DNA from: Chloroflexota bacterium
Lineage (GTDB): Bacteria > Chloroflexota > Dehalococcoidia > Lucifugimonadales > UBA3495
DNA length: 64,000 bases
Assembly (NCBI GenBank): GCA_009840165.1
Contig: VXOG01000028.1
Location: forward strand, 29,937-93,936
Reading direction: 5' to 3'
Shown: piece after piece, positions 1-64,000 of the stretch
How positions within the stretch are numbered: position 1 is the stretch's first letter
Layout: each line of letters begins with the position of its first letter
The notes under the pieces: model-generated
Seen by the model: the letters and a program-made list of their open reading frames with translations, nothing else
Told to the model about the DNA's origin: nothing
Database searches by the model: none
Program-made: the position numbers and the translations under genes

Positions 1-120
1 AACACCCTCATCATCCCCTCCCGCCCGGGGGCGGGGCTGGTGGTGCCTGCAGCTGGGCTGCCCCCCCCTGGGGGGCGCCCCCCCCCCCTGGGGCCCCCGC
101 CCCCCCCCCCCCCGACTCTG
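1..120. other. low-complexity G/C homopolymer stretch at window edge
   Basis: The first 120 bases are dominated by runs of C and G (one C run of about 14). No coding frame or hairpin with biological sense is visible. It looks like a contig-edge or assembly artefact, or a degenerate low-complexity tract. Confidence 0.6.
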
Positions 121-140
121 ATACTCTACCACCAATCGTA

Positions 141-162
141 AGGGCGGATAATCATCCGCCCT
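141..162. repeat. dispersed hairpin repeat, AATC loop
   Basis: A perfect 9-bp inverted repeat, AGGGCGGAT - AATC - ATCCGCCCT. It belongs to the same family as the hairpin at 63460-63483, which has the same AATC loop. It lies just beyond the 3' end of the minus-strand thiamine-diphosphate enzyme gene and may act as a transcription barrier. Confidence 0.6.
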
Positions 163-215
163 CATCAAACCCAATATCCTTTCGATCCTGTGCATCCATG
201 CAAAACCACGACCCC

Positions 216-1934
216 CTACGTCTCCCCCGCCGTTCGCAAATCCGCCCGCCAGTCGTCCGGACTCGGCCCCCGGTCGATCAGCACGTCCACCACCGCCGGT
301 AGGCCCGACGCCTGCGCATCCCGCAGCGCTCCGGCGAGGTCGCGGGAGTCCGCCACCTGCACGCCGAAGCACCCGAACCCCCTCGCCACCGCCGCGTTGT
401 CCGTCTCCGCGAACTCCGACGCGATGTACTGCCCCGGAGCCTGGTGGTGTCGCACCATTCCCAGCGCGCCGTCGTTGAACACCACGCAGATGATTGGCAG
501 GTCGTACTGCATCGCCGTCGATAGCGCGTTCACCGTCATCATGTACCCGCCGTCACCCGTTACGCACACCACAGGCCGCCCGGGATACGCCACCTGCAAT
601 CCCACCGACGCCGGCAGTCCCCAGCCCATGCCGGCCGTCCCGCCGGGACAGAAGAACGTGTGCGCCTGCTGCGACTGGAACAGGTGCGCCATCCACGTCC
701 GGTTGTTCCCCGCGTCCAGCGCATAGACCGTGTCCGCCGGCATCGTCTCCTGCAACACCCGCACCACCCGCTGCGGCAGTACCGGCGACGAGTCGGTGTG
801 CAGCCCCGCGTCCTCGTAGAACCCGGCCTCCGCCTTCCGACCCGACAGCGCGCCGGCCCACTCGCTCCGCTGACCCGACGTGCTCGCCGACGCATCCGCC
901 GATGCCTCCACCAGCTGCCCCAGGATGCTTCCGGCGTCGCCGATCAGCCCTAACTCCACCGGGAACGTCCAGCCCGCGTTCCGGTCGTCGATGTCAATCT
1001 GGATGATCCGCTGGCCCTTGGGGTTGAACACCGTCGGCCGCTCCCGCACTGTGTCCTGCGGGCTCAGCTTGGCCCCCACCACGATCACCGTGTCCGCGTC
1101 CCCCACCGCCTGATTCGCCGCCGCTTGCCCGTAGATGCCTACCATCCCGACCGACTGCGGATGCGTCTCGGCAATCGCCGACTTCCCCTTGTAGCTGGTG
1201 GCCACCGGCGCGTTCCACTGCTCGGCCAACTGCTGCAGCAGCCCGTGCGCCCGCGCCATGTGTACCCCGTTGCCCGCCACGATCACCGGACGCCGCGACT
1301 GCGACAGTATCTCCACCGCCCGCTCGATGTCCGCCGGCGCCGCCTGCGGCTTGGCCGTGTTCAGGTAGCCTGCCGTGTCGTGGATGAACGGCGGCGTCTC
1401 CATGTCAACCTCGCCGCCAATGGACGCCGACCGCATCAGCAGGCACGTCGGCCCCGGCCGGCCGCTGGTCGCGTGCTTGATCGCCAGCTGCGCCCCCAGC
1501 GCCGCCTCCTTGGGCGACGTCGCCAGCGTCGTGTACTTGGTCATCGACCGGAAGATGTTGTGCAGGTCGATGCTCCCGTACTCGCCGGCCCCCGACTGGT
1601 TCGCCGGATGCTGGCCCACGCCGCCGTCCGACGTATCCGTGAGCACCACCATCGGACTGGACGACAGCATCGCCTCCATGATCCCGAAAGAGGCGTTCGA
1701 CCCCATGAACAGCCCCTGCCCCATGATCACCGCCGGCTTCCCCGTCGCCCGCGCGTACGCGTCGGCCATAATCGCCGCCGTCTGTTCATGCCGCGCCAGG
1801 TACGTGTTGATCTCCGGCTCCTTCCCCACCAAATTCGCGAAAATCTGTCCCGTCCCGCCGCCCGGAATCCCGAACACGGCGTCAATCCCCGCCTCCCCCA
1901 AAAACTGCACAATCAACTCATGAGCCTGCGGCAT
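216..1934 (-). CDS. thiamine-diphosphate-dependent enzyme, acetolactate synthase / benzoylformate decarboxylase type
   Basis: A 572-residue protein with the three-domain layout of the acetolactate synthase-like family. The N-terminal pyrimidine-binding domain has the catalytic-glutamate segment RHEQTAAIMADAYARATG near residue 50. A central domain follows (about 190-330). The C-terminal diphosphate domain carries the ThDP motif starting GDGGYMM and ending VVFND near residue 480. The fold and cofactor are secure. The substrate is not: these motifs are shared by acetolactate synthases, 2-oxoacid decarboxylases and sulfoacetaldehyde or oxalyl-CoA enzymes. No regulatory subunit (ilvN) is adjacent, so a catabolic decarboxylase or lyase is more likely than branched-chain amino acid synthesis (inference). 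It stands alone on the minus strand. Confidence 0.85.
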   Translation of the reverse strand: MPQAHELIVQFLGEAGIDAVFGIPGGGTGQIFANLVGKEPEINTYLARHEQTAAIMADAYARATGKPAVIMGQGLFMGSNASFGIMEAMLSSSPMVVLTDTSDGGVGQHPANQSGAGEYGSIDLHNIFRSMTKYTTLATSPKEAALGAQLAIKHATSGRPGPTCLLMRSASIGGEVDMETPPFIHDTAGYLNTAKPQAAPADIERAVEILSQSRRPVIVAGNGVHMARAHGLLQQLAEQWNAPVATSYKGKSAIAETHPQSVGMVGIYGQAAANQAVGDADTVIVVGAKLSPQDTVRERPTVFNPKGQRIIQIDIDDRNAGWTFPVELGLIGDAGSILGQLVEASADASASTSGQRSEWAGALSGRKAEAGFYEDAGLHTDSSPVLPQRVVRVLQETMPADTVYALDAGNNRTWMAHLFQSQQAHTFFCPGGTAGMGWGLPASVGLQVAYPGRPVVCVTGDGGYMMTVNALSTAMQYDLPIICVVFNDGALGMVRHHQAPGQYIASEFAETDNAAVARGFGCFGVQVADSRDLAGALRDAQASGLPAVVDVLIDRGPSPDDWRADLRTAGET

Positions 1935-2239
1935 AATAGTTTCTCCTATATGTCATTGCGAGGCGCAAAGCGCCGTGGCAATCTCGTAAAGTAACCCGCC
2001 ATTGCGAACCCGATCTGTCATTGCGAGCGAAGCGCGGCAATCCCGTCGCAAATCCCCTCTCCCCTTGCGGGAGAGGGTCAGGGTGAGGGGTAAAACTCCC
2101 CGCGTAAGTAGCCGCGATAATACCCACACCCCCGCCAACAATCAACCAACCTCCGCCCGCTCATCCTGAGCCTGTCGGAGTATGCGCCCGCGCCCACCGA
2201 CAAAGTGACACAATCCCGGTTTACGACCTCGGACGACTG
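1935..2239. repeat. intergenic region with two dispersed repeat types
   Basis: This 305-bp region has no credible gene. It carries two or three copies of a CATTGCGAGGCGCAAAGCGCC-like repeat (about 1953-2047), an inverted CCTCTCCCCTTGCGGGAGAGG hairpin followed by GTCAGGGTGAGGGG (2055-2092), and a TCATCCTGAGCCTGTCGGAG copy (about 2161-2180). The latter two types recur elsewhere in the window. The ORFs called here on the minus strand are shadows of these repeats. Confidence 0.7.
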
Positions 2240-3202
2240 ATGTACCATCACACCATGGAAGATCAGGTTGTCCCACACGTTGGCTTTGCCGTCCAACCGA
2301 ACGAAGCAGCGGCCGATACCTACCAGCCCCTGCTGGTTCAGGTACAACCCAACGGCAGCGGTGCCAACGGCGAAGGGCGGTTCTTTATCGCCTGCGAAGA
2401 CGCCCTTTCTTTCGCAGGGAAGATCCCCGATGAAAGCATCCAACTGGTCGTAACGTCGCCGCCCTACAACCTGGGCAAGTCCTACGAATCCAGAACGTCC
2501 ATTGACGAGTATCTGGCTGACCAAGCGCGCGTCATAGAGGAATGTGTTCGTGTGCTGCATCCCCGGGGTTCCATCTGCTGGCAGGTAGGCAACTACGTGA
2601 ACGACGGCGAGATCATCCCCCTCGATACCCTCTTTTATCCAGTCTTCAAAAACCTCGGTTTGCAGTTGCGAAATCGCATCGTCTGGCACTTCGGACACGG
2701 CTTGCACAGCTCCAAGCGATTGTCTGGTCGCTATGAAACGATCAACTGGTGGACCAAATCCGACAACTACGTCTGGAACCTCGACCCCATAAGGGTGCCG
2801 TCCAAGTACCCCAACAAGCGCCACTTCAAGGGCCCCAACGTCGGCAAACTCTCCGGCAACCCCAAGGGTAAAAACCCCAGCGATGTTTGGGAGTTCCCCA
2901 ACGTCAAGCACAATCACCCCGAAAAAACCGTACACCCCTGCCAGTTCCCAGTCGAGTTGGTCGAGCGCCTCGTGCTGTCCATGACCAACCCCGGCGATGC
3001 GGTGTTCGACCCCTACATGGGAGTGGGTTCATCAGTGGTCGCCGCCCTCATGCACGAACGCATCGCCTACGGCTGCGATAACGTCCCGGAGTACGTTGAA
3101 CTGGCCGCCGACCGTATCCGATTGTGGCAGCAGGGCACGCTGCGGACCCGCCCCATGGGAAAGCCCATCTACAACCCGGCCAAACCCAACGGCGGCCACT
3201 GA
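2240..3202 (+). CDS. type II DNA methyltransferase (beta class, SPPY motif, probable N4-cytosine)
   Basis: A 320-residue SAM-dependent DNA methyltransferase. The catalytic motif IV TSPPYNLGKSY (about residues 70-80) precedes the SAM-binding motif I FDPYMGVGSS (about 253-262), which is the beta-class order. SPPY is typical of N4-cytosine methyltransferases. Its stop codon overlaps the start of a BglII-like endonuclease gene (TGATG), so the two form a translationally coupled restriction-modification pair in which this enzyme protects host DNA. The start could also be the second ATG at 2255, as neither has a strong Shine-Dalgarno. The recognition site cannot be read from sequence. The family of its partner suggests a GATC-centred site (inference). 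Confidence 0.9.
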   Translation: MYHHTMEDQVVPHVGFAVQPNEAAADTYQPLLVQVQPNGSGANGEGRFFIACEDALSFAGKIPDESIQLVVTSPPYNLGKSYESRTSIDEYLADQARVIEECVRVLHPRGSICWQVGNYVNDGEIIPLDTLFYPVFKNLGLQLRNRIVWHFGHGLHSSKRLSGRYETINWWTKSDNYVWNLDPIRVPSKYPNKRHFKGPNVGKLSGNPKGKNPSDVWEFPNVKHNHPEKTVHPCQFPVELVERLVLSMTNPGDAVFDPYMGVGSSVVAALMHERIAYGCDNVPEYVELAADRIRLWQQGTLRTRPMGKPIYNPAKPNGGH

Positions 3203-3813
3203 TGCAGATCAAAGCGTTGTACTCTCACCTGAACGGGCACGAATACCTCCTCGTTCACCGCAAGCATCTTTGGGACGAAGTGGAGCAGGTGATTGAAAAC
3301 GTTGATGCAGAAGCTTGTCGCACCAAGGTCTCAAGAGAGAGGACAATGCGCGGACGGCTCTTGTACTCGCCCGCGGACATGAACAACGCCTTCAAAACTG
3401 GGTTCCGGGGGAACGGCTGGAGTGAAAGCCGGAATACCTTTTGGGTAGCCTCCGATGAGAAACTGCTTCGTGGCATTTACAGCTTGCCCGAGCACGATCA
3501 AAAACGAGAGATCGAGCAGGCCGGCCACACGCCCATAATGTCTTACAACCAAACCGATTTCGTAAAAGACCGCGTAGCCGTCGAAGTTCAATTCGGCAAA
3601 TACGCCTTCGTCGCCCACGACCTCTTTGTAAAACACCTGAGTTTCTACGTATCCGAAATCATCGACGTGGGCATCGAAATCCTGCCCATGAAAGAACTGG
3701 AACGTGAGATGTCCTCCGGCGTCCCCTACTACGAGCGCGATCTGATGAACGTCGTCCGGCAGGGCCGGGGCGTCCCCGCAGTCCCATTGGTACTCGTCGG
3801 CGTCTCTCCGTGA
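3202..3813 (+). CDS. BglII-type restriction endonuclease
   Basis: 203 residues when started at the ATG overlapping the methyltransferase stop. The longer ORF-track start lies inside the upstream gene. The segment TDFVKDRVAVEVQFGKYAFV matches the BglII/BstYI family active site, whose known BglII residues are Asp84, Glu93 and Gln95. Here the same D-x8-E-x-Q spacing is kept, followed by the same F-x-x-Y-x-F pattern. The length is close to that of BglII (223 aa). The enzyme should cut unmethylated DNA as a metal-dependent nuclease. BglII cuts AGATCT and BstYI cuts RGATCY, and this one may recognise a related site (inference). No control (C) protein gene is visible beside it. Confidence 0.85.
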   Translation: MQIKALYSHLNGHEYLLVHRKHLWDEVEQVIENVDAEACRTKVSRERTMRGRLLYSPADMNNAFKTGFRGNGWSESRNTFWVASDEKLLRGIYSLPEHDQKREIEQAGHTPIMSYNQTDFVKDRVAVEVQFGKYAFVAHDLFVKHLSFYVSEIIDVGIEILPMKELEREMSSGVPYYERDLMNVVRQGRGVPAVPLVLVGVSP

Positions 3814-3935
3814 CAAGACTGCAACCTTAAAGCGCCGAACCCTCCGTCCACGGCGGAAAAACTTGCCCCAACTCTGCGCAGCCGGAATCTAATCGCCGTT
3901 CCCCCGCGTAACCGTCATTCCGGACTCACCTCCCG

Positions 3936-3982
3936 TCATTCCCGCTGCCCTCCCGTCATTCCCGCTTTCGCGGGAATCCAGT
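3936..3982. repeat. CGTCATTCCCGC-type dispersed hairpin repeat
   Basis: A CCGTCATTCCCGC partial copy is followed by a full TCCCGCTTTCGCGGGAATCCAG copy, in which CCCGC and GCGGG pair around TTTC. Related copies lie near 33363, 45840, 50468 and 54180. It follows the restriction-modification pair and may end its transcript. Confidence 0.7.
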
Positions 3983-4091
3983 AAATCCCCAAATAACGTC
4001 ACCCCGTACTTGATACGGGGCCGGTGAATCCTGATTCTGACACCCCCCTTGACACCGCCTAATCGAACTTATATCCTAATCTTGTCTAGGC

Positions 4092-4400
4092 AAACAGCTG
4101 TTCACATCCGATACCAGTAGAGGCAGGTTTTCCCTTCGATGGCCAACCCCGTCAGTTTCAAAATCGCAACCGATCCAGGTGGCAAGAGGCCGATATTGAC
4201 ATACCTGTTCACCGGCGGTGCCACACTGGGTCACCGGGACCCTTCGGACCCGGGTGCTAAGGTTTACGATCCGCTCTTCTTGAGCCGGCGAAAGTCCGCT
4301 TTCGGTGGATCGAAGGACCCCAGCGCACCAAACTGCCGTCGAAATAGTTGCGTGACCCCGGCCGTATGCTGACAACGAAGCGAAAACCCTGCCTCTCGCC
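4092..4400 (+). other. structured repeat element, copy A (unrecognised; candidate ncRNA or MITE)
   Basis: This 309-bp non-coding segment shares conserved blocks, in the same order, with the reverse complement of 19204-19473. The left block contains AAACAGCTGTT and a GAGGCAGG end, then AACCCCGTCAG, CAAAATCGCAACCGAT and CAGGTGGCAA. A middle block is CACTGGGTCACCGGGACC-n-TTCGGACCCG. The right block is GGCCGTATGCTGACAACGAAGC ending CCTGCCTCTCGCC. The ends pair (GAGGCAGG...CCTGCCTC), and inner parts pair too (GTCAG/CTGAC, CGCAAC/GTTGCG). The segments between blocks differ in sequence and length. No convincing ORF exists. It could be a structured RNA or a non-autonomous mobile element. I do not recognise the family. 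Confidence 0.65.
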
Positions 4401-4470
4401 CACCGCAAAAACCACCGACCGAACCCCCAGGAGATCGCCGACCGAAACACCACACCGACTAACCAACATG

Positions 4471-4500
4471 CGTAGGGGCGGGCGCCGAGCCCGCCCACTA
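4471..4500. repeat. GTAGGGGCGGGC-type dispersed hairpin
   Basis: GGGGCGGGC and GCCCGCCC arms surround GCCGA. It is one of a family of GC-rich intergenic hairpins in this window (near 9290, 19733, 24462, 33402 and 63460). It sits between structured element A and the orphan gene. Confidence 0.55.
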
Positions 4501-4580
4501 CCGCTCCAATCAATAATCCGGTTCATCCTGCGCATCCATGCTAGCTGTGCATCCATGTCAGTGATAAAGGAGCAATCGCC

Positions 4581-5180
4581 ATCGGTACTGTAGCCCTCCA
4601 CCGGAAACGCAGCCGCGACTTTCTCAACCTTGCCCAGGTCAGTCTCGCGTTCGGCAACGCTCCGGACGCTGCCGAGTACCTGCGCCGGTCCGGCAGCCAC
4701 GCCGCGACCGCCGCCTGTGTGCATTGGCATTTCCCCCATCGCTCCCGTTGGCAACTCGCCCGCGCCCTCCGGTCTGTCGTGATCGAACATGGCCTTTCCA
4801 AATCACACGTCGACACCCTCCAAACCGCCCACTCCGTAGGCCGCGATTGGCTCCGTTCCATCGAACAACCCGACGCCCTTCGACACCTCAATGTTCTCTA
4901 TCGTCGCCTCCGCCGCCTCGCCGATGACCTCGACCTCGCCATCGCCGCGGACCCAATCCCGCCTTCCCTCCAGAGCGTCTTCGCAGAAATCCAGAGCCAA
5001 CCCGCGCCATCCATTACCACCCTGGGTGAACTGCGCCGCATCACCGGCCGACCCCTCGACTCCAAATACGAGGACCACCCGCTGGACTGCCCCGACTGCT
5101 GCCGTATCAGCCGCGACCCAGCCGCCTCCGGCTCCGTTATCTTCAGCCTGTCCTGTCCTCCCTGCCTCAATCATTTCTAA
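4581..5180 (+). CDS. orphan hypothetical protein with C-terminal cysteine pairs; start not canonical
   Basis: The reading frame is open from 4545 to the TAA at 5178 and encodes a coherent basic protein. No ATG, GTG or TTG lies in frame before GTG 4719, yet a strong AAAGGAG (4566-4572) sits 8 nt before an ATC codon at 4581. I therefore place the probable start there (about 199 aa). The alternatives are a base error, a gene truncated at its 5' end, or a short product from 4719. The N-terminal half is helical-looking (AQVSLAFGNAPDAAEYLRRS) and the middle is Arg/Leu/Asp-rich. The C-terminus has CPDCC and CPPC, which could bind zinc. The family is not recognised and no function is claimed. Repeats flank it on both sides. 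Confidence 0.5.
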   Translation: MGTVALHRKRSRDFLNLAQVSLAFGNAPDAAEYLRRSGSHAATAACVHWHFPHRSRWQLARALRSVVIEHGLSKSHVDTLQTAHSVGRDWLRSIEQPDALRHLNVLYRRLRRLADDLDLAIAADPIPPSLQSVFAEIQSQPAPSITTLGELRRITGRPLDSKYEDHPLDCPDCCRISRDPAASGSVIFSLSCPPCLNHF

Positions 5181-5440
5181 AACCGCCTATGGTGAGCCTA
5201 AATCCGCTCATGGTGAGCTTGTCGAACCACCATCCTGATACCGCCAAATCAATATCCGGATCCGGTCGCATTGAGACACATTCCCCATCCAAATCCGAAA
5301 ACATCCGGCTCATCCTGTTTATCCTGTTCATCGATGTAAAAGCCGCATCCCGGTTGACCCCATACCCGCGCTGCCCTATCATCCCGGCAAACACGAAAAT
5401 CCCCTCTCCCTTGACGGGAGAGGGCTAGGGTGAGGGTGAC
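5181..5440. repeat. intergenic cluster of three dispersed repeat types
   Basis: Contains GGTGAGCTTGTCGAACCACC (about 5212), an ATCCTGTTTATCCTGTTCATCGATG stretch (about 5312), and the CCTCTCCCTTGACGGGAGAGG hairpin followed by GCTAGGGTGAGGG (about 5402-5438). There is no credible gene. The GTG at 5430 inside the last repeat extends the next ORF artificially. Confidence 0.65.
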
Positions 5441-5480
5441 CTCTCCCACCGCCGTACTCAGCACAAAGCGAGGTGCAACC

Positions 5481-7163
5481 ATGCGTGGAGCCGAAGCCGT
5501 CGTCAAAGCCCTTGAACAGGAAGGAATACGCTACATATCCGGATTCGCCGGCGGTGGCCTCAACCCCCTTTGGGGTCCCCTGCGGGCCTCCTCCATCCGG
5601 CCCTTCGCCGCCCGCCACGAACGCCTCGGCGTCGAGATCGCCGACGGCTATGCCCGCGCCACCGGCGAGGTCGGCGTCGCCATGACCGGCACCGGTCCCG
5701 GCGCCACCAACTGCCTCACCGGCATCGCCGGCTGCTACGCCGACAACGTACCCGTGCTGCTCCTCATGGGACAGCATCCCCTCCGCAACCTCGGCCAGGA
5801 GTGGCAGCAGGAGGTCTCCGCCAGCATCTTCGACGGTCTCTGCAAGTGGCGCGGCACCTTCACCCGCGTCCAGGACATCCCCCAGGTCATGCGCCGCGCC
5901 TTCACCGCCCTGCGCTCCGGGTCCCCCGGCCCGGTCGTCCTCGAAATGCCCCAGGACGTAATGACCGCCGAGGCCGATGACGCCGTATTGGCCTACACCC
6001 CGGTCGGCACCCCCGGCAAGTCCGGCCCCGCCGAGGACGAGGTGCAGCGTGCCGCCGACATGCTGGTCAACGCCAGCTTCCCCGTCCTCAACGCCGGCGG
6101 CGGCGCAATGTCCGCCAACGCCGCCGATGAGGTTTTGGAGCTCGCGGAAATGCTCTCCATGCCCGTCGCCTCCACCATCATGGCCAAGGGCATCATCCCC
6201 GAAAACCATCCCCTCTCCCTCGGCGGCGGCGTCTATCCCCGCAGCCGCTACGCCTCGGGCGCGGCGATCCAAATCAATCGCAAGGCCGATGTCGTCCTCG
6301 CCGTCGGCAACTCCTTCCGCCAGCCCAACGGCACCGACGGCCGCCCCATCCCCGAGGGCGTCAGCATCATCCACATCAACGCCGACCAGGCCGACCTCAA
6401 CAAGACCTACCAGGTCGACCTCCCCATGCTCGCCGACGCCAAGCTGGCCCTCCGCGCCATCATCAACGCCGTCCGCGCCCGCATCGGCCCCAACGGCGGC
6501 GGCATCAAGCAGGAAGTAGTGGACGAGATCCGCGCCTGCCACGAGAAATCTCATGCCGAATGGCTCCCCCGGTTTACTGACCAGGAGACTCCCACCAACG
6601 GTTACCGCGTCGTTCATGAACTCCAGCAGGTCATTGACCCGGAGCGCACCATAGCGCTGCACGACGCCGGCGGCAGCCGCGGCTACGTCGTCCCCTTCTG
6701 GATGACCACTCAGCCGCGCAACTTCGTCGCCATGGGTGGCATGGCCGCCATGGGTTGGTCCGTCGGCGCGGCAATTGGCACCAAGCTCGGCCGGCCCGAC
6801 CATCTCGTCGTCCACGTCCTCGGCGACGCCTCCTTCGGCATGACCGGCATGGACTTAGAGACCGCGGGACGGATGGGCCTGCCCATCCTCACCGTGGTCA
6901 TCAACAACGGCGGCACCGGCGGTGGCATGATGGGCATGGAAGACCCCAACGGCACGCCCCCCGAGGTGGCCGTCCTCGGCGGCAACTTCAGCGTCGTTGC
7001 CAACGGCCTCGGCTGCTACTCGGAGCGCGTCGAGGATCCCAACGACCTGCAATCCGCCTTCCGCCGCGCCATTCGCGCCACCGAGGAAGGCCAGTCCGCC
7101 ATGGTCGAAGTCATGATCCGCCCCCTCCCAACCCCCGAACTCCCCGACAACTGGTCTCTCTAA
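5481..7163 (+). CDS. thiamine-diphosphate-dependent enzyme, acetolactate synthase-like (second copy type)
   Basis: 560 residues from ATG 5481, which is preceded by a weak GAGGTG. The ORF-track GTG start lies inside a repeat. The family layout matches the enzyme at 216-1934. The catalytic-Glu segment is RHERLGVEIADGYARATG near residue 50. The C-terminal cofactor region begins GDASFGM and ends VVINNGG. The usual GDG is GDA here, which is tolerated in some family members. The N-terminus MRGAEAVVKALEQEGI is typical of acetolactate synthase large subunits, sulfoacetaldehyde acetyltransferases and oxalyl-CoA decarboxylases. The substrate is unknown and no small subunit is adjacent. The two ThDP genes are clearly different proteins, not recent duplicates. 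Confidence 0.85.
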   Translation: MRGAEAVVKALEQEGIRYISGFAGGGLNPLWGPLRASSIRPFAARHERLGVEIADGYARATGEVGVAMTGTGPGATNCLTGIAGCYADNVPVLLLMGQHPLRNLGQEWQQEVSASIFDGLCKWRGTFTRVQDIPQVMRRAFTALRSGSPGPVVLEMPQDVMTAEADDAVLAYTPVGTPGKSGPAEDEVQRAADMLVNASFPVLNAGGGAMSANAADEVLELAEMLSMPVASTIMAKGIIPENHPLSLGGGVYPRSRYASGAAIQINRKADVVLAVGNSFRQPNGTDGRPIPEGVSIIHINADQADLNKTYQVDLPMLADAKLALRAIINAVRARIGPNGGGIKQEVVDEIRACHEKSHAEWLPRFTDQETPTNGYRVVHELQQVIDPERTIALHDAGGSRGYVVPFWMTTQPRNFVAMGGMAAMGWSVGAAIGTKLGRPDHLVVHVLGDASFGMTGMDLETAGRMGLPILTVVINNGGTGGGMMGMEDPNGTPPEVAVLGGNFSVVANGLGCYSERVEDPNDLQSAFRRAIRATEEGQSAMVEVMIRPLPTPELPDNWSL

Positions 7164-7220
7164 CCGATCTCCGCTCATCCTGAGCCTGTCGAAGGGTGAA
7201 CCCGACGCAACCCCCCACGC

Positions 7221-7245
7221 AGGAGCGGGCCTTGTGCCCGCTCCT
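7221..7245. terminator. GC-rich hairpin, terminator-like
   Basis: A perfect 10-bp stem, AGGAGCGGGC - CTTGT - GCCCGCTCCT. It lies 57 bp after the stop of the ThDP enzyme gene. The T-tract is weak (CATCATT), so it is either a member of the dispersed hairpin family or a terminator. Confidence 0.5.
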
Positions 7246-7269
7246 CATCATTCCCACTGGCTCTAATAG

Positions 7270-9249
7270 ATGCGCTTCGCAACAATCTCCATAGTCCTGC
7301 TCCTGCTGGTTGCCGCGGTCGGCACAGGATACGGATTAGCCATACTCACCGAAGCAATCGAAACGCCGTGGCCACTCCAGTCCGATTCGTCGCCGGCCAC
7401 CACGTCCTCACCATCGGAAGTTACCTACAACCTCACTGCCACGCCAACAGGAGCAACCCAACTTCATCCCTCGACCGCGAGTACTCCGGCCACAGAGCCT
7501 GTATCGCCCACGCCCACCGCTGTTCCCACGTCAGTTCCTACTGCCACGCCGGCGCCTACCTATACTCCGCGTCCCGTCCCCACTCCAATACCTACTGCCA
7601 CAGCCGAACCTACGCCTAGGCCCACGCCGAAACCCACTCCTGTCCCAACGCCAACTCCGACGCCGGTAAGCATCGCCCGGTTGCCCTGGGTAGCCGACGG
7701 AATCGACGAATCCGAAAGGGCGGCAGCAAGAGAACTGTCAACGCTTGCAGAGACCAACCCTCCGGTCGCCCGCATCCTGCTGGACCGCCCTTGGGTCGCC
7801 GACGGCATCACGGGCCCCGAAAAGTCGGCTATCGAGCGCATCGGCGATACTGGGTATGATCGCCCAACCTTCGCTCTTCAGATTGCAAATCTGTCGTGGT
7901 TAACGGACGACGTCACTCAACCTGAATCCCAAGTCGTCGAAATATTGTGGGAGACCTCCGACCTGCTAGATGTGGATTTGGCGAAGCAGTTGGTTGCTCT
8001 CCCCTGGGTGGCGGACGACATTACTCAGACCGAAGCCGGTATATTGTCCGACCTGCGGTATATGGCAAGAAACCAGATAACGCTAACCACTCGGCTCGCT
8101 GGCTTGACTTGGCTGGTGGATGGCTTGGACGAGTTCGAGCTAACCACCATTGAACGCTTGGCTCGAATTGCAGATCAGGATGTGGATTTGGCGCAAGCTA
8201 TCTCCGGCAAATCTTGGTTGGATGATAACCTAACCGATGACGCCGCCCGGTCGGTGAACAGCCTGTACTACATCCACGATGAGGACAGCGCATTGGCCCG
8301 CGACATCGTGGATATGCCATTCCTGGACACCCTGGAACCAACCGACACTGCCGCGTTGGAAGCCATGGCTTGGTTGGCCTACACGGAGATTTTTGCCCTC
8401 CGGGAGGTCTTGGCGCATCCCACCCTCAAGGGCGGCATCACCGACGAGTGGGCACCTGTAGTAGCCCTGATGGACAGCGTGAACGAGGCGGCGCCGGCCT
8501 TCTTGCGCCCTTTGCTGGACCCTGAGCGAGCCTCCGTAGAGCGCCGCTCAGTAACGCTCACTCATACTGGGAACACTGACCTCGCCATCATCCGCACGGC
8601 TCCGGGCGCACTACGCAGCATGGACTTGCTGGAACACAGCGTCGCGAGCGTCGAAGAGTTCATGGACACAGCCATGCCGTCCAACTACGTCGGGTTGCTC
8701 TTCGGAACCGCAGTGCTGGGCTACTCCCATGGCACCCACTACGGAGACTACTTTGTGATGCTGCCCGAGTATGATGCCGACGATGGCAGCGGTTCTGCCA
8801 ATTACGCGGGCCACTTGATGGCCCACGAAGTGGCTCACTTCTACTGGCGCAACAATCCCAACTGGCTCGACGAGGGCTTGGCCGAACTGTTGGCAGCCAT
8901 ATCGGAAAACCAGCGCACCGGGGAGCCGATATCCATCGATTACACCTACTGTTCGGCCGGCGACAATATCGCACTGCTGGAGCGCTTGGACGCCGCCGGA
9001 GTTATCTATGATTACCGATGCAACTATGCTTTGGGCGGCCAGTTTTTCCTCGAACTCTATAACACCCTGGGGGATGCCGTCTTCCGTGAGGGACTTCGTA
9101 ACCTTTATCTCTCTTCTCTGGTCGAAGATTATGCCGACGAATTTGACGGCTCCCCGGTAGGTATTCGCCAGATTCAGGACGCATTCCAATCCCATTCTAC
9201 CGTTGTGGCCCCGATTATCGACAAGTGGTACCACGGAACCGCTCAATAG
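7270..9249 (+). CDS. secreted or membrane-anchored protein with WVADGI repeats and a HExxH metallopeptidase domain
   Basis: A 659-residue protein. Residues about 5-30 form a hydrophobic signal or anchor. Residues about 40-135 are a Pro/Thr-rich linker with repeating TPxPTP units. About eight tandem units of 33-37 residues follow, each opening with a motif such as LPWVADGIDESE, RPWVADGITGPE or LPWVADDITQTE. The C-terminal domain (about 440-659) contains HEVAHFYW followed by NWLDEGLAE, the HExxH plus downstream Glu pattern of gluzincin zinc peptidases. The peptidase assignment rests on these motifs. The repeats probably form a helical scaffold outside the cell. The substrate is unknown. It is a single gene closed by a hairpin at 9290. 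Confidence 0.75.
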   Translation: MRFATISIVLLLLVAAVGTGYGLAILTEAIETPWPLQSDSSPATTSSPSEVTYNLTATPTGATQLHPSTASTPATEPVSPTPTAVPTSVPTATPAPTYTPRPVPTPIPTATAEPTPRPTPKPTPVPTPTPTPVSIARLPWVADGIDESERAAARELSTLAETNPPVARILLDRPWVADGITGPEKSAIERIGDTGYDRPTFALQIANLSWLTDDVTQPESQVVEILWETSDLLDVDLAKQLVALPWVADDITQTEAGILSDLRYMARNQITLTTRLAGLTWLVDGLDEFELTTIERLARIADQDVDLAQAISGKSWLDDNLTDDAARSVNSLYYIHDEDSALARDIVDMPFLDTLEPTDTAALEAMAWLAYTEIFALREVLAHPTLKGGITDEWAPVVALMDSVNEAAPAFLRPLLDPERASVERRSVTLTHTGNTDLAIIRTAPGALRSMDLLEHSVASVEEFMDTAMPSNYVGLLFGTAVLGYSHGTHYGDYFVMLPEYDADDGSGSANYAGHLMAHEVAHFYWRNNPNWLDEGLAELLAAISENQRTGEPISIDYTYCSAGDNIALLERLDAAGVIYDYRCNYALGGQFFLELYNTLGDAVFREGLRNLYLSSLVEDYADEFDGSPVGIRQIQDAFQSHSTVVAPIIDKWYHGTAQ

Positions 9250-9289
9250 CTGGAATAGGAAGGGCCATACTAGCGGCGGCTCAACGCAG

Positions 9290-9311
9290 GGGCGGGTTTT
9301 CAAACCCGCCC
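9290..9311. terminator. GGGCGGGTTT-TC-AAACCCGCCC hairpin
   Basis: A 10-bp perfect stem with a 2-nt loop, 40 bp after the peptidase gene and followed by TTACTTTAT. It is a member of the dispersed GGGCGGGTTTCAAACCCGCCC family and is placed like a terminator. Confidence 0.55.
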
Positions 9312-9376
9312 TTACTTTATACTGCTCGCACCTGACATAATGCTCACGTACACATTGCTCGCATCGGAGGGAAACC

Positions 9377-10489
9377 ATGCAGTCCATCACCATCGACCGT
9401 GCCAAACGCCTCAAAGAAGAACCCCACCTCGGTCACAACCGCTGGCATCCTGACATCACGCCCATCGTAGAAGTTGACCCCGGCGAGGAGGTCATCCTCG
9501 AAACCCGCGACGCCTCCGACTCCCAGATCCAGCCCGGCATGACCGAGGCCGACCTCGCCGGCCTGGACGCCAAGGTTGCCCACCCCCTAACCGGCCCGGT
9601 GTACGTCAAGGGAGCAGAACCCGGCGACCTCCTGGAAATCGAATACGTTGACATAACCGCCCAGCCGCGCGGCTGGACCCGCAATCGCCCTGGGGCCGGA
9701 TTCCTCGCCGAGGTTTTCACAGATCCCTACCTCGTGCACTGGGACATTTCAGACGGCTGGGCCACCTCATCGCAGCTCCCCGGCGTTCGCATCCCCGATG
9801 GTTCCTTTATGGGGACCGCCGGGCTAGCCCCTTCCCATGAGCAGGTCGCCGCCTGGGCCGCCCGCGAAGCCGATTGGGTCAATCGCGGCGGTACGGCCGC
9901 GCCCCCGGACCCCGAAGACGCCATTCCCGCCGGCGGCCAGATCGCCAACGAGGGCCTGCGTACTCTGCCGCCGCGCGAAAACTGCGGCAATATCGACGCC
10001 AAGCAGATCACCACCGGTTCCCGGCTCTTTATCCCCGTCGCCGTTCGTGGCGGCCTCTACTCCGCCGGCGACGGTCACTTCGCCCAGGGCGACGGCGAAG
10101 TCTGCATCACCGCTATCGAGATGGGCGCTACCTGTACCGTCAGGTTCCATGTACACAAGGGACAGGCCGCCCGGCATAACATAACCATGCCGCGCTACGC
10201 CCATCCGGACTACTTCCTGCCGCCCGAATGGGCCGCGCCGCGCAATTTCATCGCCACCGTCGGCTATCCCATCCACCCCGACGGCGCCCAAGAGGGCTTG
10301 CAGAGCCTTACGTTGGCGGCTCGTAACGCCCTGCTCAACATGATCGCGCTGCTCCAGGAACGGGGATGGACGGCTCAGCAGGCTTACATAATCAGCAGCG
10401 TAGCCGTCGATCTGCGCGTTTCCAACATCGTGGACCTGCCCAACGTCACGGTGTCTGCCTTTCTGCCCGAGGACATTTTCAAAGGCTGA
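9377..10489 (+). CDS. acetamidase/formamidase family amidohydrolase
   Basis: A 370-residue member of the FmdA/AmdA family, which hydrolyses formamide or acetamide to the acid and ammonia. Family landmarks are the N-terminal HNRWHPDITP, the central PPRENCGNIDAKQI, and GDGHFAQGDGEVCITAIEMG, where the metal- and substrate-binding residues of the family lie. A Shine-Dalgarno (GGAGGG) precedes the ATG. The gene stands alone between hairpins, with no urea or amide transporter beside it. The exact amide substrate is unknown. Confidence 0.88.
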   Translation: MQSITIDRAKRLKEEPHLGHNRWHPDITPIVEVDPGEEVILETRDASDSQIQPGMTEADLAGLDAKVAHPLTGPVYVKGAEPGDLLEIEYVDITAQPRGWTRNRPGAGFLAEVFTDPYLVHWDISDGWATSSQLPGVRIPDGSFMGTAGLAPSHEQVAAWAAREADWVNRGGTAAPPDPEDAIPAGGQIANEGLRTLPPRENCGNIDAKQITTGSRLFIPVAVRGGLYSAGDGHFAQGDGEVCITAIEMGATCTVRFHVHKGQAARHNITMPRYAHPDYFLPPEWAAPRNFIATVGYPIHPDGAQEGLQSLTLAARNALLNMIALLQERGWTAQQAYIISSVAVDLRVSNIVDLPNVTVSAFLPEDIFKG

Positions 10490-10509
10490 TACACGCGCCG
10501 TCTTCTCTC

Positions 10510-10533
10510 GGACGACGCAACTGAGCGTCGTCC
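10510..10533. terminator. hairpin after the amidase gene
   Basis: GGACGACGC - AACTGA - GCGTCGTCC, a 9-bp perfect stem starting 20 bp after the amidase stop. There is no long T-tract. Confidence 0.45.
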
Positions 10534-10549
10534 CACCCACATATCAAAG

Positions 10550-10579
10550 CGCCCCGGCCATTTGCCACCGGCCGGGGCG
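10550..10579. terminator. strong GC hairpin with T-rich tail
   Basis: CGCCCCGGCC - ATTTGCCACC - GGCCGGGGCG followed by TCTTGTTGTCC. This 10-bp perfect stem is placed to end the plus-strand amidase transcript. Confidence 0.6.
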
Positions 10580-10695
10580 TCTTGTTGTCCATCGTTTGCG
10601 CGATGGACGGGCTCGCCGGCGGGTCAGCTCGCCTTCGACCCGCCAGTTTGCCGCGCTGCGCCGCAGTCTGTACCACCAGGACCTGCGGCGTAGTT

Positions 10696-10923
10696 TCACT
10701 GGTTGATGCGCTTCACTTCCAGCACCTCGCCCGGGGCCAGCGCTACCCGGCGCACGTTGATTCCGAGTTTCAACATCCAATAGCCCAGGGTCGCCTTGCT
10801 GACTCCCAGGGTGTCCGCCGTCGCGGTCAGACCCTGGTCGTTGACCAGCGCAGGCAACAGACGCTCCAACGGCTGGTCGAATTCCTTTTCTACGCGCATC
10901 ATCAATTTCGTTTTCCGTGCCAT
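10696..10923 (-). CDS. small helix-turn-helix protein
   Basis: 75 residues. A strong Shine-Dalgarno GGAGGT sits 5 nt before the ATG. Residues about 28-52 (LTATADTLGVSKATLGYWMLKLGI) read as a helix-turn-helix of the kind that recognises DNA. The N-terminus is basic. There is no other domain. The long non-coding region upstream (10924-11826) carries repeated TGTAA/GTAAC boxes, the first right at the gene's promoter side, so it may control itself and the region (inference). Family and target are not recognised. It could also be the DNA-binding remnant of a mobile element. Confidence 0.7.
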   Translation of the reverse strand: MARKTKLMMRVEKEFDQPLERLLPALVNDQGLTATADTLGVSKATLGYWMLKLGINVRRVALAPGEVLEVKRINQ

Positions 10924-11826
10924 AGTACACCTCCAGCGTGCACTAAATTCTTGGGTAACCCACTGCTTTCAATCGGACGGGTTACATTCCGTTGCCTTCA
11001 AGCTCTACACCAGTCAGTTTAGCGACAATCTCAGCCGATGTCAAGACGAGGTATAAAAGTTTCTAAAAGAATTTTTATAATCTTTCAGAACACTGCTTGA
11101 TACGTCGGTATTTTGCCACACCAGGCAACTGCCTGCTAGCGATTTCCAAACCGTGTTTTTCCAATTTTCGGCGATTTTGGCCGATTGAGCTCAAGAGCGC
11201 CCCATGACCACTCCGCCATGTGCGTCCGCCGACCGGCGACTCATACCTCGTTTCAGCTCGGCGATCCAACCGGTTCGGAACCTCCTGCGGGTTTCCAACA
11301 GCAGTGAGCCGGTCGAAAATGTAACGGCTGTCAGATCAATACGACATGTAACGCCGGTTTCTTACGGTTGCCCTGTTTGCGTGTACTCCCAGCATCCCGC
11401 CGGTACTAGTGGGGAGTACGGATACAACGTTCGTCGGCGGCCTCTCCGGGCCGGCGCACCTGCTACATTACGTCGGCCGTTAATTACATTCCCATCGGAT
11501 GTGTAATCGAGCCATGCAATGTAATTGCCAATCGGTTCTCTCAGTGTAGTACTAATAGGGTAACTGGCAGCACGGTGATAGTGGGCATCTGCGGACAGCG
11601 AACTTTTTTACCCAGATGTACATTGACAGGCCGGGTTGTCTCCATTTTTGTTACACTATTAGTGTAACGGTACTACATGCCACGGCTGATACATTATTTC
11701 GGTCTTCCGTTGCACTGAGATACAAAGCAATCCCCAATGGTTCAACGCGGTTGACACTTGATGTGCCGTTGCCTAATCTGCTTGCGGCAACGTTTTCGCC
11801 AATTCAACTATCTCGGAGCCGCTGAC
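10924..11826. promoter_or_regulatory. 900-bp non-coding region with repeated TGTAA / GTAAC boxes
   Basis: No ORF here has coding character or a ribosome site. GTAAC or GTTAC occurs near 10953, 10979, 11319, 11347, 11560 and 11650-11668. TGTAAT or ATTACA-like boxes occur near 11465, 11485, 11501 and 11519. An AT-rich patch with TTTATAAT lies near 11073-11080. GTACTCCC and GGGGAGTAC (about 11383-11419) form an inverted repeat. The region separates the small HTH gene from the dehydratase gene and looks like a large control region or a decayed element. Confidence 0.45.
11650..11668. promoter_or_regulatory. perfect 19-bp palindromic operator candidate
   Basis: GTTACACTA-T-TAGTGTAAC is a perfect 9+1+9 palindrome. 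It lies 22 bp after a TTGACA hexamer (11623-11628), upstream of the dehydratase gene. A degenerate copy, AGTGTAGTACTAATAGGGTAAC, lies at 11543-11564. Its size and symmetry fit a dimeric repressor site. Confidence 0.55.
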
Positions 11827-12795
11827 GTGAACATTCCCACCCTGCCCGACGTTTTCCAGGCTCGCGCAACCATCGCACCCTACTTCCCCAGAACCCCACT
11901 CACATATTCATCTGCTCTCAGCGATCTCCTGGAAGCTGAGGTGTACCTGAAACACGAAGAACACCTACCCCTAGGGGCTTTCAAATCTCGCGGGGGTATC
12001 AACCTATTGGCTGGCATGCCCGAAGAGGAACGAGCGCGCGGCGTGATTACCGCCAGCAGCGGCAACCATGGCCAATCCATTGCCAGCGCCTGCCACATGT
12101 TCGGCGCCCGCGCGCTCATCGGCCTGCCGGTAGATGCCAACCCCAACAAGGTGGCCTCCATGGAAGCCCTGGGCGCTCAGCTGATTTTCTACGGAGCCAA
12201 CTTCGATGAGGCGAGGGAGCATTGCGAACGACTCGCCCAGGAGGAAGGCTACCGCTATGTCCACCCCGTGAACGAACCGGCCTTGATCGCAGGCGTCGGC
12301 ACCGCCAGCCTCGAAATTATCGAGGACCTGCCCGACGTGGAGGTAATGATGCTACCTATTGGCGGCGGCAGCGGCGTTTCCGGCGCTTGCGTGGTTGCCG
12401 GAGCCGTTAATCCCGCCATCCAGGTGGTTGCCGTCCAGTCGGAAGCCGCGCCGGCTGCTTTCTTGTCCTGGCAGCAGGGACAACTGGTATCCGCTCCGAT
12501 GCAAACTTGGGTGGAAGGCACGGCCACTGCGGTCGGCTACGAATTGCCGCAACAGATCATGAGACATCGCCTCCACGATTTTCTTCTCGTCAGCGAGGAC
12601 GACGTCAAACGCGCCGTGGCGATGCTGGTGGAAAAAGCGCACACTCTCGCGGAAGGCGCCGGGGCAACTGCCCTGGCCGGAGCGGTACGACACCCGGAGC
12701 TGGTCCGCGGCAAAAAAGTCTCCATAACAATCACGGGCGGGAACATTACGCTCGCGCAGCTCCGCGATTGCATAAACGTGTACCTTGATAGTTGA
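11827..12795 (+). CDS. PLP-dependent threonine/serine dehydratase family enzyme
   Basis: 322 residues from GTG 11827, which has GGAG about 9 nt upstream. The longer ORF-track start has no support. Family landmarks are the PLP lysine in LPLGAFKSRGG (about residue 50), the SSGNHGQS cofactor loop (about 77-84) and the glycine-rich phosphate loop PIGGGSGVSGA (about 178-188). There is no C-terminal ACT regulatory domain, so it resembles catabolic threonine dehydratase, serine racemase or 3-hydroxyaspartate ammonia-lyase more than biosynthetic IlvA. It probably deaminates a beta-hydroxy amino acid. The palindrome at 11650 may control it. Confidence 0.85.
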   Translation: MNIPTLPDVFQARATIAPYFPRTPLTYSSALSDLLEAEVYLKHEEHLPLGAFKSRGGINLLAGMPEEERARGVITASSGNHGQSIASACHMFGARALIGLPVDANPNKVASMEALGAQLIFYGANFDEAREHCERLAQEEGYRYVHPVNEPALIAGVGTASLEIIEDLPDVEVMMLPIGGGSGVSGACVVAGAVNPAIQVVAVQSEAAPAAFLSWQQGQLVSAPMQTWVEGTATAVGYELPQQIMRHRLHDFLLVSEDDVKRAVAMLVEKAHTLAEGAGATALAGAVRHPELVRGKKVSITITGGNITLAQLRDCINVYLDS

Positions 12796-12849
12796 TTCGC
12801 CACGGTGGCCGGCCTCAGGAAGCCGCCGGCATAAAACCGGTTGCAAAAA

Positions 12850-12874
12850 GCGCCGCCCGGTTCATGGGCGGCGC
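12850..12874. terminator. bidirectional terminator between convergent genes
   Basis: AAAAA-GCGCCGCCC-GGTTCAT-GGGCGGCGC-TTCTCGTTTT. This 9-bp stem has A-rich sequence on one side and T-rich on the other, between the plus-strand dehydratase and the minus-strand AIR-synthase-like gene. Confidence 0.75.
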
Positions 12875-12910
12875 TTCTCGTTTTCTGTTGCTGCGGCTTG
12901 GCGGCAACTC

Positions 12911-13936
12911 TCAAGAGTCTCGCGCGTTTCGTTCACCCAGATAACGCGCCAATTCGTCCCTTTCGAACTGCGGCAACTCGTGCTCCCCGGTCCGATCAAT
13001 CAGCCACATGCCATCTGCCTTTTCAATCATCTGGCCAATTTCCCAACCGTTTACGCCGATGGAATCCAACGCCCGCAGGGCTTTGGGCGCTTCAATAGAT
13101 GGCATCGTGGCCAACAACGCTCCGGACCCCAAGAGGCCCATCGGATCCACGCCAAGCGCCGCGCAAATCATCTCGCACTCGGGAAGCACCGGCGTGCTCT
13201 CCGCCTCAAAAACCACTCCGAGATCTGACGCGGCCGCGACTTCCCGCAGAGCGGTGACAATCCCTCCCTCCGTGATGTCATGCAGGCTGTGAACATCGAC
13301 TGATCCACGCAGCGCCCTTGCCACTCCCACTACGCTGATCCCAGGCTCCCGCAGATACGCGCCCGCTCGTTCGATGGTCGCAGTATCCAGGCCGGCGTTT
13401 CTCAGATCATCAGCGCATTCCGTGCCCAGAATTGCCGTACCTTCAATTGCCACGCCGGTCGAAAGCACAATGCTATCTCCGTCGCGAGCGCCTCCGGACG
13501 TTATCAGTTGATCCCTGCTCAACAATTCGCCCAGCATCGTACCCGTCACTATCGGCCGATCGATTCCAAGGGTGATCTCGCTGTGTCCTCCGATGATCGC
13601 CACTCCCAATTCCGAGCAGGCATCGGCAATATCCCGAACGAGGGCACGAACGTCATCCGGTGTAAAATGCTCCGGCATTAACAACGTTGGCAAGAACCAT
13701 TTAGGATCAGCGCCGGCGCAAGCAATGTCATTGGCGTTCACTTGTACCGCGTACCAACCCACTCGCTCGGTGGCGAACGTGATCGGATCCGACTTGGCCA
13801 CCAGCAAACGGTCGCCCATTTCGACCACCGCGCAATCTTCGCCAACGGCGGGTCCCACGACTACCCTTGAATCGTGGGTTCCAACATCGGTCAGTAGTTC
13901 CGCCAGTAGTCCCGGCGGCAATTTACCTGGTTTCAA
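12911..13936 (-). CDS. AIR synthase-related protein (HypE/ThiL/PurM superfamily)
   Basis: The ORF track extends through the tRNA-Glu gene, which cannot be right. A TTG at 13936 preceded by GGGAGGA gives 341 residues beginning MKPGKLPPGLLAELL. The N-terminal ATP-binding half has VGPAVGEDCAVVEMGDRLLVAKSDPITF and VNANDIACAGADPKWF, and the middle has IIGGHSEITLGI. These are PurM-superfamily motifs most like HypE and archaeal-type AIR synthase-related proteins. No hydrogenase genes are nearby. SelD was considered because selA is in the window, but the SelD N-terminal Cys/Sec loop is absent. The substrate is unknown. Confidence 0.75.
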   Translation of the reverse strand: MKPGKLPPGLLAELLTDVGTHDSRVVVGPAVGEDCAVVEMGDRLLVAKSDPITFATERVGWYAVQVNANDIACAGADPKWFLPTLLMPEHFTPDDVRALVRDIADACSELGVAIIGGHSEITLGIDRPIVTGTMLGELLSRDQLITSGGARDGDSIVLSTGVAIEGTAILGTECADDLRNAGLDTATIERAGAYLREPGISVVGVARALRGSVDVHSLHDITEGGIVTALREVAAASDLGVVFEAESTPVLPECEMICAALGVDPMGLLGSGALLATMPSIEAPKALRALDSIGVNGWEIGQMIEKADGMWLIDRTGEHELPQFERDELARYLGERNARDS

Positions 13937-13983
13937 CGTTCCTCCCGCAATTTCCGGTTCATAGTTCAGTTTAGCAAACTCGC

Positions 13984-14011
13984 TTGCAGGCGCATTGGAG
14001 TTTGCTATAAT
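13984..14011 (+). promoter_or_regulatory. sigma-70-type promoter of tRNA-Glu
   Basis: TTGCAG (13984-13989), a 16-bp spacer, then a perfect TATAAT (14006-14011), 36 bp before the mature tRNA 5' end. Confidence 0.65.
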
Positions 14012-14047
14012 TGTGTCCGCTACGGCTCCTGTCGTAGCGCCGCATGT

Positions 14048-14124
14048 GGCGCATTCGTCTAGCGGCCCAGGACACCGCCCTCTCAAGGCGGAGATCAGGG
14101 GTTCGAATCCCCTATGCGCCACCA
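14048..14124 (+). tRNA. tRNA-Glu (CTC)
   Basis: A complete cloverleaf: acceptor GGCGCAT/ATGCGCC, anticodon stem-loop CCGCC-CTCTCAA-GGCGG (anticodon CTC), T-loop GGTTCGAATCC, and encoded CCA. It reads GAG codons. Confidence 0.95.
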
Positions 14125-14134
14125 TTGATGTCGT

Positions 14135-14166
14135 CGCCGACGCACCTCTCCGCGTCGGCGTTTCTT
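14135..14166 (+). terminator. terminator of the tRNA-Glu transcript
   Basis: CGCCGACGC - ACCTCTCC - GCGTCGGCG followed by TTTCTTT, a classical rho-independent terminator 10 bp after the tRNA. Confidence 0.85.
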
Positions 14167-14190
14167 TATATGAAGCCGTAGGTTCATGCC

Positions 14191-15078
14191 ATGCAGGACT
14201 CAACCACCGCGTTGGCCTTGGTTCTGGTGCTGGCTTCGGCTGCCGCCCATGCCACCTGGAACCTGCTCCTGAAGAAAGCGCAACGGCAGGAGGTTTTCGC
14301 TTGGTGGCTGTCCGGGTTCGGCGTTTTTGGTGCGCTCCCAATTGCCGTGGTGTTGGCGTTGCGTACTACCTTCGAGGTTGTGGGACTTTGGTACATAATT
14401 GCCACCATCCTGCTCCACATCTGTTATTTCCTGTTCCTGGGCCGCAGCCTGGCCCGCAGCGATCTCTCACTGGTTTATCCAATCGCGCGAGGTTTCGGCC
14501 CCGGCTTGGTACCGATACTGGCGGTTTTCTCGCTGGGGGAAACCGTTACGCCGGTAGCGTGGGTGGGCATTGGCGCGGTTGTAGTGGGCATCTACACGAC
14601 GGCGTGGTGGGGACAACTGCGACAGTTCACGACCAGGGCTACTCTGTTTGCGAACCTGCCCGGGCTGGGCTACGCCCTCCTCACGGGTATCTGTATCGCC
14701 CTGTACACCATCGTGGACAAGCGCGGTGTCGCGCATGTTAGCCCCTTCCTCTACCTCTATCTCATGACTGTGGGGGTTGCCGTTGGCTGGGCGCCTTACA
14801 TAATCCGCAACTACGGCGTCTCCAGCATAGCCCAGGAGTGGCGCAACGGGTGGCGTAGCGTAATCACGGCATCAGTGTTGTTGTTCCTCGCCTACGGTCT
14901 GGTGTTGACCGCGATGAGCATTACCGACGTGAGTTTTGTAGCGCCCGTTCGAGAGGTAGGTTCGCTGTTTGCCTTGGTACTGGGAGCCATTGTCTTGAAA
15001 GAGTGGGTGACTCGTGGCCGCGTCCTAGGCGCGGTTCTGATTGTTGCCGGAGTCGTGTTGATTGCTCTGTCTCGGTGA
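14191..15078 (+). CDS. EamA/DMT-superfamily transporter
   Basis: A 295-residue protein with about ten hydrophobic segments in two homologous halves, the usual drug/metabolite transporter architecture. The family pattern of segment 1 (AHATWNLLLKKA) and the second-half SFVAPVREVGSLFALVLGAIVLKE (EamA-type end) are visible. It probably exports a small metabolite at the inner membrane. The substrate cannot be inferred. It starts just after the tRNA-Glu terminator, and the start has no strong Shine-Dalgarno. Confidence 0.85.
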   Translation: MQDSTTALALVLVLASAAAHATWNLLLKKAQRQEVFAWWLSGFGVFGALPIAVVLALRTTFEVVGLWYIIATILLHICYFLFLGRSLARSDLSLVYPIARGFGPGLVPILAVFSLGETVTPVAWVGIGAVVVGIYTTAWWGQLRQFTTRATLFANLPGLGYALLTGICIALYTIVDKRGVAHVSPFLYLYLMTVGVAVGWAPYIIRNYGVSSIAQEWRNGWRSVITASVLLFLAYGLVLTAMSITDVSFVAPVREVGSLFALVLGAIVLKEWVTRGRVLGAVLIVAGVVLIALSR

Positions 15079-15143
15079 ACCCTCAGAGTTCGGAAAGTTT
15101 ATAATGCGGCAATCAATAGGGCACCTCGCCAAGGGAGAGAGTT

Positions 15144-15779
15144 ATGGACAGCCGGATTGACCTGTTTGAAGCGATTTACAGCCAGCGCCAGATCACACGG
15201 TACAGGCCAGACCCGGTTCCACAAGGTGCCTTACAGCAGATGATCGATGCTGCCGTTCGCGCCCCCAATGGTGGAAACACGCAGCCCTGGGAGTTTGTGG
15301 TAGTCAACGATCCCGAAACCGTGCAGCGGCTGGGCGAGCTCTACAAAACAACCTGGTTGGACGCCATGGGCTGGGAACCGTCGCCCACCGAATCCCGGGT
15401 GTACCGCCATGCCCGTTACCTGGCCCATCACATGCCCGAAGTTCCGGCGATGATTGTCGTTTGCGCGGACCATTCGCGCGGTAGCGGGTATCAGCAAGAT
15501 CAGCCCATCGAGCGCGGTCGCCACGCGGCATCCATCTGGCCGGCCATTCAAAACCTGTTCCTGGCCGGCCGCGCCCTCGGGTTGGGCACTCGCATCACCA
15601 CCGTCCTCAATCGCAAGGAGGACGAGGTTCGCGAAATCCTCGGCCTTCCGGAATATGCCGAGATGATTTGCCTGACTCCTGTGGGCTATCCCCGCGGCAG
15701 CTTCGGACCGACCAATCGCCGCTCGCCGGCAGAAGTCACCTCATTCAACCGATGGGGTTTCCGCGATTGGAACGACTGA
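15144..15779 (+). CDS. nitroreductase family FMN enzyme
   Basis: A 211-residue flavoprotein. The N-terminal YSQRQITRYRPDPVP and AAVRAPNGGNTQPWEFVVV segments form the FMN phosphate and ring pocket of the family. The C-terminal GLGTRITTVLNRKEDEVREILG segment is also conserved. AGGGAGAGAG precedes the ATG. A TATAAT at 15100-15105 may be its -10. Members reduce nitro groups, quinones or enones with NAD(P)H. The substrate is unknown. An amidohydrolase follows 31 bp downstream in the same direction, suggesting a two-gene unit. Confidence 0.88.
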   Translation: MDSRIDLFEAIYSQRQITRYRPDPVPQGALQQMIDAAVRAPNGGNTQPWEFVVVNDPETVQRLGELYKTTWLDAMGWEPSPTESRVYRHARYLAHHMPEVPAMIVVCADHSRGSGYQQDQPIERGRHAASIWPAIQNLFLAGRALGLGTRITTVLNRKEDEVREILGLPEYAEMICLTPVGYPRGSFGPTNRRSPAEVTSFNRWGFRDWND

Positions 15780-15810
15780 TTCAAGCTAGCGTCAGTTGCG
15801 TGGAGTGGAT

Positions 15811-17190
15811 ATGTCCCAGCCGACCGTCAAGATAGAAAACGCCCGGTACATCGTAACGATGGACCCCAAACGTCGCATCATCGCCGACGGGACCGTCGTC
15901 ATCACCGGCAGCCAGATCAGTAGCGTTGGCAAAGCCTCCGAATTGGGCGGCGACATCGCCGACACCGTGATCGACGCCGCCGGAATGGTAGTGACCCCCG
16001 GCTTCGTTAATGGTCACATGCACATCAGCTATGCCCACGCAGTCCGGGGCTTGTTCCCGGACAACCTGGGCGCGGACTATCTCCCGAACGTGTTTCGGCT
16101 ACAGGCCGCGATGACTCCCGACGATGAGTACGCCACCTCTCTGCTGGCCATCACGGAGTTGCTGAAATACGGGACTACTACCTTCGTCGATCCTGGCACT
16201 ACCACTCACCTGGACGTGTGCATCGAGGCATATCACCGGTCGGGGTGCCGCATCGTCGTCGGCTGGAACGTGTTGGATCGTCCCAACCCGTTGAACCTGC
16301 CGGTGTACGACACCGATGAAGCAGTACGCATGACGGAAGAAACGGTTGCTCGCTACCACGGCGCCCTGGACGGTCTGGTGGGCGCCTGGGCCATGCCGTT
16401 CTCCTCAGAGTTTTGTTCCCCTGAGTTGCTGGCTGCTACACACGCCATCGCCGAATCCCGCGCCACCAGGTCCACGCTCCACTACAACAACGGCCCTCGC
16501 TGGATTCGGCACTGCGCCGAAACCCATGGCTGCACTCCCACCGAATACCTGGACCGTCTGGGCGTACTGACACCCGGTATGACGCTGGCCCATGGCCTTG
16601 GCATCGGCGATGATGAAGCGCGGCTGATTGGCGAACGTGGAGCGGCGGTCGTGATGTGCCCGACGGCCGCTATCAAGGGCGGCGCTCGCATGACCCAACA
16701 GGGCCTGATGCCTGAACTGCTGGAGTACGGCGCCGTCGTGGGCCTTGGTACCGATGCCGGGAACAACTCCAACCTGCTCGAAACGCTGCGCTCCGTATAT
16801 CTGGCGGCTGTATTGTACAAAGACGGCCGCGGCGACGTCGGCATAATCCCGGCCGAAACCGCGCTCGAACTTGGCACCATCAGAGGCGCGGCAGCGTTGG
16901 GGATGGATGACATAATCGGTTCTATCGAACCGGGCAAAGCCGCCGACCTGGTCCTGTTCGATACCAACCGGGCCGAGTGGGCCGCCCTGCATAACCCCGT
17001 GAATTCGTTGGTGTACAACGCCGACGGACGCAGCGTGCATACGGTGTTGGTGAATGGGCGTGTCGTGGTTGAAAACCACCAGGTTGGCTTCGTGGACGAG
17101 GCGGATTTGGTGGCCGACGTGCAACAAAAAGGCGACGCGCTCATCAAACGCGCCGCCGTGAAATTCGATTCACCCTGGCCGGTGGTGTGA
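15811..17190 (+). CDS. metal-dependent amidohydrolase (TRZ/ATZ / S-adenosylhomocysteine deaminase-like)
   Basis: 459 residues from ATG 15811, with GGAG 5 nt upstream. The ORF-track TTG at 15796 is less likely. Metal-binding landmarks are GFVNGHMH (HxH after strand 1, about residue 66), LAHGLGI (His) and GLGTDAGNNSN (Asp near 310). The C-terminal beta domain has GSIEPGKAADLVLFD. This is the layout of the ATZ/TRZ, guanine deaminase and SAH/MTA deaminase subgroup, which hydrolyse C-N or C-Cl bonds on ring compounds. The substrate is unresolved. It is probably co-transcribed with the nitroreductase. Confidence 0.88.
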   Translation: MSQPTVKIENARYIVTMDPKRRIIADGTVVITGSQISSVGKASELGGDIADTVIDAAGMVVTPGFVNGHMHISYAHAVRGLFPDNLGADYLPNVFRLQAAMTPDDEYATSLLAITELLKYGTTTFVDPGTTTHLDVCIEAYHRSGCRIVVGWNVLDRPNPLNLPVYDTDEAVRMTEETVARYHGALDGLVGAWAMPFSSEFCSPELLAATHAIAESRATRSTLHYNNGPRWIRHCAETHGCTPTEYLDRLGVLTPGMTLAHGLGIGDDEARLIGERGAAVVMCPTAAIKGGARMTQQGLMPELLEYGAVVGLGTDAGNNSNLLETLRSVYLAAVLYKDGRGDVGIIPAETALELGTIRGAAALGMDDIIGSIEPGKAADLVLFDTNRAEWAALHNPVNSLVYNADGRSVHTVLVNGRVVVENHQVGFVDEADLVADVQQKGDALIKRAAVKFDSPWPVV

Positions 17191-17203
17191 CCGATTCCGC
17201 GCA

Positions 17204-18157
17204 TCATCGGGGATTGTTGTCGGGACCTCCAATATCGCGCAGGATGTTCTCCAGGGCCTGATCCAGGGCCGGGTCCAGATCCACCGGCTCCACAAAGGGA
17301 GTGTACTGATAGTCTAACCGCACCTGGTCGATGATCTGTTTCGCTTCGTTGTTGGTGCTGCCCAATCGTTCAAGGTTGTCCAGCAACTCCTGGGACTCCC
17401 GGCTGCCCATCTGCTCCAGCTCGGAAAGGTCCATTTCGATGCTGAAGAGAGACCGCAATCGGCGCAGAATGTCGTAGTAGGCCCGGTGGTCCTGGGTGAT
17501 CCCCAGTTGGTTGTTGTTGTTGGTCATAAACGGGTACATGGGAGCCATCGCCCCCATCCGGAACATCTGGACGTCCGGGTACTGGTAGTGAGCCATTGAC
17601 ACTAGGGCCATCCCGATGGTCGGCCCCTGCCGGCCCCGGCTGCCGTAGCTGGAGAACTGGACCCCGTAGCGTTCCAATTGTTCGCGCATTTCCGGCTGGG
17701 AATACACGCACGTAATCCGCCGCTCCAGATCGGGCGGCGCCGGTCCGTTGACCCCTTCAACTGCCACCGTTTGCTGGATTCCCAGTTCCTTGATGGCGTT
17801 GAAAAACGCTTCGGAATAGATGTCCAGCCGGTACCAGGGTTCTTCCCCAAGGAAGACCAGCAGTCCGCTGCCGATCTCATAAAAGGCGTTCTGCCGGGTC
17901 ATCGCCGAGCTGGGTAAACCTTCATGAAATGCTGCGGCAGGTCGGAAGGCGTCGTGGGTGCCGGCCACCTGGAAGGGGTAGCACATGCGGTTGACGTATT
18001 CCGTCATTTGACCGATCTGCCGGCCGCCGTTTTTCTCGATCAGGTAGCGGGGGAGTCCGCTGGAAATGCGGCCGCCGTTCGACCACTGCCGACGCCACCC
18101 GGCAATCAGATAGTTCGATTCGGGTTTGTCGGTAAAAGTGAAAAGTTCCTCAGGCAT
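17204..18157 (-). CDS. PAC2 family protein
   Basis: A 317-residue protein whose order of motifs fits the PAC2 (proteasome assembly chaperone 2-like) family: NYLIAGWRRQW at the start, IGSGLLVFLGEEP, an IQQTVAVEGVNG strand, then GPTIGMALVSMAHYQYPDVQMFRMGAMAPMYP. A Glu/Leu-rich helical tail covers residues 235-310. Bacterial members are cytoplasmic and their job is unknown. GGAGG lies upstream of the ATG. The gene ends 13 bp from the convergent amidohydrolase stop. Confidence 0.7.
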   Translation of the reverse strand: MPEELFTFTDKPESNYLIAGWRRQWSNGGRISSGLPRYLIEKNGGRQIGQMTEYVNRMCYPFQVAGTHDAFRPAAAFHEGLPSSAMTRQNAFYEIGSGLLVFLGEEPWYRLDIYSEAFFNAIKELGIQQTVAVEGVNGPAPPDLERRITCVYSQPEMREQLERYGVQFSSYGSRGRQGPTIGMALVSMAHYQYPDVQMFRMGAMAPMYPFMTNNNNQLGITQDHRAYYDILRRLRSLFSIEMDLSELEQMGSRESQELLDNLERLGSTNNEAKQIIDQVRLDYQYTPFVEPVDLDPALDQALENILRDIGGPDNNPR

Positions 18158-18279
18158 AATGGACCGCCTCCCTCCCCGGCTGCCAAGTCGAGGTTATGCC
18201 TAATATATCACATCGCCGGTTTCCCCACGCTTTCACCCTCACCCCGACCTCCTGTCATCAAGGGAGAGAGGGAAATGTC

Positions 18280-18594
18280 TTAGTTGCGGGAGAATCCTCC
18301 GGCGCCGCCAAAGCCGGTGGTATGCTCGCTGACCAAGAAGGTGCCAGTGTCCCGTCCGTGGGTGGTTTCCAGTTCGACGTCGAAACGCTGGCCGCCGAAT
18401 TCGCCAAGCATCTCGAAACGGCGCTCGGTGTACACCCGGCCTTCGAAACCAACGCTCTCAACGTCCCGTTCTTCCTCACCGGACAGGTACATCTCAACGG
18501 CGGTGGTCATCAGCTTCTCCCGGTCTTCGCCGTTGAGAACGCCGGGCGCGCGCAGGAACACGTAGCCCCACCGTATGCCCATGTGCTCCATCAT
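18280..18594 (-). CDS. hypothetical protein downstream of the tRNA cluster
   Basis: 104 residues, or 101 if started at the ATG at 18585, which has GGAG 3 nt upstream. The sequence is coherent: MGIRWGYVFLRAPGVLNGEDREKL, an acidic middle, and a Gly-rich end (TTGFGGAGGFSRN). No known domain is recognised. It begins about 28 bp after the last tRNA on the same strand, so it may share the tRNA transcript. Confidence 0.55.
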   Translation of the reverse strand: MMEHMGIRWGYVFLRAPGVLNGEDREKLMTTAVEMYLSGEEERDVESVGFEGRVYTERRFEMLGEFGGQRFDVELETTHGRDTGTFLVSEHTTGFGGAGGFSRN

Positions 18595-18621
18595 GAGATT
18601 GCTGAACGATTGCCGGCCTGG

Positions 18622-18698
18622 TGGTGGGCGGTGAGGGACTCGAACCCCCGGCCTTCTGCGTGTAAAGCAGACGCTCTAACCATCTGAGCTAACCGCCC
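18622..18698 (-). tRNA. tRNA-Val (TAC)
   Basis: Cloverleaf on the minus strand: acceptor GGGCGGT/ACCGCCC, anticodon stem-loop TCTGC-TTTACAC-GCAGA (anticodon TAC), T-loop GGTTCGAGTCC, encoded CCA. It is the last of four tRNAs in this cluster. Confidence 0.95.
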
Positions 18699-18736
18699 AT
18701 ATTCATCGAAAAGCATACAACGAAAGGGCAAACAAA

Positions 18737-18812
18737 TGGCGCGCTTGGCGAGATTCGAACTCACGACCTCTGCCTCCGCAGGGCAGCGCTCTATCCACTG
18801 AGCTACAAGCGC
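18737..18812 (-). tRNA. tRNA-Arg (GCG)
   Basis: Cloverleaf: acceptor GCGCTTG/CAAGCGC with discriminator G, anticodon stem-loop CTGCC-CTGCGGA-GGCAG (anticodon GCG), T-loop AGTTCGAATCT, encoded CCA. Most bacteria read CGN codons with an ACG anticodon deaminated to inosine. A GCG anticodon here is unusual. Confidence 0.9.
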
Positions 18813-18832
18813 GCGTGGCGTCGGAAAATACA

Positions 18833-18918
18833 TGGTGCCGAGGGAGGGATTTGAACCCACACGTCCTAATGGACACTGCGCCCTGAACGCAGCGCGTCTG
18901 CCGTTTCGCCACCTCGGC
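18833..18918 (-). tRNA. tRNA-Leu (CAG)
   Basis: Class II tRNA with a long variable arm: acceptor GCCGAGG/CCTCGGC, anticodon stem-loop CTGCG-TTCAGGG-CGCAG (anticodon CAG), variable arm TGTCCATTAGGACG, encoded CCA. Confidence 0.95.
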
Positions 18919-18960
18919 TGGTGGTTTTCCGATGTAAAGAGCCATTCGCTGCGGCGGATA

Positions 18961-19036
18961 TGGTGGGCGATGGAGGATTTGAACCTCCGACCTCCTCGGT
19001 GTGAACGAGGCGCTCTAACCGCTGAGCTAACCGCCC
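18961..19036 (-). tRNA. tRNA-Val (CAC)
   Basis: Acceptor GGGCGGT/ATCGCCC (one G-U pair), anticodon stem-loop CCTCG-TTCACAC-CGAGG (anticodon CAC), encoded CCA. It is the first of the minus-strand cluster. Valine CAC and TAC tRNAs in one operon suggest a local duplication that diverged. Confidence 0.95.
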
Positions 19037-19054
19037 CAGCACGACTCAAGAGAT

Positions 19055-19083
19055 ATTATAGCCCGGCCCGCCTGATACGGCAA
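19055..19083 (-). promoter_or_regulatory. promoter of the four-tRNA cluster
   Basis: On the minus strand, TTGCCG (19083-19078), a 17-bp spacer, then a perfect TATAAT (19060-19055), 18 bp before the first tRNA. Confidence 0.7.
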
Positions 19084-19203
19084 CGTACCATCTCGCCCAG
19101 ACGCACGGGGTTTATGGGGTTGTCAGAATCAGGATCAGCAAGACTTGGGGATTTTCAGGATTAGTGGGTGGTGTTTGCTGGGCTTTCTCCTTTTGGGTTG
19201 ATT

Positions 19204-19473
19204 GGCGAGAGGCAGGATTTCGCTTCGTTGTCAGCATACGGCCGGATTGGGTACGCAACTATTTGAACGGTCGTTCCGTGGTCGCAGGACGATGTCGTTG
19301 CATCCCTCCACGCGGGTCCGAACGGTCCCGGTGACCCAGTGGGGCATCGTTGGTGAGGCGTTAGGTCGTTAAGCAACGGTTGCCACCTGAATCGGTTGCG
19401 ATTTTGAAAACTGACGGGGTTGGCCGTCGAAGCGAAATCCTGCCTCTCTCTTTCGGGTTGCTAACAGCTGTTT
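19204..19473 (-). other. structured repeat element, copy B (unrecognised)
   Basis: The minus strand of this segment matches copy A at 4092-4400 in three ordered blocks (see copy A). The end repeats are especially clear: GAGGCAGGATTTCGCTTCG and CGAAGCGAAATCCTGCCTC are perfect complements. Spacer regions differ from copy A, and this copy is about 40 bp shorter. It lies upstream of the tRNA promoter and encodes no convincing protein. Confidence 0.65.
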
Positions 19474-19785
19474 TATCTAGATGAATCTAGGATAGGCGGG
19501 TTGGCAAGCTAGGGGCAACAGGGTGGTGTCACCAATTTTTCTGTGACTTTCGCCGGAGTGACGGATGGGGTTTCAGCCTGCCATGCGATTGCCCTTTACG
19601 TTCGCAATATGTCGCACGTTATGTAAAAACCCTGGCGGAAGCACCGTTTGGGACAACATAACGCGCCTTGTGCGAACCAACCAATCTTGCGATTTAGCAG
19701 CGCGAATTGCTAGCCCATCCCGTATTAAGAAACGGAGCGGGTTTCAACCCGCCCCGTCTAGGTTGGTTCGCGCGGCGCGCCTTGA
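19474..19785. other. intergenic region; one hairpin, otherwise nothing recognised
   Basis: About 310 bp without a credible gene. The only structure seen is CGGAGCGGGTT-TC-AACCCGCCCCG at 19733-19756, a member of the dispersed hairpin family. It faces the 3' end of the CoA-transferase gene and is likely its terminator. Confidence 0.55.
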
Positions 19786-21009
19786 TCAGTGAGCGCCGAC
19801 TCCGCTGATCTCCTTGCCAGGCTCTCCGACCGCTCCTGACTCCAGCAGCTTGGCGAATGCCTCGGCGTCGTAACCCAATTCGGCCAGCACTTCCTCGTTG
19901 TGTTCTCCCAGGGCTGGCGGAACCCTGCGCAATTCGGCCGGCGTGCCCCGCAGCTTGATCGGGGAGTTGGGTACCCTGAGATCCGGCACCTTGGGGTGAT
20001 TCATCTCCAGGAACATCTCCCTGGCTTTGACCTGCTCGTCGGCCACCACGTCGGACGTTTTGTTAATCGGGCCGACAGGAACACCGGCCTCGTCGATGAC
20101 TTTGACCCAGTGCGCCACAGTGTTGGTGGCAAAGATGGTGTTTAATAGATCGACCATCTCAGCGCGGTGCGCTACCCGATCAGGATTCGTAGCAAACTTG
20201 GGGTCGTCCTTGAGGTCGGGATGGCCGATGGCGTTGCAGAACCGCTCCCACAGGTTGGGGTTGGCCACGCCCAGGATGAAAAAGCCGTCAGCAGCCTGAA
20301 AACTCTGGTAGGGCACCAGGCTGGGGTGCCCGGAACCGAGGCGGTGCGGTTCAATGCCGGTGCCGATGAATCCGGTGGCGTGGTAGCTCATGGCAGCCAC
20401 TTGCCCATCCAGCAGGGCCGTGTCGATCAGCTGGCCCTCGCCGGTCTTGTCCCGGTGATAGAGCGCGGTAACGATGGAACCGTAGGCCAACATTCCGGTG
20501 AACAGGTCAACCAACGAGAACCCAACACGCTGGGGCGGGCCGTCGGGTTCCCCGGTCAGGTGCATCAAACCACTGTAGGCCTGGATGATCAGGTCGTAAC
20601 CGGGTTTGTTGGCCATGGGGCCGGTGCGTCCGTAACCGGAAATGGTGCAGTACACGATGTCCGGGTTGATGGCCTTGATGTCCTCGTAGCCGAGGCCCAT
20701 GCGCGCCAGCGTGCCGGCACGGAAGCTTTCGATCATCACGTCGGCGTCTTTGGCCAGCGTTTTAACGATCTTCAGTCCTTCCTCCGACTTCAGGTTGACC
20801 GACAGGCTGCGCTTGTTGCGGTTGAACGAGAGGAATTGGGTGCTTTCGCCGTTCCAGATGGGCGGCCACTTGCGGGTCTCATCGCCGTCGTTAGGCTCTT
20901 CGATTTTGATCACGTCGGCGCCCATGTCGGCCAGGTTTTGGGTGCAAAAGGGGCCGGCCAGGGTACGGGTGAGGTCAACGACCTTGATGTTTTCCAGAGG
21001 CTGAGGCAT
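19786..21009 (-). CDS. family III CoA-transferase (CaiB/BaiF)
   Basis: 407 residues. The start, VVDLTRTLAGPFCTQNLADMGADVIKIE, is the family N-terminal signature. NKRSLSVNLKSEEG and NKPGYDLIIQAYSGLMHLTGEPDGPPQRVG follow. The aspartate in GFSLVDLFTGM corresponds to the family's catalytic nucleophile. These enzymes move CoA between carboxylic acids, such as formyl-CoA/oxalate, carnitine or bile acids. The donor and acceptor are unknown. A TATAAT (minus, 21047-21042) lies 33 bp before the start. It is a single gene with no acyl-CoA partner adjacent. Confidence 0.92.
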   Translation of the reverse strand: MPQPLENIKVVDLTRTLAGPFCTQNLADMGADVIKIEEPNDGDETRKWPPIWNGESTQFLSFNRNKRSLSVNLKSEEGLKIVKTLAKDADVMIESFRAGTLARMGLGYEDIKAINPDIVYCTISGYGRTGPMANKPGYDLIIQAYSGLMHLTGEPDGPPQRVGFSLVDLFTGMLAYGSIVTALYHRDKTGEGQLIDTALLDGQVAAMSYHATGFIGTGIEPHRLGSGHPSLVPYQSFQAADGFFILGVANPNLWERFCNAIGHPDLKDDPKFATNPDRVAHRAEMVDLLNTIFATNTVAHWVKVIDEAGVPVGPINKTSDVVADEQVKAREMFLEMNHPKVPDLRVPNSPIKLRGTPAELRRVPPALGEHNEEVLAELGYDAEAFAKLLESGAVGEPGKEISGVGAH

Positions 21010-21132
21010 CGTCGGGTCCTCGCTTATTCGTAGTTTTGCGGATTATAGCATGGGGGTCTGGAGTCCGTTGACGCGCGCATTTCCAGGTGGTAGCGTGAGC
21101 GCGAATTTTCGTTATGTAGAGTGTTATTCTCG

Positions 21133-22074
21133 ATGGCAACCCTCCGCAGCCGGCCGCTGATCCTGTCCCTGGGCGGCATCAACATGGACCTGGTCACCTT
21201 TGCCGACCGTCTGCCGGCCGGCGGCGAAACCGTGGTGGGGCGGCAGTTCGTTACCTACGCCGGCGGCAAGGGAGCCAATCAGGCCGTGGCAGCCGCCCGC
21301 ATGGGCGTCCGCTCGGCGATGGTCGGACGGGTTGGCGACGATATGTTTGGGCCGCAGCTGATAGAACTGTTGCAGTCCGCCGGAGTTGAAACCGGCGCGG
21401 TGGGCGCGAGCGAGGGCGTCAGTTCGGGCATCGCGGTCATCAGCGTCGGCGAGGGTGGACAGAACCGCATCGTTCAAGTGCTGGGGGCCAACGACACCTG
21501 CGGCGAGGCGGAATTTAACGCCATCGCCGGCCTGCTGCCCGAAGCGTCCGCCGTGCTGCTGCAACTGGAGGTGTCCGTGGACTTGTCCCTGCGGGTGGCT
21601 GCGCTGGCGGTATCCCGGGGAGTCACCGTGATTCTGGATCCCGGCCCGGTGCGACCCGTGCCGGCGGAATTTTACCGGCACGTCTCGATCATCACCCCCA
21701 ACGAAACGGAAGCCGAGGCGCTGGTAGGTCATCCCGTAGCTAATCTTGATGCGGCTGAGTCGGCAGCAAGTGAGCTGCTGAATCGCGATGTGGCCGCGGC
21801 AGTTATCAAGTTGGGGGCGCTGGGCGCGTATTGGTCGGATGGGAATGACAGCGGACACGTCCCGCCGTTTCCCGTAGCCGCGGTGGATACGGTGGCTGCC
21901 GGCGATGCGTTCAACGGGGCGATGGCGGTTGCCCTGTCCGAAGGATTCTCATTACCGGATGCGGTTCGATGGGGATGCGCCGCCGGCGCGTTGGCGGTTA
22001 CCACCGTCGGCGCCCAGGACTCCATGCCTACCCGGGATGCAGTCGCCCAGCTTTTCAGTGGCGGATGCGACTAA
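21133..22074 (+). CDS. rbsK: ribokinase-like PfkB-family sugar kinase
   Basis: 313 residues from ATG 21133, or 317 from GTG 21121. Neither start has a strong Shine-Dalgarno. PfkB signatures are clear: LGGINMDLV, the substrate-binding AGGKGANQAVAAARMG (about 40-55), and the anion-hole/catalytic DTVAAGDAFNGAMA (about 255-268) with the base Asp in GDAF. It phosphorylates a sugar with ATP, most likely ribose at O5, but other sugars fit. Nudix and comF genes follow closely on the same strand. Confidence 0.85.
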   Translation: MATLRSRPLILSLGGINMDLVTFADRLPAGGETVVGRQFVTYAGGKGANQAVAAARMGVRSAMVGRVGDDMFGPQLIELLQSAGVETGAVGASEGVSSGIAVISVGEGGQNRIVQVLGANDTCGEAEFNAIAGLLPEASAVLLQLEVSVDLSLRVAALAVSRGVTVILDPGPVRPVPAEFYRHVSIITPNETEAEALVGHPVANLDAAESAASELLNRDVAAAVIKLGALGAYWSDGNDSGHVPPFPVAAVDTVAAGDAFNGAMAVALSEGFSLPDAVRWGCAAGALAVTTVGAQDSMPTRDAVAQLFSGGCD

Positions 22075-22103
22075 CTTTATGTCAATTGCAGCCATAGGTA
22101 ATT

Positions 22104-22613
22104 GTGTCCACTGACGACAAATTCTGCGCAACCTGTGGGTCCCGGCTGGTGATGCGCCAGCAGGAAGGTCGGGTACATCCGGTCTGTCCGGAGTGCGGAC
22201 GGGTGGTTTATTACGACCCAAAGCTGGCGGCGACGTGCGTGGTCGAACGAGATGATCGCGTGCTGTTCGTGCAGCGGGCAATGCCCACGGGCTATGGCCT
22301 CTGGAGTCTGCCGGGCGGATACGTGGACCGGGGCGAGTTGGTGGAGGATGCCGCCGCCCGCGAGGTGTACGAAGAGACGGGATTGCAAGTGGTAACAGCC
22401 GAATTGATTGGGGTGTTCTCTCAAGCCCAACACCCGGTGGTGGTGGTCGCTTACTCGGCAACCGAAACCGGCGGGGAGCTAATCGCTGGGCCCGAATGCC
22501 TCGATCTCGGCTTTTTTGCTCCCGATGCGCTGCCGCCCCTGGCATTTCCCCGGGACGCCGAAATCGTCCGACGCAAGCGTTCCATGCCCGACGACAATCA
22601 GCGTCGTTTTTGA
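22104..22613 (+). CDS. Nudix hydrolase with N-terminal zinc ribbon
   Basis: 169 residues from a GTG start. Cysteines in FCATCGSRL and CPECGRV form a zinc ribbon (about 8-33). The Nudix box is GGYVDRGELVEDAAAREVYEETGL (G-x5-E-x7-RE-x2-EE-x-G fits). The zinc-ribbon architecture resembles NudC-like or ADP-ribose/NADH pyrophosphatases. The substrate is unproven. It sits 29 bp after the kinase and 2 bp before comF, suggesting one operon. Confidence 0.85.
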   Translation: MSTDDKFCATCGSRLVMRQQEGRVHPVCPECGRVVYYDPKLAATCVVERDDRVLFVQRAMPTGYGLWSLPGGYVDRGELVEDAAAREVYEETGLQVVTAELIGVFSQAQHPVVVVAYSATETGGELIAGPECLDLGFFAPDALPPLAFPRDAEIVRRKRSMPDDNQRRF

Positions 22614-22615
22614 AC

Positions 22616-23362
22616 ATGCCCCCGCTTCCAGGCGCCGGCCTCTTTCGGGATCTTGCCGCACAAGCCGGACGCGAACTGCTGGACGTCCTGTTCCCGATGG
22701 AGTGCGTTTCCTGCGGCGCGTCAGGCAAAGTTATTTGCGATAAGTGCGCGGCGGCCCTACCCCTGCTGTTGCGTCCCTTCTGCGCAATCTGCGCTACGCC
22801 CGGCGATTTTGCACGCTGCCAGAGTTGCGCCGAATCGGTCAGGCAGTTTGACGGGGTTCGCGCTCCGTACCGGTACGCCGGAGCAATCCGCCAGGCCATA
22901 CTGGCGTTGAAGTACGGGAACATCAAGGCAGGCGCCCCGCAGTTGGGCGACCTGCTAGCAGACTATCTCAGCGACAACCCCCTGCCGGGCGAGATTATTG
23001 TCCCCGTGCCGATGCACCCCCGTCGGCTGCGGGAACGCGGATACAACCAGGCCGAGTTGCTGGCCCGCCGGGTTGCCGCCCACAACAAGCTCAGGTACGA
23101 AAGGGATTTACTGTTTCGCACGCGGCAGGTTGAACCCCAGGCCGGCATCGGTAGCGCCGCACAACGGACGGTCAACGTGTCCGGCAGCATCGGGGTTTCG
23201 ACTGACCGGGAGGTCAGTGGCGCAAGCGTTATCCTGGTGGACGACGTAGCGACTACGGGCAGCACTCTGGAAACCTGCGCCAGCGCTTTGAAACAGGCCG
23301 GGGCCGTCTCGGTGTGGGGCCTGACCCTGGCCGTCGCCGGTGGAGAATCGTTGAAGGAATAG
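22616..23362 (+). CDS. comF: ComF family phosphoribosyltransferase-like protein
   Basis: 248 residues from ATG 22616. The ORF-track start lies inside the Nudix gene. The N-terminal double zinc finger (CVSCG, CDKC, CAIC, CQSC; about 24-75) is followed by a phosphoribosyltransferase fold with PVPMHPRRLRERGYNQAELLAR and the PRPP loop VILVDDVATTGSTL (about 205-218). ComF proteins are needed for uptake of single-stranded DNA in competent bacteria. Many non-competent species keep them. Confidence 0.9.
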   Translation: MPPLPGAGLFRDLAAQAGRELLDVLFPMECVSCGASGKVICDKCAAALPLLLRPFCAICATPGDFARCQSCAESVRQFDGVRAPYRYAGAIRQAILALKYGNIKAGAPQLGDLLADYLSDNPLPGEIIVPVPMHPRRLRERGYNQAELLARRVAAHNKLRYERDLLFRTRQVEPQAGIGSAAQRTVNVSGSIGVSTDREVSGASVILVDDVATTGSTLETCASALKQAGAVSVWGLTLAVAGGESLKE

Positions 23363-23444
23363 CTGCGTTTGACATCGCCCTCTATGTTTGCTGAAATGGC
23401 GGCAACAATCACCATATCGACGGCCAAACGAAGGAGGCACGATC

Positions 23445-24434
23445 ATGGCAGGCAACACTATCGTTTACGTGGGCGCGGAAGCCAGCGGACTGTATCGCAA
23501 GCAGGCGGGCGATGCTCACTGGGATCTGCTCACCGACGGCCTGGCTCCCGCCACGCAGGCCCGGGCCATCGCCATCCACCCGAGTGACCCGCGCACCATC
23601 TTCTGCGGCACCCAGCGCGGCATCTATCGCAGCACCGACGGCGGCGACCACTGGCAGCGGATGAACATGACGGAAGGGCGCGTGGTCTGGTCGATCCGGT
23701 TCCATCCCAACGACACCAGCATCATGTTCGCCGGCACTGAGGGCGCCGAGGTTTTCAAGAGCGAGGACGGCGGGGAGAACTGGGCCCACATCGCCACGGT
23801 TTCCAACCCCGCCCAGGTTCAAATGGCCTTTGCCATGCGCATCCTGGGGATCGACATTGAGGCCGGCAACCCCAACAACATGTACGCGGCTCTGGAAGTG
23901 GGCGGCGCGGCCAGCAGCACCGACGGCGGTCACACCTGGACTATCCGCAACAGCGAGTTCGCCGGCGACGTTGACCTGCTGGACCTGCACGGCGTGGCCG
24001 TGGGTGGCGCCGACTCCAACTCCGTGCTAATCTCCAACCGCACCGGCGTTTGGCGCAGCACCGACCGGGGCGCGTCTTGGCAGGACTGTGAGTTTGGCCG
24101 GTTCTCGGACATCATGTACTCCCGTGGCGTGGTGCGCGATCCCAGCGATCCCAACACGCTGTACGCCTGCGTCGGCATGAACTTCGGCAGCGAGCAGGGC
24201 GGCGTGATGCGCACCACCAACCTGGGCGACACATGGGAACGCTTCGACCAGGGCGTGAGCCCGGGCAGCACCACCTTCGGCGTGGCGGTGAACCGCCAGG
24301 ATCCGTCGCAGGTTTACTTCTGCACGCGCCGCGGCCAGGTCTTTGGCACGCACGACGGGGGCGCGAGTTGGTCCAGCGACCAGTTGCCGGACACTGCGAT
24401 GAACACCATCAGCGTGGCTTGCGCTTCGGCATAG
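23445..24434 (+). CDS. Asp-box (BNR) beta-propeller protein
   Basis: 329 residues from ATG 23445, with AGGAGG 7 nt upstream. Six Asp-box motifs are visible: STDGGDHW, SEDGGENW, STDGGHTW, STDRGASW, TTNLGDTW and THDGGASW, spaced about 45-60 residues. This is the fold of sialidase/sortilin/photosystem-II-assembly-type propellers. There is no signal peptide and no sialidase catalytic residues are recognised, so it is probably a cytoplasmic scaffold or binding protein. This type is common in Chloroflexota (inference). A strong hairpin terminator follows. Confidence 0.8.
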   Translation: MAGNTIVYVGAEASGLYRKQAGDAHWDLLTDGLAPATQARAIAIHPSDPRTIFCGTQRGIYRSTDGGDHWQRMNMTEGRVVWSIRFHPNDTSIMFAGTEGAEVFKSEDGGENWAHIATVSNPAQVQMAFAMRILGIDIEAGNPNNMYAALEVGGAASSTDGGHTWTIRNSEFAGDVDLLDLHGVAVGGADSNSVLISNRTGVWRSTDRGASWQDCEFGRFSDIMYSRGVVRDPSDPNTLYACVGMNFGSEQGGVMRTTNLGDTWERFDQGVSPGSTTFGVAVNRQDPSQVYFCTRRGQVFGTHDGGASWSSDQLPDTAMNTISVACASA

Positions 24435-24461
24435 TTACCATCTGATCGCACGCCAGCAAAC

Positions 24462-24486
24462 AGGGGCGGGTTTCAAACCCGCCCCT
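24462..24486. terminator. AGGGGCGGGTTT-C-AAACCCGCCCCT hairpin
   Basis: A 12-bp perfect stem between two convergent genes, followed by ACTCTTTGT. It is the clearest member of the dispersed GGGCGGGTTTCAAACCCGCCC family and is placed as a bidirectional terminator. Confidence 0.65.
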
Positions 24487-24511
24487 ACTCTTTGTGGCCG
24501 GTCGAGAGCGT

Positions 24512-25705
24512 TTAACTTTCGGCCTTCGGCAGCCAGTCCTGGTTCCAAGGGAACTCGTCCGCGCCGGTTCCGAAGGCGGGTAGGCCCTGGTCAACGCGGT
24601 CGCGGTACGGGCTGGTGACGGGTTCGCGGTACGGATACAAACCGCCCTCGTACATCTGCTCACCCTTCTTGAAGTGGGTGGCCTGCTCCAGCGTTTCCAC
24701 GAAGGGCATGTTGATGTCGTAGAGGTTGCCGGCGCTGGCGCGGGGACGCGGGCCAGCCTTGGAAACATGGCCGTACAACTCGCGACCGATGATGCGTTCG
24801 GCGGCCCACACGCAATCGACCAGCTTGTCGATGTCAACGCCGGTTGGGATACCCATATCCTCCATCATGTGGAGCAGGTCTTCGGTGGGCGCCATACCAG
24901 TTGCGCGCCCGTTGCCGCAGTAGGGGCAGCCGCCGAATCCGCCGATGGTGCCGTCCAGCTCAAGGGTATCCTCGGGGCCGAGGACGCGCATGGCTGCGTA
25001 GGCGGAGGCAATGGCCATGTTACGGCCGTTGTGCAGGTGCAGGCGGAAGTGGTTGATTTCCGGCCAGCGCTCCTTGACGCGGACGATGCTCTCTTCAACC
25101 TTGGCGGGCGTGCAATGGCTCATGGGGTCGCCCATGGAACAACTGCGGACGCCGATACCGGCCTCTTCCCAAAGGCCGTACTGGTATTCAAACAGGGTCA
25201 TCAGACTGTCCACCGGGAACTCGCCCAGGAAGTTGGAACCCCAGGATGCGTTGCATCCGATGCCGGCCTCGGTGATGCCCATTTCCTGCGCTTGGGCGAT
25301 GATCTCAGGCCAGCGCTCCATCTCCTGCATCTGGCTGCGATTGGTGTTGCGTCGGGCGAACACGTCGCACAGGTGGCAGGACAGGCGGGGGTAGGCGTCG
25401 CGCTCGATGGTCAGCGGGGGCGAGTAGGCGCGGGCGCGCTCGACTCCGCGGGCGTTCAGCGCAAGGGCGGTGTAGGTAACGCCGGCCTTGGGCGTGAACT
25501 TGGTCACTATCTCGTCGATGCGCTCCATCTGTGGCGTCCACCGGGGACTGACGAAAGAACCAACTACGATGCTTTGCAGGCCGGTTTCCGAGAGCATATC
25601 GAGGAGCTCAACCTTGTCATCAACGCCGATGTTGGCGTCCTCAATCTGCATGCCTTCCCGCATGCCTTCCTCTTTATAGTGAACTGTGGGCCATTCGTTG
25701 GGCAT
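24512..25705 (-). CDS. HMG-CoA lyase-like TIM-barrel enzyme
   Basis: 397 residues. EEGMREGMQIED opens the barrel, in the position of the RDGxQ signature of the HMGL/citramalate synthase family. FRLHLHNGRNMAIASAYAAMRVL has the HxH metal ligands. DGTIGGFGGCPYCGNGRATGMAPTEDLLHMMEDMGIPTGVDIDKL closely follows the C-terminal part of HMG-CoA lyases (GLGGCP...GN..TED). It likely cleaves or forms a carbon-carbon bond in a CoA thioester. Extra residues at both ends and changes in the first motif leave the substrate open. GGAGGAATCC lies upstream of the start. Confidence 0.75.
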   Translation of the reverse strand: MPNEWPTVHYKEEGMREGMQIEDANIGVDDKVELLDMLSETGLQSIVVGSFVSPRWTPQMERIDEIVTKFTPKAGVTYTALALNARGVERARAYSPPLTIERDAYPRLSCHLCDVFARRNTNRSQMQEMERWPEIIAQAQEMGITEAGIGCNASWGSNFLGEFPVDSLMTLFEYQYGLWEEAGIGVRSCSMGDPMSHCTPAKVEESIVRVKERWPEINHFRLHLHNGRNMAIASAYAAMRVLGPEDTLELDGTIGGFGGCPYCGNGRATGMAPTEDLLHMMEDMGIPTGVDIDKLVDCVWAAERIIGRELYGHVSKAGPRPRASAGNLYDINMPFVETLEQATHFKKGEQMYEGGLYPYREPVTSPYRDRVDQGLPAFGTGADEFPWNQDWLPKAES

Positions 25706-25803
25706 TGGATTCCTCCGGCTGCATAGAGCAGCGGTCGTGGTTATCTACGGCGGCGCAAATGTGCGCAGAATGCCGGGATTTTAGGGTTGGGCTGCCGGCG
25801 TTG

Positions 25804-26685
25804 TCAAGAAATACTCGTGGCAGCGTAAGCAATCATCTTATACACCAGCTTGGCGGCAGTGTAGCTGTTCGCCGCCGGGCCTTCGTTGGGCGCCAGCTCG
25901 CACACGTCGAATCCCACGATCTGGCGCTGCTCTGCGACCTGCCTCAGCAGGCCGACCAATTCCAGCCAGCGCATTCCGCCGGGTTCCGGCGTGCCCACCG
26001 CCGCCATTTCCGAAGGATCCAGGGCGTCCAGGTCAACGCTGACGTACACTTGACGCTCCAGCCCGGCGATTATGTCATCCAAGCAGTCGTCGCTTTGGGG
26101 TGGCCAGTAACATACTCGTAGGCCCGCTTGGTCGATATGGGTCTTTTCCTCCATCGCCAGCGTGCGGACGCCCACCAACGACACAGGGCAGCGTTCGGCA
26201 ATGCGGCGGGCTGCCGATCCATGCCCCCATGCGGTGCCCTGGTATTCATCGCGCAGGTCGGCGTGGGCGTCGATGTACAGGACGGAAAGGTCGGGAAAAC
26301 GGTCAAGACAGGCTAGCGCAGAACCGATGGCGGCGGAGTGGTCACCGCCGATTACTCCGGTGAGTTTCCCCATGGACTGATAGTAAGCGACAGCCTGCCT
26401 CACGCGGGCAGCCATTTGTTCGGGGTCGCCGACGTGGGGTTCCAGTGCCGGCGCGGTGTGAATCCCCAACTCCCCCACGTCAATGCCCAGCTCCAAGTCG
26501 TAGTCTTCAAGGGCGGCGGATGCGGCGATGATTGCCGCCGGCCCGTACCTCGCTCCGCTGCGAAAGGAAGTGGTGCTGTCTATGGGAACCGGGATCAGAA
26601 CTGCGGATGCCGTTTCCAGGGCCGACTGGTCCGGCGGCAACGCCAGAAAGTTGGCGGGAGTTGTCGGAACCGGGAATCCGCTCAC
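25804..26685 (-). CDS. speB: agmatinase / ureohydrolase family
   Basis: A 293-residue binuclear-manganese ureohydrolase. Metal ligands are in GGDHSAAIG, DAHADLRDE and VDLDALDPSE, with GTPEPGG after the last. It is encoded 9 bp after a SAM decarboxylase gene, which points to polyamine synthesis: agmatine to putrescine and urea. Arginase or guanidinobutyrase activity is an alternative. No arginine decarboxylase gene is in the window. Confidence 0.88.
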   Translation of the reverse strand: MSGFPVPTTPANFLALPPDQSALETASAVLIPVPIDSTTSFRSGARYGPAAIIAASAALEDYDLELGIDVGELGIHTAPALEPHVGDPEQMAARVRQAVAYYQSMGKLTGVIGGDHSAAIGSALACLDRFPDLSVLYIDAHADLRDEYQGTAWGHGSAARRIAERCPVSLVGVRTLAMEEKTHIDQAGLRVCYWPPQSDDCLDDIIAGLERQVYVSVDLDALDPSEMAAVGTPEPGGMRWLELVGLLRQVAEQRQIVGFDVCELAPNEGPAANSYTAAKLVYKMIAYAATSIS

Positions 26686-26694
26686 GTTGGTGCG

Positions 26695-27126
26695 TCAGCC
26701 GGGCGGGGAACCGGAGCCTACCGCCTGCAATACGGAACGCTGACGCTGGGTTTCGGCAACGCCCTGCCGGGCGTCCGTCCATTCCAGCCCTCGATCCAGC
26801 AGCCAGGTCTTGACCTGCTTGAGGTCGAACAGCGAGCGAGCGTCGGCCAGGGCCTGCTCGTGGTCAAAAGACTTGCACGAAAACAGGTCGATATTGACGT
26901 AGTCCCGATGCGGAAAGGTGTGCACGCTGATATGGCTCTCGGCGATGATTACGAAGCCGGAGATGCCGCTATCACCAGGGTTAGAGCCGTGATATTCCAG
27001 AACTTCGGGCTCCGTTATCCTGGTCATCCCCAGATTGGCCGGGTACTCATCCAGAAATGCCCGCAGCCGTTCCGTGTCCCACATCATTTCGGCATCGCCG
27101 CCGAACCCGTCAATGATCAAGTGCAT
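26695..27126 (-). CDS. speD: S-adenosylmethionine decarboxylase proenzyme
   Basis: 143 residues, the size of the bacterial SpeH/SpeD type. ESHISVHTFPHRDYVNIDLFSC carries the self-cleavage serine (ESH|S) that becomes the pyruvoyl cofactor, the processing histidine and the catalytic cysteine. It makes decarboxylated SAM as aminopropyl donor for spermidine. It is first gene of a speD-speB pair. A spermidine synthase gene is not in the window. Confidence 0.92.
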   Translation of the reverse strand: MHLIIDGFGGDAEMMWDTERLRAFLDEYPANLGMTRITEPEVLEYHGSNPGDSGISGFVIIAESHISVHTFPHRDYVNIDLFSCKSFDHEQALADARSLFDLKQVKTWLLDRGLEWTDARQGVAETQRQRSVLQAVGSGSPPG

Positions 27127-27201
27127 TCTACCCGTCAGCCCCTGGCGAAAAAATAAGCCCCGTTGGACGGGGCCGCGCCGTCTTGTGAAAATGCGGCGTA
27201 T

Positions 27202-27230
27202 AGAATATCATAGCCCGCACTGCAATTCAA
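27202..27230 (-). promoter_or_regulatory. candidate promoter of speD-speB
   Basis: Minus strand TTGAAT (27230-27225), a 17-bp spacer, then TATTCT (27207-27202), 76 bp before speD. Confidence 0.45.
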
Positions 27231-27353
27231 AGCAAAATTTCGCCCGCGCAATCCGAAACCGTCGGTGTGGCAATCCGCTTCCCCGGCGGCAACGTATGTC
27301 AAGCGTCGGCAGTGGCGACCTAACCCAAACGCAACCCATGACCGGAAATTCCC

Positions 27354-28367
27354 ATGAGCGCTGAATCCATCCCTGTCAACGGCTCCCCCGCTGGTGAAAT
27401 CGCCGCAGAGGACGCTATGATCGAAGTGCGGGATCTGACGCATTACTACGGCCCCATGCCCGCGGTGGAAAACGTGAACTTCACAGTGCGGCGGGGTGAG
27501 ATTCTCGGTTTCCTGGGCCCCAACGGCGCCGGCAAGACTACCACCATGCGCATACTGACCGGGTTCATGCCGCCCACTCGCGGCTCGGTGACCCTGGACG
27601 GGTTCGACGTGGTCGAAAAGTCTCTGGAAGTCCGCAAACGTGTGGGCTACCTGCCGGAATCGGTGCCGCTGCATACCGAGATGACCGTTACCAACTACCT
27701 GAAATACATGGGCACCCTTCGCCGGATGAACGGGCGGCAGATTCGCCGGCGCACCGAAGACGTGATCGACGTTTGCCGGCTGGGCGATTACCGCAAAACG
27801 CTTATCGGCAAGCTTTCCAAGGGTTTCCGGCAGCGGGTGGGCATCGCTCAAGCGATCCTCCACGAGCCGGAAGTGCTGGTCCTCGATGAGCCAACCATCG
27901 GCATTGACCCGATACAAGTGGTTGAGACTCGCGGCCTGATCCAGGAACTGGGCCGGGAGCAGACGGTGGTTCTGAGCAGCCACATATTGCCCGAGGTCAG
28001 CATGATCTGCGAAAGGGTGCTGATCATTCATGAAGGCCATATCGTGGCGGCTGACACGCCCAACAACCTGGCGCAACACCTGCGCGGCGTCGAGCAACTG
28101 GAGGTTGAGATCGGCGGCCCGCCGGCTGAGGTATTGCCCGTATTGCGCGGTATCGAAGGCGCAACCGAGGTGAGTCATCATCCCCGACCCGGCGTCAACG
28201 CTTACCGGGTGCAATTCCTGGAAGGACTGGACCTGCGGGACGAAATTTCCCGCACGGTGATCAACCATGATTGGAGCCTGCTCAGCATGCAGGTCAACAG
28301 CATGAGCCTTGAGGAGATATTCCTGAGGCTCACCACGTCTGAATCCGATGAAGAGGAACTGGTATAG
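27354..28367 (+). CDS. ABC transporter ATP-binding protein (GldA/CcmA-like)
   Basis: 337 residues. Walker A GPNGAGKTTT (about 56-65), signature LSKGFRQRVGIAQA (about 152-165), Walker B VLVLDEPTIGID (about 172-183) and the switch His in VVLSSHILPE are all present. A C-terminal regulatory extension follows the nucleotide-binding domain. It is the first gene of a four-gene unit with an ABC-2 permease, a GldG-like protein and a DUF4340 protein. This set is known from Bacteroidota gliding ABC (GldAFG) and other phyla. The substrate is unknown. Confidence 0.92.
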   Translation: MSAESIPVNGSPAGEIAAEDAMIEVRDLTHYYGPMPAVENVNFTVRRGEILGFLGPNGAGKTTTMRILTGFMPPTRGSVTLDGFDVVEKSLEVRKRVGYLPESVPLHTEMTVTNYLKYMGTLRRMNGRQIRRRTEDVIDVCRLGDYRKTLIGKLSKGFRQRVGIAQAILHEPEVLVLDEPTIGIDPIQVVETRGLIQELGREQTVVLSSHILPEVSMICERVLIIHEGHIVAADTPNNLAQHLRGVEQLEVEIGGPPAEVLPVLRGIEGATEVSHHPRPGVNAYRVQFLEGLDLRDEISRTVINHDWSLLSMQVNSMSLEEIFLRLTTSESDEEELV

Positions 28368-28373
28368 CAGACG

Positions 28374-29090
28374 ATGCGAACGATCCGCGCGGTAGCTTTC
28401 AAAGAGATCCAGATCTATTTCAGCAGCCCGGTGGCCTACATCGTGGCGCTTATCTTTATGGTGGTAGGCGGGGCCTTCTTCGTAAGTGATCTGGGCAACC
28501 CCTTCCCCGAGGCCTCGCTGAGCAATTTCTTCCAGGGCGCCACACTGGTGATGATCCTGCTGGCGCCGGCTCTGACGATGCGCCTGCTGGCAGAGGAACA
28601 AAAGCTGGGTACTATCGAGCTTTTGCTCACTTCCCCGGTGCGCGACTGGGAGGTTATCCTCGGCAAGTACCTTGCCAGCGTGGTCTTCTTCCTCTTTCTG
28701 CTGGCGCTCACGTCGTATTACGTCGTACTGTTGGTGGTGTTCGCCAAGCCGGACCCGGGACCGATTTACTCGGGCTACCTGGGGTTGGTGCTGTACGGGA
28801 TGGCTGCTCTCGCCGTTGGAATCCTCACGTCCACGTTGACCAGCAACCAGATCATCGCGGCGGTAGTGGGTTTCGGCATCCTCCTGGTTCTCTCCCTCGG
28901 TTCTTCCTTCATCAGTAGCGCATTGACGGGAACGTGGGCCAACTTCTTCGATCAACTCGGTTTTGGCGGCCATTTCAACGACTTCGACCTGGGCATCATC
29001 GATTCGGCCAACATCGTTTATTTCGTCAGCGTAACCGCGCTGTTCTTGTTCCTCTCAATTCGCGCCCTGGAATCGCGTCGTTGGAGGTAG
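28374..29090 (+). CDS. ABC-2 type permease (GldF-like)
   Basis: 238 residues with six hydrophobic segments. The pattern FSSPVAYIVALIFMVVGGAFF at the start and RLLAEEQKLGTIELLLTSPV in the first cytoplasmic loop are typical of GldF-type ABC-2 permeases. It begins 6 bp after the ATPase stop and ends 1 bp before the GldG-like gene. Confidence 0.9.
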   Translation: MRTIRAVAFKEIQIYFSSPVAYIVALIFMVVGGAFFVSDLGNPFPEASLSNFFQGATLVMILLAPALTMRLLAEEQKLGTIELLLTSPVRDWEVILGKYLASVVFFLFLLALTSYYVVLLVVFAKPDPGPIYSGYLGLVLYGMAALAVGILTSTLTSNQIIAAVVGFGILLVLSLGSSFISSALTGTWANFFDQLGFGGHFNDFDLGIIDSANIVYFVSVTALFLFLSIRALESRRWR

Positions 29091-29091
29091 C

Positions 29092-30885
29092 ATGAGCCAG
29101 CAGCCTATGGATGACAGGCCGAGAGACTGGCGCCGGCGCCGGGGCAGGGATCGCCAAGCCGCCGTAGGAAACGAGGCAAGCCTCGCCGCCGAAACGGATG
29201 CTCTGGAAGAACAGTCGCGGACGCTTTTCTCTTTCCTGGAGCCGGCGTTCGACTTTATCGGGATCTTCTACGTTCCCATCCTGATCGCGGGCGTGGTGGG
29301 CCTGATAGCAGGGGCGGCGCTATTAGCCTTCGTCGGTTCGCTGAAACTTTACGGCGGAATCGTGCTTGGCATCGGCGGCGTGCTGGTGCTGTTGGTGGCG
29401 CTTTCATACTTCAGCCAGGTAATCGCCGCTTTCTTCAGCCGCACTGGTCGGTACGGAGTCAACACAGTTGTGATGACGGCGGCTTTCATCGGTCTGGTAG
29501 TGCTGGCGAACTACGTCGCCTTCGAGAACCATTTCCGAGCCGACACCACCGCCACCAACCAGTTCTCGCTGGCCAACCGGACCAAAGACCTGCTGGACAA
29601 CCTGGACCGGCCCATCAACGTCATCGCCTACTACCCCGATGAAATCCCCAATATCGATATGCTGACCCGGCGCGGCAAAGTGGACACCATGCTCAGCGAG
29701 TTCAGCAACCGTAGCGGTAATTTCTCCTACCAGTTCATCGACCCCCAAAAAGAGGCCGACCTGGCGCGCAGCCAGGGCATCACTTCATACGAGACTCTCT
29801 CGGTCTCCGCGGTGGGAACCGACATCATCGACCTGGTTCAGCCCACCGACGGGGCGTTCAGTCGCCTGGAACAAGACCTGTACACAGCGTTGCTGGTTGC
29901 CACAGAAACGGAACAGAAGAAAGTATATTTCCTAGCCGGCCACGGAGAACGGGACATCAATCGTGCGGAAGACGACGGTTACCAACAGATCCGGGATGGC
30001 CTGGAAGTTGACAACTATGCGGTGAAAACGCTGCTTTGGTCCACGCAAGATGAGGACGTAAGAATTCCCGATGATGCTGCGTTGCTGGTAATAGCCGGAC
30101 CCACCGGCGAACTGCCTCCCGCTCACGCCGACGCGCTGAACTTCTACATGGCTGGCAAGCAACCGGATGGCACGCCACGTCGGGAAGGGGCGAGGTTGAT
30201 CTTTTTGGCCGAACCGGATACGCACGACTCCTTCAGGGCATTTCTGGCGCTCTGGGGTGTGATAGTGACGGACAGCTACATCAGGGACCCTGAAGGCTCG
30301 CAGCCCAACGCTCCACGCACGTTGCGGGTTGGCATCTACAATCCGCAGGCGCCTCCCGAAATCGTGGCGCCGAGGGGTCAGCAATTGCAGGTGTCATTCA
30401 TGCCGGGAGCGGCTGCTTTGGAACCGGTCATTGAGGAATCCGGCGCCCGCCTTCCCGTACCTATTGCTGCCACCACTTCGTCGGCTCGCCTGATTAGCGA
30501 TATTGAACGGACTGATCCCATCGACAGCGATCCGCTGGGAATCTACTTCCCCGCGCTGTACCTGGACATCGCTGGTCCCGTGGGAGCGGCAGCGCCCACC
30601 CAACGGCCTCCGGACAACGAGATCGCAGAAATGGCGGTGTTCGGGGATTCCGATTTCATCACCAACCGCAATGTCCAGCGTGGCTCCAGCGCTGCCCTCT
30701 TCCTCAACTCCGCCAACTATCTGATGGGCGACTTTTCACTGGTGTCGATCCGCGACCGTGAGTTCGTGTACCGGGAATGGAACCTGGACGCCAACGAGTT
30801 CAACTTCGTCCGGTTCTCCACCTGGCTGCTGTTGCCGGGTCTGATGGGCATAATGGCCGTGGTGGTCTGGTGGGTACGGCGTTAG
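29092..30885 (+). CDS. GldG-like ABC transport auxiliary protein
   Basis: A 597-residue membrane protein. It has a basic, cytoplasmic N-terminus (RRRRGRDRQAAVG), then three hydrophobic segments (about 60-150). A large extracytoplasmic domain follows (about 160-570) with the family segment QFSLANRTKDLLDNLDRPINVIAYY and a VYFLAGHGERDIN strand. A C-terminal anchor (TWLLLPGLMGIMAVVVWWVRR) closes it. The domain resembles ABC_transp_aux (GldG/IFT52-like) proteins. It works with the permease just upstream. Confidence 0.85.
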   Translation: MSQQPMDDRPRDWRRRRGRDRQAAVGNEASLAAETDALEEQSRTLFSFLEPAFDFIGIFYVPILIAGVVGLIAGAALLAFVGSLKLYGGIVLGIGGVLVLLVALSYFSQVIAAFFSRTGRYGVNTVVMTAAFIGLVVLANYVAFENHFRADTTATNQFSLANRTKDLLDNLDRPINVIAYYPDEIPNIDMLTRRGKVDTMLSEFSNRSGNFSYQFIDPQKEADLARSQGITSYETLSVSAVGTDIIDLVQPTDGAFSRLEQDLYTALLVATETEQKKVYFLAGHGERDINRAEDDGYQQIRDGLEVDNYAVKTLLWSTQDEDVRIPDDAALLVIAGPTGELPPAHADALNFYMAGKQPDGTPRREGARLIFLAEPDTHDSFRAFLALWGVIVTDSYIRDPEGSQPNAPRTLRVGIYNPQAPPEIVAPRGQQLQVSFMPGAAALEPVIEESGARLPVPIAATTSSARLISDIERTDPIDSDPLGIYFPALYLDIAGPVGAAAPTQRPPDNEIAEMAVFGDSDFITNRNVQRGSSAALFLNSANYLMGDFSLVSIRDREFVYREWNLDANEFNFVRFSTWLLLPGLMGIMAVVVWWVRR

Positions 30886-30904
30886 GCGGGGTTAACTCTC
30901 CCCT

Positions 30905-32041
30905 ATGAATATCCGACTTACCATTCTGCTGGTCTTCGTGCTGGTCATATTCGGCGCGTTGGCGCTGTACTTCAGGCCCTGGGATCAGCAAGATCCCAGG
31001 GATGAACCGCCCTGGGCCTGGCGTATCGATGATGACGCCATAGTTCATATCGAGGTCACGCACCGAGGTCAGGCCGGCGATCTGATCGAATGCTCGGATG
31101 ACCCTCCCATCCAGGTAACGGGGGAGGAACGTTTCATCGCCTATGAAAAAGACCTCGGACGCGGGAAATGGTTTATCGAAGACGGCAACGAGCGGACAGA
31201 GGTCTATCAGAATAAATGGGCAGGAACTCCGTTGCTGCTGAGCGGGCCAAAGGTAAACCGCGTGCTTGGAGAGACCATTGAAAACCCTGCCCAATACGGT
31301 CTGGAACCGCCACAGAGCACCATCAAGATTACAGAAGAAACCGGATTGTCCTACGAGTTCTGGTTGGGGAACGGCACGCCGGACCGGGACGACGAAGGGA
31401 GATCCAACTACAACTACATGCGCCTGGTCGGTGATTCGCAGCTGTTCACAGTCCCGGAGATTTGGGCAAGGGTGGTGAACTGCCTGGCAGTCAACCCCCC
31501 TTACGTCCCGCCGCCCCTGGAACTGGGTTACTTCTACGACGTCGATTTCCGTGACATCCAGGAGCTGGAAGTTACCCACCAGGACACAACGGTAACCTAC
31601 TCTCCCAACCCGCAGGAACGAACCTGGTACGCCACGGTTGACGGCGAATCGATGCCGGTGGTCCAGCCCGATTGGTGGCCCCTGCAACTCCAGTGGTATG
31701 CTCAACCGGGCAAACCCGGCGGACCGGATACCTTTGGCGGTTGGCACGTGGACGAAGATGGAGCGGATGATCCTGCTTATGGCCTGTCGCCGCCCGAAAC
31801 CACGGTTCGCGTCAAAACCGACGAAAAGAGCTTCGAGTTTTACATCGGCGGCGAGCACATCGAAGTCGATCGGGAGGGCAAGCCTATTCTCGATGACGCC
31901 GGCAACACGCAGGTATTGGTGCGCTACGCCGGCGTACCCGAGGATCCCATAGTTTATGTAATCAACGCCGTTCGCGCGGAGCGGACGATCTGCCTGGCGA
32001 CTCAACCGCCCGTCAGCAAACCCTACGACTGCCCGCGATAG
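30905..32041 (+). CDS. DUF4340 domain protein, last gene of the Gld-like ABC operon
   Basis: A 378-residue protein with a single N-terminal anchor (LTILLVFVLVIFGALALYF). It then has two repeats of the DUF4340 pattern, AQYGLEPPQSTIKI (about 133) and PAYGLSPPETTVRV (about 295), each followed by strands resembling F-x-L/I-G-G. DUF4340 genes regularly end GldG-type operons and the product probably sits outside the membrane beside the GldG-like protein. A 10-bp perfect inverted repeat lies inside the gene at 30977-31001. Confidence 0.8.
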   Translation: MNIRLTILLVFVLVIFGALALYFRPWDQQDPRDEPPWAWRIDDDAIVHIEVTHRGQAGDLIECSDDPPIQVTGEERFIAYEKDLGRGKWFIEDGNERTEVYQNKWAGTPLLLSGPKVNRVLGETIENPAQYGLEPPQSTIKITEETGLSYEFWLGNGTPDRDDEGRSNYNYMRLVGDSQLFTVPEIWARVVNCLAVNPPYVPPPLELGYFYDVDFRDIQELEVTHQDTTVTYSPNPQERTWYATVDGESMPVVQPDWWPLQLQWYAQPGKPGGPDTFGGWHVDEDGADDPAYGLSPPETTVRVKTDEKSFEFYIGGEHIEVDREGKPILDDAGNTQVLVRYAGVPEDPIVYVINAVRAERTICLATQPPVSKPYDCPR

Positions 32042-32056
32042 GGACAGTCTTACCCT

Positions 32057-32092
32057 TACCCTAGCCCTCTCCCTTTATGGGAGAGGGAATTT
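32057..32092. repeat. CCCTCTCCCTTTATGGGAGAGGG dispersed repeat
   Basis: CCCTAGCCCTCTCCC - TTTAT - GGGAGAGGG. This 9-bp stem is the family also seen near 2055, 5402, 18240 and 61331. It separates the ABC operon from cinA. Confidence 0.65.
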
Positions 32093-32104
32093 TTGGAGGT
32101 TGTT

Positions 32105-33340
32105 GTGAACGCTGAAATCATCTCCATCGGGACCGAGTTGTTGATGGGCGAGCTTACTGACACCAACGCCAGTTGGATCGCCGGGCGTTTGCCCGCCCTG
32201 GGCATACGGCTTCAGCAGGTGAGCATCATTGACGACGACCTGCCCAAGCTCACCGAGGCGTTCCGCCGGGGCATGGAGCGTTCCGACATGATCTTCACCA
32301 CCGGCGGCCTGGGCCCGACCCAGGACGACCTGACGCGCGAAGCCGTGGCTGCCGCCCTGGAGGAAACTCCGACAGTTCAGGAGGAGGAACTGGAGAACCT
32401 GCGACAGTGGTTCCGCAACCGTGGTCAGGATATGCCGGCCCACAATGTTAAGCAGGCGTATCTGATTCCGTCGGCCCAGTTCATAACCAACCGCAACGGA
32501 ACGGCGCCGGGCTGGTGGGCGGAAAAGGACGGCAAGCACATCATCATCATGCCGGGCCCGCCGGGCGAAAACCGGGCCATGTGGCAGGATGAAATCGACG
32601 CCAAGTTGAAAACGCTGATTGACACCGAGGTCACCATCACTCGGAACATCAAAACGTTGGGGTTGGGCGAGGCTTCAGTTGACGAGATAATCTCCGAGTA
32701 TTTCGGCTTGGAAAACCCGTACCTGGGCATCTATTCCAAGGCCGACGGCATCCACCTCCGAATTATTGCCCGTGCCAATGATGAAAACTCCGCACGCCAT
32801 ATGATCGCGCCGGTGGAAACCGCGATTCACGAACGCCTGGGACAGTACATCTGGGGTTACGACGACGAGACGCCGGAACTCTCGGTGGGCGCGGCCCTCA
32901 CCGCCCGGGGGATGACGCTGGCCACCATGGAGTCGGTGAGTGGAGGATTCCTCGCCAACACCATCACTGAGGCCCCGGACAGCGACCGATGGTATCGCGG
33001 CGGCAATGTGGCTTATACGGCCGCCGCCATTATCGCGTCAGGCGTGCCTGCGGAGGTGCTGGACGGACACGGCGTCGTAAGCCAGCCGACGGCCAACGCG
33101 ATGGCGCTGGCGGCACAGCAGACCGCCGCGTCCGATTTTGGAATCGGCGTTACCGGCGTGCTGGGGCCGGAGGAGTTTGAGGGGCACCGGCCCGGCACCA
33201 TTCACATCGCCATCTGTCACGGCGAAAACGTGCATGAGTTTCCCCTGCGCACGCCGCCGCGCCGGCTGGTGATCAAGCGCCGCTCCTGCAACACGGCGCT
33301 GACCGAGCTGAGGAAGCTGATTACGGAGGTGGCGCCGTAG
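32105..33340 (+). CDS. cinA: CinA-like protein (competence/damage-inducible)
   Basis: 411 residues from GTG 32105, which has GGAGG about 6 nt upstream. The ORF-track TTG is inside that site. The N-terminal MoCF-like domain is well conserved: ISIGTELLMGELTDTNASWIA and FTTGGLGPTQDDLTREA. The middle PGPPGEN matches CinA. The C-terminal PncC-like domain is altered. The usual AESCTGG reads MESVSGG and the following YSNxxK motif reads YTAAAI, so its NMN deamidase activity may be reduced or lost (inference). CinA N-terminal domains act on ADP-ribose-type pyrophosphates. Confidence 0.88.
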   Translation: MNAEIISIGTELLMGELTDTNASWIAGRLPALGIRLQQVSIIDDDLPKLTEAFRRGMERSDMIFTTGGLGPTQDDLTREAVAAALEETPTVQEEELENLRQWFRNRGQDMPAHNVKQAYLIPSAQFITNRNGTAPGWWAEKDGKHIIIMPGPPGENRAMWQDEIDAKLKTLIDTEVTITRNIKTLGLGEASVDEIISEYFGLENPYLGIYSKADGIHLRIIARANDENSARHMIAPVETAIHERLGQYIWGYDDETPELSVGAALTARGMTLATMESVSGGFLANTITEAPDSDRWYRGGNVAYTAAAIIASGVPAEVLDGHGVVSQPTANAMALAAQQTAASDFGIGVTGVLGPEEFEGHRPGTIHIAICHGENVHEFPLRTPPRRLVIKRRSCNTALTELRKLITEVAP

Positions 33341-33362
33341 CCGTCACGCTCCTATGCCGGTG

Positions 33363-33431
33363 AAACCTGGATTCCGGCTTTCGCCGGAATGACAATGCAA
33401 TAAATGGGGCGGGTTTCAAACCCGCCCCTAC
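33363..33431. repeat. two dispersed hairpins between cinA and the VWA gene
   Basis: CTGGATTCCGGC-TTTC-GCCGGAATGACA (about 33366-33393) is followed by GGGGCGGGTTT-C-AAACCCGCCCC (about 33404-33427). The genes converge here, so the second hairpin probably terminates both. Confidence 0.65.
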
Positions 33432-33454
33432 GACGTTGGACGTATCTACTTCTG

Positions 33455-36400
33455 CTACCGCACCATGGTGAGGGAGCGGTAGAGCATCGGCAATCGCTCC
33501 GGCAAGGCCCAGATGTCATCCAGCACCTCGTAGTTGAGGTCGCCGCACATGGTCTTGAGGTAGTCGTGTCCGGCTTTGTCAACGGTGAGGCAGAAGGGGG
33601 TGATCTCCTTGCGCTTGGCTTCCACCAAGGCCTGGTGCGTGTCGTGAACGGCGTATTCCTTCTCCACGCCTTCGCGGCTGTAACCCCGGTCCTGCGGCCG
33701 GCCGTCACTGATCAGGAACATGATCTTGGTGGCCGCGTCCTGGTTTTCCAGCTTGGTGATGGCATGGCGAATCGCCGAACCCATGCGGGTGGCGTGCAGG
33801 GGCGTCACTTTGTCAATGCGACGCTTGATCTTGTCGTTGAACTGCTCCTCGATGTCCTTGATGACGTAGAACTCAACGTTCTCTCGCCCGTAGCCCGAGA
33901 AGCCGTAAATGCCGTAGGTATCCCCGATGGATTCCAGGGCGTTGATGAGCAGGGCGCAGCTCTCCCTTTCCAGGTCGATGATGCGCTTGTAGTGGCGGCG
34001 CACCAGACCCTCCCGGCGCCGGCGCAGCCACACCATGTATTCCACCGGGTCGTCCGGCGCGTCCCGGTCATCCACCGAGTGGCGGCCTTCATCGATGGCT
34101 TCGGCTGTGGAGGCGGACATGTCCAGCAGGAACACCACGGCCACGTCGCGTTCCACGCGGTTGCGGCGCCAGTAGATCTTTTCGTCCGGCGGCACGTTCA
34201 TGCGCAGGTCGGCCCACGCTTCCAAAGCGGAGTTCAGGTCGATGTCCTCACCGTCGATGAGGCGGTACGTTTTGCGCCACGTCTCGGGCATGATGAGTTC
34301 AAACTGCCGCTTGATGTGCGCCAGCAGCGACGAGTAATTCCGCAACGAGTCGTTGTAGAAATTGACGTCGCCTTCGTCCAGGATTTTTTCCTTGACGATG
34401 CACCAGCGCGGCTTGTAGTCGTTGGCGCGGAAGTCCCATTCGTCGTACACGTAGGTCTTGGGTTCCAGTGCCTCCAACTCGCCGCCGGCGTCGTCATCGT
34501 GCAGTATTGGGCCGTAACCCCGGCCGGGGTCGTTGGACGGTGGCGGAACGCCGGCCTCCTTCATTATGTTCTGCGCGAACATCGCCATGCTCTGGTCAAC
34601 GTCGCCCTCCTGGGCATCCAGTTCCAGCTCGGCGCTGTCCTGTAGCAGTTGCTCCAACTCCTCCTGGGTCATGGGTTCAGCGTCGCCCATTTGGCTCTGG
34701 TCCATTTGCAGCTTGGTGAGCAACTGGACCATCTCGGGCTTGAAATCGCCGCGGTATTCAACCGGCTCTGGCGATTCATAGGGGTCACCCTCGCCCTGTT
34801 CGCCCTGTTGTTCGTCCATCTGCGCCTGGAGTTTATCAAGCAGCGCTTCGTACTCCTCTTCGGAGAACTCGCCCGGATCGTCCAGATCCTCGGGTTGGTA
34901 CTCGTCCTCTGGCTGCTGCTGGTTTTGCAGGCGGGAGATGATCTCATACGCACGGAGGGACGCTTCGGCGGTGTCCTCGATGGAGGAGCGAATAGTGCGC
35001 AGCCGGTGCATGATGCGGGCCAGCATGTACGCTTCTTCGCGATATTCCTGGGGCACCAGCAAACCCTCGAACCGGTCGAGGCTCATGTGTACCAGGAGCT
35101 CAATCAGCGCCTCTTGCAAAGGGAGTTCCTCAACCCTGGGCCTCTGTGCCAGCGCGTCCCGCTGCACGTCCAGCGCCGGCCTGCGAATGCCCGGGTAGTC
35201 GGTCTTGATGAGATAGTCCAGCCGGCAGTCTTCCAGCACGCTGAACAGGTCAAACGCCATGCGGCGGTCTTCAAACAGCGCCAGGAAACGGCCGATGTCG
35301 GTATAAACGCGCATTGTCCCGCCCGGTCCTTCATTCATTTCCGGGGACGATACGACGCTGGCGTCCTGCAACTGGAAATGCTCGGCCGCGGCCGTTTGGA
35401 TGGCTGCCATGCGCGCCTGCAGCGCCTCTTCCATCACGATCCGGCGGTCATCAAAGATATTGGCCGGCCGGTCGAAGGCAAACTCAAAGCTGCCGAATTC
35501 CAAGTGGGAAACCTGGTGGGTAGCCACCACTTTGAACCAGGCGAAGTTTTGCGACTTGTCGTTGTAATTGTCGATCATAGGCGGCAGGTACACCTTGGTG
35601 CCGTCAGTGGACGCGGTGTCCTGGTCCACCCAACCGATCTGGCGGCGCACCAGCTCCTCGGTGCTCATCACCTCGATGTTGGTGCCGGAGAGCGCGCGGG
35701 TGTAAAGCCGCATAATGCCCTTGACCCGCTCCAGGTCCAGGCTGGAGGACAGCGTTTCCAGCATGGCCTCCGAGGTGTTGGACTCGATCTTGAAGAACGC
35801 AATCCCGCTTTCAGGATTTTCGTTGAGCAGCTCTACGCCCTGCTGGTACCACTGGTCCAGCTGAGGTAGGGTGATGCGGTTCAACACCGGGTCCAGACTC
35901 TTGAGGAACGGCGGCACTGCATCGGGAGTGGTGGCCAGCAGCCCCTCGCACAGGTCCAGTATGTGCCCCTGGGAACCGGCGGAAACGTGGGACAACGCCT
36001 GCGCTCCGTCGTACAGGAACCGCGAGGTGTCCCGAAGCCCCATTTTGGCCAGCCTTTCACCCAGCCGCAGGAAACGCCCGGTCTGCCCCTCCTCTACGTG
36101 TTGCAACGCCCGGGGCGCCATTTCCAGGCACGCCTTGACCTCGCGCCAACTGGAATCCGTGAGCGCCCGGGACATGGAGAGGAATGCCTCTCTTTCCCGT
36201 CCCATGCCCGGAAGCACGTCCCGGCCCAGCACCAGGCACTCCGCAGCCACGTCATACGATTTGTACGACAACGCTTCGATCAGCGACGCAAAGACCTCGA
36301 CGTCCCAAAAGGGAAGGTTCCGCACCAGGTCGGGACTAACCTCAAAGAACCTGGCGGCCAGCGTGCTGGATTTCCACGTACCCTTGTACAAGGAGCGGCC

Positions 36401-36769
36401 CAGGCCGGCCCAGCGCGGGATGTACTGCGGTCGCAGGTTGGTTACGATGGTGGGACTGGCCTTGAAAAACGCGACGGCCAGCGTCGGGGAATCCTGGGAC
36501 AGATAGGTGCCGCAACGGGCCCACTGCATGAACGAAGCGAAAGCCAGCGAACGCGCCACCTCCGGACTAACCCGGTAATACTCTACCGCAGATTCCCAGG
36601 ACCGCACGGTTTGCGTCCCGATGGCAACCCCTTCCTTGGCCCACAGCGCCAATTCCTCTTCGCTGAAGGAGTCGCCCATTGCGTCGGCGACGGCTTCGTA
36701 AGCTTCCGTCACCGCCGGGGGTAGTTTGGACAGTTCGGCTAGAAGCTCGCCGGTTGCGGTATTAGTCAA
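33455..36769 (-). CDS. CbbO/NorD-like VWA-domain protein
   Basis: 1104 residues. The first ~330 residues are helical repeats of about 33 residues with WxxxGxxL and FF-x-SP patterns (FFKASPTIV, FFEVSPDLV). The central region (about 360-560) resembles the CbbO/NorD core. An acidic Gln/Glu-rich linker covers about 610-730. The C-terminal von Willebrand A domain (about 855-1100) has the metal-site motif VVFLLDMSAST and FLISDGRPQD. NorD/CbbO proteins pair with MoxR ATPases of the NorQ/CbbQ type to remodel or insert metal into an enzyme. The matching ATPase is two genes upstream. The client is not in the window. Confidence 0.85.
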   Translation of the reverse strand: MTNTATGELLAELSKLPPAVTEAYEAVADAMGDSFSEEELALWAKEGVAIGTQTVRSWESAVEYYRVSPEVARSLAFASFMQWARCGTYLSQDSPTLAVAFFKASPTIVTNLRPQYIPRWAGLGRSLYKGTWKSSTLAARFFEVSPDLVRNLPFWDVEVFASLIEALSYKSYDVAAECLVLGRDVLPGMGREREAFLSMSRALTDSSWREVKACLEMAPRALQHVEEGQTGRFLRLGERLAKMGLRDTSRFLYDGAQALSHVSAGSQGHILDLCEGLLATTPDAVPPFLKSLDPVLNRITLPQLDQWYQQGVELLNENPESGIAFFKIESNTSEAMLETLSSSLDLERVKGIMRLYTRALSGTNIEVMSTEELVRRQIGWVDQDTASTDGTKVYLPPMIDNYNDKSQNFAWFKVVATHQVSHLEFGSFEFAFDRPANIFDDRRIVMEEALQARMAAIQTAAAEHFQLQDASVVSSPEMNEGPGGTMRVYTDIGRFLALFEDRRMAFDLFSVLEDCRLDYLIKTDYPGIRRPALDVQRDALAQRPRVEELPLQEALIELLVHMSLDRFEGLLVPQEYREEAYMLARIMHRLRTIRSSIEDTAEASLRAYEIISRLQNQQQPEDEYQPEDLDDPGEFSEEEYEALLDKLQAQMDEQQGEQGEGDPYESPEPVEYRGDFKPEMVQLLTKLQMDQSQMGDAEPMTQEELEQLLQDSAELELDAQEGDVDQSMAMFAQNIMKEAGVPPPSNDPGRGYGPILHDDDAGGELEALEPKTYVYDEWDFRANDYKPRWCIVKEKILDEGDVNFYNDSLRNYSSLLAHIKRQFELIMPETWRKTYRLIDGEDIDLNSALEAWADLRMNVPPDEKIYWRRNRVERDVAVVFLLDMSASTAEAIDEGRHSVDDRDAPDDPVEYMVWLRRRREGLVRRHYKRIIDLERESCALLINALESIGDTYGIYGFSGYGRENVEFYVIKDIEEQFNDKIKRRIDKVTPLHATRMGSAIRHAITKLENQDAATKIMFLISDGRPQDRGYSREGVEKEYAVHDTHQALVEAKRKEITPFCLTVDKAGHDYLKTMCGDLNYEVLDDIWALPERLPMLYRSLTMVR

Positions 36770-37358
36770 GGCTATTGGCCTCCTTTGTCAGCCCGTCCTC
36801 GACGACCTCGAGGAACTGGTCAAGGATTTTTGCGGTCGCGCCGTACACCAGATGCTCCTGGTAGCCGTAAGATCGCACCGCGATACGTTCACCGTCTTCA
36901 ATGCGCGAGTCCCAACGCCAACTGGCGGGGTCTCGCAGAATGTCCAGCGGGATCTCCACCACCTCGGCGATCTCATGAGAGCTGGGTCGAAACTCGTAGG
37001 GATACGGAATGGTTCCCACGAATACCTTCACGAGGAAATTCGACCGCGTCACATTGTCGTCCAGCCGTCCCAATATGGTTATGTCATCCCGCGCGATGCC
37101 CATCTCCTCGTAGGTTTCCCGTCGGGCGGTATCCTCAAAGTCAGCGTCCTCGGGATCCCTGGCTCCACCGGGGAAGGACATTTCACCTTTGTGGTATTCC
37201 ACAGTCATGGACCGCTTGTTCAGCAGAACGCAGTAATCATCGCCCTTTCGATACAACAATAGCATTACTGCCGCCGGCATCAATCCCTCCGGAGCGGCAG
37301 TAATCGCCTCGCGTCGCCTCAGTGCGTCGCGGATCAAGTCAAGGGTGTTTTCACCCAT
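36762..37358 (-). CDS. CoA pyrophosphatase-type Nudix hydrolase
   Basis: 198 residues. CVLLNKRSMTVEYHKGEMSFPGGARDPEDADFEDTARRETYEEMGI contains the Nudix box preceded by the LLxKRS...HxGexxFPGG pattern of the NudL/CoAse subgroup (UPF0035 motif), which cleaves CoA to 3',5'-ADP and 4'-phosphopantetheine. Its end overlaps the VWA gene by 8 bp, and it lies 31 bp after the MoxR gene. A CoA-degrading enzyme in an operon that starts with the last CoA-synthesis gene is notable. Confidence 0.85.
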   Translation of the reverse strand: MGENTLDLIRDALRRREAITAAPEGLMPAAVMLLLYRKGDDYCVLLNKRSMTVEYHKGEMSFPGGARDPEDADFEDTARRETYEEMGIARDDITILGRLDDNVTRSNFLVKVFVGTIPYPYEFRPSSHEIAEVVEIPLDILRDPASWRWDSRIEDGERIAVRSYGYQEHLVYGATAKILDQFLEVVEDGLTKEANSLD

Positions 37359-37389
37359 GCAGCCTCCACTGCTATTGGGAGCGCCGGGG

Positions 37390-38301
37390 CTACTCGAAGA
37401 TGGAGTACACCACCTCTTCGATGCTGCGCTGCAACTCTTGCTCGTCGGTCAGTGTCCAGACGATGGCGACCTGACACGCTCGGCGTGCCGGAATGCCCTG
37501 CTGCATCAATCGGCCGGCGTAGATCAGCAGCCGCGTGCTGGCTCCTTCGGCGAGACCGTGTTCCCTGAGATTCCGGATCTTCTCGCCCAAGCGGGCCAGA
37601 GCGTGGGCCTGCTCGTCGTTGCAGCCGCTTTCCTTGGCCACGATCTCCGCTTCAACGTCCACCGGCGGGTAGTCGAACTCGATGGAAATAAACCGCTGCC
37701 GAGTGCTGTGCTTGAGGTCCTTCAGCGCGCTCTGATAGTGGGGGTTGTAGGAGATGCACAGCAGGAAGCGGTCATCGGCCTCAATGATGTTCCCCGTCTT
37801 TTCCACCGGCAGGATCCGGCGGTGGTCGGTCAGCGGGTGGATCAGCACCGTGGTGTCCTTGCGCGCCTCAACCACTTCGTCCAGGTACAGGATCGCCCCG
37901 GCTTTGACGGCGCGAGTCATGGGGCCGTCAATCCAGCGGGTGCCGTTGGCGTCCAGCAGGTATCGACCCACCAGGTCGCTGGCGGTCAAGTCTTCATGGC
38001 ATGCAATGGTTACCAGAGGAACCCGTACTTCCCCTTCATGCATTTCCTGGGCCGCCTCGTTCCTGATCGTGGTGATCGGCCGCCCGAGTTTCCAGGCCAT
38101 GTATTCGACGAACCGGGTCTTGCCGCAACCGGTTGGCCCCTTCAGCAAAACGGGAATGTGCTGCTCATAGGCAGCCTCGAACAGTTCCAGCTCGTCGCCT
38201 ACTGCTCGGTAGTAGGGCTCGCTACGAACCAGGAACTCCTCAATGGCAAATTCCTTGAAACTGGGTTCGTCTTCCATCAGTTCGATGTTCGCTTCAACCA
38301 T
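37390..38301 (-). CDS. MoxR-family AAA+ ATPase (CbbQ/NorQ-like)
   Basis: 303 residues. Walker [14 protein letters not shown] (about 51-63), Walker [11 protein letters not shown] (about 137-146) and sensor-type ISYNPHYQ (about 190) are present. [15 protein letters not shown] carries the arginine finger region. The C-terminal helical domain ([15 protein letters not shown]...) is typical of the CbbQ/NirQ/NorQ group. It partners the VWA protein encoded two genes downstream. The start overlaps coaE by 8 bp. Confidence 0.9.
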
Positions 38302-38911
38302 TGCTTTGATTTACCTGTCCTTTCACTCGGGCCTGCCACAGTTCGCGCACTCCGCGTTCCAGCGCGGCCAGGTCCGATGAATTATCGACCACCACGTCGG
38401 AGCGCCGGTTGCGTTCTTCGACAGACATCTGTGAGTTGATTCGTTTCCTTGCTTCTTCTTCGCTGAGCCCGTTGCGGGCGTGCAGACGTTCAACCACCCT
38501 TTCTATCGGGGCGGAGGTCGTCCAGACCTCATCTACCAGGGAATCCCAACCGGCTTCAAACAGCACGGCGGCTTCAACGACGGTTACTGTTTCACCGGCC
38601 GCCGCCAAGTTCGCTTTCCGTTCTTCCACCATGCGCGCCATCAGGGGGTGCATAATGCCGTTCAAACGGGCCAGTTCCGCCGGATCCGCAAATACGATGG
38701 ACCCCAGTTTTCGCCGGTCGATTTCGTCCTCGGGAGTCAGTATCTCCTTGCCAAACGCCGCCACAACTTGCTGCCACGCTTCGGAATTGGGGGTATAGGC
38801 TTCGTGCCCCAGTCGGTCTGCGTCGATAATCGACGCGCCTAACTGCCGCAACAGGTCCGCGACTGCGCTTTTGCCGCTCCCTATCCCTCCCGTTAGACCG
38901 ATGGTAAGCAT
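38294..38911 (-). CDS. coaE: dephospho-CoA kinase
   Basis: 205 residues from ATG 38911. The ORF-track start is 27 codons too early. P-loop [11 protein letters not shown] at residues 7-17, the DADRLGHE substrate motif and [24 protein letters not shown] are all typical. It catalyses the last step of CoA synthesis. It heads a minus-strand unit with MoxR, Nudix and VWA genes and overlaps the MoxR gene by 8 bp. Confidence 0.93.
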
Positions 38912-39240
38912 GACTACCCAAACGTTAAGACTGCCGGCGATTCTAGCAAGGCGCGCGGAATCGGTCAACCGACGCGACCCAACGTCCCCCATTCCGAGTT
39001 AGCGGGCAATCCTGGTGAAGGACCTCGGTGTTATGCGGTTGCTGGCCCCGAACGACCGCAAATTCGCCGAAAATAAGCTGTATGCAACGTAATCTTGACA
39101 AATAATCTTACTGGTGTAGATTACCAATCGTGAATACCATCAAGATTACGAAGGACGCAACGCTGCAACTACTCGCCGCGTAACGACATATTTCGTCCGA
39201 TATTCTCCCCGCTATACGCTTGTTCAGAAGGAGTGATGAC
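38912..39240. promoter_or_regulatory. promoter region with a flanking 11-bp inverted repeat for the ABC importer
   Basis: CGTAATCTTGA (39089-39099) and TCAAGATTACG (39140-39150) are perfect inverted repeats 40 bp apart. Between or overlapping them lie TTGACA (39095-39100), a 16-bp spacer and TAGATT (39117-39122), a good promoter. TAATCTTAC at 39104-39112 and TAGATTACC at 39117-39125 are further partial copies. This looks like a repressor site pair around the promoter of the binding-protein gene. Nothing is recognised in the rest of the 329-bp gap. Confidence 0.55.
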
Positions 39241-41097
39241 ATGTCGGCTTTCATAGGTGTCAAACCCATCGTGTCAGTGACGTTGGCCTTGTTGCTGGCG
39301 CTAGTGTTGGCTTGTGGGGGAACGGCGCCCGCAGAACCACAACAGCAACAGCAGGCGCCCGCCGCTCCGCAGGCTCAGGCGCAACCCGCCGCTGCTACTG
39401 CGGCGCCGGCGGCGCAGACCGCCCCCACCGCGATGCCCAATGAAGAGCCTACCGCAACTCCTTTCGCTACGGCTGTTCCCACCGTTCCGCCCAAGGTTCA
39501 GGCGGAAACGCCGCGTCTTATGCTTAAGGCCCCCGAGGCCAACCCCAAGCGCGGCGGCGTAATGCAGTGGGCCGGTCTTTCCGACTCGCCCCACTTTGAC
39601 ATGCACCAGTGCAACACTGCGGCGTGCGCCCAGCCCCAGGGAGTCTATTTCGACAATCTGCTGCGCTACAGCCCGTTCGACGGTGGCGTAGAGGTTATTC
39701 CCGACCTGGCCTATGCCTGGGAAGTGTCCGACGACGGTCTTGTTTATACCTTCCACCTCCGCGAAGGCGTGATGTTCCATGACGGCGCCGAACTGAGCTC
39801 CGAGGACGTCAAAGCCACCTTCGACCGCATCATCTTCCCGCCGGTTGGCATGATTTCGCCCCGCCAAAGCGTTTTCCTTGCGGTTGACGAAGTCCGCACC
39901 GTCGATCCCTACACCGTCGAATTCGTCCTCAGCGCGCCCCGAGGTTTCATGCCTGCCGCTATCGCGAACGGCTGGAACGTCATCGAACGCAAGCAAACTC
40001 TGGATGACAACAACCTCGACTTGAAAAAACTCAAGCCGGGCACCACAGTCCATCCCGGAACCGGCCCATTCATCCTCGAAGATCACCAGGCCGGCGAATT
40101 CTGGAAGGCCTCTCGCAACCCCAACTATTGGAACCCCGAACTTCCCTACCTGGACGGCATACAGCATAACCACCTGGCCTACGGCCCGGCCACCGGAGCC
40201 GCCCTGATTGCCGGGCGCGTGGACTACGTGTACGGCGCCGGAGCAGACCTGCGCGACGACATTCGCCAGAATTACTCGGATACCCACACCGTCGTGGTGT
40301 ACCCCATCCCGTCCATCGGGGGAATGTTCGTCAATCACGAAAGCGAAGGTGTATCCGACCCCAGGGTGCGCCGCGCCATCTCCATGGTGCAGGACCGCTG
40401 CGCCATCAAGGTCGCCGTGGCTGCGATCCGCGAAATCGAAGTTGGCACGTGGATAGTACCCAACGACCCGGATTTCGGCGCGTCCTACCGCGAAGAGACG
40501 CTGAATCAGAAACCCGGCTATAACTGCCCCGCCACCGCCGATGACGTGGCGATGGCCCAGCAACTGTTGGCCGACGCCGGTTATCCCAACGGCGAAGGCT
40601 TCCCGACGCTCGACCTGATGGTGCGCGACATCAACTTCTTCGTGTCCCCGATGGCCCCCATGATGCAGGCGTTCATGAAGCAGAACCTCAACATCAACAG
40701 CGAGATACGGGTAGTGCATACCTCCGTTTGGCAGGAAGACCGCGATCAGGGCAACTATGACCTGGCCGTTAACGGTACGCCCACCCCGCTGGCCTCCACC
40801 CCCGCATACTGGGGTTCCTGGTTCTCCACCGGCAGCGGCGGCAACTGGAACCGTGGTTCGTCCAACCCCGAGTTCGACACGCTGGTTAACGAATTGATTG
40901 GCGCCACCGACCCCGCTCGCCAGGAAGAGCTGACTCATCAAGGCGCAGCCATGCTGGAAGAGTGGACCCCCATGATTGTGATCAACCACTTCACCATCAT
41001 CGACGGGTTCGCCAACTACCTGAAGGGACACGGGCGGGCGAATCGCGTAACTCTGTTCAACGACATCCGGTTCGACACCGCCTGGCTGGACAAGTAA
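39241..41097 (+). CDS. ABC transporter substrate-binding lipoprotein, family 5 (peptide/nickel/opine type)
   Basis: 618 residues from ATG 39241, with AAGGAG upstream. A lipoprotein signal peptide ends at LALVLAC (about residue 26). A Gln/Ala/Pro/Thr linker follows to about residue 95. The family-5 fold begins at PKRGGVMQWAGLSDSPHFDMH and includes DLAYAWEVSDDGLVYTFHLREGVMFHDGAELSSEDVKATFDRI and RVRRAISMVQDR. It binds a peptide, opine or similar ligand outside the cell and hands it to the two permeases encoded just downstream. Confidence 0.92.
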   Translation: MSAFIGVKPIVSVTLALLLALVLACGGTAPAEPQQQQQAPAAPQAQAQPAAATAAPAAQTAPTAMPNEEPTATPFATAVPTVPPKVQAETPRLMLKAPEANPKRGGVMQWAGLSDSPHFDMHQCNTAACAQPQGVYFDNLLRYSPFDGGVEVIPDLAYAWEVSDDGLVYTFHLREGVMFHDGAELSSEDVKATFDRIIFPPVGMISPRQSVFLAVDEVRTVDPYTVEFVLSAPRGFMPAAIANGWNVIERKQTLDDNNLDLKKLKPGTTVHPGTGPFILEDHQAGEFWKASRNPNYWNPELPYLDGIQHNHLAYGPATGAALIAGRVDYVYGAGADLRDDIRQNYSDTHTVVVYPIPSIGGMFVNHESEGVSDPRVRRAISMVQDRCAIKVAVAAIREIEVGTWIVPNDPDFGASYREETLNQKPGYNCPATADDVAMAQQLLADAGYPNGEGFPTLDLMVRDINFFVSPMAPMMQAFMKQNLNINSEIRVVHTSVWQEDRDQGNYDLAVNGTPTPLASTPAYWGSWFSTGSGGNWNRGSSNPEFDTLVNELIGATDPARQEELTHQGAAMLEEWTPMIVINHFTIIDGFANYLKGHGRANRVTLFNDIRFDTAWLDK

Positions 41098-41100
41098 GCC

Positions 41101-42060
41101 ATGCTGCTCAAGTACATAGGCCGGCGGCTGCTGTACTCGATTCCGGGGCTGATCGGCATCACCATCATCATCTTTTTGGCCTTGCGCATACTGCCGGGGG
41201 ACCCCCTTGCCATCCTGTACGGGGAGGGCGGACGGGAAAACTTGACCGCCGCCGACATCGCTGAGATCAAGCGGCAGTTGGGCATCGACCGGCCGCTCTA
41301 CATCCAGTATGCCGATTGGATGAAGGATGTTTTCACCGGCAAAATGGGGGAATCATTCTGGCGTGGCGATTCGGTTTCGGAGTTGATCATCCGGCGCGGC
41401 CCGTTGACTGCGGAAATAGCCGTCGTGGCCGTGCTCGTTTCTTGGATCATTGGGTTGCCGGTGGGGATCCTGGGCGCTATCAAGCAAAATAGCGTTGCAG
41501 ATTACGTGTCCAGATTCCTCACCATTATCTTTTTGGCAGTGCCCAGCTTTTGGGTTGCCATCCTGGTTGTGGTGGTTTCGCTGCTGGCGTTCAATTACCG
41601 CCCTCCATTGGGCATTATCCAAATTTGGGAAGACCCGTTCACGAACCTGCAAATCGTGATCGCTCCGGGGATAGTGCTGGGACTCGCCACCTCGGCTTAC
41701 ATTGCGCGAATGGCCCGCACTACGCTGCTGGAGGTTATCCGCGATGACTACGTGCGCACCGCCCGCGCCAAGGGGCTCCCCGAGCGGCTGGTTGTGCTCC
41801 GCCACGCCCTGCGCAACGCCTTGCTTCCCGTGCTGACGCTATCCGGGGTTCTGTTTGGACTCCTCCTCGGCGGGTCGGTGGCGGTGGAAACGGCCTTTAC
41901 CGTCCCCGGCCTGGGAACCGCGCTGGTTCAGGCTTTCACCGAGCGGGACTTCGTGGTAGTCCAGAACCTGGTGCTGCTCTATGGAATCATATTCGTTCTG
42001 GTCAACCTCTCCATAGATGTGATGTACGCGGTCCTGGACCCCAGGATCCGGTACGACTGA
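41101..42060 (+). CDS. DppB-type ABC permease
   Basis: 319 residues, six membrane segments. The N-terminal IGRRLLYSIPGLIGITIIIFLALRILPGDPL and EIKRQLGIDRPLYIQY are the DppB/OppB signature. The EAA loop DYVRTARAKGLPERLVVLRHALRNALLPV couples to the ATPase. It starts 3 bp after the binding-protein stop. Confidence 0.93.
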   Translation: MLLKYIGRRLLYSIPGLIGITIIIFLALRILPGDPLAILYGEGGRENLTAADIAEIKRQLGIDRPLYIQYADWMKDVFTGKMGESFWRGDSVSELIIRRGPLTAEIAVVAVLVSWIIGLPVGILGAIKQNSVADYVSRFLTIIFLAVPSFWVAILVVVVSLLAFNYRPPLGIIQIWEDPFTNLQIVIAPGIVLGLATSAYIARMARTTLLEVIRDDYVRTARAKGLPERLVVLRHALRNALLPVLTLSGVLFGLLLGGSVAVETAFTVPGLGTALVQAFTERDFVVVQNLVLLYGIIFVLVNLSIDVMYAVLDPRIRYD

Positions 42061-42115
42061 GACAGCTGTCGTTTAAACGACCTGACTCTCTCAAAACACC
42101 CACAGGGGCATTCAC

Positions 42116-43027
42116 ATGGCCGGTCAAGCAGACTTGCAAGTTTCGTTGGCTACCCCTGAAGCCAGCCCCCTGCAACGCACGCAGGATGCAGGGATGGCTA
42201 TCTGGATTTTCTTCCGGCGGTATCCGGTTGGCGCAGTCGGGGGCGTGATGCTGTTGCTCATCACGGTGGTGGCTGTTTTCGCCGGCGTGTTCTCGCCCCA
42301 CGACCCGTTGTACGTGGACTTTCTCAGTCTTGGCGCGGCGCCGTCCGCCACCTACCTGCTGGGTACGGACTACGAAGGCCGCGACATCCTCAGCCGGATC
42401 ATCTACGGCGGCCGGGTTTCGCTCCAGGTATCGGTTTTGTCCGTATTGCTGGGTTCTACTATAGGCGCGCTGTGGGGAATCGCCAGCGCATTCCTCGGCG
42501 GCCGTTTCGACATCATCAGTCAGCGGGTGGTGGAAATCGTTATGTCGTTTCCGGCGCTGGTCCTGGCGATGGTGCTCCTCGTCGCGCTGGGTGGTGGCAT
42601 CTGGACAGTCATCATCGCCATCGCGGTAACGCGCTTGCCTTACGGGGTACGGGTGATCCGGTCGGTAGCCCTCTCGGTCAAGGAACTGGCCTACGTGGAC
42701 GCAGCTAGGGCCATGGGCGCGTCCAACTTCCGTATCATGGCCAAGCACATTGCTCCGCAGTGCTTCGCCGCCTACGTGGTGTTGGCTACGGCTCACCTGG
42801 GCGCGGCCATCGTCATCGAGGCATCCCTGGGATTCCTGGGCGTGGGCATCACGCCGCCGACGCCCAGTTGGGGCAACATGTTGGGCGGGGTGATTGCCAA
42901 CACCTACAAGCCGATCTGGTGGCTGGTGGTGTTCCCCGGCCTGGCGATCTCAATCACGGTGCTGTCGTTCAACCTGCTTGGCGACGCCCTGCGCGACGCT
43001 CTGGACCCCAAGCTGCGGGGGAGATAG
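42116..43027 (+). CDS. DppC-type ABC permease
   Basis: 303 residues, six membrane segments. LLGTDYEGRDILSRIIYGGRVSLQVSV is the DppC/OppC motif, and the EAA loop is AYVDAARAMGASNFRIMAKHIAPQ. It completes the membrane part of the importer. No ATPase genes (DppD/F) follow, so they must lie elsewhere or be shared. Confidence 0.93.
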   Translation: MAGQADLQVSLATPEASPLQRTQDAGMAIWIFFRRYPVGAVGGVMLLLITVVAVFAGVFSPHDPLYVDFLSLGAAPSATYLLGTDYEGRDILSRIIYGGRVSLQVSVLSVLLGSTIGALWGIASAFLGGRFDIISQRVVEIVMSFPALVLAMVLLVALGGGIWTVIIAIAVTRLPYGVRVIRSVALSVKELAYVDAARAMGASNFRIMAKHIAPQCFAAYVVLATAHLGAAIVIEASLGFLGVGITPPTPSWGNMLGGVIANTYKPIWWLVVFPGLAISITVLSFNLLGDALRDALDPKLRGR

Positions 43028-43045
43028 CAAGCAGGATGGAATCCC

Positions 43046-43696
43046 TTAAATCTCGATCTGAACCTCGCCATATCGCTCAAAAAAACGTTCCTGCAAGGCG
43101 TTGAATTTCTCGCGATAGGCGCTGGCGTGAATGCGGTCGGTCGTCATGATTACTGCGTCTTCTCGGTTGTCGGCGTAGTAGTTTTTCCTGATGCCTACCT
43201 CGTTGAAGCCGTACTTGTCGTAGAGTCGTTGGGCAATGAAGTTTGACACTCGCGCCTCCAGGGTAACCTCTTCCAGTCCCTGTTCATAAGCGGCGCGCAC
43301 CGTTCCTATAATCAGCAACTCGCCAATGCCCTGGCCGCGGAGCGAACTCCGCACCGCTACCTCCGTGATGTGCGCCTGGTCTCCCTGAAACCAGATTCCC
43401 ACGTAGCCGGCTACCCGATCGCTTTCACCGCTGCCAGACCCGCCAAAAGCTGATTTTACGCTTCTCACCATCCTCCCCCACATTGATGAGTCGGCTGGCT
43501 CGCCCGCCTCAGAAACTTCGGAGCATTGCGACGCAACCCCGTCGCCGGTGAGATACGCCACCAGGAATCGGCAATGCCGGCTGTTCAGCTCGCGCCGGAA
43601 CCGGGTGCCCACCCAGCCAGGCGAGAAAGCCTCATGCTCAATCTCGACAACCTGTGAAATGTCCTCAACGCGCATCCGGCGCAACGCGACGTCCAT
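43046..43696 (-). CDS. rimI: RimI-like ribosomal protein N-acetyltransferase
   Basis: 216 residues with a GNAT fold. MRVEDISQVVEIEHEAFSPGW is the RimI start. ITEVAVRSSLRGQGIGELLI has the acetyl-CoA-binding Q/RxxGxG/A motif, and SNFIAQRLYDKYGFNEVGIRKNYY closes the domain. Residues about 52-95 (QCSEVSEAGEPADSS...) are an extra Ser/Gly-rich insert relative to E. coli RimI (148 aa). The C-terminal tail is also extended. In E. coli RimI acetylates the N-terminus of ribosomal protein S18. Confidence 0.85.
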   Translation of the reverse strand: MDVALRRMRVEDISQVVEIEHEAFSPGWVGTRFRRELNSRHCRFLVAYLTGDGVASQCSEVSEAGEPADSSMWGRMVRSVKSAFGGSGSGESDRVAGYVGIWFQGDQAHITEVAVRSSLRGQGIGELLIIGTVRAAYEQGLEEVTLEARVSNFIAQRLYDKYGFNEVGIRKNYYADNREDAVIMTTDRIHASAYREKFNALQERFFERYGEVQIEI

Positions 43697-43719
43697 AGCT
43701 AACTAGTCCGAACCGGCGT

Positions 43720-44994
43720 TCACAGCAAACTCAATTGACCTGCCGACGACTCGCCTGTAGTCGGCTTTACCGTACCGTACACACCGTCGTATCCCGGTTC
43801 CACGCTCACTTCTCCGGTACGCGCCCGCATGATCGCCTCGGTGAGGGTCTCCCCTGCCACGGGCAGCAGGGCGCTTTCCGAAGCGTACAACAACGCGGCA
43901 AGCTCGCTCCCCACGTGGTCAATCACGGTATCGTACTCCCGCATCACTTTGCGAGTGTTGACCCCCACGTTTCGGATGGCCGCGATAACTTCTTGCAGGG
44001 GTATCAGACGGGCAAAGGGGGGATGCCCATCTCCCGAGTCGATCAGGCCGTATGAATCGGGTTGCCAGTCATCATCTAGGGGACGCTGCGCCAGCCGCGA
44101 AACCCGGTGCAACACTCCCAGCGTCAGCGCGCGCCCACAGACCGGGCAGTCAGTTCCGTTGGCCGCCTCCTCGGCTGGCCCGTAAACTACGCCACAGTTA
44201 CGATGCCCGCTGTAATGGTACTTGCCTTCCTCAGGGTAAAACTCCACGGTGAACGCCACTCCCGCGTCGCGCAAGCCGGCTGCTAGGCCATCCCAGGAAA
44301 GCTCGCCGGAAAACGCAGTCAGTTCCCGGCCCAGGCGACCCAGCGAGTGCGCGTCGGAAAAGGAAACTATGGAGCGGTTCTCCAACTCCGGTACGGCGCG
44401 GTTCATTGCCGGGTCCGACGACAGTCCCGTCTCAACTGCGGTTATCAGGTGCGACAAATCCCCAAAGCATTCTTCGAGGCTATCGAACCCACTTTTGGAA
44501 CCATAGACACCATACCAGGGAGTCCATGCGTGAGCCGGCATAACAATGGCTTCCGGGTGGCAGTCCAGCGCCAGGGCCAGCAGGTCCCGTGCCGACAGGC
44601 TCACCGTGGGGCGTCCGTCGGTTGACAGGTTGCCGTATTGGGACAGCCGACGGGTAAGGTATTCCGCCGCATCTAGCGTCGGCATCAGCGTCAACATGTG
44701 GATGCGCCGCACCCGCCCGCCCTGGCGGTACACGCAGCTGATTTCCGTTCCCGGGACAAAGCGAACACCGCCGTATTGGTACAGCCCGTCCTGGCCGGAA
44801 ACCAGATTCGCCCGTAGTTCCACCGCCCATGTGGGGTGGGTAAAATCCCCGGTCGCCAACAGGTCAATGCCCTTGCGCCGCGCCCACGTCGCCAGGTTGT
44901 CCAGCGTCAATGCCTTGCTGCAAGCGAAGGCGTATGGGGAGTGGATATGCAGGTCGGCGACAAAAGACGCCAGCTCGGCCGGAGACTGGTTCAT
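43720..44994 (-). CDS. endonuclease Q-like PHP-domain nuclease
   Basis: 424 residues. The PHP metal site is seen in FVADLHIHSPYAFACSKAL (HxH), TGDFTHP, PGTEISC, MPAHAWTPW and FSDAHS. A zinc finger follows (HRNCGVVYGP...CPVCGRALTLGVLHRV). This combination matches EndoQ, first described in Thermococcales and later in some bacteria, which nicks DNA 5' of deoxyuridine, hypoxanthine and abasic sites. It overlaps the upstream hydrolase gene by 4 bp (ATGA). Confidence 0.85.
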   Translation of the reverse strand: MNQSPAELASFVADLHIHSPYAFACSKALTLDNLATWARRKGIDLLATGDFTHPTWAVELRANLVSGQDGLYQYGGVRFVPGTEISCVYRQGGRVRRIHMLTLMPTLDAAEYLTRRLSQYGNLSTDGRPTVSLSARDLLALALDCHPEAIVMPAHAWTPWYGVYGSKSGFDSLEECFGDLSHLITAVETGLSSDPAMNRAVPELENRSIVSFSDAHSLGRLGRELTAFSGELSWDGLAAGLRDAGVAFTVEFYPEEGKYHYSGHRNCGVVYGPAEEAANGTDCPVCGRALTLGVLHRVSRLAQRPLDDDWQPDSYGLIDSGDGHPPFARLIPLQEVIAAIRNVGVNTRKVMREYDTVIDHVGSELAALLYASESALLPVAGETLTEAIMRARTGEVSVEPGYDGVYGTVKPTTGESSAGQLSLL

Positions 44995-45782
44995 TGGACC
45001 GCCAGCAACAACTCGGCCAGTTCCCGGGGTTTCTGCGTCGCGGCCTGATGCGCGGCATCCAGTTCAATCACCGTCGCGTTCGGAATGCGAGCAGCCATGC
45101 TCCGCTGCTGTGATGGAGAGATCAGCCGGTCATCTCCCAGCACAATGTAGGTAACCGGGCAGGACAAAGCATCCAGATTCAAAGTAACCGATTGGGTCAG
45201 CATCCGGAGTGGGAGCGGACCAAGATGACCCACCGTTTCCACCCGTTGCATCGGATCCAAACCCCGGCACATGTAGCCGGAGATCAGGCCCCTGGGAACC
45301 TGAATGTCCCGTCCAACTAGCGAACCCAACGCCCGGCACAAGCTGATAGTGCAACGCGCAAGCAATGGGTACGCCGACACCGGGGTTCCGCGATTCGCCG
45401 GAACTATCCCTGCCAGCAGAACCACCCGCTTGGGAGCAACCGGCAATTCGGTTGCCGCCTGTAATGCGACAGTTCCCCCCAACTCATGCCCCGCGATGAT
45501 GTAATCACTGAAGCCTTCTCGCTCGACGACGCGGGCAATGGCCTGCACTCCTTCCGAAATATCCACCAATCCGGCGTCATCGGCAGCATCCGAACCCTGC
45601 CCCGGCAGGTCCACCGCGCGGACTCGCACCCCTTGTCTGGGGCGGTACAACCGGGGCGGATGCTCCACCGGCGCGGTCATGTGCCCCCAGACTTTTCCCC
45701 AGCTCCATGCGCCTTGACCCGCTCCATGTACCAACAAGTAGTCAGTCACTTTCTCACCAGCTAATTCAGAGTTGAGTTGCAT
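44991..45782 (-). CDS. alpha/beta-hydrolase with Glu at the nucleophile position
   Basis: 263 residues from ATG 45782. The longer ORF runs back into dispersed repeats. The oxyanion motif LLVHGAGQGAWSW, the RVRAVDLPGQGSD strand, LGDDRLISP (acid) and the late His in DAAHQA are all in place. The nucleophile elbow reads AGHELGG instead of GHSxGG, and the codon is clearly GAG. An acidic nucleophile is known in epoxide hydrolases and dehalogenases, but those use Asp. This protein could be a lyase, a non-classical hydrolase or inactive. It overlaps the EndoQ-like gene. Confidence 0.75.
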   Translation of the reverse strand: MQLNSELAGEKVTDYLLVHGAGQGAWSWGKVWGHMTAPVEHPPRLYRPRQGVRVRAVDLPGQGSDAADDAGLVDISEGVQAIARVVEREGFSDYIIAGHELGGTVALQAATELPVAPKRVVLLAGIVPANRGTPVSAYPLLARCTISLCRALGSLVGRDIQVPRGLISGYMCRGLDPMQRVETVGHLGPLPLRMLTQSVTLNLDALSCPVTYIVLGDDRLISPSQQRSMAARIPNATVIELDAAHQAATQKPRELAELLLAVQ

Positions 45783-45794
45783 TCCGCGCCATTC

Positions 45795-45896
45795 GTCACA
45801 TTTCCCGTCAATCGTGGCGCTTACCGTCAATCGTGGCGTTTACCGTCATTCCCTACATTTTCCGTCATTCCCGCGAAAGCGGGAATCCAGAAAGCC
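45795..45896. repeat. tandem CGTCAATCGTGGCG units and CGTCATTCCCGC hairpin
   Basis: Two CCGTCAATCGTGGCG units, then two CCGTCATTCCC units, the last continuing into TTCCCGC-GAAA-GCGGGAATCCAG. It lies 3' of selA and 5' of the hydrolase gene, both on the minus strand. Confidence 0.65.
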
Positions 45897-45900
45897 GCTG

Positions 45901-47286
45901 TCACAAAGCCAGTGTCTCGGTCACTCCCATTATTATGTCATTATCCTGCTCAGGCAAGACAGTCCTCGGATCCAGCCGCACCGCGTCGTCTTCAATGCGG
46001 GCGATTACCGGAGTCGAGCGTCCCCGCAGTGTCGAGAGCAGCGCCTCCAGGCTTTTCCCCGTGCCATTGGCTGATATGGATAGCGCCCAAGAATCCAGCG
46101 TTTCCCCCGGCAGGCTTCCGCCGCCGATGGCCGACCGAGCCGGCACAACCGCTGTTTCATAGCCCCACGACGCGCCGATAGCATCCCTCCAGCGTTCCGC
46201 ACGGGCCTTTATTGCCTCGGGAGTCGCGGAGATCATGCGCCAGACCGGTACTTCCGACTCCGCGTTCCCGCTGAGGTAGTGAGTGAGCGTGGCCGTGAGG
46301 CTGGCGAGGCTCATCTTGTCGATGCGCACCGCCCGGGCCAACGGATGCCGTTCCAGTCGGCCGACCAAATCCCGTTTCCCCACCACTATGCCGGCCTGTG
46401 GCCCGCCCAGGAGCTTGTCTCCGGAAAAGAACACCAACCCGACGCCCGCGTCTATCGCTTCCTGCGGCATTGGCTCGTGCGCCAACCCGTACCGCTCTGT
46501 AGGGAGCAACGCCCCGCTGCCCACGTCATGCAGCACCGGTACGCCCGTCCGCTCTCCGAGGTCCACCAGGTCCCTTTCTTCAACGCCGGCGGTAAATCCT
46601 TCTACGCGGAAATTGCTGGCGTGCGCCTTGAGAAACGCTGCGGTGTCCTCGGTCACTGCGTCTGCATAGTCACGGACGTAGGTGCGGTTCGTCGTGCCAA
46701 CGTCCACCAGCGTGCAGCCGCTTTGCCGCAGCACGTCCGGGATGCGGAAACCGCCGCCGATTTCCACGGCCTCGCCCCGCGCCACAATAACCTCCCGCCC
46801 GGAGGCCAGTGTCGACAGGCCTAGGAGCAGCGCGGAGGCGTTATTGTTCACCACCAGCGCGGCTTCTGCGCCGGTGATCTGCCTCAACAGCGACTGCAAG
46901 TGCGCCTGCCGCGAACCTCGCCGACCAGTGGCCAGGTCGATTTCAAGGTCCGAGTACCCGCCGGCTACCGCGTCAGCCGCGGCGATGGCTGCCTTGCTGA
47001 GGGGCGCGCGGCCCAAGTTGGTGTGAATCACCACTCCGGTCGCGTTGATCAAAGGCCGCGGCGACGGCGTCACAAGTTCATCGACGGTGCGCTTGACCGC
47101 CTCAGCAATATCATCCAGGCAACGCGGCTCACCGCCCGCCAGAATATCCCGGCGGGCCTCCGCCAGTGCCTCGCGGGTAAGGTCCACCAGCCACTCCCGG
47201 CCATGCGTTGCTACCGCAACGGACAAAATGTCGCTGCTTACGACGCGCTCAACGCTGGGCAGGTTGCGTAGTAGTTGGCTGGTCAT
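45901..47286 (-). CDS. selA: L-seryl-tRNA(Sec) selenium transferase
   Basis: 461 residues, the usual length. The PLP enzyme turns Ser-tRNA(Sec) into Sec-tRNA(Sec). INATGVVIHTNLGRAPLSKAA and YSDLEIDLATGRRGSRQAH are SelA signatures. FFSGDKLLGGPQAGIVVG carries the PLP lysine. The N-terminal helical domain (residues 1-75) needed for tRNA binding in bacterial SelA is present. selB, selC and selD are not in the window. Two genes with in-frame UGA lie at 57.6-59.1 kb. Confidence 0.95.
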   Translation of the reverse strand: MTSQLLRNLPSVERVVSSDILSVAVATHGREWLVDLTREALAEARRDILAGGEPRCLDDIAEAVKRTVDELVTPSPRPLINATGVVIHTNLGRAPLSKAAIAAADAVAGGYSDLEIDLATGRRGSRQAHLQSLLRQITGAEAALVVNNNASALLLGLSTLASGREVIVARGEAVEIGGGFRIPDVLRQSGCTLVDVGTTNRTYVRDYADAVTEDTAAFLKAHASNFRVEGFTAGVEERDLVDLGERTGVPVLHDVGSGALLPTERYGLAHEPMPQEAIDAGVGLVFFSGDKLLGGPQAGIVVGKRDLVGRLERHPLARAVRIDKMSLASLTATLTHYLSGNAESEVPVWRMISATPEAIKARAERWRDAIGASWGYETAVVPARSAIGGGSLPGETLDSWALSISANGTGKSLEALLSTLRGRSTPVIARIEDDAVRLDPRTVLPEQDNDIIMGVTETLAL

Positions 47287-47470
47287 GGAAACTGATGGGG
47301 CGCCTTGATTGACATTTTCCGTGTGGGCGGCTGTATTTTATCACCGATTAATTGAAGCCGTGAGTCGCATCCGTCCTGGCGCACTCCCTGCGGGTTTGCA
47401 CTATAATTGAAACCGAAACTCACCGTGCTCCAACCGGATATGCGGGAGATTTCTGTAGGAGGCCAACCAC

Positions 47471-47677
47471 ATGAACACTAAACTCATTGGCCTCTGTATC
47501 GTTACCGTGTTCGCGATTTCCATCATCCTGGGCGGCGTGCATTCCGCCATCATGGTGATCGAGGCAACAAACGCCCCCGCAGAACCCGCAACCGGCGAAT
47601 ACGTGCCTCGCCTAGCCTCCGACGACGAGCAGGACCCGGCGTTGGCAGCGCTGAGATACGTCTGCCCGTTCCACTGA
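47471..47677 (+). CDS. small single-pass membrane protein
   Basis: 68 residues with a good Shine-Dalgarno (TAGGAGG). Residues 5-30 are hydrophobic (LIGLCIVTVFAISIILGGVHSAIM), followed by a Pro/Ala/Glu-rich tail. A TATAAT at 47402-47407 is a likely -10. The family is not recognised. It lies 56 bp before an acyl-CoA dehydrogenase gene in the same direction. Confidence 0.65.
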   Translation: MNTKLIGLCIVTVFAISIILGGVHSAIMVIEATNAPAEPATGEYVPRLASDDEQDPALAALRYVCPFH

Positions 47678-47733
47678 TGGGCAGGATTTGTGGGACCGTG
47701 GACACCCAAATTTAAAGACCAAACGGAGTGAGA

Positions 47734-48972
47734 ATGACCACCGAGATCGGTTTGCCACCGGCGCTTGACGCGCTCAAAACTACGGTTCGCCAGATTGTCC
47801 GGGATGAGTGCATACCCCTGGAACCCGAGTACCTGGCGCACCCGCCACAGGAAGGCGAACCGGAAAACGGCGCACCCCGGGGCGTCCTCGAAACCGTCCC
47901 AGGCGTTTTGGGCACCCTGTCGTCCGACCAGTGGGGTCGCCTGAACCACCTGTCCCAGCAAACCGGAATCTACACGTCATTCGTTCCGGAAGAATACGGC
48001 GGCGGCGGAATGGGCGCGCTTGGGCACCTGGTCCTGGAGGAAGAGGTCCACCGCAGCATCGTGCATCTGCCCACCTCGCCGGTGCCCATGTTCATGATCG
48101 GCGCCTGCACTCCCGAGCAGGAGGAAAAATACCTCTACCCGGCAATCAACGGCGACCTGTACTATTCCTTCGGTCAAACCGAGCCCCAGGCCGGTTCCGA
48201 CCCCGGCGGCATGATGCAAACCCGTGCCGTCCGCGATGGCGACGACTGGATTCTGAACGGCACCAAGATGTTCATCTCCGGCGCGGCCTCCGCTGATTTC
48301 CTGCTGGTTCAGGCTGTAACCGACCCGGACAAACGGCAACGCGGCGGCATCACGATGTTCATCATCGACAATCCCACGCCGGGCGTCACTTTTGAGCCGA
48401 TCCGTGTCTGGATTGTCCCCACCAAGGCACAGCAGCACTACATCCACCTGGACAACGTGCGCGTTCCTCAAACCCAGGTTCTCGGCGAAGTCGGTGAAGG
48501 CTTCAACCTGGGACAGCAGTGGCTGGTGCATCACGACCGGCTGCTCCGGGGCGCGATGGCGTTAGGCATACTCACCCGCGCCTTGCAGATGGCCATTGAC
48601 TGGTCCCAGGAGCGCGTAACTTACGGCCGGCCCATCGCCGACCGCCAGGCCATCCAATGGATGCTGACCGACGTATATACCGACATCATCGCCCTGCGCG
48701 CCGTGGCCCGGGAAACCGCCGCCCGCGCCGATGCCGGGGAGGATGTACGCGTGGAGGCGTCAATGGTCAAATACGCCGCCGGTGAATGGGGTTGGCGCAG
48801 CATCGACAAGATCATGCAGATTTTCGGCGGCGTCGGCGAAACTCTCGACATGCCTATCCCCCACTGGTATCACATGCTCCGCCACGCCCGAATCGGCGGC
48901 GGCACCTCGGAAATCCACAAATTCGTCATGGCCCGGGCCTTGCTCGGCGGCCGGGTCAACTTCCAGGGATAA
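47734..48972 (+). CDS. acyl-CoA dehydrogenase family protein
   Basis: 412 residues from ATG 47734, with GGAG 5 nt upstream. Family motifs include FVPEEYGGGGMGALGHLVLEEE, YSFGQTEPQAGSDPGGMMQTRA with WILNGTKMFISGA (FAD/substrate loop), and the C-terminal IMQIFGGVGETLDMP ... RIGGGTSEIHKFVMARALLG. It oxidises an acyl-CoA with FAD. The chain-length or branched substrate is unknown. No electron-transfer flavoprotein gene is adjacent. Confidence 0.9.
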   Translation: MTTEIGLPPALDALKTTVRQIVRDECIPLEPEYLAHPPQEGEPENGAPRGVLETVPGVLGTLSSDQWGRLNHLSQQTGIYTSFVPEEYGGGGMGALGHLVLEEEVHRSIVHLPTSPVPMFMIGACTPEQEEKYLYPAINGDLYYSFGQTEPQAGSDPGGMMQTRAVRDGDDWILNGTKMFISGAASADFLLVQAVTDPDKRQRGGITMFIIDNPTPGVTFEPIRVWIVPTKAQQHYIHLDNVRVPQTQVLGEVGEGFNLGQQWLVHHDRLLRGAMALGILTRALQMAIDWSQERVTYGRPIADRQAIQWMLTDVYTDIIALRAVARETAARADAGEDVRVEASMVKYAAGEWGWRSIDKIMQIFGGVGETLDMPIPHWYHMLRHARIGGGTSEIHKFVMARALLGGRVNFQG

Positions 48973-49038
48973 GACGCGAGCGGCCAACCCGCCCGGCTCA
49001 ACAATGACCGGGCCAACTATTTCCGCAAGGAGAGATAA

Positions 49039-49842
49039 ATGTCCTATCAGAACGCAACAAAATACCTGGTTCCAGCCCTGGCTGCGGCGCTGGTGATACT
49101 CATCGCGGCTTGGGCATTCAATCTCCCTCCTGTGTCCGCCCTGACCGACCGGGGTAGTGAACCCCTCGAATTGTCGCTCCAGCCCAGCGGTCAGGTGACA
49201 GGATTCCCCTATGACGTGGTACAGGTATCAGGTCAAGGCACCGCCACCGGAACGCCCGACTTGGCGCAGCTCAGACTCAGTGTACAGGTTACGTCCGACA
49301 CCGCGGTCGACGCTTGGACCACAGCTGCACAAAAGATGACTGCGGTTCGCAGCTCGCTAACGACCAACGGAGTTGAAGAAACCGACATTGGTACCAGCCG
49401 CATCAGGATCCGCCCGGACTACGATTACGGCGACGATGGACGTATGCTGATTGGCTACATTGCCACCAACGGATTGAACGTAACCATTCGGGATACCGGC
49501 ACGGTTGGGACTATTCTCGATGCAGCCGTAACCGCTGGCGGCGATGATATTCGGTTGGACGACTTGGATTACCAGATCTCCGATACCACGGATTTGGAAC
49601 ACGACGCCCGGGCCGCCGCTGTGCAGAACATGGAAGCCAAGGCGAAGCAGATCGCGGAATCATCCGGGCGTACTCTGGGCAACCTTAAAGTAGTCAGTGA
49701 ATTTCCCGGCGTCGGCATTGGCGGAGGAGACCAGATTTTCGCATTCGCCGCCCTCTCCGACTCCGCCCCTTACGATACCCCGGTCTCTACTGGCGAGGAA
49801 ACCATTACCGTCAGCGTTTACGGCGTGTACGAACTGCGGTGA
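49039..49842 (+). CDS. SIMPL-domain (DUF541) exported protein
   Basis: 267 residues with an N-terminal signal anchor (LVPALAAALVILIAAWAF). VVQVSGQGTATGTPDLAQLRLSVQV opens the SIMPL domain. IGYIATNGLNVTIRDTGTVGTILDAAV and ARAAAVQNMEAKAKQIAESSGRTLG are its other landmarks. Such proteins (for example YggE) are periplasmic or exported and are linked to oxidative stress in E. coli. AGGAGA (49029) precedes the ATG. Confidence 0.88.
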   Translation: MSYQNATKYLVPALAAALVILIAAWAFNLPPVSALTDRGSEPLELSLQPSGQVTGFPYDVVQVSGQGTATGTPDLAQLRLSVQVTSDTAVDAWTTAAQKMTAVRSSLTTNGVEETDIGTSRIRIRPDYDYGDDGRMLIGYIATNGLNVTIRDTGTVGTILDAAVTAGGDDIRLDDLDYQISDTTDLEHDARAAAVQNMEAKAKQIAESSGRTLGNLKVVSEFPGVGIGGGDQIFAFAALSDSAPYDTPVSTGEETITVSVYGVYELR

Positions 49843-49848
49843 TCCTCC

Positions 49849-50415
49849 ATGGTTCTCAGCGACCGCACCATCCGCCGCGAACTTGACGAAGGCCGAATCG
49901 TCGTCGATCCCATAGACTTCGACGACATCCAGCCGGCCAGCATCGACCTGCACCTGGACAATCGATTCCTGGTCTTCTCAAACTCCCGGCGCCCGTACAT
50001 CGACGTGCGGGAATCCCAGGCCGATCTCACCGAAGAGGTCAAAATCCAGGGCGACGATCAATTCATACTGCACCCCGGGGAGTTCGTCCTCGGCAGCACC
50101 CTGGAGCACATTGAGCTGCCCGATGACCTGGTAGCGCGGCTGGAAGGCAAGAGCAGCCTGGGACGCATCGGCCTGCTGATCCACAGCACTGCCGGCTTCG
50201 TGGATCCGGGCTGGCGCGGCCGGCTGACCCTGGAACTGAGCAACGTCGCCCGCCTGCCCATCGCCCTGTACCAAGGTATGAAAATCGGACAGATCTCGTT
50301 CCTCCGTCTCTCTGAACCAGCCGAAAGGCTCTACGGTTCTCCGGAACTTGGCAGCAAGTATCAGGGGCAATCCGGCCCCACCGCCAGCCGCTTCCACCAG
50401 GATTTTGCGAGCTGA
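49849..50415 (+). CDS. dcd: dCTP deaminase
   Basis: 188 residues, the usual size. [35 protein letters not shown] and the active-site stretch [20 protein letters not shown] then [16 protein letters not shown] are family hallmarks. It deaminates dCTP to dUTP, or directly to dUMP in bifunctional members, for thymidylate synthesis. It begins 6 bp after the SIMPL gene. Confidence 0.93.
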
Positions 50416-50467
50416 TTTCCAGACCCCACCATCATTCCCGCACCCTAACCGTATTCTAGTATCCCTA

Positions 50468-50498
50468 ACCGTCATTCCCGCGAAAGCAGGAATCCAGA
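50468..50498. repeat. CGTCATTCCCGCGAAAGCAGGAATCCAG dispersed repeat
   Basis: An imperfect TTCCCGC-GAAA-GCAGGAA hairpin, another copy of the family at 3936, 45840 and 54180. It lies between dcd and ribD. No FMN riboswitch is seen here. Confidence 0.65.
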
Positions 50499-50530
50499 AA
50501 GCATTTGATTCTCCCGCTCCGTCAAATTAG

Positions 50531-51658
50531 ATGACCACGACAATCAATCCCATGACCCGCGCAATCGAGCTGGCGCGCTCGGCACTGGGCAGCGCCAGCC
50601 CCAACCCGGCCGTCGGCGCCGTGGTCGTCCAAAACGGCGCGGTGGTCGGCGAGGGATACACCCTGCCCCCCGGACAGCGACACGCCGAAATCGGAGCATT
50701 GGCGCAAGCCGGTTCCTCTGCGCGGGGCGCGACTTTATTCTGCACTTTGGAACCCTGCTGCCACTACGGGCGCACGCCACCCTGCACCGACGCCATCATC
50801 GCCGCCGGGGTCAGCCGCGTGGTGTACGCCGTCCGCGACCCGAATCCGCGGGTTTCCGGGGGTGGTGAATCCGCCCTGCGCGCGGCCGGCGTCGCTGTTG
50901 AGCGGCAAACTAACCCGGAAGCCGAGGAACTCCACGAAGCGTTCGCCAAGCACATCACTACTGGTCTTCCCTTCGTTGTAGCCAAGTTCGCAATGAGCCT
51001 GGACGGAAAGATCGCAACCCGCACCGGCTCATCCCAATGGATAACCGGATCCGCTGCCCGCGCGCGCGTCCAGCGGATGCGCAAAGAAATGGACGCCATC
51101 ATGGTCGGCATTGGCACCACCCTGGCCGATGATCCCCAGCTGACCGCCCGCGACGCGCAGGGCGAGCCGTTGCCCTCCAACCTGCAGCCCGTCCGCATTA
51201 TTGTGGACAGCAGCGCACGTACTCCGCCCACCGCCCGGATGCTGAATCAACCCGGGCGCACGATAATCGCGACGGCTGCCGGCGTGCCTCGTGACCGGGT
51301 CGCCAGGCTTGAAGACGTTGGAGCAGACGTGCGTGAGTTCCCCGGATCGGATGGCCGTGTGGATCTGCGCAAGATGTTGAAATTCGTCGGCGGCCAGGGA
51401 ATCGTTAGCGTCCTTGTGGAAGGTGGCGGCTTGGTACTCGGCGCAACTCTGGACGTTGGGCTGATTGACAAGGTATGCGCGTTCGTCGCGCCAATGCTGA
51501 TTGGCGGGGCCGGCGCACCCTCACCCGTAGCCGGCAGCGGCGCAGCCGTCATCGCCGACGCCTTGAGACTCGAACGCACACGCATTGAACCCATCGGACC
51601 GGACTGGCTGATCACCGGTTATCCCATGACCGGGTATCCAATAAATGGAGGCGGCTGA
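50531..51658 (+). CDS. ribD: bifunctional riboflavin deaminase-reductase
   Basis: 375 residues. The deaminase domain has the zinc motifs HAEIGALAQAG and CTLEPCCHYGRTPPCTDAI (about 50-88). The reductase domain begins at FVVAKFAMSLDGKIATRTGSSQWITG and carries MDAIMVGIGTTLADDPQLTAR and VLVEGGG. It catalyses steps 2 and 3 of riboflavin synthesis. First gene of ribD-ribE-ribB-ribBA. Confidence 0.95.
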   Translation: MTTTINPMTRAIELARSALGSASPNPAVGAVVVQNGAVVGEGYTLPPGQRHAEIGALAQAGSSARGATLFCTLEPCCHYGRTPPCTDAIIAAGVSRVVYAVRDPNPRVSGGGESALRAAGVAVERQTNPEAEELHEAFAKHITTGLPFVVAKFAMSLDGKIATRTGSSQWITGSAARARVQRMRKEMDAIMVGIGTTLADDPQLTARDAQGEPLPSNLQPVRIIVDSSARTPPTARMLNQPGRTIIATAAGVPRDRVARLEDVGADVREFPGSDGRVDLRKMLKFVGGQGIVSVLVEGGGLVLGATLDVGLIDKVCAFVAPMLIGGAGAPSPVAGSGAAVIADALRLERTRIEPIGPDWLITGYPMTGYPINGGG

Positions 51659-52243
51659 ATGTTCACTGGAATCGTCGAAGAAGTAGGCCGCGTATCCGGC
51701 CTGAATGACTATCGTTTCGTCATCAACGCCGAAAAAACGCTGACGGACGTAAAGGTCGGCGACAGCATATCCGTCAACGGAGCCTGTCTCACCGTCGTTG
51801 AGTTTGATGACAGCAGTTTTGCGGTTGACCTGGCCCCCGAAACCCTGCGGCGCACGTCGCTGGGCGAGGCCGGGTCGGGATCGGCCGTCAACTTGGAGCG
51901 CGCGTTGTCGGCCAGCGACCGGATGGGCGGCCACATCGTGCAGGGCCACGTGGACGGAACCGGAGCCATCACCGGCCTCACTCCCGAAGCCGACTGCTAC
52001 ATCATGGAGATCGAGTCCTCTGAATCGCTGGTCCCCTACATCGTCGAGAAAGGCTTTATCGCGGTTGACGGAATCAGCCTTACGGTGGTACAAAGAACGG
52101 AGCGCCGCTTCACAATATCTGTCATACCCTTCACGATGCAGAATACTAACCTGCACGAAAAATCGGTTGGCGATCGGGTTAATTTGGAAGCGGACATTTT
52201 AGCCAAATACGTGGAAAGTCTCCTCCAGTCCAGATTGAGTTGA
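51659..52243 (+). CDS. ribE: riboflavin synthase alpha subunit
   Basis: 194 residues, two lumazine-binding repeats: MFTGIVEEVGRVSGL with VNGACLTVV, and GGHIVQGHVDGTGAI with VDGISLTVV. It forms riboflavin from two molecules of 6,7-dimethyl-8-ribityllumazine. It abuts ribD directly. The lumazine synthase gene (ribH) that makes its substrate is not in this cluster. Confidence 0.95.
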   Translation: MFTGIVEEVGRVSGLNDYRFVINAEKTLTDVKVGDSISVNGACLTVVEFDDSSFAVDLAPETLRRTSLGEAGSGSAVNLERALSASDRMGGHIVQGHVDGTGAITGLTPEADCYIMEIESSESLVPYIVEKGFIAVDGISLTVVQRTERRFTISVIPFTMQNTNLHEKSVGDRVNLEADILAKYVESLLQSRLS

Positions 52244-52276
52244 CTTCCAAACCGTCCGACGGAAATTGCTACCTGC

Positions 52277-52900
52277 ATGCAACTGGCGAGCATCGAACAG
52301 GGTCTCGAGGACCTGAAAGCCGGTAAATTCCTCATCGTTGTTGACGACCAGGATCGCGAAAACGAGGGTGACCTTGTCATGCCGGCGGAGCATGTCACTG
52401 CGGAGTCCGTCAATTTCATGGTGACCCACGCCCGCGGTCAGCTTTGTATGCCCATGATGTCCGAGCGACTTGCCGAATTGGACATACCGCTATTGCCCAG
52501 TCGCAACTCCGACTCTGACATGCCCACCGCTTTCACCATGCCGGTGGATTACGCTATCAACACGTCCACAGGCATTTCCGCTGGAGACCGCGCCGCAACA
52601 ATCCAGGCGCTAATCAATCCCGATTCGCGCCCGGAGGATTTCATTCAACCGGGCCACCTGTTCCCGCTGCGCTATCACGAGGGCGGCGTACTCGTCCGGC
52701 CCGGTCATACTGAGGCCATCATCGACCTGTGCCGTCTCGCCGGCCTTTACCCCGCGGGCATAGTATGTGAAATCATGAGGAAAGACGGCTCCATGGCCCG
52801 CCTCCCCGACCTCATCCCCATGGCCGAGGACTTCTCCCTCAATATCCTGTCCATCGAGGACCTGATCGCCTACCGCCGGCAGCACGACCCGGAGGAATAA
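52277..52900 (+). CDS. ribB: 3,4-dihydroxy-2-butanone-4-phosphate synthase (stand-alone)
   Basis: 207 residues with DQDRENEGDLVMPAEHV, the cysteine in GQLCMPM, RPGHTEAIIDLC and IVCEIM, so all usual catalytic positions are kept. It makes the four-carbon unit for riboflavin from ribulose 5-phosphate. It overlaps the following ribBA gene (TAATG), which carries a second copy of the same domain. Confidence 0.93.
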   Translation: MQLASIEQGLEDLKAGKFLIVVDDQDRENEGDLVMPAEHVTAESVNFMVTHARGQLCMPMMSERLAELDIPLLPSRNSDSDMPTAFTMPVDYAINTSTGISAGDRAATIQALINPDSRPEDFIQPGHLFPLRYHEGGVLVRPGHTEAIIDLCRLAGLYPAGIVCEIMRKDGSMARLPDLIPMAEDFSLNILSIEDLIAYRRQHDPEE

Positions 52901-54132
52901 TGCCCCTATGCAGCCTTGATGAGGCTCTGGAAGATCTTACCTCCGGAAAATTCGTGATCGTTGTGGACGACGAGGGTCGTGAAAACGAAGGCGACCTGTT
53001 CCTCCTTGCGCAGCATGCGACCCCGGACGCCATCAACTTCATGGTGACCCATGCTCGGGGCCTGGTTTGCATTCCCCTGTCTGCCGAGCGCTTGGACGAA
53101 CTGCGGATACCCATGTTGCGGAGCCGTAATTCCACGTCTTCCCAGCCGACCGCGTTCACGACATCTGTGGATTACAAACTCGGCACCACCACCGGAATAT
53201 CTGCCTTTGACCGCAGCGCGACCATTCGCGCCCTGATCGATCCTGATTCTCTACCCGAGGACTTTATCCACCCTGGGCATATGTTCCCGTTGCGCGCCAG
53301 TCAGGGCGGCGTTTTGCGCCGTCCGGGACACACCGAAGCCATCATCGACCTGTGCAAACAGGCGGGCGCATATCCCGCCGGCGTGATCTGCGAAATCATG
53401 AATCCCGACGGCACCATGGCGCGGATGCCCGAGCTGGAGTTGTTTGCTCAAGAGCACAACCTGAACATATTCAGCATTGCCCAACTCATCGCCCACCGGC
53501 GCATGAGCGAAAGGCTGGTGTCCCGCGTCGCCGAGGCCAACCTGCCCACCAAGTACGGCGTCGCTCGTATCATCGGATACGGTAGCGCTATCGATAGCGG
53601 GGAACACGCCGCCCTGATCGTTGGCGATTGGTCGCCAGGCGACGAGGTGTTGGTGCGAGTCCACAGTGAATGTCTTACCGGCGACGCTTTCGGCAGCCTG
53701 AAATGCGATTGCGGCGAACAGCTCGACATGGCTTTGCGCATGATCTTCGAGAACGGCTCCGGAGCCCTGATCTACCTACGCCAGGAAGGCCGGGGAATTG
53801 GCCTGCACAACAAGATCAAGGCCTACGCGCTACAGGACGTCGGTATGGACACCATCGAGGCCAACGTTGCCCTCGGCTTCCAGCCCGACGAGCGCAAGTA
53901 TGACCTGGCAGTGCAAATCATGCAGGACTTGGGAATAACTCGCACCCAACTGGTTACCAACAATCCACATAAGATGGCCGGCATCAGCGGCTTGGGTGTG
54001 GAGGTCGTGGGGCGAGTGAGCCTTGCGGTGCCGCCCAACGAGTCCAACGAAGGCTATATGCGAATCAAGCGCGAGACCATGGGGCACCTGCTCTCTCCGG
54101 CCCAAGCCAGACCCCCCAACGTCTCCGGCTGA
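52900..54132 (+). CDS. ribBA: bifunctional DHBP synthase / GTP cyclohydrolase II
   Basis: 410 residues. The N-terminal RibB domain (1-200) has DDEGRENEGDLFLLAQ, LVCIPL, RPGHTEAIIDLC and VICEIM. The C-terminal RibA domain (about 205-400) has the zinc cysteines in HSECLTGDAFGSLKCDCG, plus YLRQEGRGIGLHNKI. It starts the pathway from GTP. The N-terminal domain duplicates the gene just upstream. Last gene of the rib unit. Confidence 0.95.
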   Translation: MPLCSLDEALEDLTSGKFVIVVDDEGRENEGDLFLLAQHATPDAINFMVTHARGLVCIPLSAERLDELRIPMLRSRNSTSSQPTAFTTSVDYKLGTTTGISAFDRSATIRALIDPDSLPEDFIHPGHMFPLRASQGGVLRRPGHTEAIIDLCKQAGAYPAGVICEIMNPDGTMARMPELELFAQEHNLNIFSIAQLIAHRRMSERLVSRVAEANLPTKYGVARIIGYGSAIDSGEHAALIVGDWSPGDEVLVRVHSECLTGDAFGSLKCDCGEQLDMALRMIFENGSGALIYLRQEGRGIGLHNKIKAYALQDVGMDTIEANVALGFQPDERKYDLAVQIMQDLGITRTQLVTNNPHKMAGISGLGVEVVGRVSLAVPPNESNEGYMRIKRETMGHLLSPAQARPPNVSG

Positions 54133-54179
54133 GCCTCTGCCACCTTTCCCACCCGCCGCATCACGTCATTCCGTCCCAC

Positions 54180-54208
54180 CCCGTCATTCCCGCTTTCGCG
54201 GGAATCCA
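54180..54208. repeat. CGTCATTCCCGC-TTTC-GCGGGAATCCAG repeat
   Basis: A perfect 7-bp stem (TTCCCGC/GCGGGAA) between the convergent ribBA and prfB genes. It is the same family as at 3950. Confidence 0.7.
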
Positions 54209-54218
54209 GGCGGCGCGC

Positions 54219-55326
54219 TTAACCGTCATCGCCCAGCTTGCTCACCAGGTAGGCCTCGATGAAGCCGTCGATCTCCCCGGCCAGCACCGCATCGGTATTT
54301 CCGGTCTGGTGATCGGTCCGGTGGTCCTTCACCGATCTGTACGGGTGCAGGACGTAGCTTCGTATCTGATTGCCCCACTCGGCGGACACCCTCTCTCCGC
54401 GTAGCGTTGACAGTTCCCGCTCCCGTTCTTGCTCTTGCCGCGCCAGCAGTCTAGCCCGCAGGATCCGCATGGCGTAATCTCGATTCTGGTGCTGCGAACG
54501 CTCCGTCTGGCAGGACACCACGATTCCGCTGGGAACGTGGGTCAACCGCACCGCCGACGCCACCTTCTGCACGTTCTGTCCGCCCGGGCCGCTGGACCGG
54601 AAAAAGTCCATCTTAATGTCTTCGGGACGCACCTCCACCTCGGTATCCTCCCCCACCACCGCCGGCAAAACTTCGACCCTGGCAAAGGACGTCTGCCGGC
54701 GCCGCGCCGGGTCAAAGGGCGACATCCGCACCAGCCGATGCACGCCTACCTCCGCGTTCAGGTATCCGAAGGCGTGCTCCCCGCCAATCTCCATGGTGCT
54801 GGTACGCAACCCAGCCTCGTCGCCGTAGGCCGTGTCCAGCACCTGCACCGACCGGCCATCGGAGCTGGCCCATCCGGCGTACATACCGGTTAACATCTCC
54901 ACCCAGTCGTGGGAATCTGTGCCACCGGCCCCTGAATGTATGGTGAGGATCGCCGGCCGGTCGTCGTATGGCCCCGACAGCGTCAATTCCATCTCGGCAC
55001 GGGCCAGCCGGCTGGCCACATCCTCGGTCTCGGCGGCCAGTTCATCCGCGATACTCTCATCGCCGGTCTCCATGGCAAGCTCGGTCAGCTCAGCAAGATC
55101 GCCCACCTGGGCTTGCAGGCCCCGCCATAGCTCTACCGACTGCTGCAACTTGCCTAGTTCCTGCATCTTGCGCTGGGCCGAAGCGGGGTCATCCCAGAAA
55201 CCGGTTGCGGCCGCCTCAGCCTCCAGTTCACCTATGGATTTCTCCCTGCCGGCAAGGTCAAAGACGCTCCACGACCGCCTCAACCTTGACGGCCATGTCG
55301 GTTAGTTGCTGGCGTAGTTCATCCAT
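54219..55326 (-). CDS. prfB: peptide chain release factor 2 with programmed +1 frameshift
   Basis: The ORF track shows only the downstream frame. The true start is ATG 55326, preceded by GGAGG. The zero frame reads MDELRQQLTDMAVKVEAVVERL and meets UGA at 55260-55258. The site is GGAGCGT-CTT-TGA-C: an internal Shine-Dalgarno, then CUU UGA C, the classical RF2 autoregulatory frameshift. After slipping to GAC the product is about 368 residues, with the stop-codon-reading SPF (RMSPFDPARR) and the GGQ loop (SGPGGQNVQK). Low RF2 increases slipping and so its own synthesis. Confidence 0.95.
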
Positions 55327-55380
55327 TGGTGGGTTCCTCCTGTCCCGCGACGAGTGTCTCGCCGCAGCATTGCGAGAATA

Positions 55381-55404
55381 ATTATACATGGGATGGGCTA
55401 TAAT
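55381..55404. promoter_or_regulatory. divergent -10 elements for prfB and thrS
   Basis: TATAAT on the minus strand (55386-55381), about 55 bp before prfB, and TATAAT on the plus strand (55399-55404), about 54 bp before thrS. They are separated by 12 bp. The -35 boxes are poor. RNA polymerase would be bound at only one at a time. Confidence 0.5.
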
Positions 55405-55457
55405 CAATTCCTATCCATTCCGAAAACCGTAATCATAAACTAGGCAGGTAGCCCCCG

Positions 55458-57227
55458 ATGCTGGATCACGGAACCCCCGAACACGTCGTTGACGATCCCA
55501 TTGAATCTCTGCGCCACCGTATGCGCCACTCGGCTGCCCACGTGATGGCAGATGCCGTCGTGCAACTCTTCCCGGAGGCCAAGGTGGCCATCGGTCCTCC
55601 CACCGCCGATGGTTTCTACTACGATTTCGAGGTCGAGCGGCCCTTCACACCGGAGGATCTGGAACGCATCGAGGCGCTGATGCTCGACACCATTAAGTCC
55701 AACGCGCCCTTCCTGCGGGAAGAGTTGAGCCGCGAGTCCGCGCAGTCCATGTTCTCAGCTCAGCCCTTCAAGCAGGAAATCATCGACGACCTGCCCGACG
55801 AAACCACGCTCAGCATCTACCGCCACGGCGAGTTCACCGACCTCTGCCAGGGGCCTCACGTCGCCAGCACCGGCGAGATTACCGCCGTCAAGCTGCTGCA
55901 CACCGCCGGAGCCTACTGGCGCGGCGACGAAAACCGCCCCATGCTCCAGCGCATCTATGGCACCGCCTTCGAGTCGCAAGAGGCATTGGAGGCGCACCTG
56001 GAACGCCTGGCCGAGGCGGAACGACGCGACCACCGCACGCTGAGCCGACAGCTCAACCTGTTCACCATCCACGACGAAATCGGCCCTGGTCTCATCGTCT
56101 GGCAACCCAAGGGTGGGATCATACGGTCAATCATCGAAAACTACTGGCGCGACATCCACTACCGCCGCGGTTACAACATCGTCTATTCGCCCCACATCGG
56201 GCGGGCGCGGCTCTGGGAAACCAGCGGACATCTGGATTTCTACCGGGACAGCATGTACGCCCCCATGGAGATCGACGAGCAGGAATACTTCCTCAAGCCA
56301 ATGAACTGTCCGTTCCATATCCAGATTTACCGCTCGGCGCTGCGCAGCTACCGGGAGTTGCCGCTGCGGATTGCCGAACTGGGCACCGTGTATCGCTACG
56401 AACGCAGCGGCGTGCTGCACGGCATCACGCGGGTGCGCGGATTCACTCAGGACGATGCTCACATCTTCTGCCTGCCCGGCCAGGTTCCGGACGAGGTGGG
56501 CGGCGTGCTGGACATGACTTTTGATATTCTGGCCGCCTTTGGATTCGATGACTACGACATTATGTTGTCCACCCGTCCCGAAAAATACGTGGGCGAACCG
56601 GAAATGTGGGAGCACGCCACCGAATCGCTGCGGCAGGCCCTGGTGTCCCGGGGGCTGACTTACGACATTGACGAAGGTGGCGGCGCGTTCTACGGCCCCA
56701 AGATCGACATCAACATTACCGACGCCCTGGGCCGCGCCTGGCAATGCACCACCGTCCAGTTCGACTTTAACCTGCCCGAACGCTTCGGCCTGGTGTACCA
56801 GGACGAACACGGCGACCGTGTGCAGCCGTACATGGTCCACCGTGCCATATTGGGCTCACTGGAGCGATTCTTCGGCGTCCTCGTGGAGCACTACGCCGGC
56901 GCGTTTCCGCTCTGGCTGGCTCCCGTGCAGTCAGTCGTTATCCCCATTGCCGACCGCCACAACGAGTACGCCGAGCAGGTTGCCAGCCAGCTGCGCGATG
57001 CCGGCTTCCGCGTGGAAGTGGACGACCGCAGTGAGCGCATGAACCAGAAAATCCGCCAGGCCCAGTTGCAGAAAACGCCATACATGCTCGTCGTCGGTGA
57101 CCGCGAGGCCGACGCCAACGCCGCTGCCGTCCGCACTCGAGACGGCGACAACCACGGCGCAATGTCCCTCTCCGACGTCAAGGCGATGCTCGCCGCTGAC
57201 CTGGTCGGCACCCCGGCGGCAAGGTAG
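55458..57227 (+). CDS. thrS: threonyl-tRNA synthetase lacking the TGS domain
   Basis: 589 residues. It opens almost at once in the editing domain (HRMRHSAAHVMADAVVQLFP, and CQGPHV with zinc/editing residues). The class II catalytic core (about 215-480) has MNCPFHIQIY, RIAELGTVYRYERSGVLHGITRVRGFTQDDAHIFC (motif 2) and GSLERFFGVLVEHY (motif 3). The anticodon-binding domain ends it. The usual N-terminal TGS domain of about 60 residues is missing. No T-box leader is seen upstream. Confidence 0.93.
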   Translation: MLDHGTPEHVVDDPIESLRHRMRHSAAHVMADAVVQLFPEAKVAIGPPTADGFYYDFEVERPFTPEDLERIEALMLDTIKSNAPFLREELSRESAQSMFSAQPFKQEIIDDLPDETTLSIYRHGEFTDLCQGPHVASTGEITAVKLLHTAGAYWRGDENRPMLQRIYGTAFESQEALEAHLERLAEAERRDHRTLSRQLNLFTIHDEIGPGLIVWQPKGGIIRSIIENYWRDIHYRRGYNIVYSPHIGRARLWETSGHLDFYRDSMYAPMEIDEQEYFLKPMNCPFHIQIYRSALRSYRELPLRIAELGTVYRYERSGVLHGITRVRGFTQDDAHIFCLPGQVPDEVGGVLDMTFDILAAFGFDDYDIMLSTRPEKYVGEPEMWEHATESLRQALVSRGLTYDIDEGGGAFYGPKIDINITDALGRAWQCTTVQFDFNLPERFGLVYQDEHGDRVQPYMVHRAILGSLERFFGVLVEHYAGAFPLWLAPVQSVVIPIADRHNEYAEQVASQLRDAGFRVEVDDRSERMNQKIRQAQLQKTPYMLVVGDREADANAAAVRTRDGDNHGAMSLSDVKAMLAADLVGTPAAR

Positions 57228-57615
57228 AGGAGGCGAAAAAGCGCGACGAACGCCTGCGGGCAATGCGCCCCGAACTGATCAAAAAGTACCCCGACAAGTG
57301 GGTCGCAATCACTGAGACTAACGTGTTCATCGTCGCAGACTCAGTGAAGGAACTCGTCGAGAAAGCCGAAGAACTCGGCGCGCGCCCTGGTTTTTCAGCG
57401 CGTGAGTTCCTGAACACTAAGACGCGCCGGCTGTGGTCTCCTTCTACGACGGGCAGGCCCGGAATGATTTTCGCATCGATCTCCACATCGGCAAACCCCA
57501 TCCCATAACCGATGGCCTGGACTCGCTGCTTGGACGCGACGTTCTGAACGAGTTGGAGATGCGGTATGCCCCTCGGCGTGGCGAGTTAGGTTTCTCCCCG
57601 GATGGGGAACCGTAG
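57228..57615 (+). pseudogene. remnants of a DUF5678-type protein and a retropepsin-like aspartic protease
   Basis: Directly after the thrS stop one frame reads VEEAKKRDERLRAMRPELIKKYPDKW and VFIVADSVKELVEKAEELG, resembling DUF5678 proteins. From about 57428 another frame reads VVSFYDGQARNDFRIDLHIG and GLDSLLGRDVLNELEMRY, resembling the end of clan AA aspartic proteases that often follow DUF5678 genes. The protease catalytic Asp-Thr/Ser-Gly region is missing, and the frames are joined by a shift. I take it as a decayed gene pair. Confidence 0.5.
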
Positions 57616-57629
57616 GCAGGCCAGACCGC

Positions 57630-58487
57630 CTAACTCCCTGCCAACTCCCGCAGCGCTCCTACAAAATCCCCGCCTCCGCCATAGCCCTTGCGAAACGTAA
57701 TCACTCCGTTTGCGTCCATGGCGATCATGGACGACTGGCTGGTAATTCTCAGGTCCGCCAGCATGGATCCCACCGGTTGGGTGGCGATCATGTCCGAGTA
57801 TCCGTTGTCTTCGATGTAACCCTCCAGACGGCTCGCGCTTTCGCTGAAAGAGACCAGGTAAAAATCGACTTGTCCTGCCTGCTCAGATACGAGGGGGGCC
57901 AGCGTCCGCAACTCGGCGCGGCAGGTTGGTCACCAGGTCGCGAAATACATCATAAACGCCGGCCGGCCCGCCAACGTCAGATCCGTCAACGCAATCACCG
58001 TTCCGTCCGAACCCTCCATGGTGAAGGCCGGCGGTATCTCGCCGACATTCGTACCCACCGGCGCGGCTGGAACCGACGGAGCCTCTGTTGCAAGTGCCGT
58101 GGGTGTCTCTGCCGGCGGAAGCGGCGTATCAGTTGCAGCAGCGGCCAACGTCGGCGCTGATGTGGCGGTAGCTGCCGTTGTGTCCGCGGGCGCCGCAGTC
58201 ACAGTCGGTTTGGAAGTCTCAGTCGTCGCCGTGGGCGCTTGACTTGCCGGCTGAGAAGCAGCGGTAGGAGCTTCGGTAGCAGCAGCGGCTGTTGCTGCCG
58301 GTCGAGTGGCCGTAGCCATCTCAGCAGCGGAAGCCTGCGTGGCCTGCGGATCGGCGGTGGCCGGCGCGGCAGCAGGTTGCCCCGGCGCTGCTGGAGCCGG
58401 CGGCGCTTCCGATGCGCACGCCGAGAGAATCACCACCATCCCGGCGCCGATTGCAAACGCCAATGTTCTGCGAACTCTGTCCATCAT
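57630..58487 (-). CDS. selenocysteine-containing thioredoxin-like lipoprotein (UGA codon 186)
   Basis: Two ORF-track pieces (57930-58487 and 57630-57911) are in the same frame, separated only by a TGA at 57932-57930. Read as selenocysteine, the protein has 285 residues. It has a lipoprotein signal ending ILSAC, a long Ala/Pro/Thr linker (about 27-140), and a thioredoxin-like domain starting GEIPPAFTMEGSDG. The active site is MMYFATW-U-PTCRAEL, where a cysteine would make the usual WCxxC. The fold continues past the UGA (VDFYLVSFSES, SMLADLRITSQSSMIAMDANG). A hairpin follows the UGA. It lies 40 bp downstream of a paralogue with the same feature. Probable extracytoplasmic redox enzyme. Confidence 0.85.
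57903..57923 (-). promoter_or_regulatory. bSECIS-like hairpin of selenoprotein gene 1
   Basis: Counting from the base after UGA, positions 7-12 pair with 21-27 (six pairs, one bulged A), closing the loop GCCGAGTT at 13-20. The GU in the loop at 18-19 fits the known bacterial SECIS distance from the UGA. Confidence 0.55.
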
Positions 58488-58527
58488 CTTGTGCTTTCGG
58501 CGTCAACGACGCCGCCGGCTACCCTCA

Positions 58528-59139
58528 TCAACTGGGCAGCTGCATATCCATTTGCCGCTGCTCTTTCTGCTGTTGACCTTCCTGTTGAGATGGAACCGCC
58601 AGAGGGTCAGTCACCAGACGGTCAAGATACGCCGGCCATTCCCCGGCATTCCCCATGGTCTGACGGTGCAGGATTCGTCCGTGGGCGTTCAAAGACATGA
58701 ATGATGACTGCCTGGTAACCTCCAGGTCGGCCAACATATTGCCGACGGGTTGGGCGGGAATCATGCCCTGGTAGTTATGTTCGGCAATGTAATCCGATAC
58801 GGTGGCGGCGTCTTCGTTGAAAGAAACCACGTAGAAGTCAATCTCGTCGTAATCGGATGCGAAAGTGTTCAGCGTCTGCAACTCAGCGCGACAGTGGGGT
58901 CACCAAGTAGCGAAGTACATCATCAACACAGGTTGCTGATCGTCCACCAGGTTCTTCAGGGACACCTCCGAGCCGTCAGTCAACTGCATTGTGAAAGGCG
59001 GGGCGAGGTCTCCGGCCTCAACGCCGGTGGCGCTACCGCCTGTCGTCCCCCCGGTGGTTGGGGCGCACGCAGTGGCGAGAACGGCCAGCATCGCCGCAAT
59101 CAGCAGCCCCGGTGTCAATTTGTTAATGCCAGTTCTCAT
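58528..59139 (-). CDS. selenocysteine-containing thioredoxin-like lipoprotein (UGA codon 80)
   Basis: ORF pieces 58900-59208 and 58528-58881 share one frame, broken only by TGA 58902-58900. From ATG 59139 the protein has 203 residues. The signal peptide ends VLATAC (lipobox). A short Gly/Thr linker leads to GDLAPPFTMQLTDGSEVSL. The active site is MMYFATW-U-PHCRAEL. The thioredoxin-like fold continues (IDFYVVSFNEDAATVSDYIAEH, NMLADLEVTRQSSFMSLNAHG), and a Gln-rich tail ends it. It is upstream of its paralogue in one operon and divergent from a DUF255 gene. Confidence 0.85.
58873..58893 (-). promoter_or_regulatory. bSECIS-like hairpin of selenoprotein gene 2
   Basis: Positions 7-12 after the UGA pair with 21-27 (six pairs including one U-G, one bulged A), with loop GCTGAGTT at 13-20. 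The geometry is the same as in the neighbouring gene, while the stem bases partly differ. Confidence 0.55.
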
Positions 59140-59277
59140 ATCCTTACGGTTGTCTCTCCAGAGTCGGGCATCTGGTATGCTGACGAGAAGTAGGCCCGAT
59201 TCTAGCACTCATTCGGTTGTTTTAGAATACGCTGCGCTCCAGTCGCCGGCTTCACCCCTTTTGAGGAGTTCTCCCTG

Positions 59278-61329
59278 ATGCCCAATCGCCTTGCCAACGA
59301 GACCAGCCCCTACCTGCTGCAACACGCCGAAAACCCGGTGGACTGGTATCCCTGGGGCGAGGAGGCCCTCGATCGCGCGCGCGACGAGGACCGCCCCATC
59401 CTCCTCAGCATCGGCTATTCAGCCTGCCACTGGTGCCACGTCATGGAGCGCGAGTCTTTCGAGAACGACGATATCGCGGCCCTGATGAACGAGCATTTCG
59501 TCAACATCAAGGTGGATCGGGAGGAACGCCCCGACCTGGACGCCGTGTATATGGAGGCCGTCCAGATGCTGACCGGCAGCGGCGGCTGGCCCATGACCGT
59601 GTTTCTAACCCCCGAGGGTCACCCCTTCTACGGAGGCACCTATTTCCCTCCCGATGACCGCCAGGGGATGCCCGGCTTTCCCCGCCTGCTCGCCGCCGCC
59701 AGCCAGGCGTATCAAACCAATAAGAGCGAAATCGAGCGCGTCACCCGCCAACTCTCCGAACAAATGGGACGCAGCGGCCAGATGCCCCGGGGATTCACGC
59801 CATTGACCACCGAGGTAATGCACAATGCCTACTCGCAACTCGCAACTCAGTTCGACCACCTCAACGGCGGTTTCGGCAACGCCCCCAAGTTCCCCCAGCC
59901 CATGACACCCGAGTTCCTGCTGCGTTACTACCGCCACGGCTTCAACGCCCGCGCCCTGGAGATGGTCGAACTGACCTTGCAGAAGATGGCCTACGGCGGT
60001 ATGTACGACCAGGTGGGCGGCGGCTTCCACCGCTACTCCACCGACGCCTACTGGCTGGTGCCCCACTTCGAGAAAATGCTTTATGACAACGCGCTTTTGG
60101 CCCGCCTGTATCTCCACGCCTGGCAAGTCACTGGCAACCCGCTGTATCGTCGCATCACCGAGGAAACCCTGGATTACGTCCTCCGTGAAATGACCGACCC
60201 GGCCGGCGGCTTCTACTCGGCACAGGACGCCGACAGCGAAGGCGTCGAGGGCAAATTCTTCGTCTGGACCCCCATTGAACTGCGTCCCCTATTAGGCGAC
60301 GACGCCGACCTCATCATGGGCTACTACGGCGTCACCGAGCGCGGCAACTTCGAGGGTTCCAATATCCTCAACGTCCCGCGCCCGTCCGCAGACTACGCCA
60401 ACCAGCAGAGCATATCCGAGGAAACGCTGAGCGATGCCATCGCCCGCGCCCGCACCACCTTGCTGGAAGTACGCGAGCAGCGCATCCACCCGCTCCTTGA
60501 TGACAAGGTGTTGACATCCTGGAACGGCCTCATGCTCCGAGCCTTCGCCGAAGCCGGCGCCGCTCTGGACCGTCCCGACTACCTCGACGCCGCCCGCAAC
60601 AACGCCGCTTTCTTGCTCGATAACATGCGCGACGCCGACGGTCGCATCCTGCGCACCTGGCGCAACGGCGAGGCCAAGCTCCTCGGCTACCTGGAAGATT
60701 ATTCCTGCCTGACCGACGGCCTGCTCTCTCTCCACGAGGCGACCCTGGAACCTCGCTGGCTCCAGGAGGCCGTGGCCGTCGCCGACGGCATGAACGCACT
60801 ATTCTGGGACGACGCCGTCGGTGGTTTCTACGACACCGGCAGCGACCACGAGCAACTGGTGATCCGTCCCCGCGACGTGTTCGACAACGCCCAGCCCTGC
60901 GGTGGTTCCGTAGCCACCGACGTGTTACTCCGCCTCGGCGTAATCACCGGCAACGAAGACTATTCGTCCAAAGGCGCAACCCCGCTGCGCGCGTTGCAGC
61001 AGCTTCTGGGCCGCGCTCCGGCAGCCACCGGCCATTGGCTCGCCGCCCTCGACTTCTACGTTTCCCTACCCCGCGAAATAGTCATCGTGGGTCCCGCCGA
61101 TTCCGATTCCACCCAGGCAATGCTAAGGGAAATCAACGGACGGTTCATGCCCAACAAGGTCGCCGTCGGCATGGCCGATCCCGCCACCCCGCCACTGAAG
61201 GACTCTCCTCTTTTGGAACAGCGCGTCATGCAGGGCGGCCAGCCCACCGCCTACGTCTGCGAAAACTACGCCTGCCAACTCCCGGTCACCGACGCGGCAG
61301 CACTGGCCGCCCAACTCGACCGTCAGTAA
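59278..61329 (+). CDS. DUF255 thioredoxin-domain protein (YyaL/SSP411 family)
   Basis: 683 residues. [29 protein letters not shown] and [21 protein letters not shown] (with CxxC) form the N-terminal thioredoxin-like DUF255 domain. [13 protein letters not shown] and [27 protein letters not shown] complete it. The rest is an (alpha/alpha)6 barrel like N-acylglucosamine 2-epimerases ([30 protein letters not shown]). The cellular role is not established. It is transcribed divergently from the selenoprotein pair. Confidence 0.92.
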
Positions 61330-61330
61330 C

Positions 61331-61368
61331 TCCCTCTCCCTTGATGGGAGAGGGTTGGGGTGAGGGTG
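61331..61368. repeat. CCCTCTCCCTTGATGGGAGAGGG dispersed repeat
   Basis: CCCTCTCCC-TTGAT-GGGAGAGGG followed by TTGGGGTGAGGGTGA, between two convergent genes. The stem is 9 bp and is likely used as a terminator. Confidence 0.7.
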
Positions 61369-61407
61369 AAATCCTCCCGTCTCGCACGGAAGAACCGTCA
61401 CCCAAGC

Positions 61408-62808
61408 CTACCGCGCCGGAACCAGCCCCGCGGCCATCACCGTATCCCGGTTGATGGTGTCGGGCAGCTTATAGCGCGGCCATAGTGAAAAGCCCAGCAG
61501 CACCAAGCCCCCTGCTAGCAACGGCGCCAACCGTATGCCCATGGGATTCTCCGGCGAGTCTCCCAGTTGCAGCACCAGGCTCAACAACAGCGGTGGCAGC
61601 GCGTAGGTGACTTTTTCAAAAAAGTTCTGCGTGGCGTAAAACAGCGCCTCACGTCGCTCGCCTCGCAACAGGGCGTCGTAGTCCGCGATGTCGGCGGTCA
61701 GCCCTTTGGGTAGCAGGAAAACTGCCGCCATGGGCATCCCGGCAATAAACATTACGACGAATCCCTGTAGCAACAGGCCGCCGCTCATCGCCAGCCCGAC
61801 CAGTCCAATCAGCGGGAACAGCAATGCGCTGGTCACCAGGCATACCCCATAAATCCGACGCTTGGTGACCCGACCGGCGGCAAACAGCATCCAAATGGCG
61901 ATGCCGGCTACGACTACCCCGGCGATAACGCTCATGGACAGGAAACTTGTGGCCGCGCCGTCCCGCTCTTGCAGCAGCACGCCGACTGCGAAAAACGGCA
62001 CCCAGCCCTGCAACACCCCGACCCCGGTGGTGAACATCACAAAGGTCGGCAGAAACGCCACGAACTGCGAATTGCGCAGCGTGTCCTTGAATCCCTGCCA
62101 GAAGTGCACTTCTGCCGGCGAAATGTCTCGCGGCGCTCGGTTCCACACCGCGCGCAGCGATAAGTAGCGAAATACCAGCGCCACCACCGCGAAAAAGGTC
62201 CCGGCAACCTGGAACCCAAAGGCATCCTTGATGAACCCTCCGGCCACTAGCCCCAGCCCGGCGCCGCCAACGGCGAACAGGAAGATCAGGCTCACCACGC
62301 TCATGCGGTCGCGCGCCGTCCTGGTCAATTCCGGCACCAGTGCCTCCAAAGCGCCGCTGGACATCGTCGCCGCCGTGAAGAACAGTTCCAGCATCAGCAC
62401 GAAGTACAGCGCATTCCACCAACTGCTGCCCTCCACGGGCAGCGACCAGATCAAAGCTCCGAACAGCGCATAAAACGGAGTGGAGAACATGATGAACGGA
62501 ATGCGCCGCCCCCACCGGCTCCGCGTCCGGTCACTCCACCAGCCAATCAGCGGATCCGTGAATGCGTCGATGAAGCGTCCCGCGAAAATCAGAACTCCCG
62601 CCAACACCCGGGCGTCTATGTCGAAACCCAGCAACGACACGTCAGGAACCCGGCTCATTCCCTCAATTGCCGGCGGCGCCAGGAAAAATAGCACCCACTG
62701 TTGCCGAAAATAGCTTATTGCCTGCAAACCCACGTGATCCGCAGAGAAAAGCATTTTGTTAAGCAGCGGCATTCGCGGCGCCGCTTGTCCCGCCGTATCC
62801 GTAGTCAT
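61408..62808 (-). CDS. GPH-family (MelB-like) sugar:cation symporter
   Basis: 466 residues from ATG 62808. The ORF-track start is 20 codons earlier and unsupported. It has about twelve membrane segments. FAGRFIDAFTDPLIGWWSDRTRSRWGRRIPFI is the GPH/MFS_2 signature loop, and ADIADYDALLRGERREALFYATQNFFEKV is the second-half motif. It is likely to import a glycoside, pentoside or other organic solute with H+ or Na+. The substrate is unknown. Confidence 0.88.
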   Translation of the reverse strand: MTTDTAGQAAPRMPLLNKMLFSADHVGLQAISYFRQQWVLFFLAPPAIEGMSRVPDVSLLGFDIDARVLAGVLIFAGRFIDAFTDPLIGWWSDRTRSRWGRRIPFIMFSTPFYALFGALIWSLPVEGSSWWNALYFVLMLELFFTAATMSSGALEALVPELTRTARDRMSVVSLIFLFAVGGAGLGLVAGGFIKDAFGFQVAGTFFAVVALVFRYLSLRAVWNRAPRDISPAEVHFWQGFKDTLRNSQFVAFLPTFVMFTTGVGVLQGWVPFFAVGVLLQERDGAATSFLSMSVIAGVVVAGIAIWMLFAAGRVTKRRIYGVCLVTSALLFPLIGLVGLAMSGGLLLQGFVVMFIAGMPMAAVFLLPKGLTADIADYDALLRGERREALFYATQNFFEKVTYALPPLLLSLVLQLGDSPENPMGIRLAPLLAGGLVLLGFSLWPRYKLPDTINRDTVMAAGLVPAR

Positions 62809-62956
62809 TGCATAAGCTGCCAACCACTCATTCGGGCCGCAATGTACCACATCCGGGTTGTCCCGCAAGCCGGTGTGATAAGATAACTACCGTCGTTTTC
62901 GAGTCAGATCGACTGCTTATCAACCTCCCTAATCAGCGCCCAACAGAGGTTTCAAC

Positions 62957-63430
62957 ATGGCCATCACCGTAGGACAGCCCGCCCCCGACTTCACTCTCCA
63001 CGAAAACCCCGCCACACAGCACAGCCTCAGCGACTACCGTGGCAAGAACGTCGTTATCGCCTTCTTCCCCGGCGCTTTCACCGGCGTCTGCACCACCGAG
63101 ATGTGCGCCTTCCGAGACCGGATTGACGATTTCAACGGCCTGAACGCCGTCGTCCTCGGAATCACCGTTGACCCACCCTTCGCCCAAGCCGCTTGGAAAG
63201 CCGCCAACAACGTCGAGTACACCTTCCTCAGCGACTACAACCGCGAGGTCGTCAACGCCTACGATGTCGCCCTGCCCGGCCTCGCCGGAATGCAGGGTTA
63301 CGTCGCCGCCAAGCGCGCCGTTACCATCGTGGACGGCGAAGGCGTCGTCCGCTATCACTGGGTATCCGAATCGCCCGCTAACGAGCCGGACTACGACGAG
63401 GTGCGCGCCGCCGTCGCCGCCCTCAGCTAA
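62957..63430 (+). CDS. peroxiredoxin (AhpC/TSA family)
   Basis: 157 residues. ITVGQPAPDFTLHENP opens the fold. The peroxidatic cysteine is in FFPGAFTGVCTTEMC (about residue 49), with the second Cys 5 residues later. A distant resolving cysteine is lacking, so it is of 1-Cys/AhpE or atypical 2-Cys type. It reduces peroxides in the cytoplasm. AGAGG precedes the ATG. Confidence 0.9.
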   Translation: MAITVGQPAPDFTLHENPATQHSLSDYRGKNVVIAFFPGAFTGVCTTEMCAFRDRIDDFNGLNAVVLGITVDPPFAQAAWKAANNVEYTFLSDYNREVVNAYDVALPGLAGMQGYVAAKRAVTIVDGEGVVRYHWVSESPANEPDYDEVRAAVAALS

Positions 63431-63459
63431 ACTACTCGCCGGCTGGAACCATTCGGCGT

Positions 63460-63483
63460 AGGGGCGAATAATCATTCGCCCCT
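63460..63483. repeat. AGGGGCGAAT-AATC-ATTCGCCCCT hairpin
   Basis: A 10-bp perfect stem with the same AATC loop as the hairpin at 141-162. It sits between the 3' ends of convergent genes, so it probably acts as a bidirectional terminator. Confidence 0.65.
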
Positions 63484-63499
63484 ATTTTCATATCGACTG

Positions 63500-64000
63500 T
63501 CACGAGTGGCTGACCAGCCGCTCCACCACCATCTCCGTCAACCGTCCCGCATCCACCCCCAGGCACACGTTCACGTTCGCCTCCCGCCCGGTCATGCTGT
63601 ACCAGTCCACCACCGTCTGCCCCCGCGTCAGTTCGCCGCCCGTATCCACCGCCACTGCCAGCCGTTCCGTCTCAAACAGTGTCGGATCTACCGCGTATGC
63701 CACTGCTGGCACGTCGTTGTAGCGCACTGCCTCGCCCTCCGCCAGCCGGCCCAATCGCCGGTACGCCGCCCGCGTATATTCCGACGCCGACACCAACAGC
63801 CGCACCGCCGGGGCCGGACATTCAACCAGCCGAGCGAACTGTTCATCGGAAAACCCGCAGTGGTCGCAAACGTCCAACCCCACCTGCACGATCCGCACTC
63901 CGGAGTCATACAGAATCGCCGCCGCTTCCGGGTCCTCGTGTATGTTGGCCGTCGCTACGGGCGATACGTTGCCCGGAACTCGCACCGCGCCCCCCATCAC
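63500..64000 (-). CDS. nucleoside hydrolase family protein (N-terminus beyond window)
   Basis: The last 166 residues of a protein that continues past the window edge. GGAVRVPGNVSPVATANIHEDPEAA and VRIVQVGLDVCDHCGFSDEQ are the middle-to-C-terminal signatures of inosine/uridine-preferring nucleoside hydrolases, including the N-x-x-x-D-P-E-A segment. The N-terminal DxDxxxDD calcium motif would lie outside. These enzymes split nucleosides into base and ribose. Confidence 0.8.
   Translation of the reverse strand: MMGGAVRVPGNVSPVATANIHEDPEAAAILYDSGVRIVQVGLDVCDHCGFSDEQFARLVECPAPAVRLLVSASEYTRAAYRRLGRLAEGEAVRYNDVPAVAYAVDPTLFETERLAVAVDTGGELTRGQTVVDWYSMTGREANVNVCLGVDAGRLTEMVVERLVSHS

Follow-up and report, generated by a model that had tools for sequence, protein, structure and literature searches.

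Two copies of a repeated element lie in opposite orientation in the window, the whole stretch of 64,000 nucleotides of DNA analysed here, and they raise the question of whether such an element acts as RNA or is a piece of mobile DNA. A sequence-only reading had described two elements of about 300 bp with common blocks, preferred a large structured RNA as the explanation and kept a MITE as the alternative. The common blocks are confirmed, the alignment of copy A with copy B giving three of them with unlike spacers in between. The element itself is real, but the range assigned to it was too short: it omitted the promoter upstream (4049-4077), the C-rich tail and an ORF that lies downstream of copy A. 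We regard it as close to certain from the data that the RNA forms a genuine structured family with a linked HEPN-fold gene; its core and helices are placed as follows.

4118..4397, plus strand: copy A RNA core; covariance-model match of 212 bits (E 2e-60), fold z = -5.4
19207..19448, minus strand: copy B RNA core, solo, without an ORF; covariance-model match of 249 bits (E 2e-71), fold z = -5.5
4119..4139, plus strand: 5′ strand of copy A P1 (partner 4375-4396), from inverted repeats and P1 covariation over 15 sequence types
4375..4396, plus strand: 3′ strand of copy A P1, from inverted repeats and P1 covariation
4139..4144, plus strand: near-invariant ACGGCC-type block (ATGGCC in copy A), complementary to 4360-4365
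4151..4155, plus strand: 5′ strand of copy A P2, GTCAG (partner 4369-4373)
4165..4170, plus strand: 5′ strand of copy A P3, CGCAAC (partner 4347-4352)
4347..4352, plus strand: 3′ strand of copy A P3, GTTGCG, from covariation analysis
4360..4365, plus strand: near-invariant GGCCGT block, from pairing analysis and minimum-energy folds
4369..4373, plus strand: 3′ strand of copy A P2, CTGAC, from covariation analysis

Both copies out-fold their dinucleotide shuffles, none of 200 equalling them. The termini of copy B form a perfect 21-bp inverted repeat (19207-19227/19428-19448), and the arms of copy A are slightly imperfect (4119-4131/4384-4396 and 4126-4141/4373-4388). The RNA measures about 240-320 nt, and its core runs in the order P1, ACGGCC, P2, P3, variable domain, P3′, GGCCGT, P2′ and P1′. 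The stem P1, a helix of up to 21 bp, comes in about 15 versions that differ in sequence, every one of them self-complementary, including GAGAGGCAGGATTTCGCTTCG/CGAAGCGAAATCCTGCCTCTC in the window, CGGAGATTCAAGTC/GACTTGAATCTCCG in the genome G003 and GACCAGGTTCCGG/CCGGGACCTGGTC in a divergent subtype. The mean P1 helix is 10.9 bp within copies and 4.6 bp for strands combined across types, a contrast that is conservative because the cross set retains some related types.

The nested pairs GTCAG/CTGAC and CGCAAC/GTTGCG, both proposed from the letters of copy A, are present at the positions of P2 and P3 and are conserved. Across 27 diverse sequences, P2 is paired in 98.1% of cells, with a GC-to-AU double change in 9 sequences, and P3 in 100%, with a change of AU to UA or UG in 8. 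For the structure as a whole, 90.1% of cells are paired. Its covariation score is 0.192, where shuffles give 0.103 ± 0.010 (none of 500 as high) and slid-partner controls 0.075 at most; since P1 was scored in a single register, this helix is off register in the six rows of the window type. The compensatory changes in P1, P2 and P3 support the structured-RNA reading, and covarying internal helices are not explained by inverted DNA ends. A central hairpin, proposed as GGGACC-nTTC-GGACCC, is present, but it carries an A-A mismatch inside (GGG-A-CC/GG-A-CCC).

The two near-invariant blocks, ACGGCC and GGCCGT, are 98.8% paired without double changes, and the minimum-energy folds of both copies favour their pairing over P2. 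This pairing crosses P2 and could thus represent a pseudoknot, an alternative state or a bound motif, among which the data do not choose; we rejected it as a proven helix, near-invariant sequence being beyond the reach of covariation. In the variable inner domain of L052 (G000:C2), L065/L066 (G009) and copy A, other short dispersed repeats have apparently been inserted, which implies that this domain tolerates insertions. A search of the window at Rfam 15 gathering thresholds returned tRNAs only and no family for the RNA, and a search of 3900-4600 at E<=10 gave one chance-level match, outside the RNA. As far as sequence searches reach, the RNA family is previously undescribed.

The sequence-only reading had also called for further copies and a covariance model, and both were obtained. 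A DNA search of the window's own genome found four close copies, with E values of close homologues from 1e-56 to 1e-32. A covariance model built from the copies (R1), followed by a broader one (R2), recovers the family across the genus, in 14 of the 14 genomes examined, with 2 to 119 matches each: 15 in the window's genome, 28 in G011, 75 in G003 and 119 in G006, both of which are assembled as single contigs, and just 2-4 in some others. In 36 other genomes of the family, the only match from another genus was weak (E 0.003), and a search of 393 genomes of the class gave, outside the genus, only matches of 16-24 bits, which were taken as chance; spread beyond the genus was rejected, no convincing copy being present in any other sampled Dehalococcoidia genus. 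The conserved DNA pattern had no match in viral contigs, and the records holding the exact conserved motif are titled as Dehalococcoidia or Chloroflexota MAGs. The isolate names RHO3, IRC4 and APA suggest sponge hosts, an inference from names alone, and our literature search on ncRNA repeats of sponge Chloroflexota or RNA-bearing MITEs found nothing matching.

Upstream of the core, both copies carry a promoter-like site and, close to the expected start of the transcript, a palindrome.

4049..4077, plus strand: copy A promoter, TTGACA - 17 nt - TATCCT, with 10/12 consensus matches
4092..4102, plus strand: palindrome AAACAGCTGTT near the expected transcript start of copy A, from the alignment of copies
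19463..19473, minus strand: palindrome AAACAGCTGTT in copy B, seen in the sequence
19489..19518, minus strand: copy B promoter-like site, TTGCCC - 18 nt - TATCCT, from the sequence and a multi-copy scan

The site of copy B is weaker than that of copy A and falls below detection in the consensus scan. A sigma-70-like promoter in this arrangement stands ahead of most copies. Among all scored copies, many have a better site than shuffled sequence offers; one with 0-2 mismatches is found in 49 of 106 and in none of the shuffled sequence, the commonest forms being TTGACA-17-TATACT and TTGACA-17-TATCCT; transcription is inferred, in the absence of transcript data. At the position of the palindrome, other copies align with AAACGTACGTT, AAACGCGCGTT or GCACGTGC. 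The sequence of this 10-11 bp palindrome varies by copy (AACAGCTGTT, AACGTACGTT, AACGCGCGTT), its self-complementarity being mostly kept, and it could be a kissing-loop or protein site. Some G003 copies (e.g. L168, L171 and L176) have a start region, TATCGGGC, complementary to GCCCGATA, which is repeated in the RNA tail in that species. No intrinsic terminator was found between the RNA and the ORF of copy A on the plus strand in 3950-4620.

The reading frame downstream of copy A had been overlooked.

4566..4572, plus strand: ribosome-binding-like site AAAGGAG, 8 nt ahead of the ATC at 4581
4581..5180, plus strand: HEPN-fold ORF of 199 aa with a probable ATC start, from recurrence, alignment and fold model

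In nearly every locus open to checking, the full unit is ordered as promoter, RNA, ribosome site and an ORF of about 200 aa. The ORF, whose open frame spans 4581-5177 at copy A, recurs beside the RNA across the genus, its members being 36-59% identical to the first one aligned, and a profile search matches all 14 genus genomes. Most loci with an ORF have the RNA immediately ahead of it, a strong upstream R2 match being present in 22 sources (one locus under two names). Four of the loci without one (L203, L209, L221, L225) are truncated by a contig end or begin at one, and in L225 the RNA is still represented by its 3′ end; for L218 and L220 there is neither an upstream match nor such an explanation, and L215/L258 has a match of 12 bits only. 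Separately, in three species, at L051 (G000:C6), L055 (G009:C62) and L060 (G002:C15), an RNA copy precedes a frame that looks HicB-like on reading its translation (MVRQLTAIIER...), broken by a stop codon in the G000 copy.

Values of dN/dS of 0.2-0.5 between nearest members indicate that the frame is protein-coding. Seven members compared with Pfam, NCBIfam and PADLOC gave nothing above noise and no Abi_2 domain, four compared with PHROGs likewise gave nothing above noise, and phage and plasmid collections hold no relative of the ORF. An AlphaFold model is all-alpha (pLDDT 80), and its best Foldseek matches in the PDB are the HEPN proteins 2hsb, 1o3u, 2q00 and the sacsin HEPN domain, at probability 1.00, with target TM mostly 0.63-0.78 and modest E values of 0.02-0.2. 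The HEPN fold is a prediction by fold match only (Foldseek E about 0.02), with no match to HEPN at the sequence level, and HEPN function is inferred, without toxicity data. R38..H43 fits the nuclease motif R-X4-6-H in some members, but the motif is not conserved, R38 (R-X4-H) being Q, A or C in others; R39-X3-H43 is invariant in the ORF alignment A3. The window-type ORF has no in-frame ATG, GTG or TTG near the ribosome site, and ATC also stands there in the orthologues of several species. In a divergent subtype, ATG GGC ACC GTT aligns with ATC GGT ACT GTA of the window, and this ATG at the same place makes ATC the probable start, or else a decayed one; a conserved AUC start codon is possible on this alignment.

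The majority of RNA copies have no ORF, about 119 RNAs standing against roughly 6 intact ORFs in G006 and 75 against 2 in G003, and these solo copies bear on the idea that the RNA is a cis-acting leader, a regulatory 5′-UTR of the HEPN gene with autogenous or riboswitch-like control, of which solo copies would be decaying leftovers. The position of the RNA between promoter and ORF in nearly every ORF-bearing unit fits this idea, as does the ORF-start stub, MNPAHHL, that the solo copies of G006 keep. However, co-orientation with the next gene holds only for ORF-bearing units: among 31 copies of G003 and G006, the four neighbour-gene orientations are about equally frequent, and from this random orientation it follows that solo RNAs are not leaders of particular genes. 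Decaying leaders should moreover drift like their flanks, whereas no part of the solo copies is as well conserved as the RNA core. We consider the leader explanation unlikely, if not to be dismissed.

The contrast in conservation is marked. Among 17 copies of G006, the per-site difference is 1.6% in the core, 9% in the promoter region, 24.5% in the left arm and 15-27% in the tail, and among 13 copies of G003 it is 9% in the core against 19-45% in the flanks. This low core and high flank divergence in the same copies implies that the RNA core has apparently been selected after dispersal, and selection on a trans-acting RNA predicts this pattern. Core-limited gene conversion and the harder alignment of indel-rich flanks may contribute to the contrast, and the uniformity of the core could come partly from gene conversion or recent amplification. 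With the promoters, the compensatory changes in P1, P2 and P3 and a core better conserved than its own flanks, the early proposal of a large structured RNA is supported.

The element also disperses. Copy B is missing from the matching spacer, between a conserved gene and a tRNA cluster, in G007, G004, G011 and G002 (in G005 the spacer also lacks the RNA but diverges more), and the simplest reading of these comparisons is that copy B was gained in the lineage of the window. In G006, many copies are flanked by GGYAGCGTTCCGTT... and its reverse complement, and target duplications of 8-10 bp accompany 10 of 14 copies bounded by these terminal inverted repeats, compared with 0 of 182 mismatched pairings. 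The same ends belong to a 1076-bp IS of this genome (L279 1501-2576; G006:C1:79220-80295), which has 23-bp terminal repeats, a 9-bp duplication, CGCAATGGG, and a frame-split transposase of the Mutator family; the ORF-bearing G006 unit L246 also terminates in the right repeat of this IS type. Occurrences of the terminal repeat pattern of the IS number over 200 in G006 and about 107 in G003.

The MITE alternative thus captures how the element spreads in G006, by inverted ends, target duplications and a same-ended IS, but such ends are absent from the window. There, they were rejected as ends of either copy (0 matches at <=3 mismatches), and no other ends were identified there; a 9-bp direct repeat beside copy B, ACACCACCC, was rejected as a target duplication because ACACC stands at both unit ends in other copies too. 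A plain MITE, i.e. a non-autonomous transposon whose inverted repeats act as DNA and which has no RNA function, must also face internal helices that covary across species and a core that, within the G006 copies, is conserved 6 to 17 times better than their promoter and arms, and we regard it as very improbable. Dispersal of this kind, with an RNA upstream of an ORF and many ORF-less copies, would suit the RNA of a mobile-element machine, comparable to HEARO or omega RNA, guiding or tethering a protein that aids movement or persistence of the element. Against it, there is no HNH or RuvC nuclease, no Rfam HEARO match and no visible variable guide-like end, and the ends and 9-bp duplication belong to a separate Mutator-type IS able to supply transposition, which leaves this explanation decidedly doubtful.

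What the RNA does is approached by analogy. In a known system, RCd22, an RNA of about 100 nt, lies upstream of the HEPN toxin AbiF under a single promoter, and AbiF is neutralised by direct binding of RCd22, in cis and in trans (PMC12373285). The cassette described here shares this layout, and the analogy makes binding and restraint of the HEPN protein the most likely action of the RNA. We favour a mobile RNA-HEPN cassette, possibly a toxin-antitoxin-like pair, whose RNA would act in trans and probably restrain the HEPN protein; this function is held tentatively, at a little under an even chance. A promoter-driven gene would make a structured RNA with the long closing stem P1, then P2, P3, a variable inner domain and possibly a pseudoknot; cassettes, and far more often their RNA-only derivatives, have reached new positions, carried in at least one species between the terminal inverted repeats of an IS (the mover of the window type is not identified). 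Solo copies would keep supplying RNA in trans. This RNA would bind the HEPN protein, whether encoded in cis or at another locus, and restrain it in the manner of RNA antitoxins; the solo RNAs would then be antitoxins that are surplus or orphaned, or would regulate whichever HEPN genes remain. The data show the RNA structure, the promoter consensus, the link with the ORF, coding selection on the ORF, the dispersal and the core conservation that follows it, so that RNA and cassette have good support; both binding and neutralisation are inferred, without binding data. The antitoxin reading is weakened by a nuclease motif that is not invariant and by RNA copies that far outnumber intact ORFs, beyond the need of a simple toxin-antitoxin pair.

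Such numbers, 15 to 119 copies in several genomes, would suit a multicopy stand-alone regulatory RNA, a decoy or global regulator with the HEPN protein as chaperone or processing partner and not as toxin. RNA binding is the presumed role of HEPN domains that lack the catalytic motif, and a toxic role has even been considered for them (PMC3710099). Such a regulator has no known target or condition and does not alone account for the joint movement of RNA and ORF, and we find it quite doubtful. The cassette reading may also extend to a new RNA-protein system, in which the HEPN-fold protein and the large structured RNA form a complex that dozens of dispersed solo RNA genes, spread by a host IS, serve or control genome-wide; this is on the unlikely side, though far from negligible. 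If true, it would amount to an RNA-based network whose RNA half has multiplied like a transposon while under selection. As the dispersed copies are apparently selected at the RNA level, the role of 75-119 copies per bacterium is directly testable.

Cas13 and abortive-infection systems are proposed to be rooted in HEPN-linked structured RNAs, of which, to our knowledge, few kinds are known. The units described here resemble AbiF/RCd22 (PMC12373285) in combining a sigma-70-type promoter, a structured ncRNA, a ribosome site and a HEPN-superfamily protein, with co-transcription possible. They differ in an RNA of about 240-320 nt and not about 100 nt, which is not the abiF motif RF03085 (no match with Rfam 15 in the window or in 3900-4600), in a protein that is not Abi_2, in the lack of an intrinsic terminator before the ORF of copy A and in tens of solo RNA copies per genome. 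With HEARO/omega RNA and IscB (RF02033), they share a large structured RNA 5′ of an ORF and an association with mobile DNA, but their protein has a HEPN fold and not HNH/RuvC, and they have no Rfam match and no visible guide end. Like IS256/Mutator-type MITEs, the G006 copies are non-autonomous, with matching terminal inverted repeats and 8-10 bp target duplications; unlike them, they enclose a conserved RNA gene with its own promoter, and the window copies lack these ends. In type III toxin-antitoxin systems (ToxIN-like), an RNA that may be pseudoknotted lies just upstream of the gene of a small protein under one promoter. An RNA just upstream of a small-protein ORF, a shared promoter and a possible pseudoknot recur here, but without tandem RNA repeats or a terminator before the ORF, and with a HEPN and not a ToxN fold. 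Finally, the RNA is large, complex and clade-restricted, as are the large ornate RNAs ROOL, GOLLD and OLE, from which it is set apart by its many copies per genome and its linked HEPN-fold gene. It would be a family unusual among RNAs in size and copy number, and one that has a protein partner of its own.
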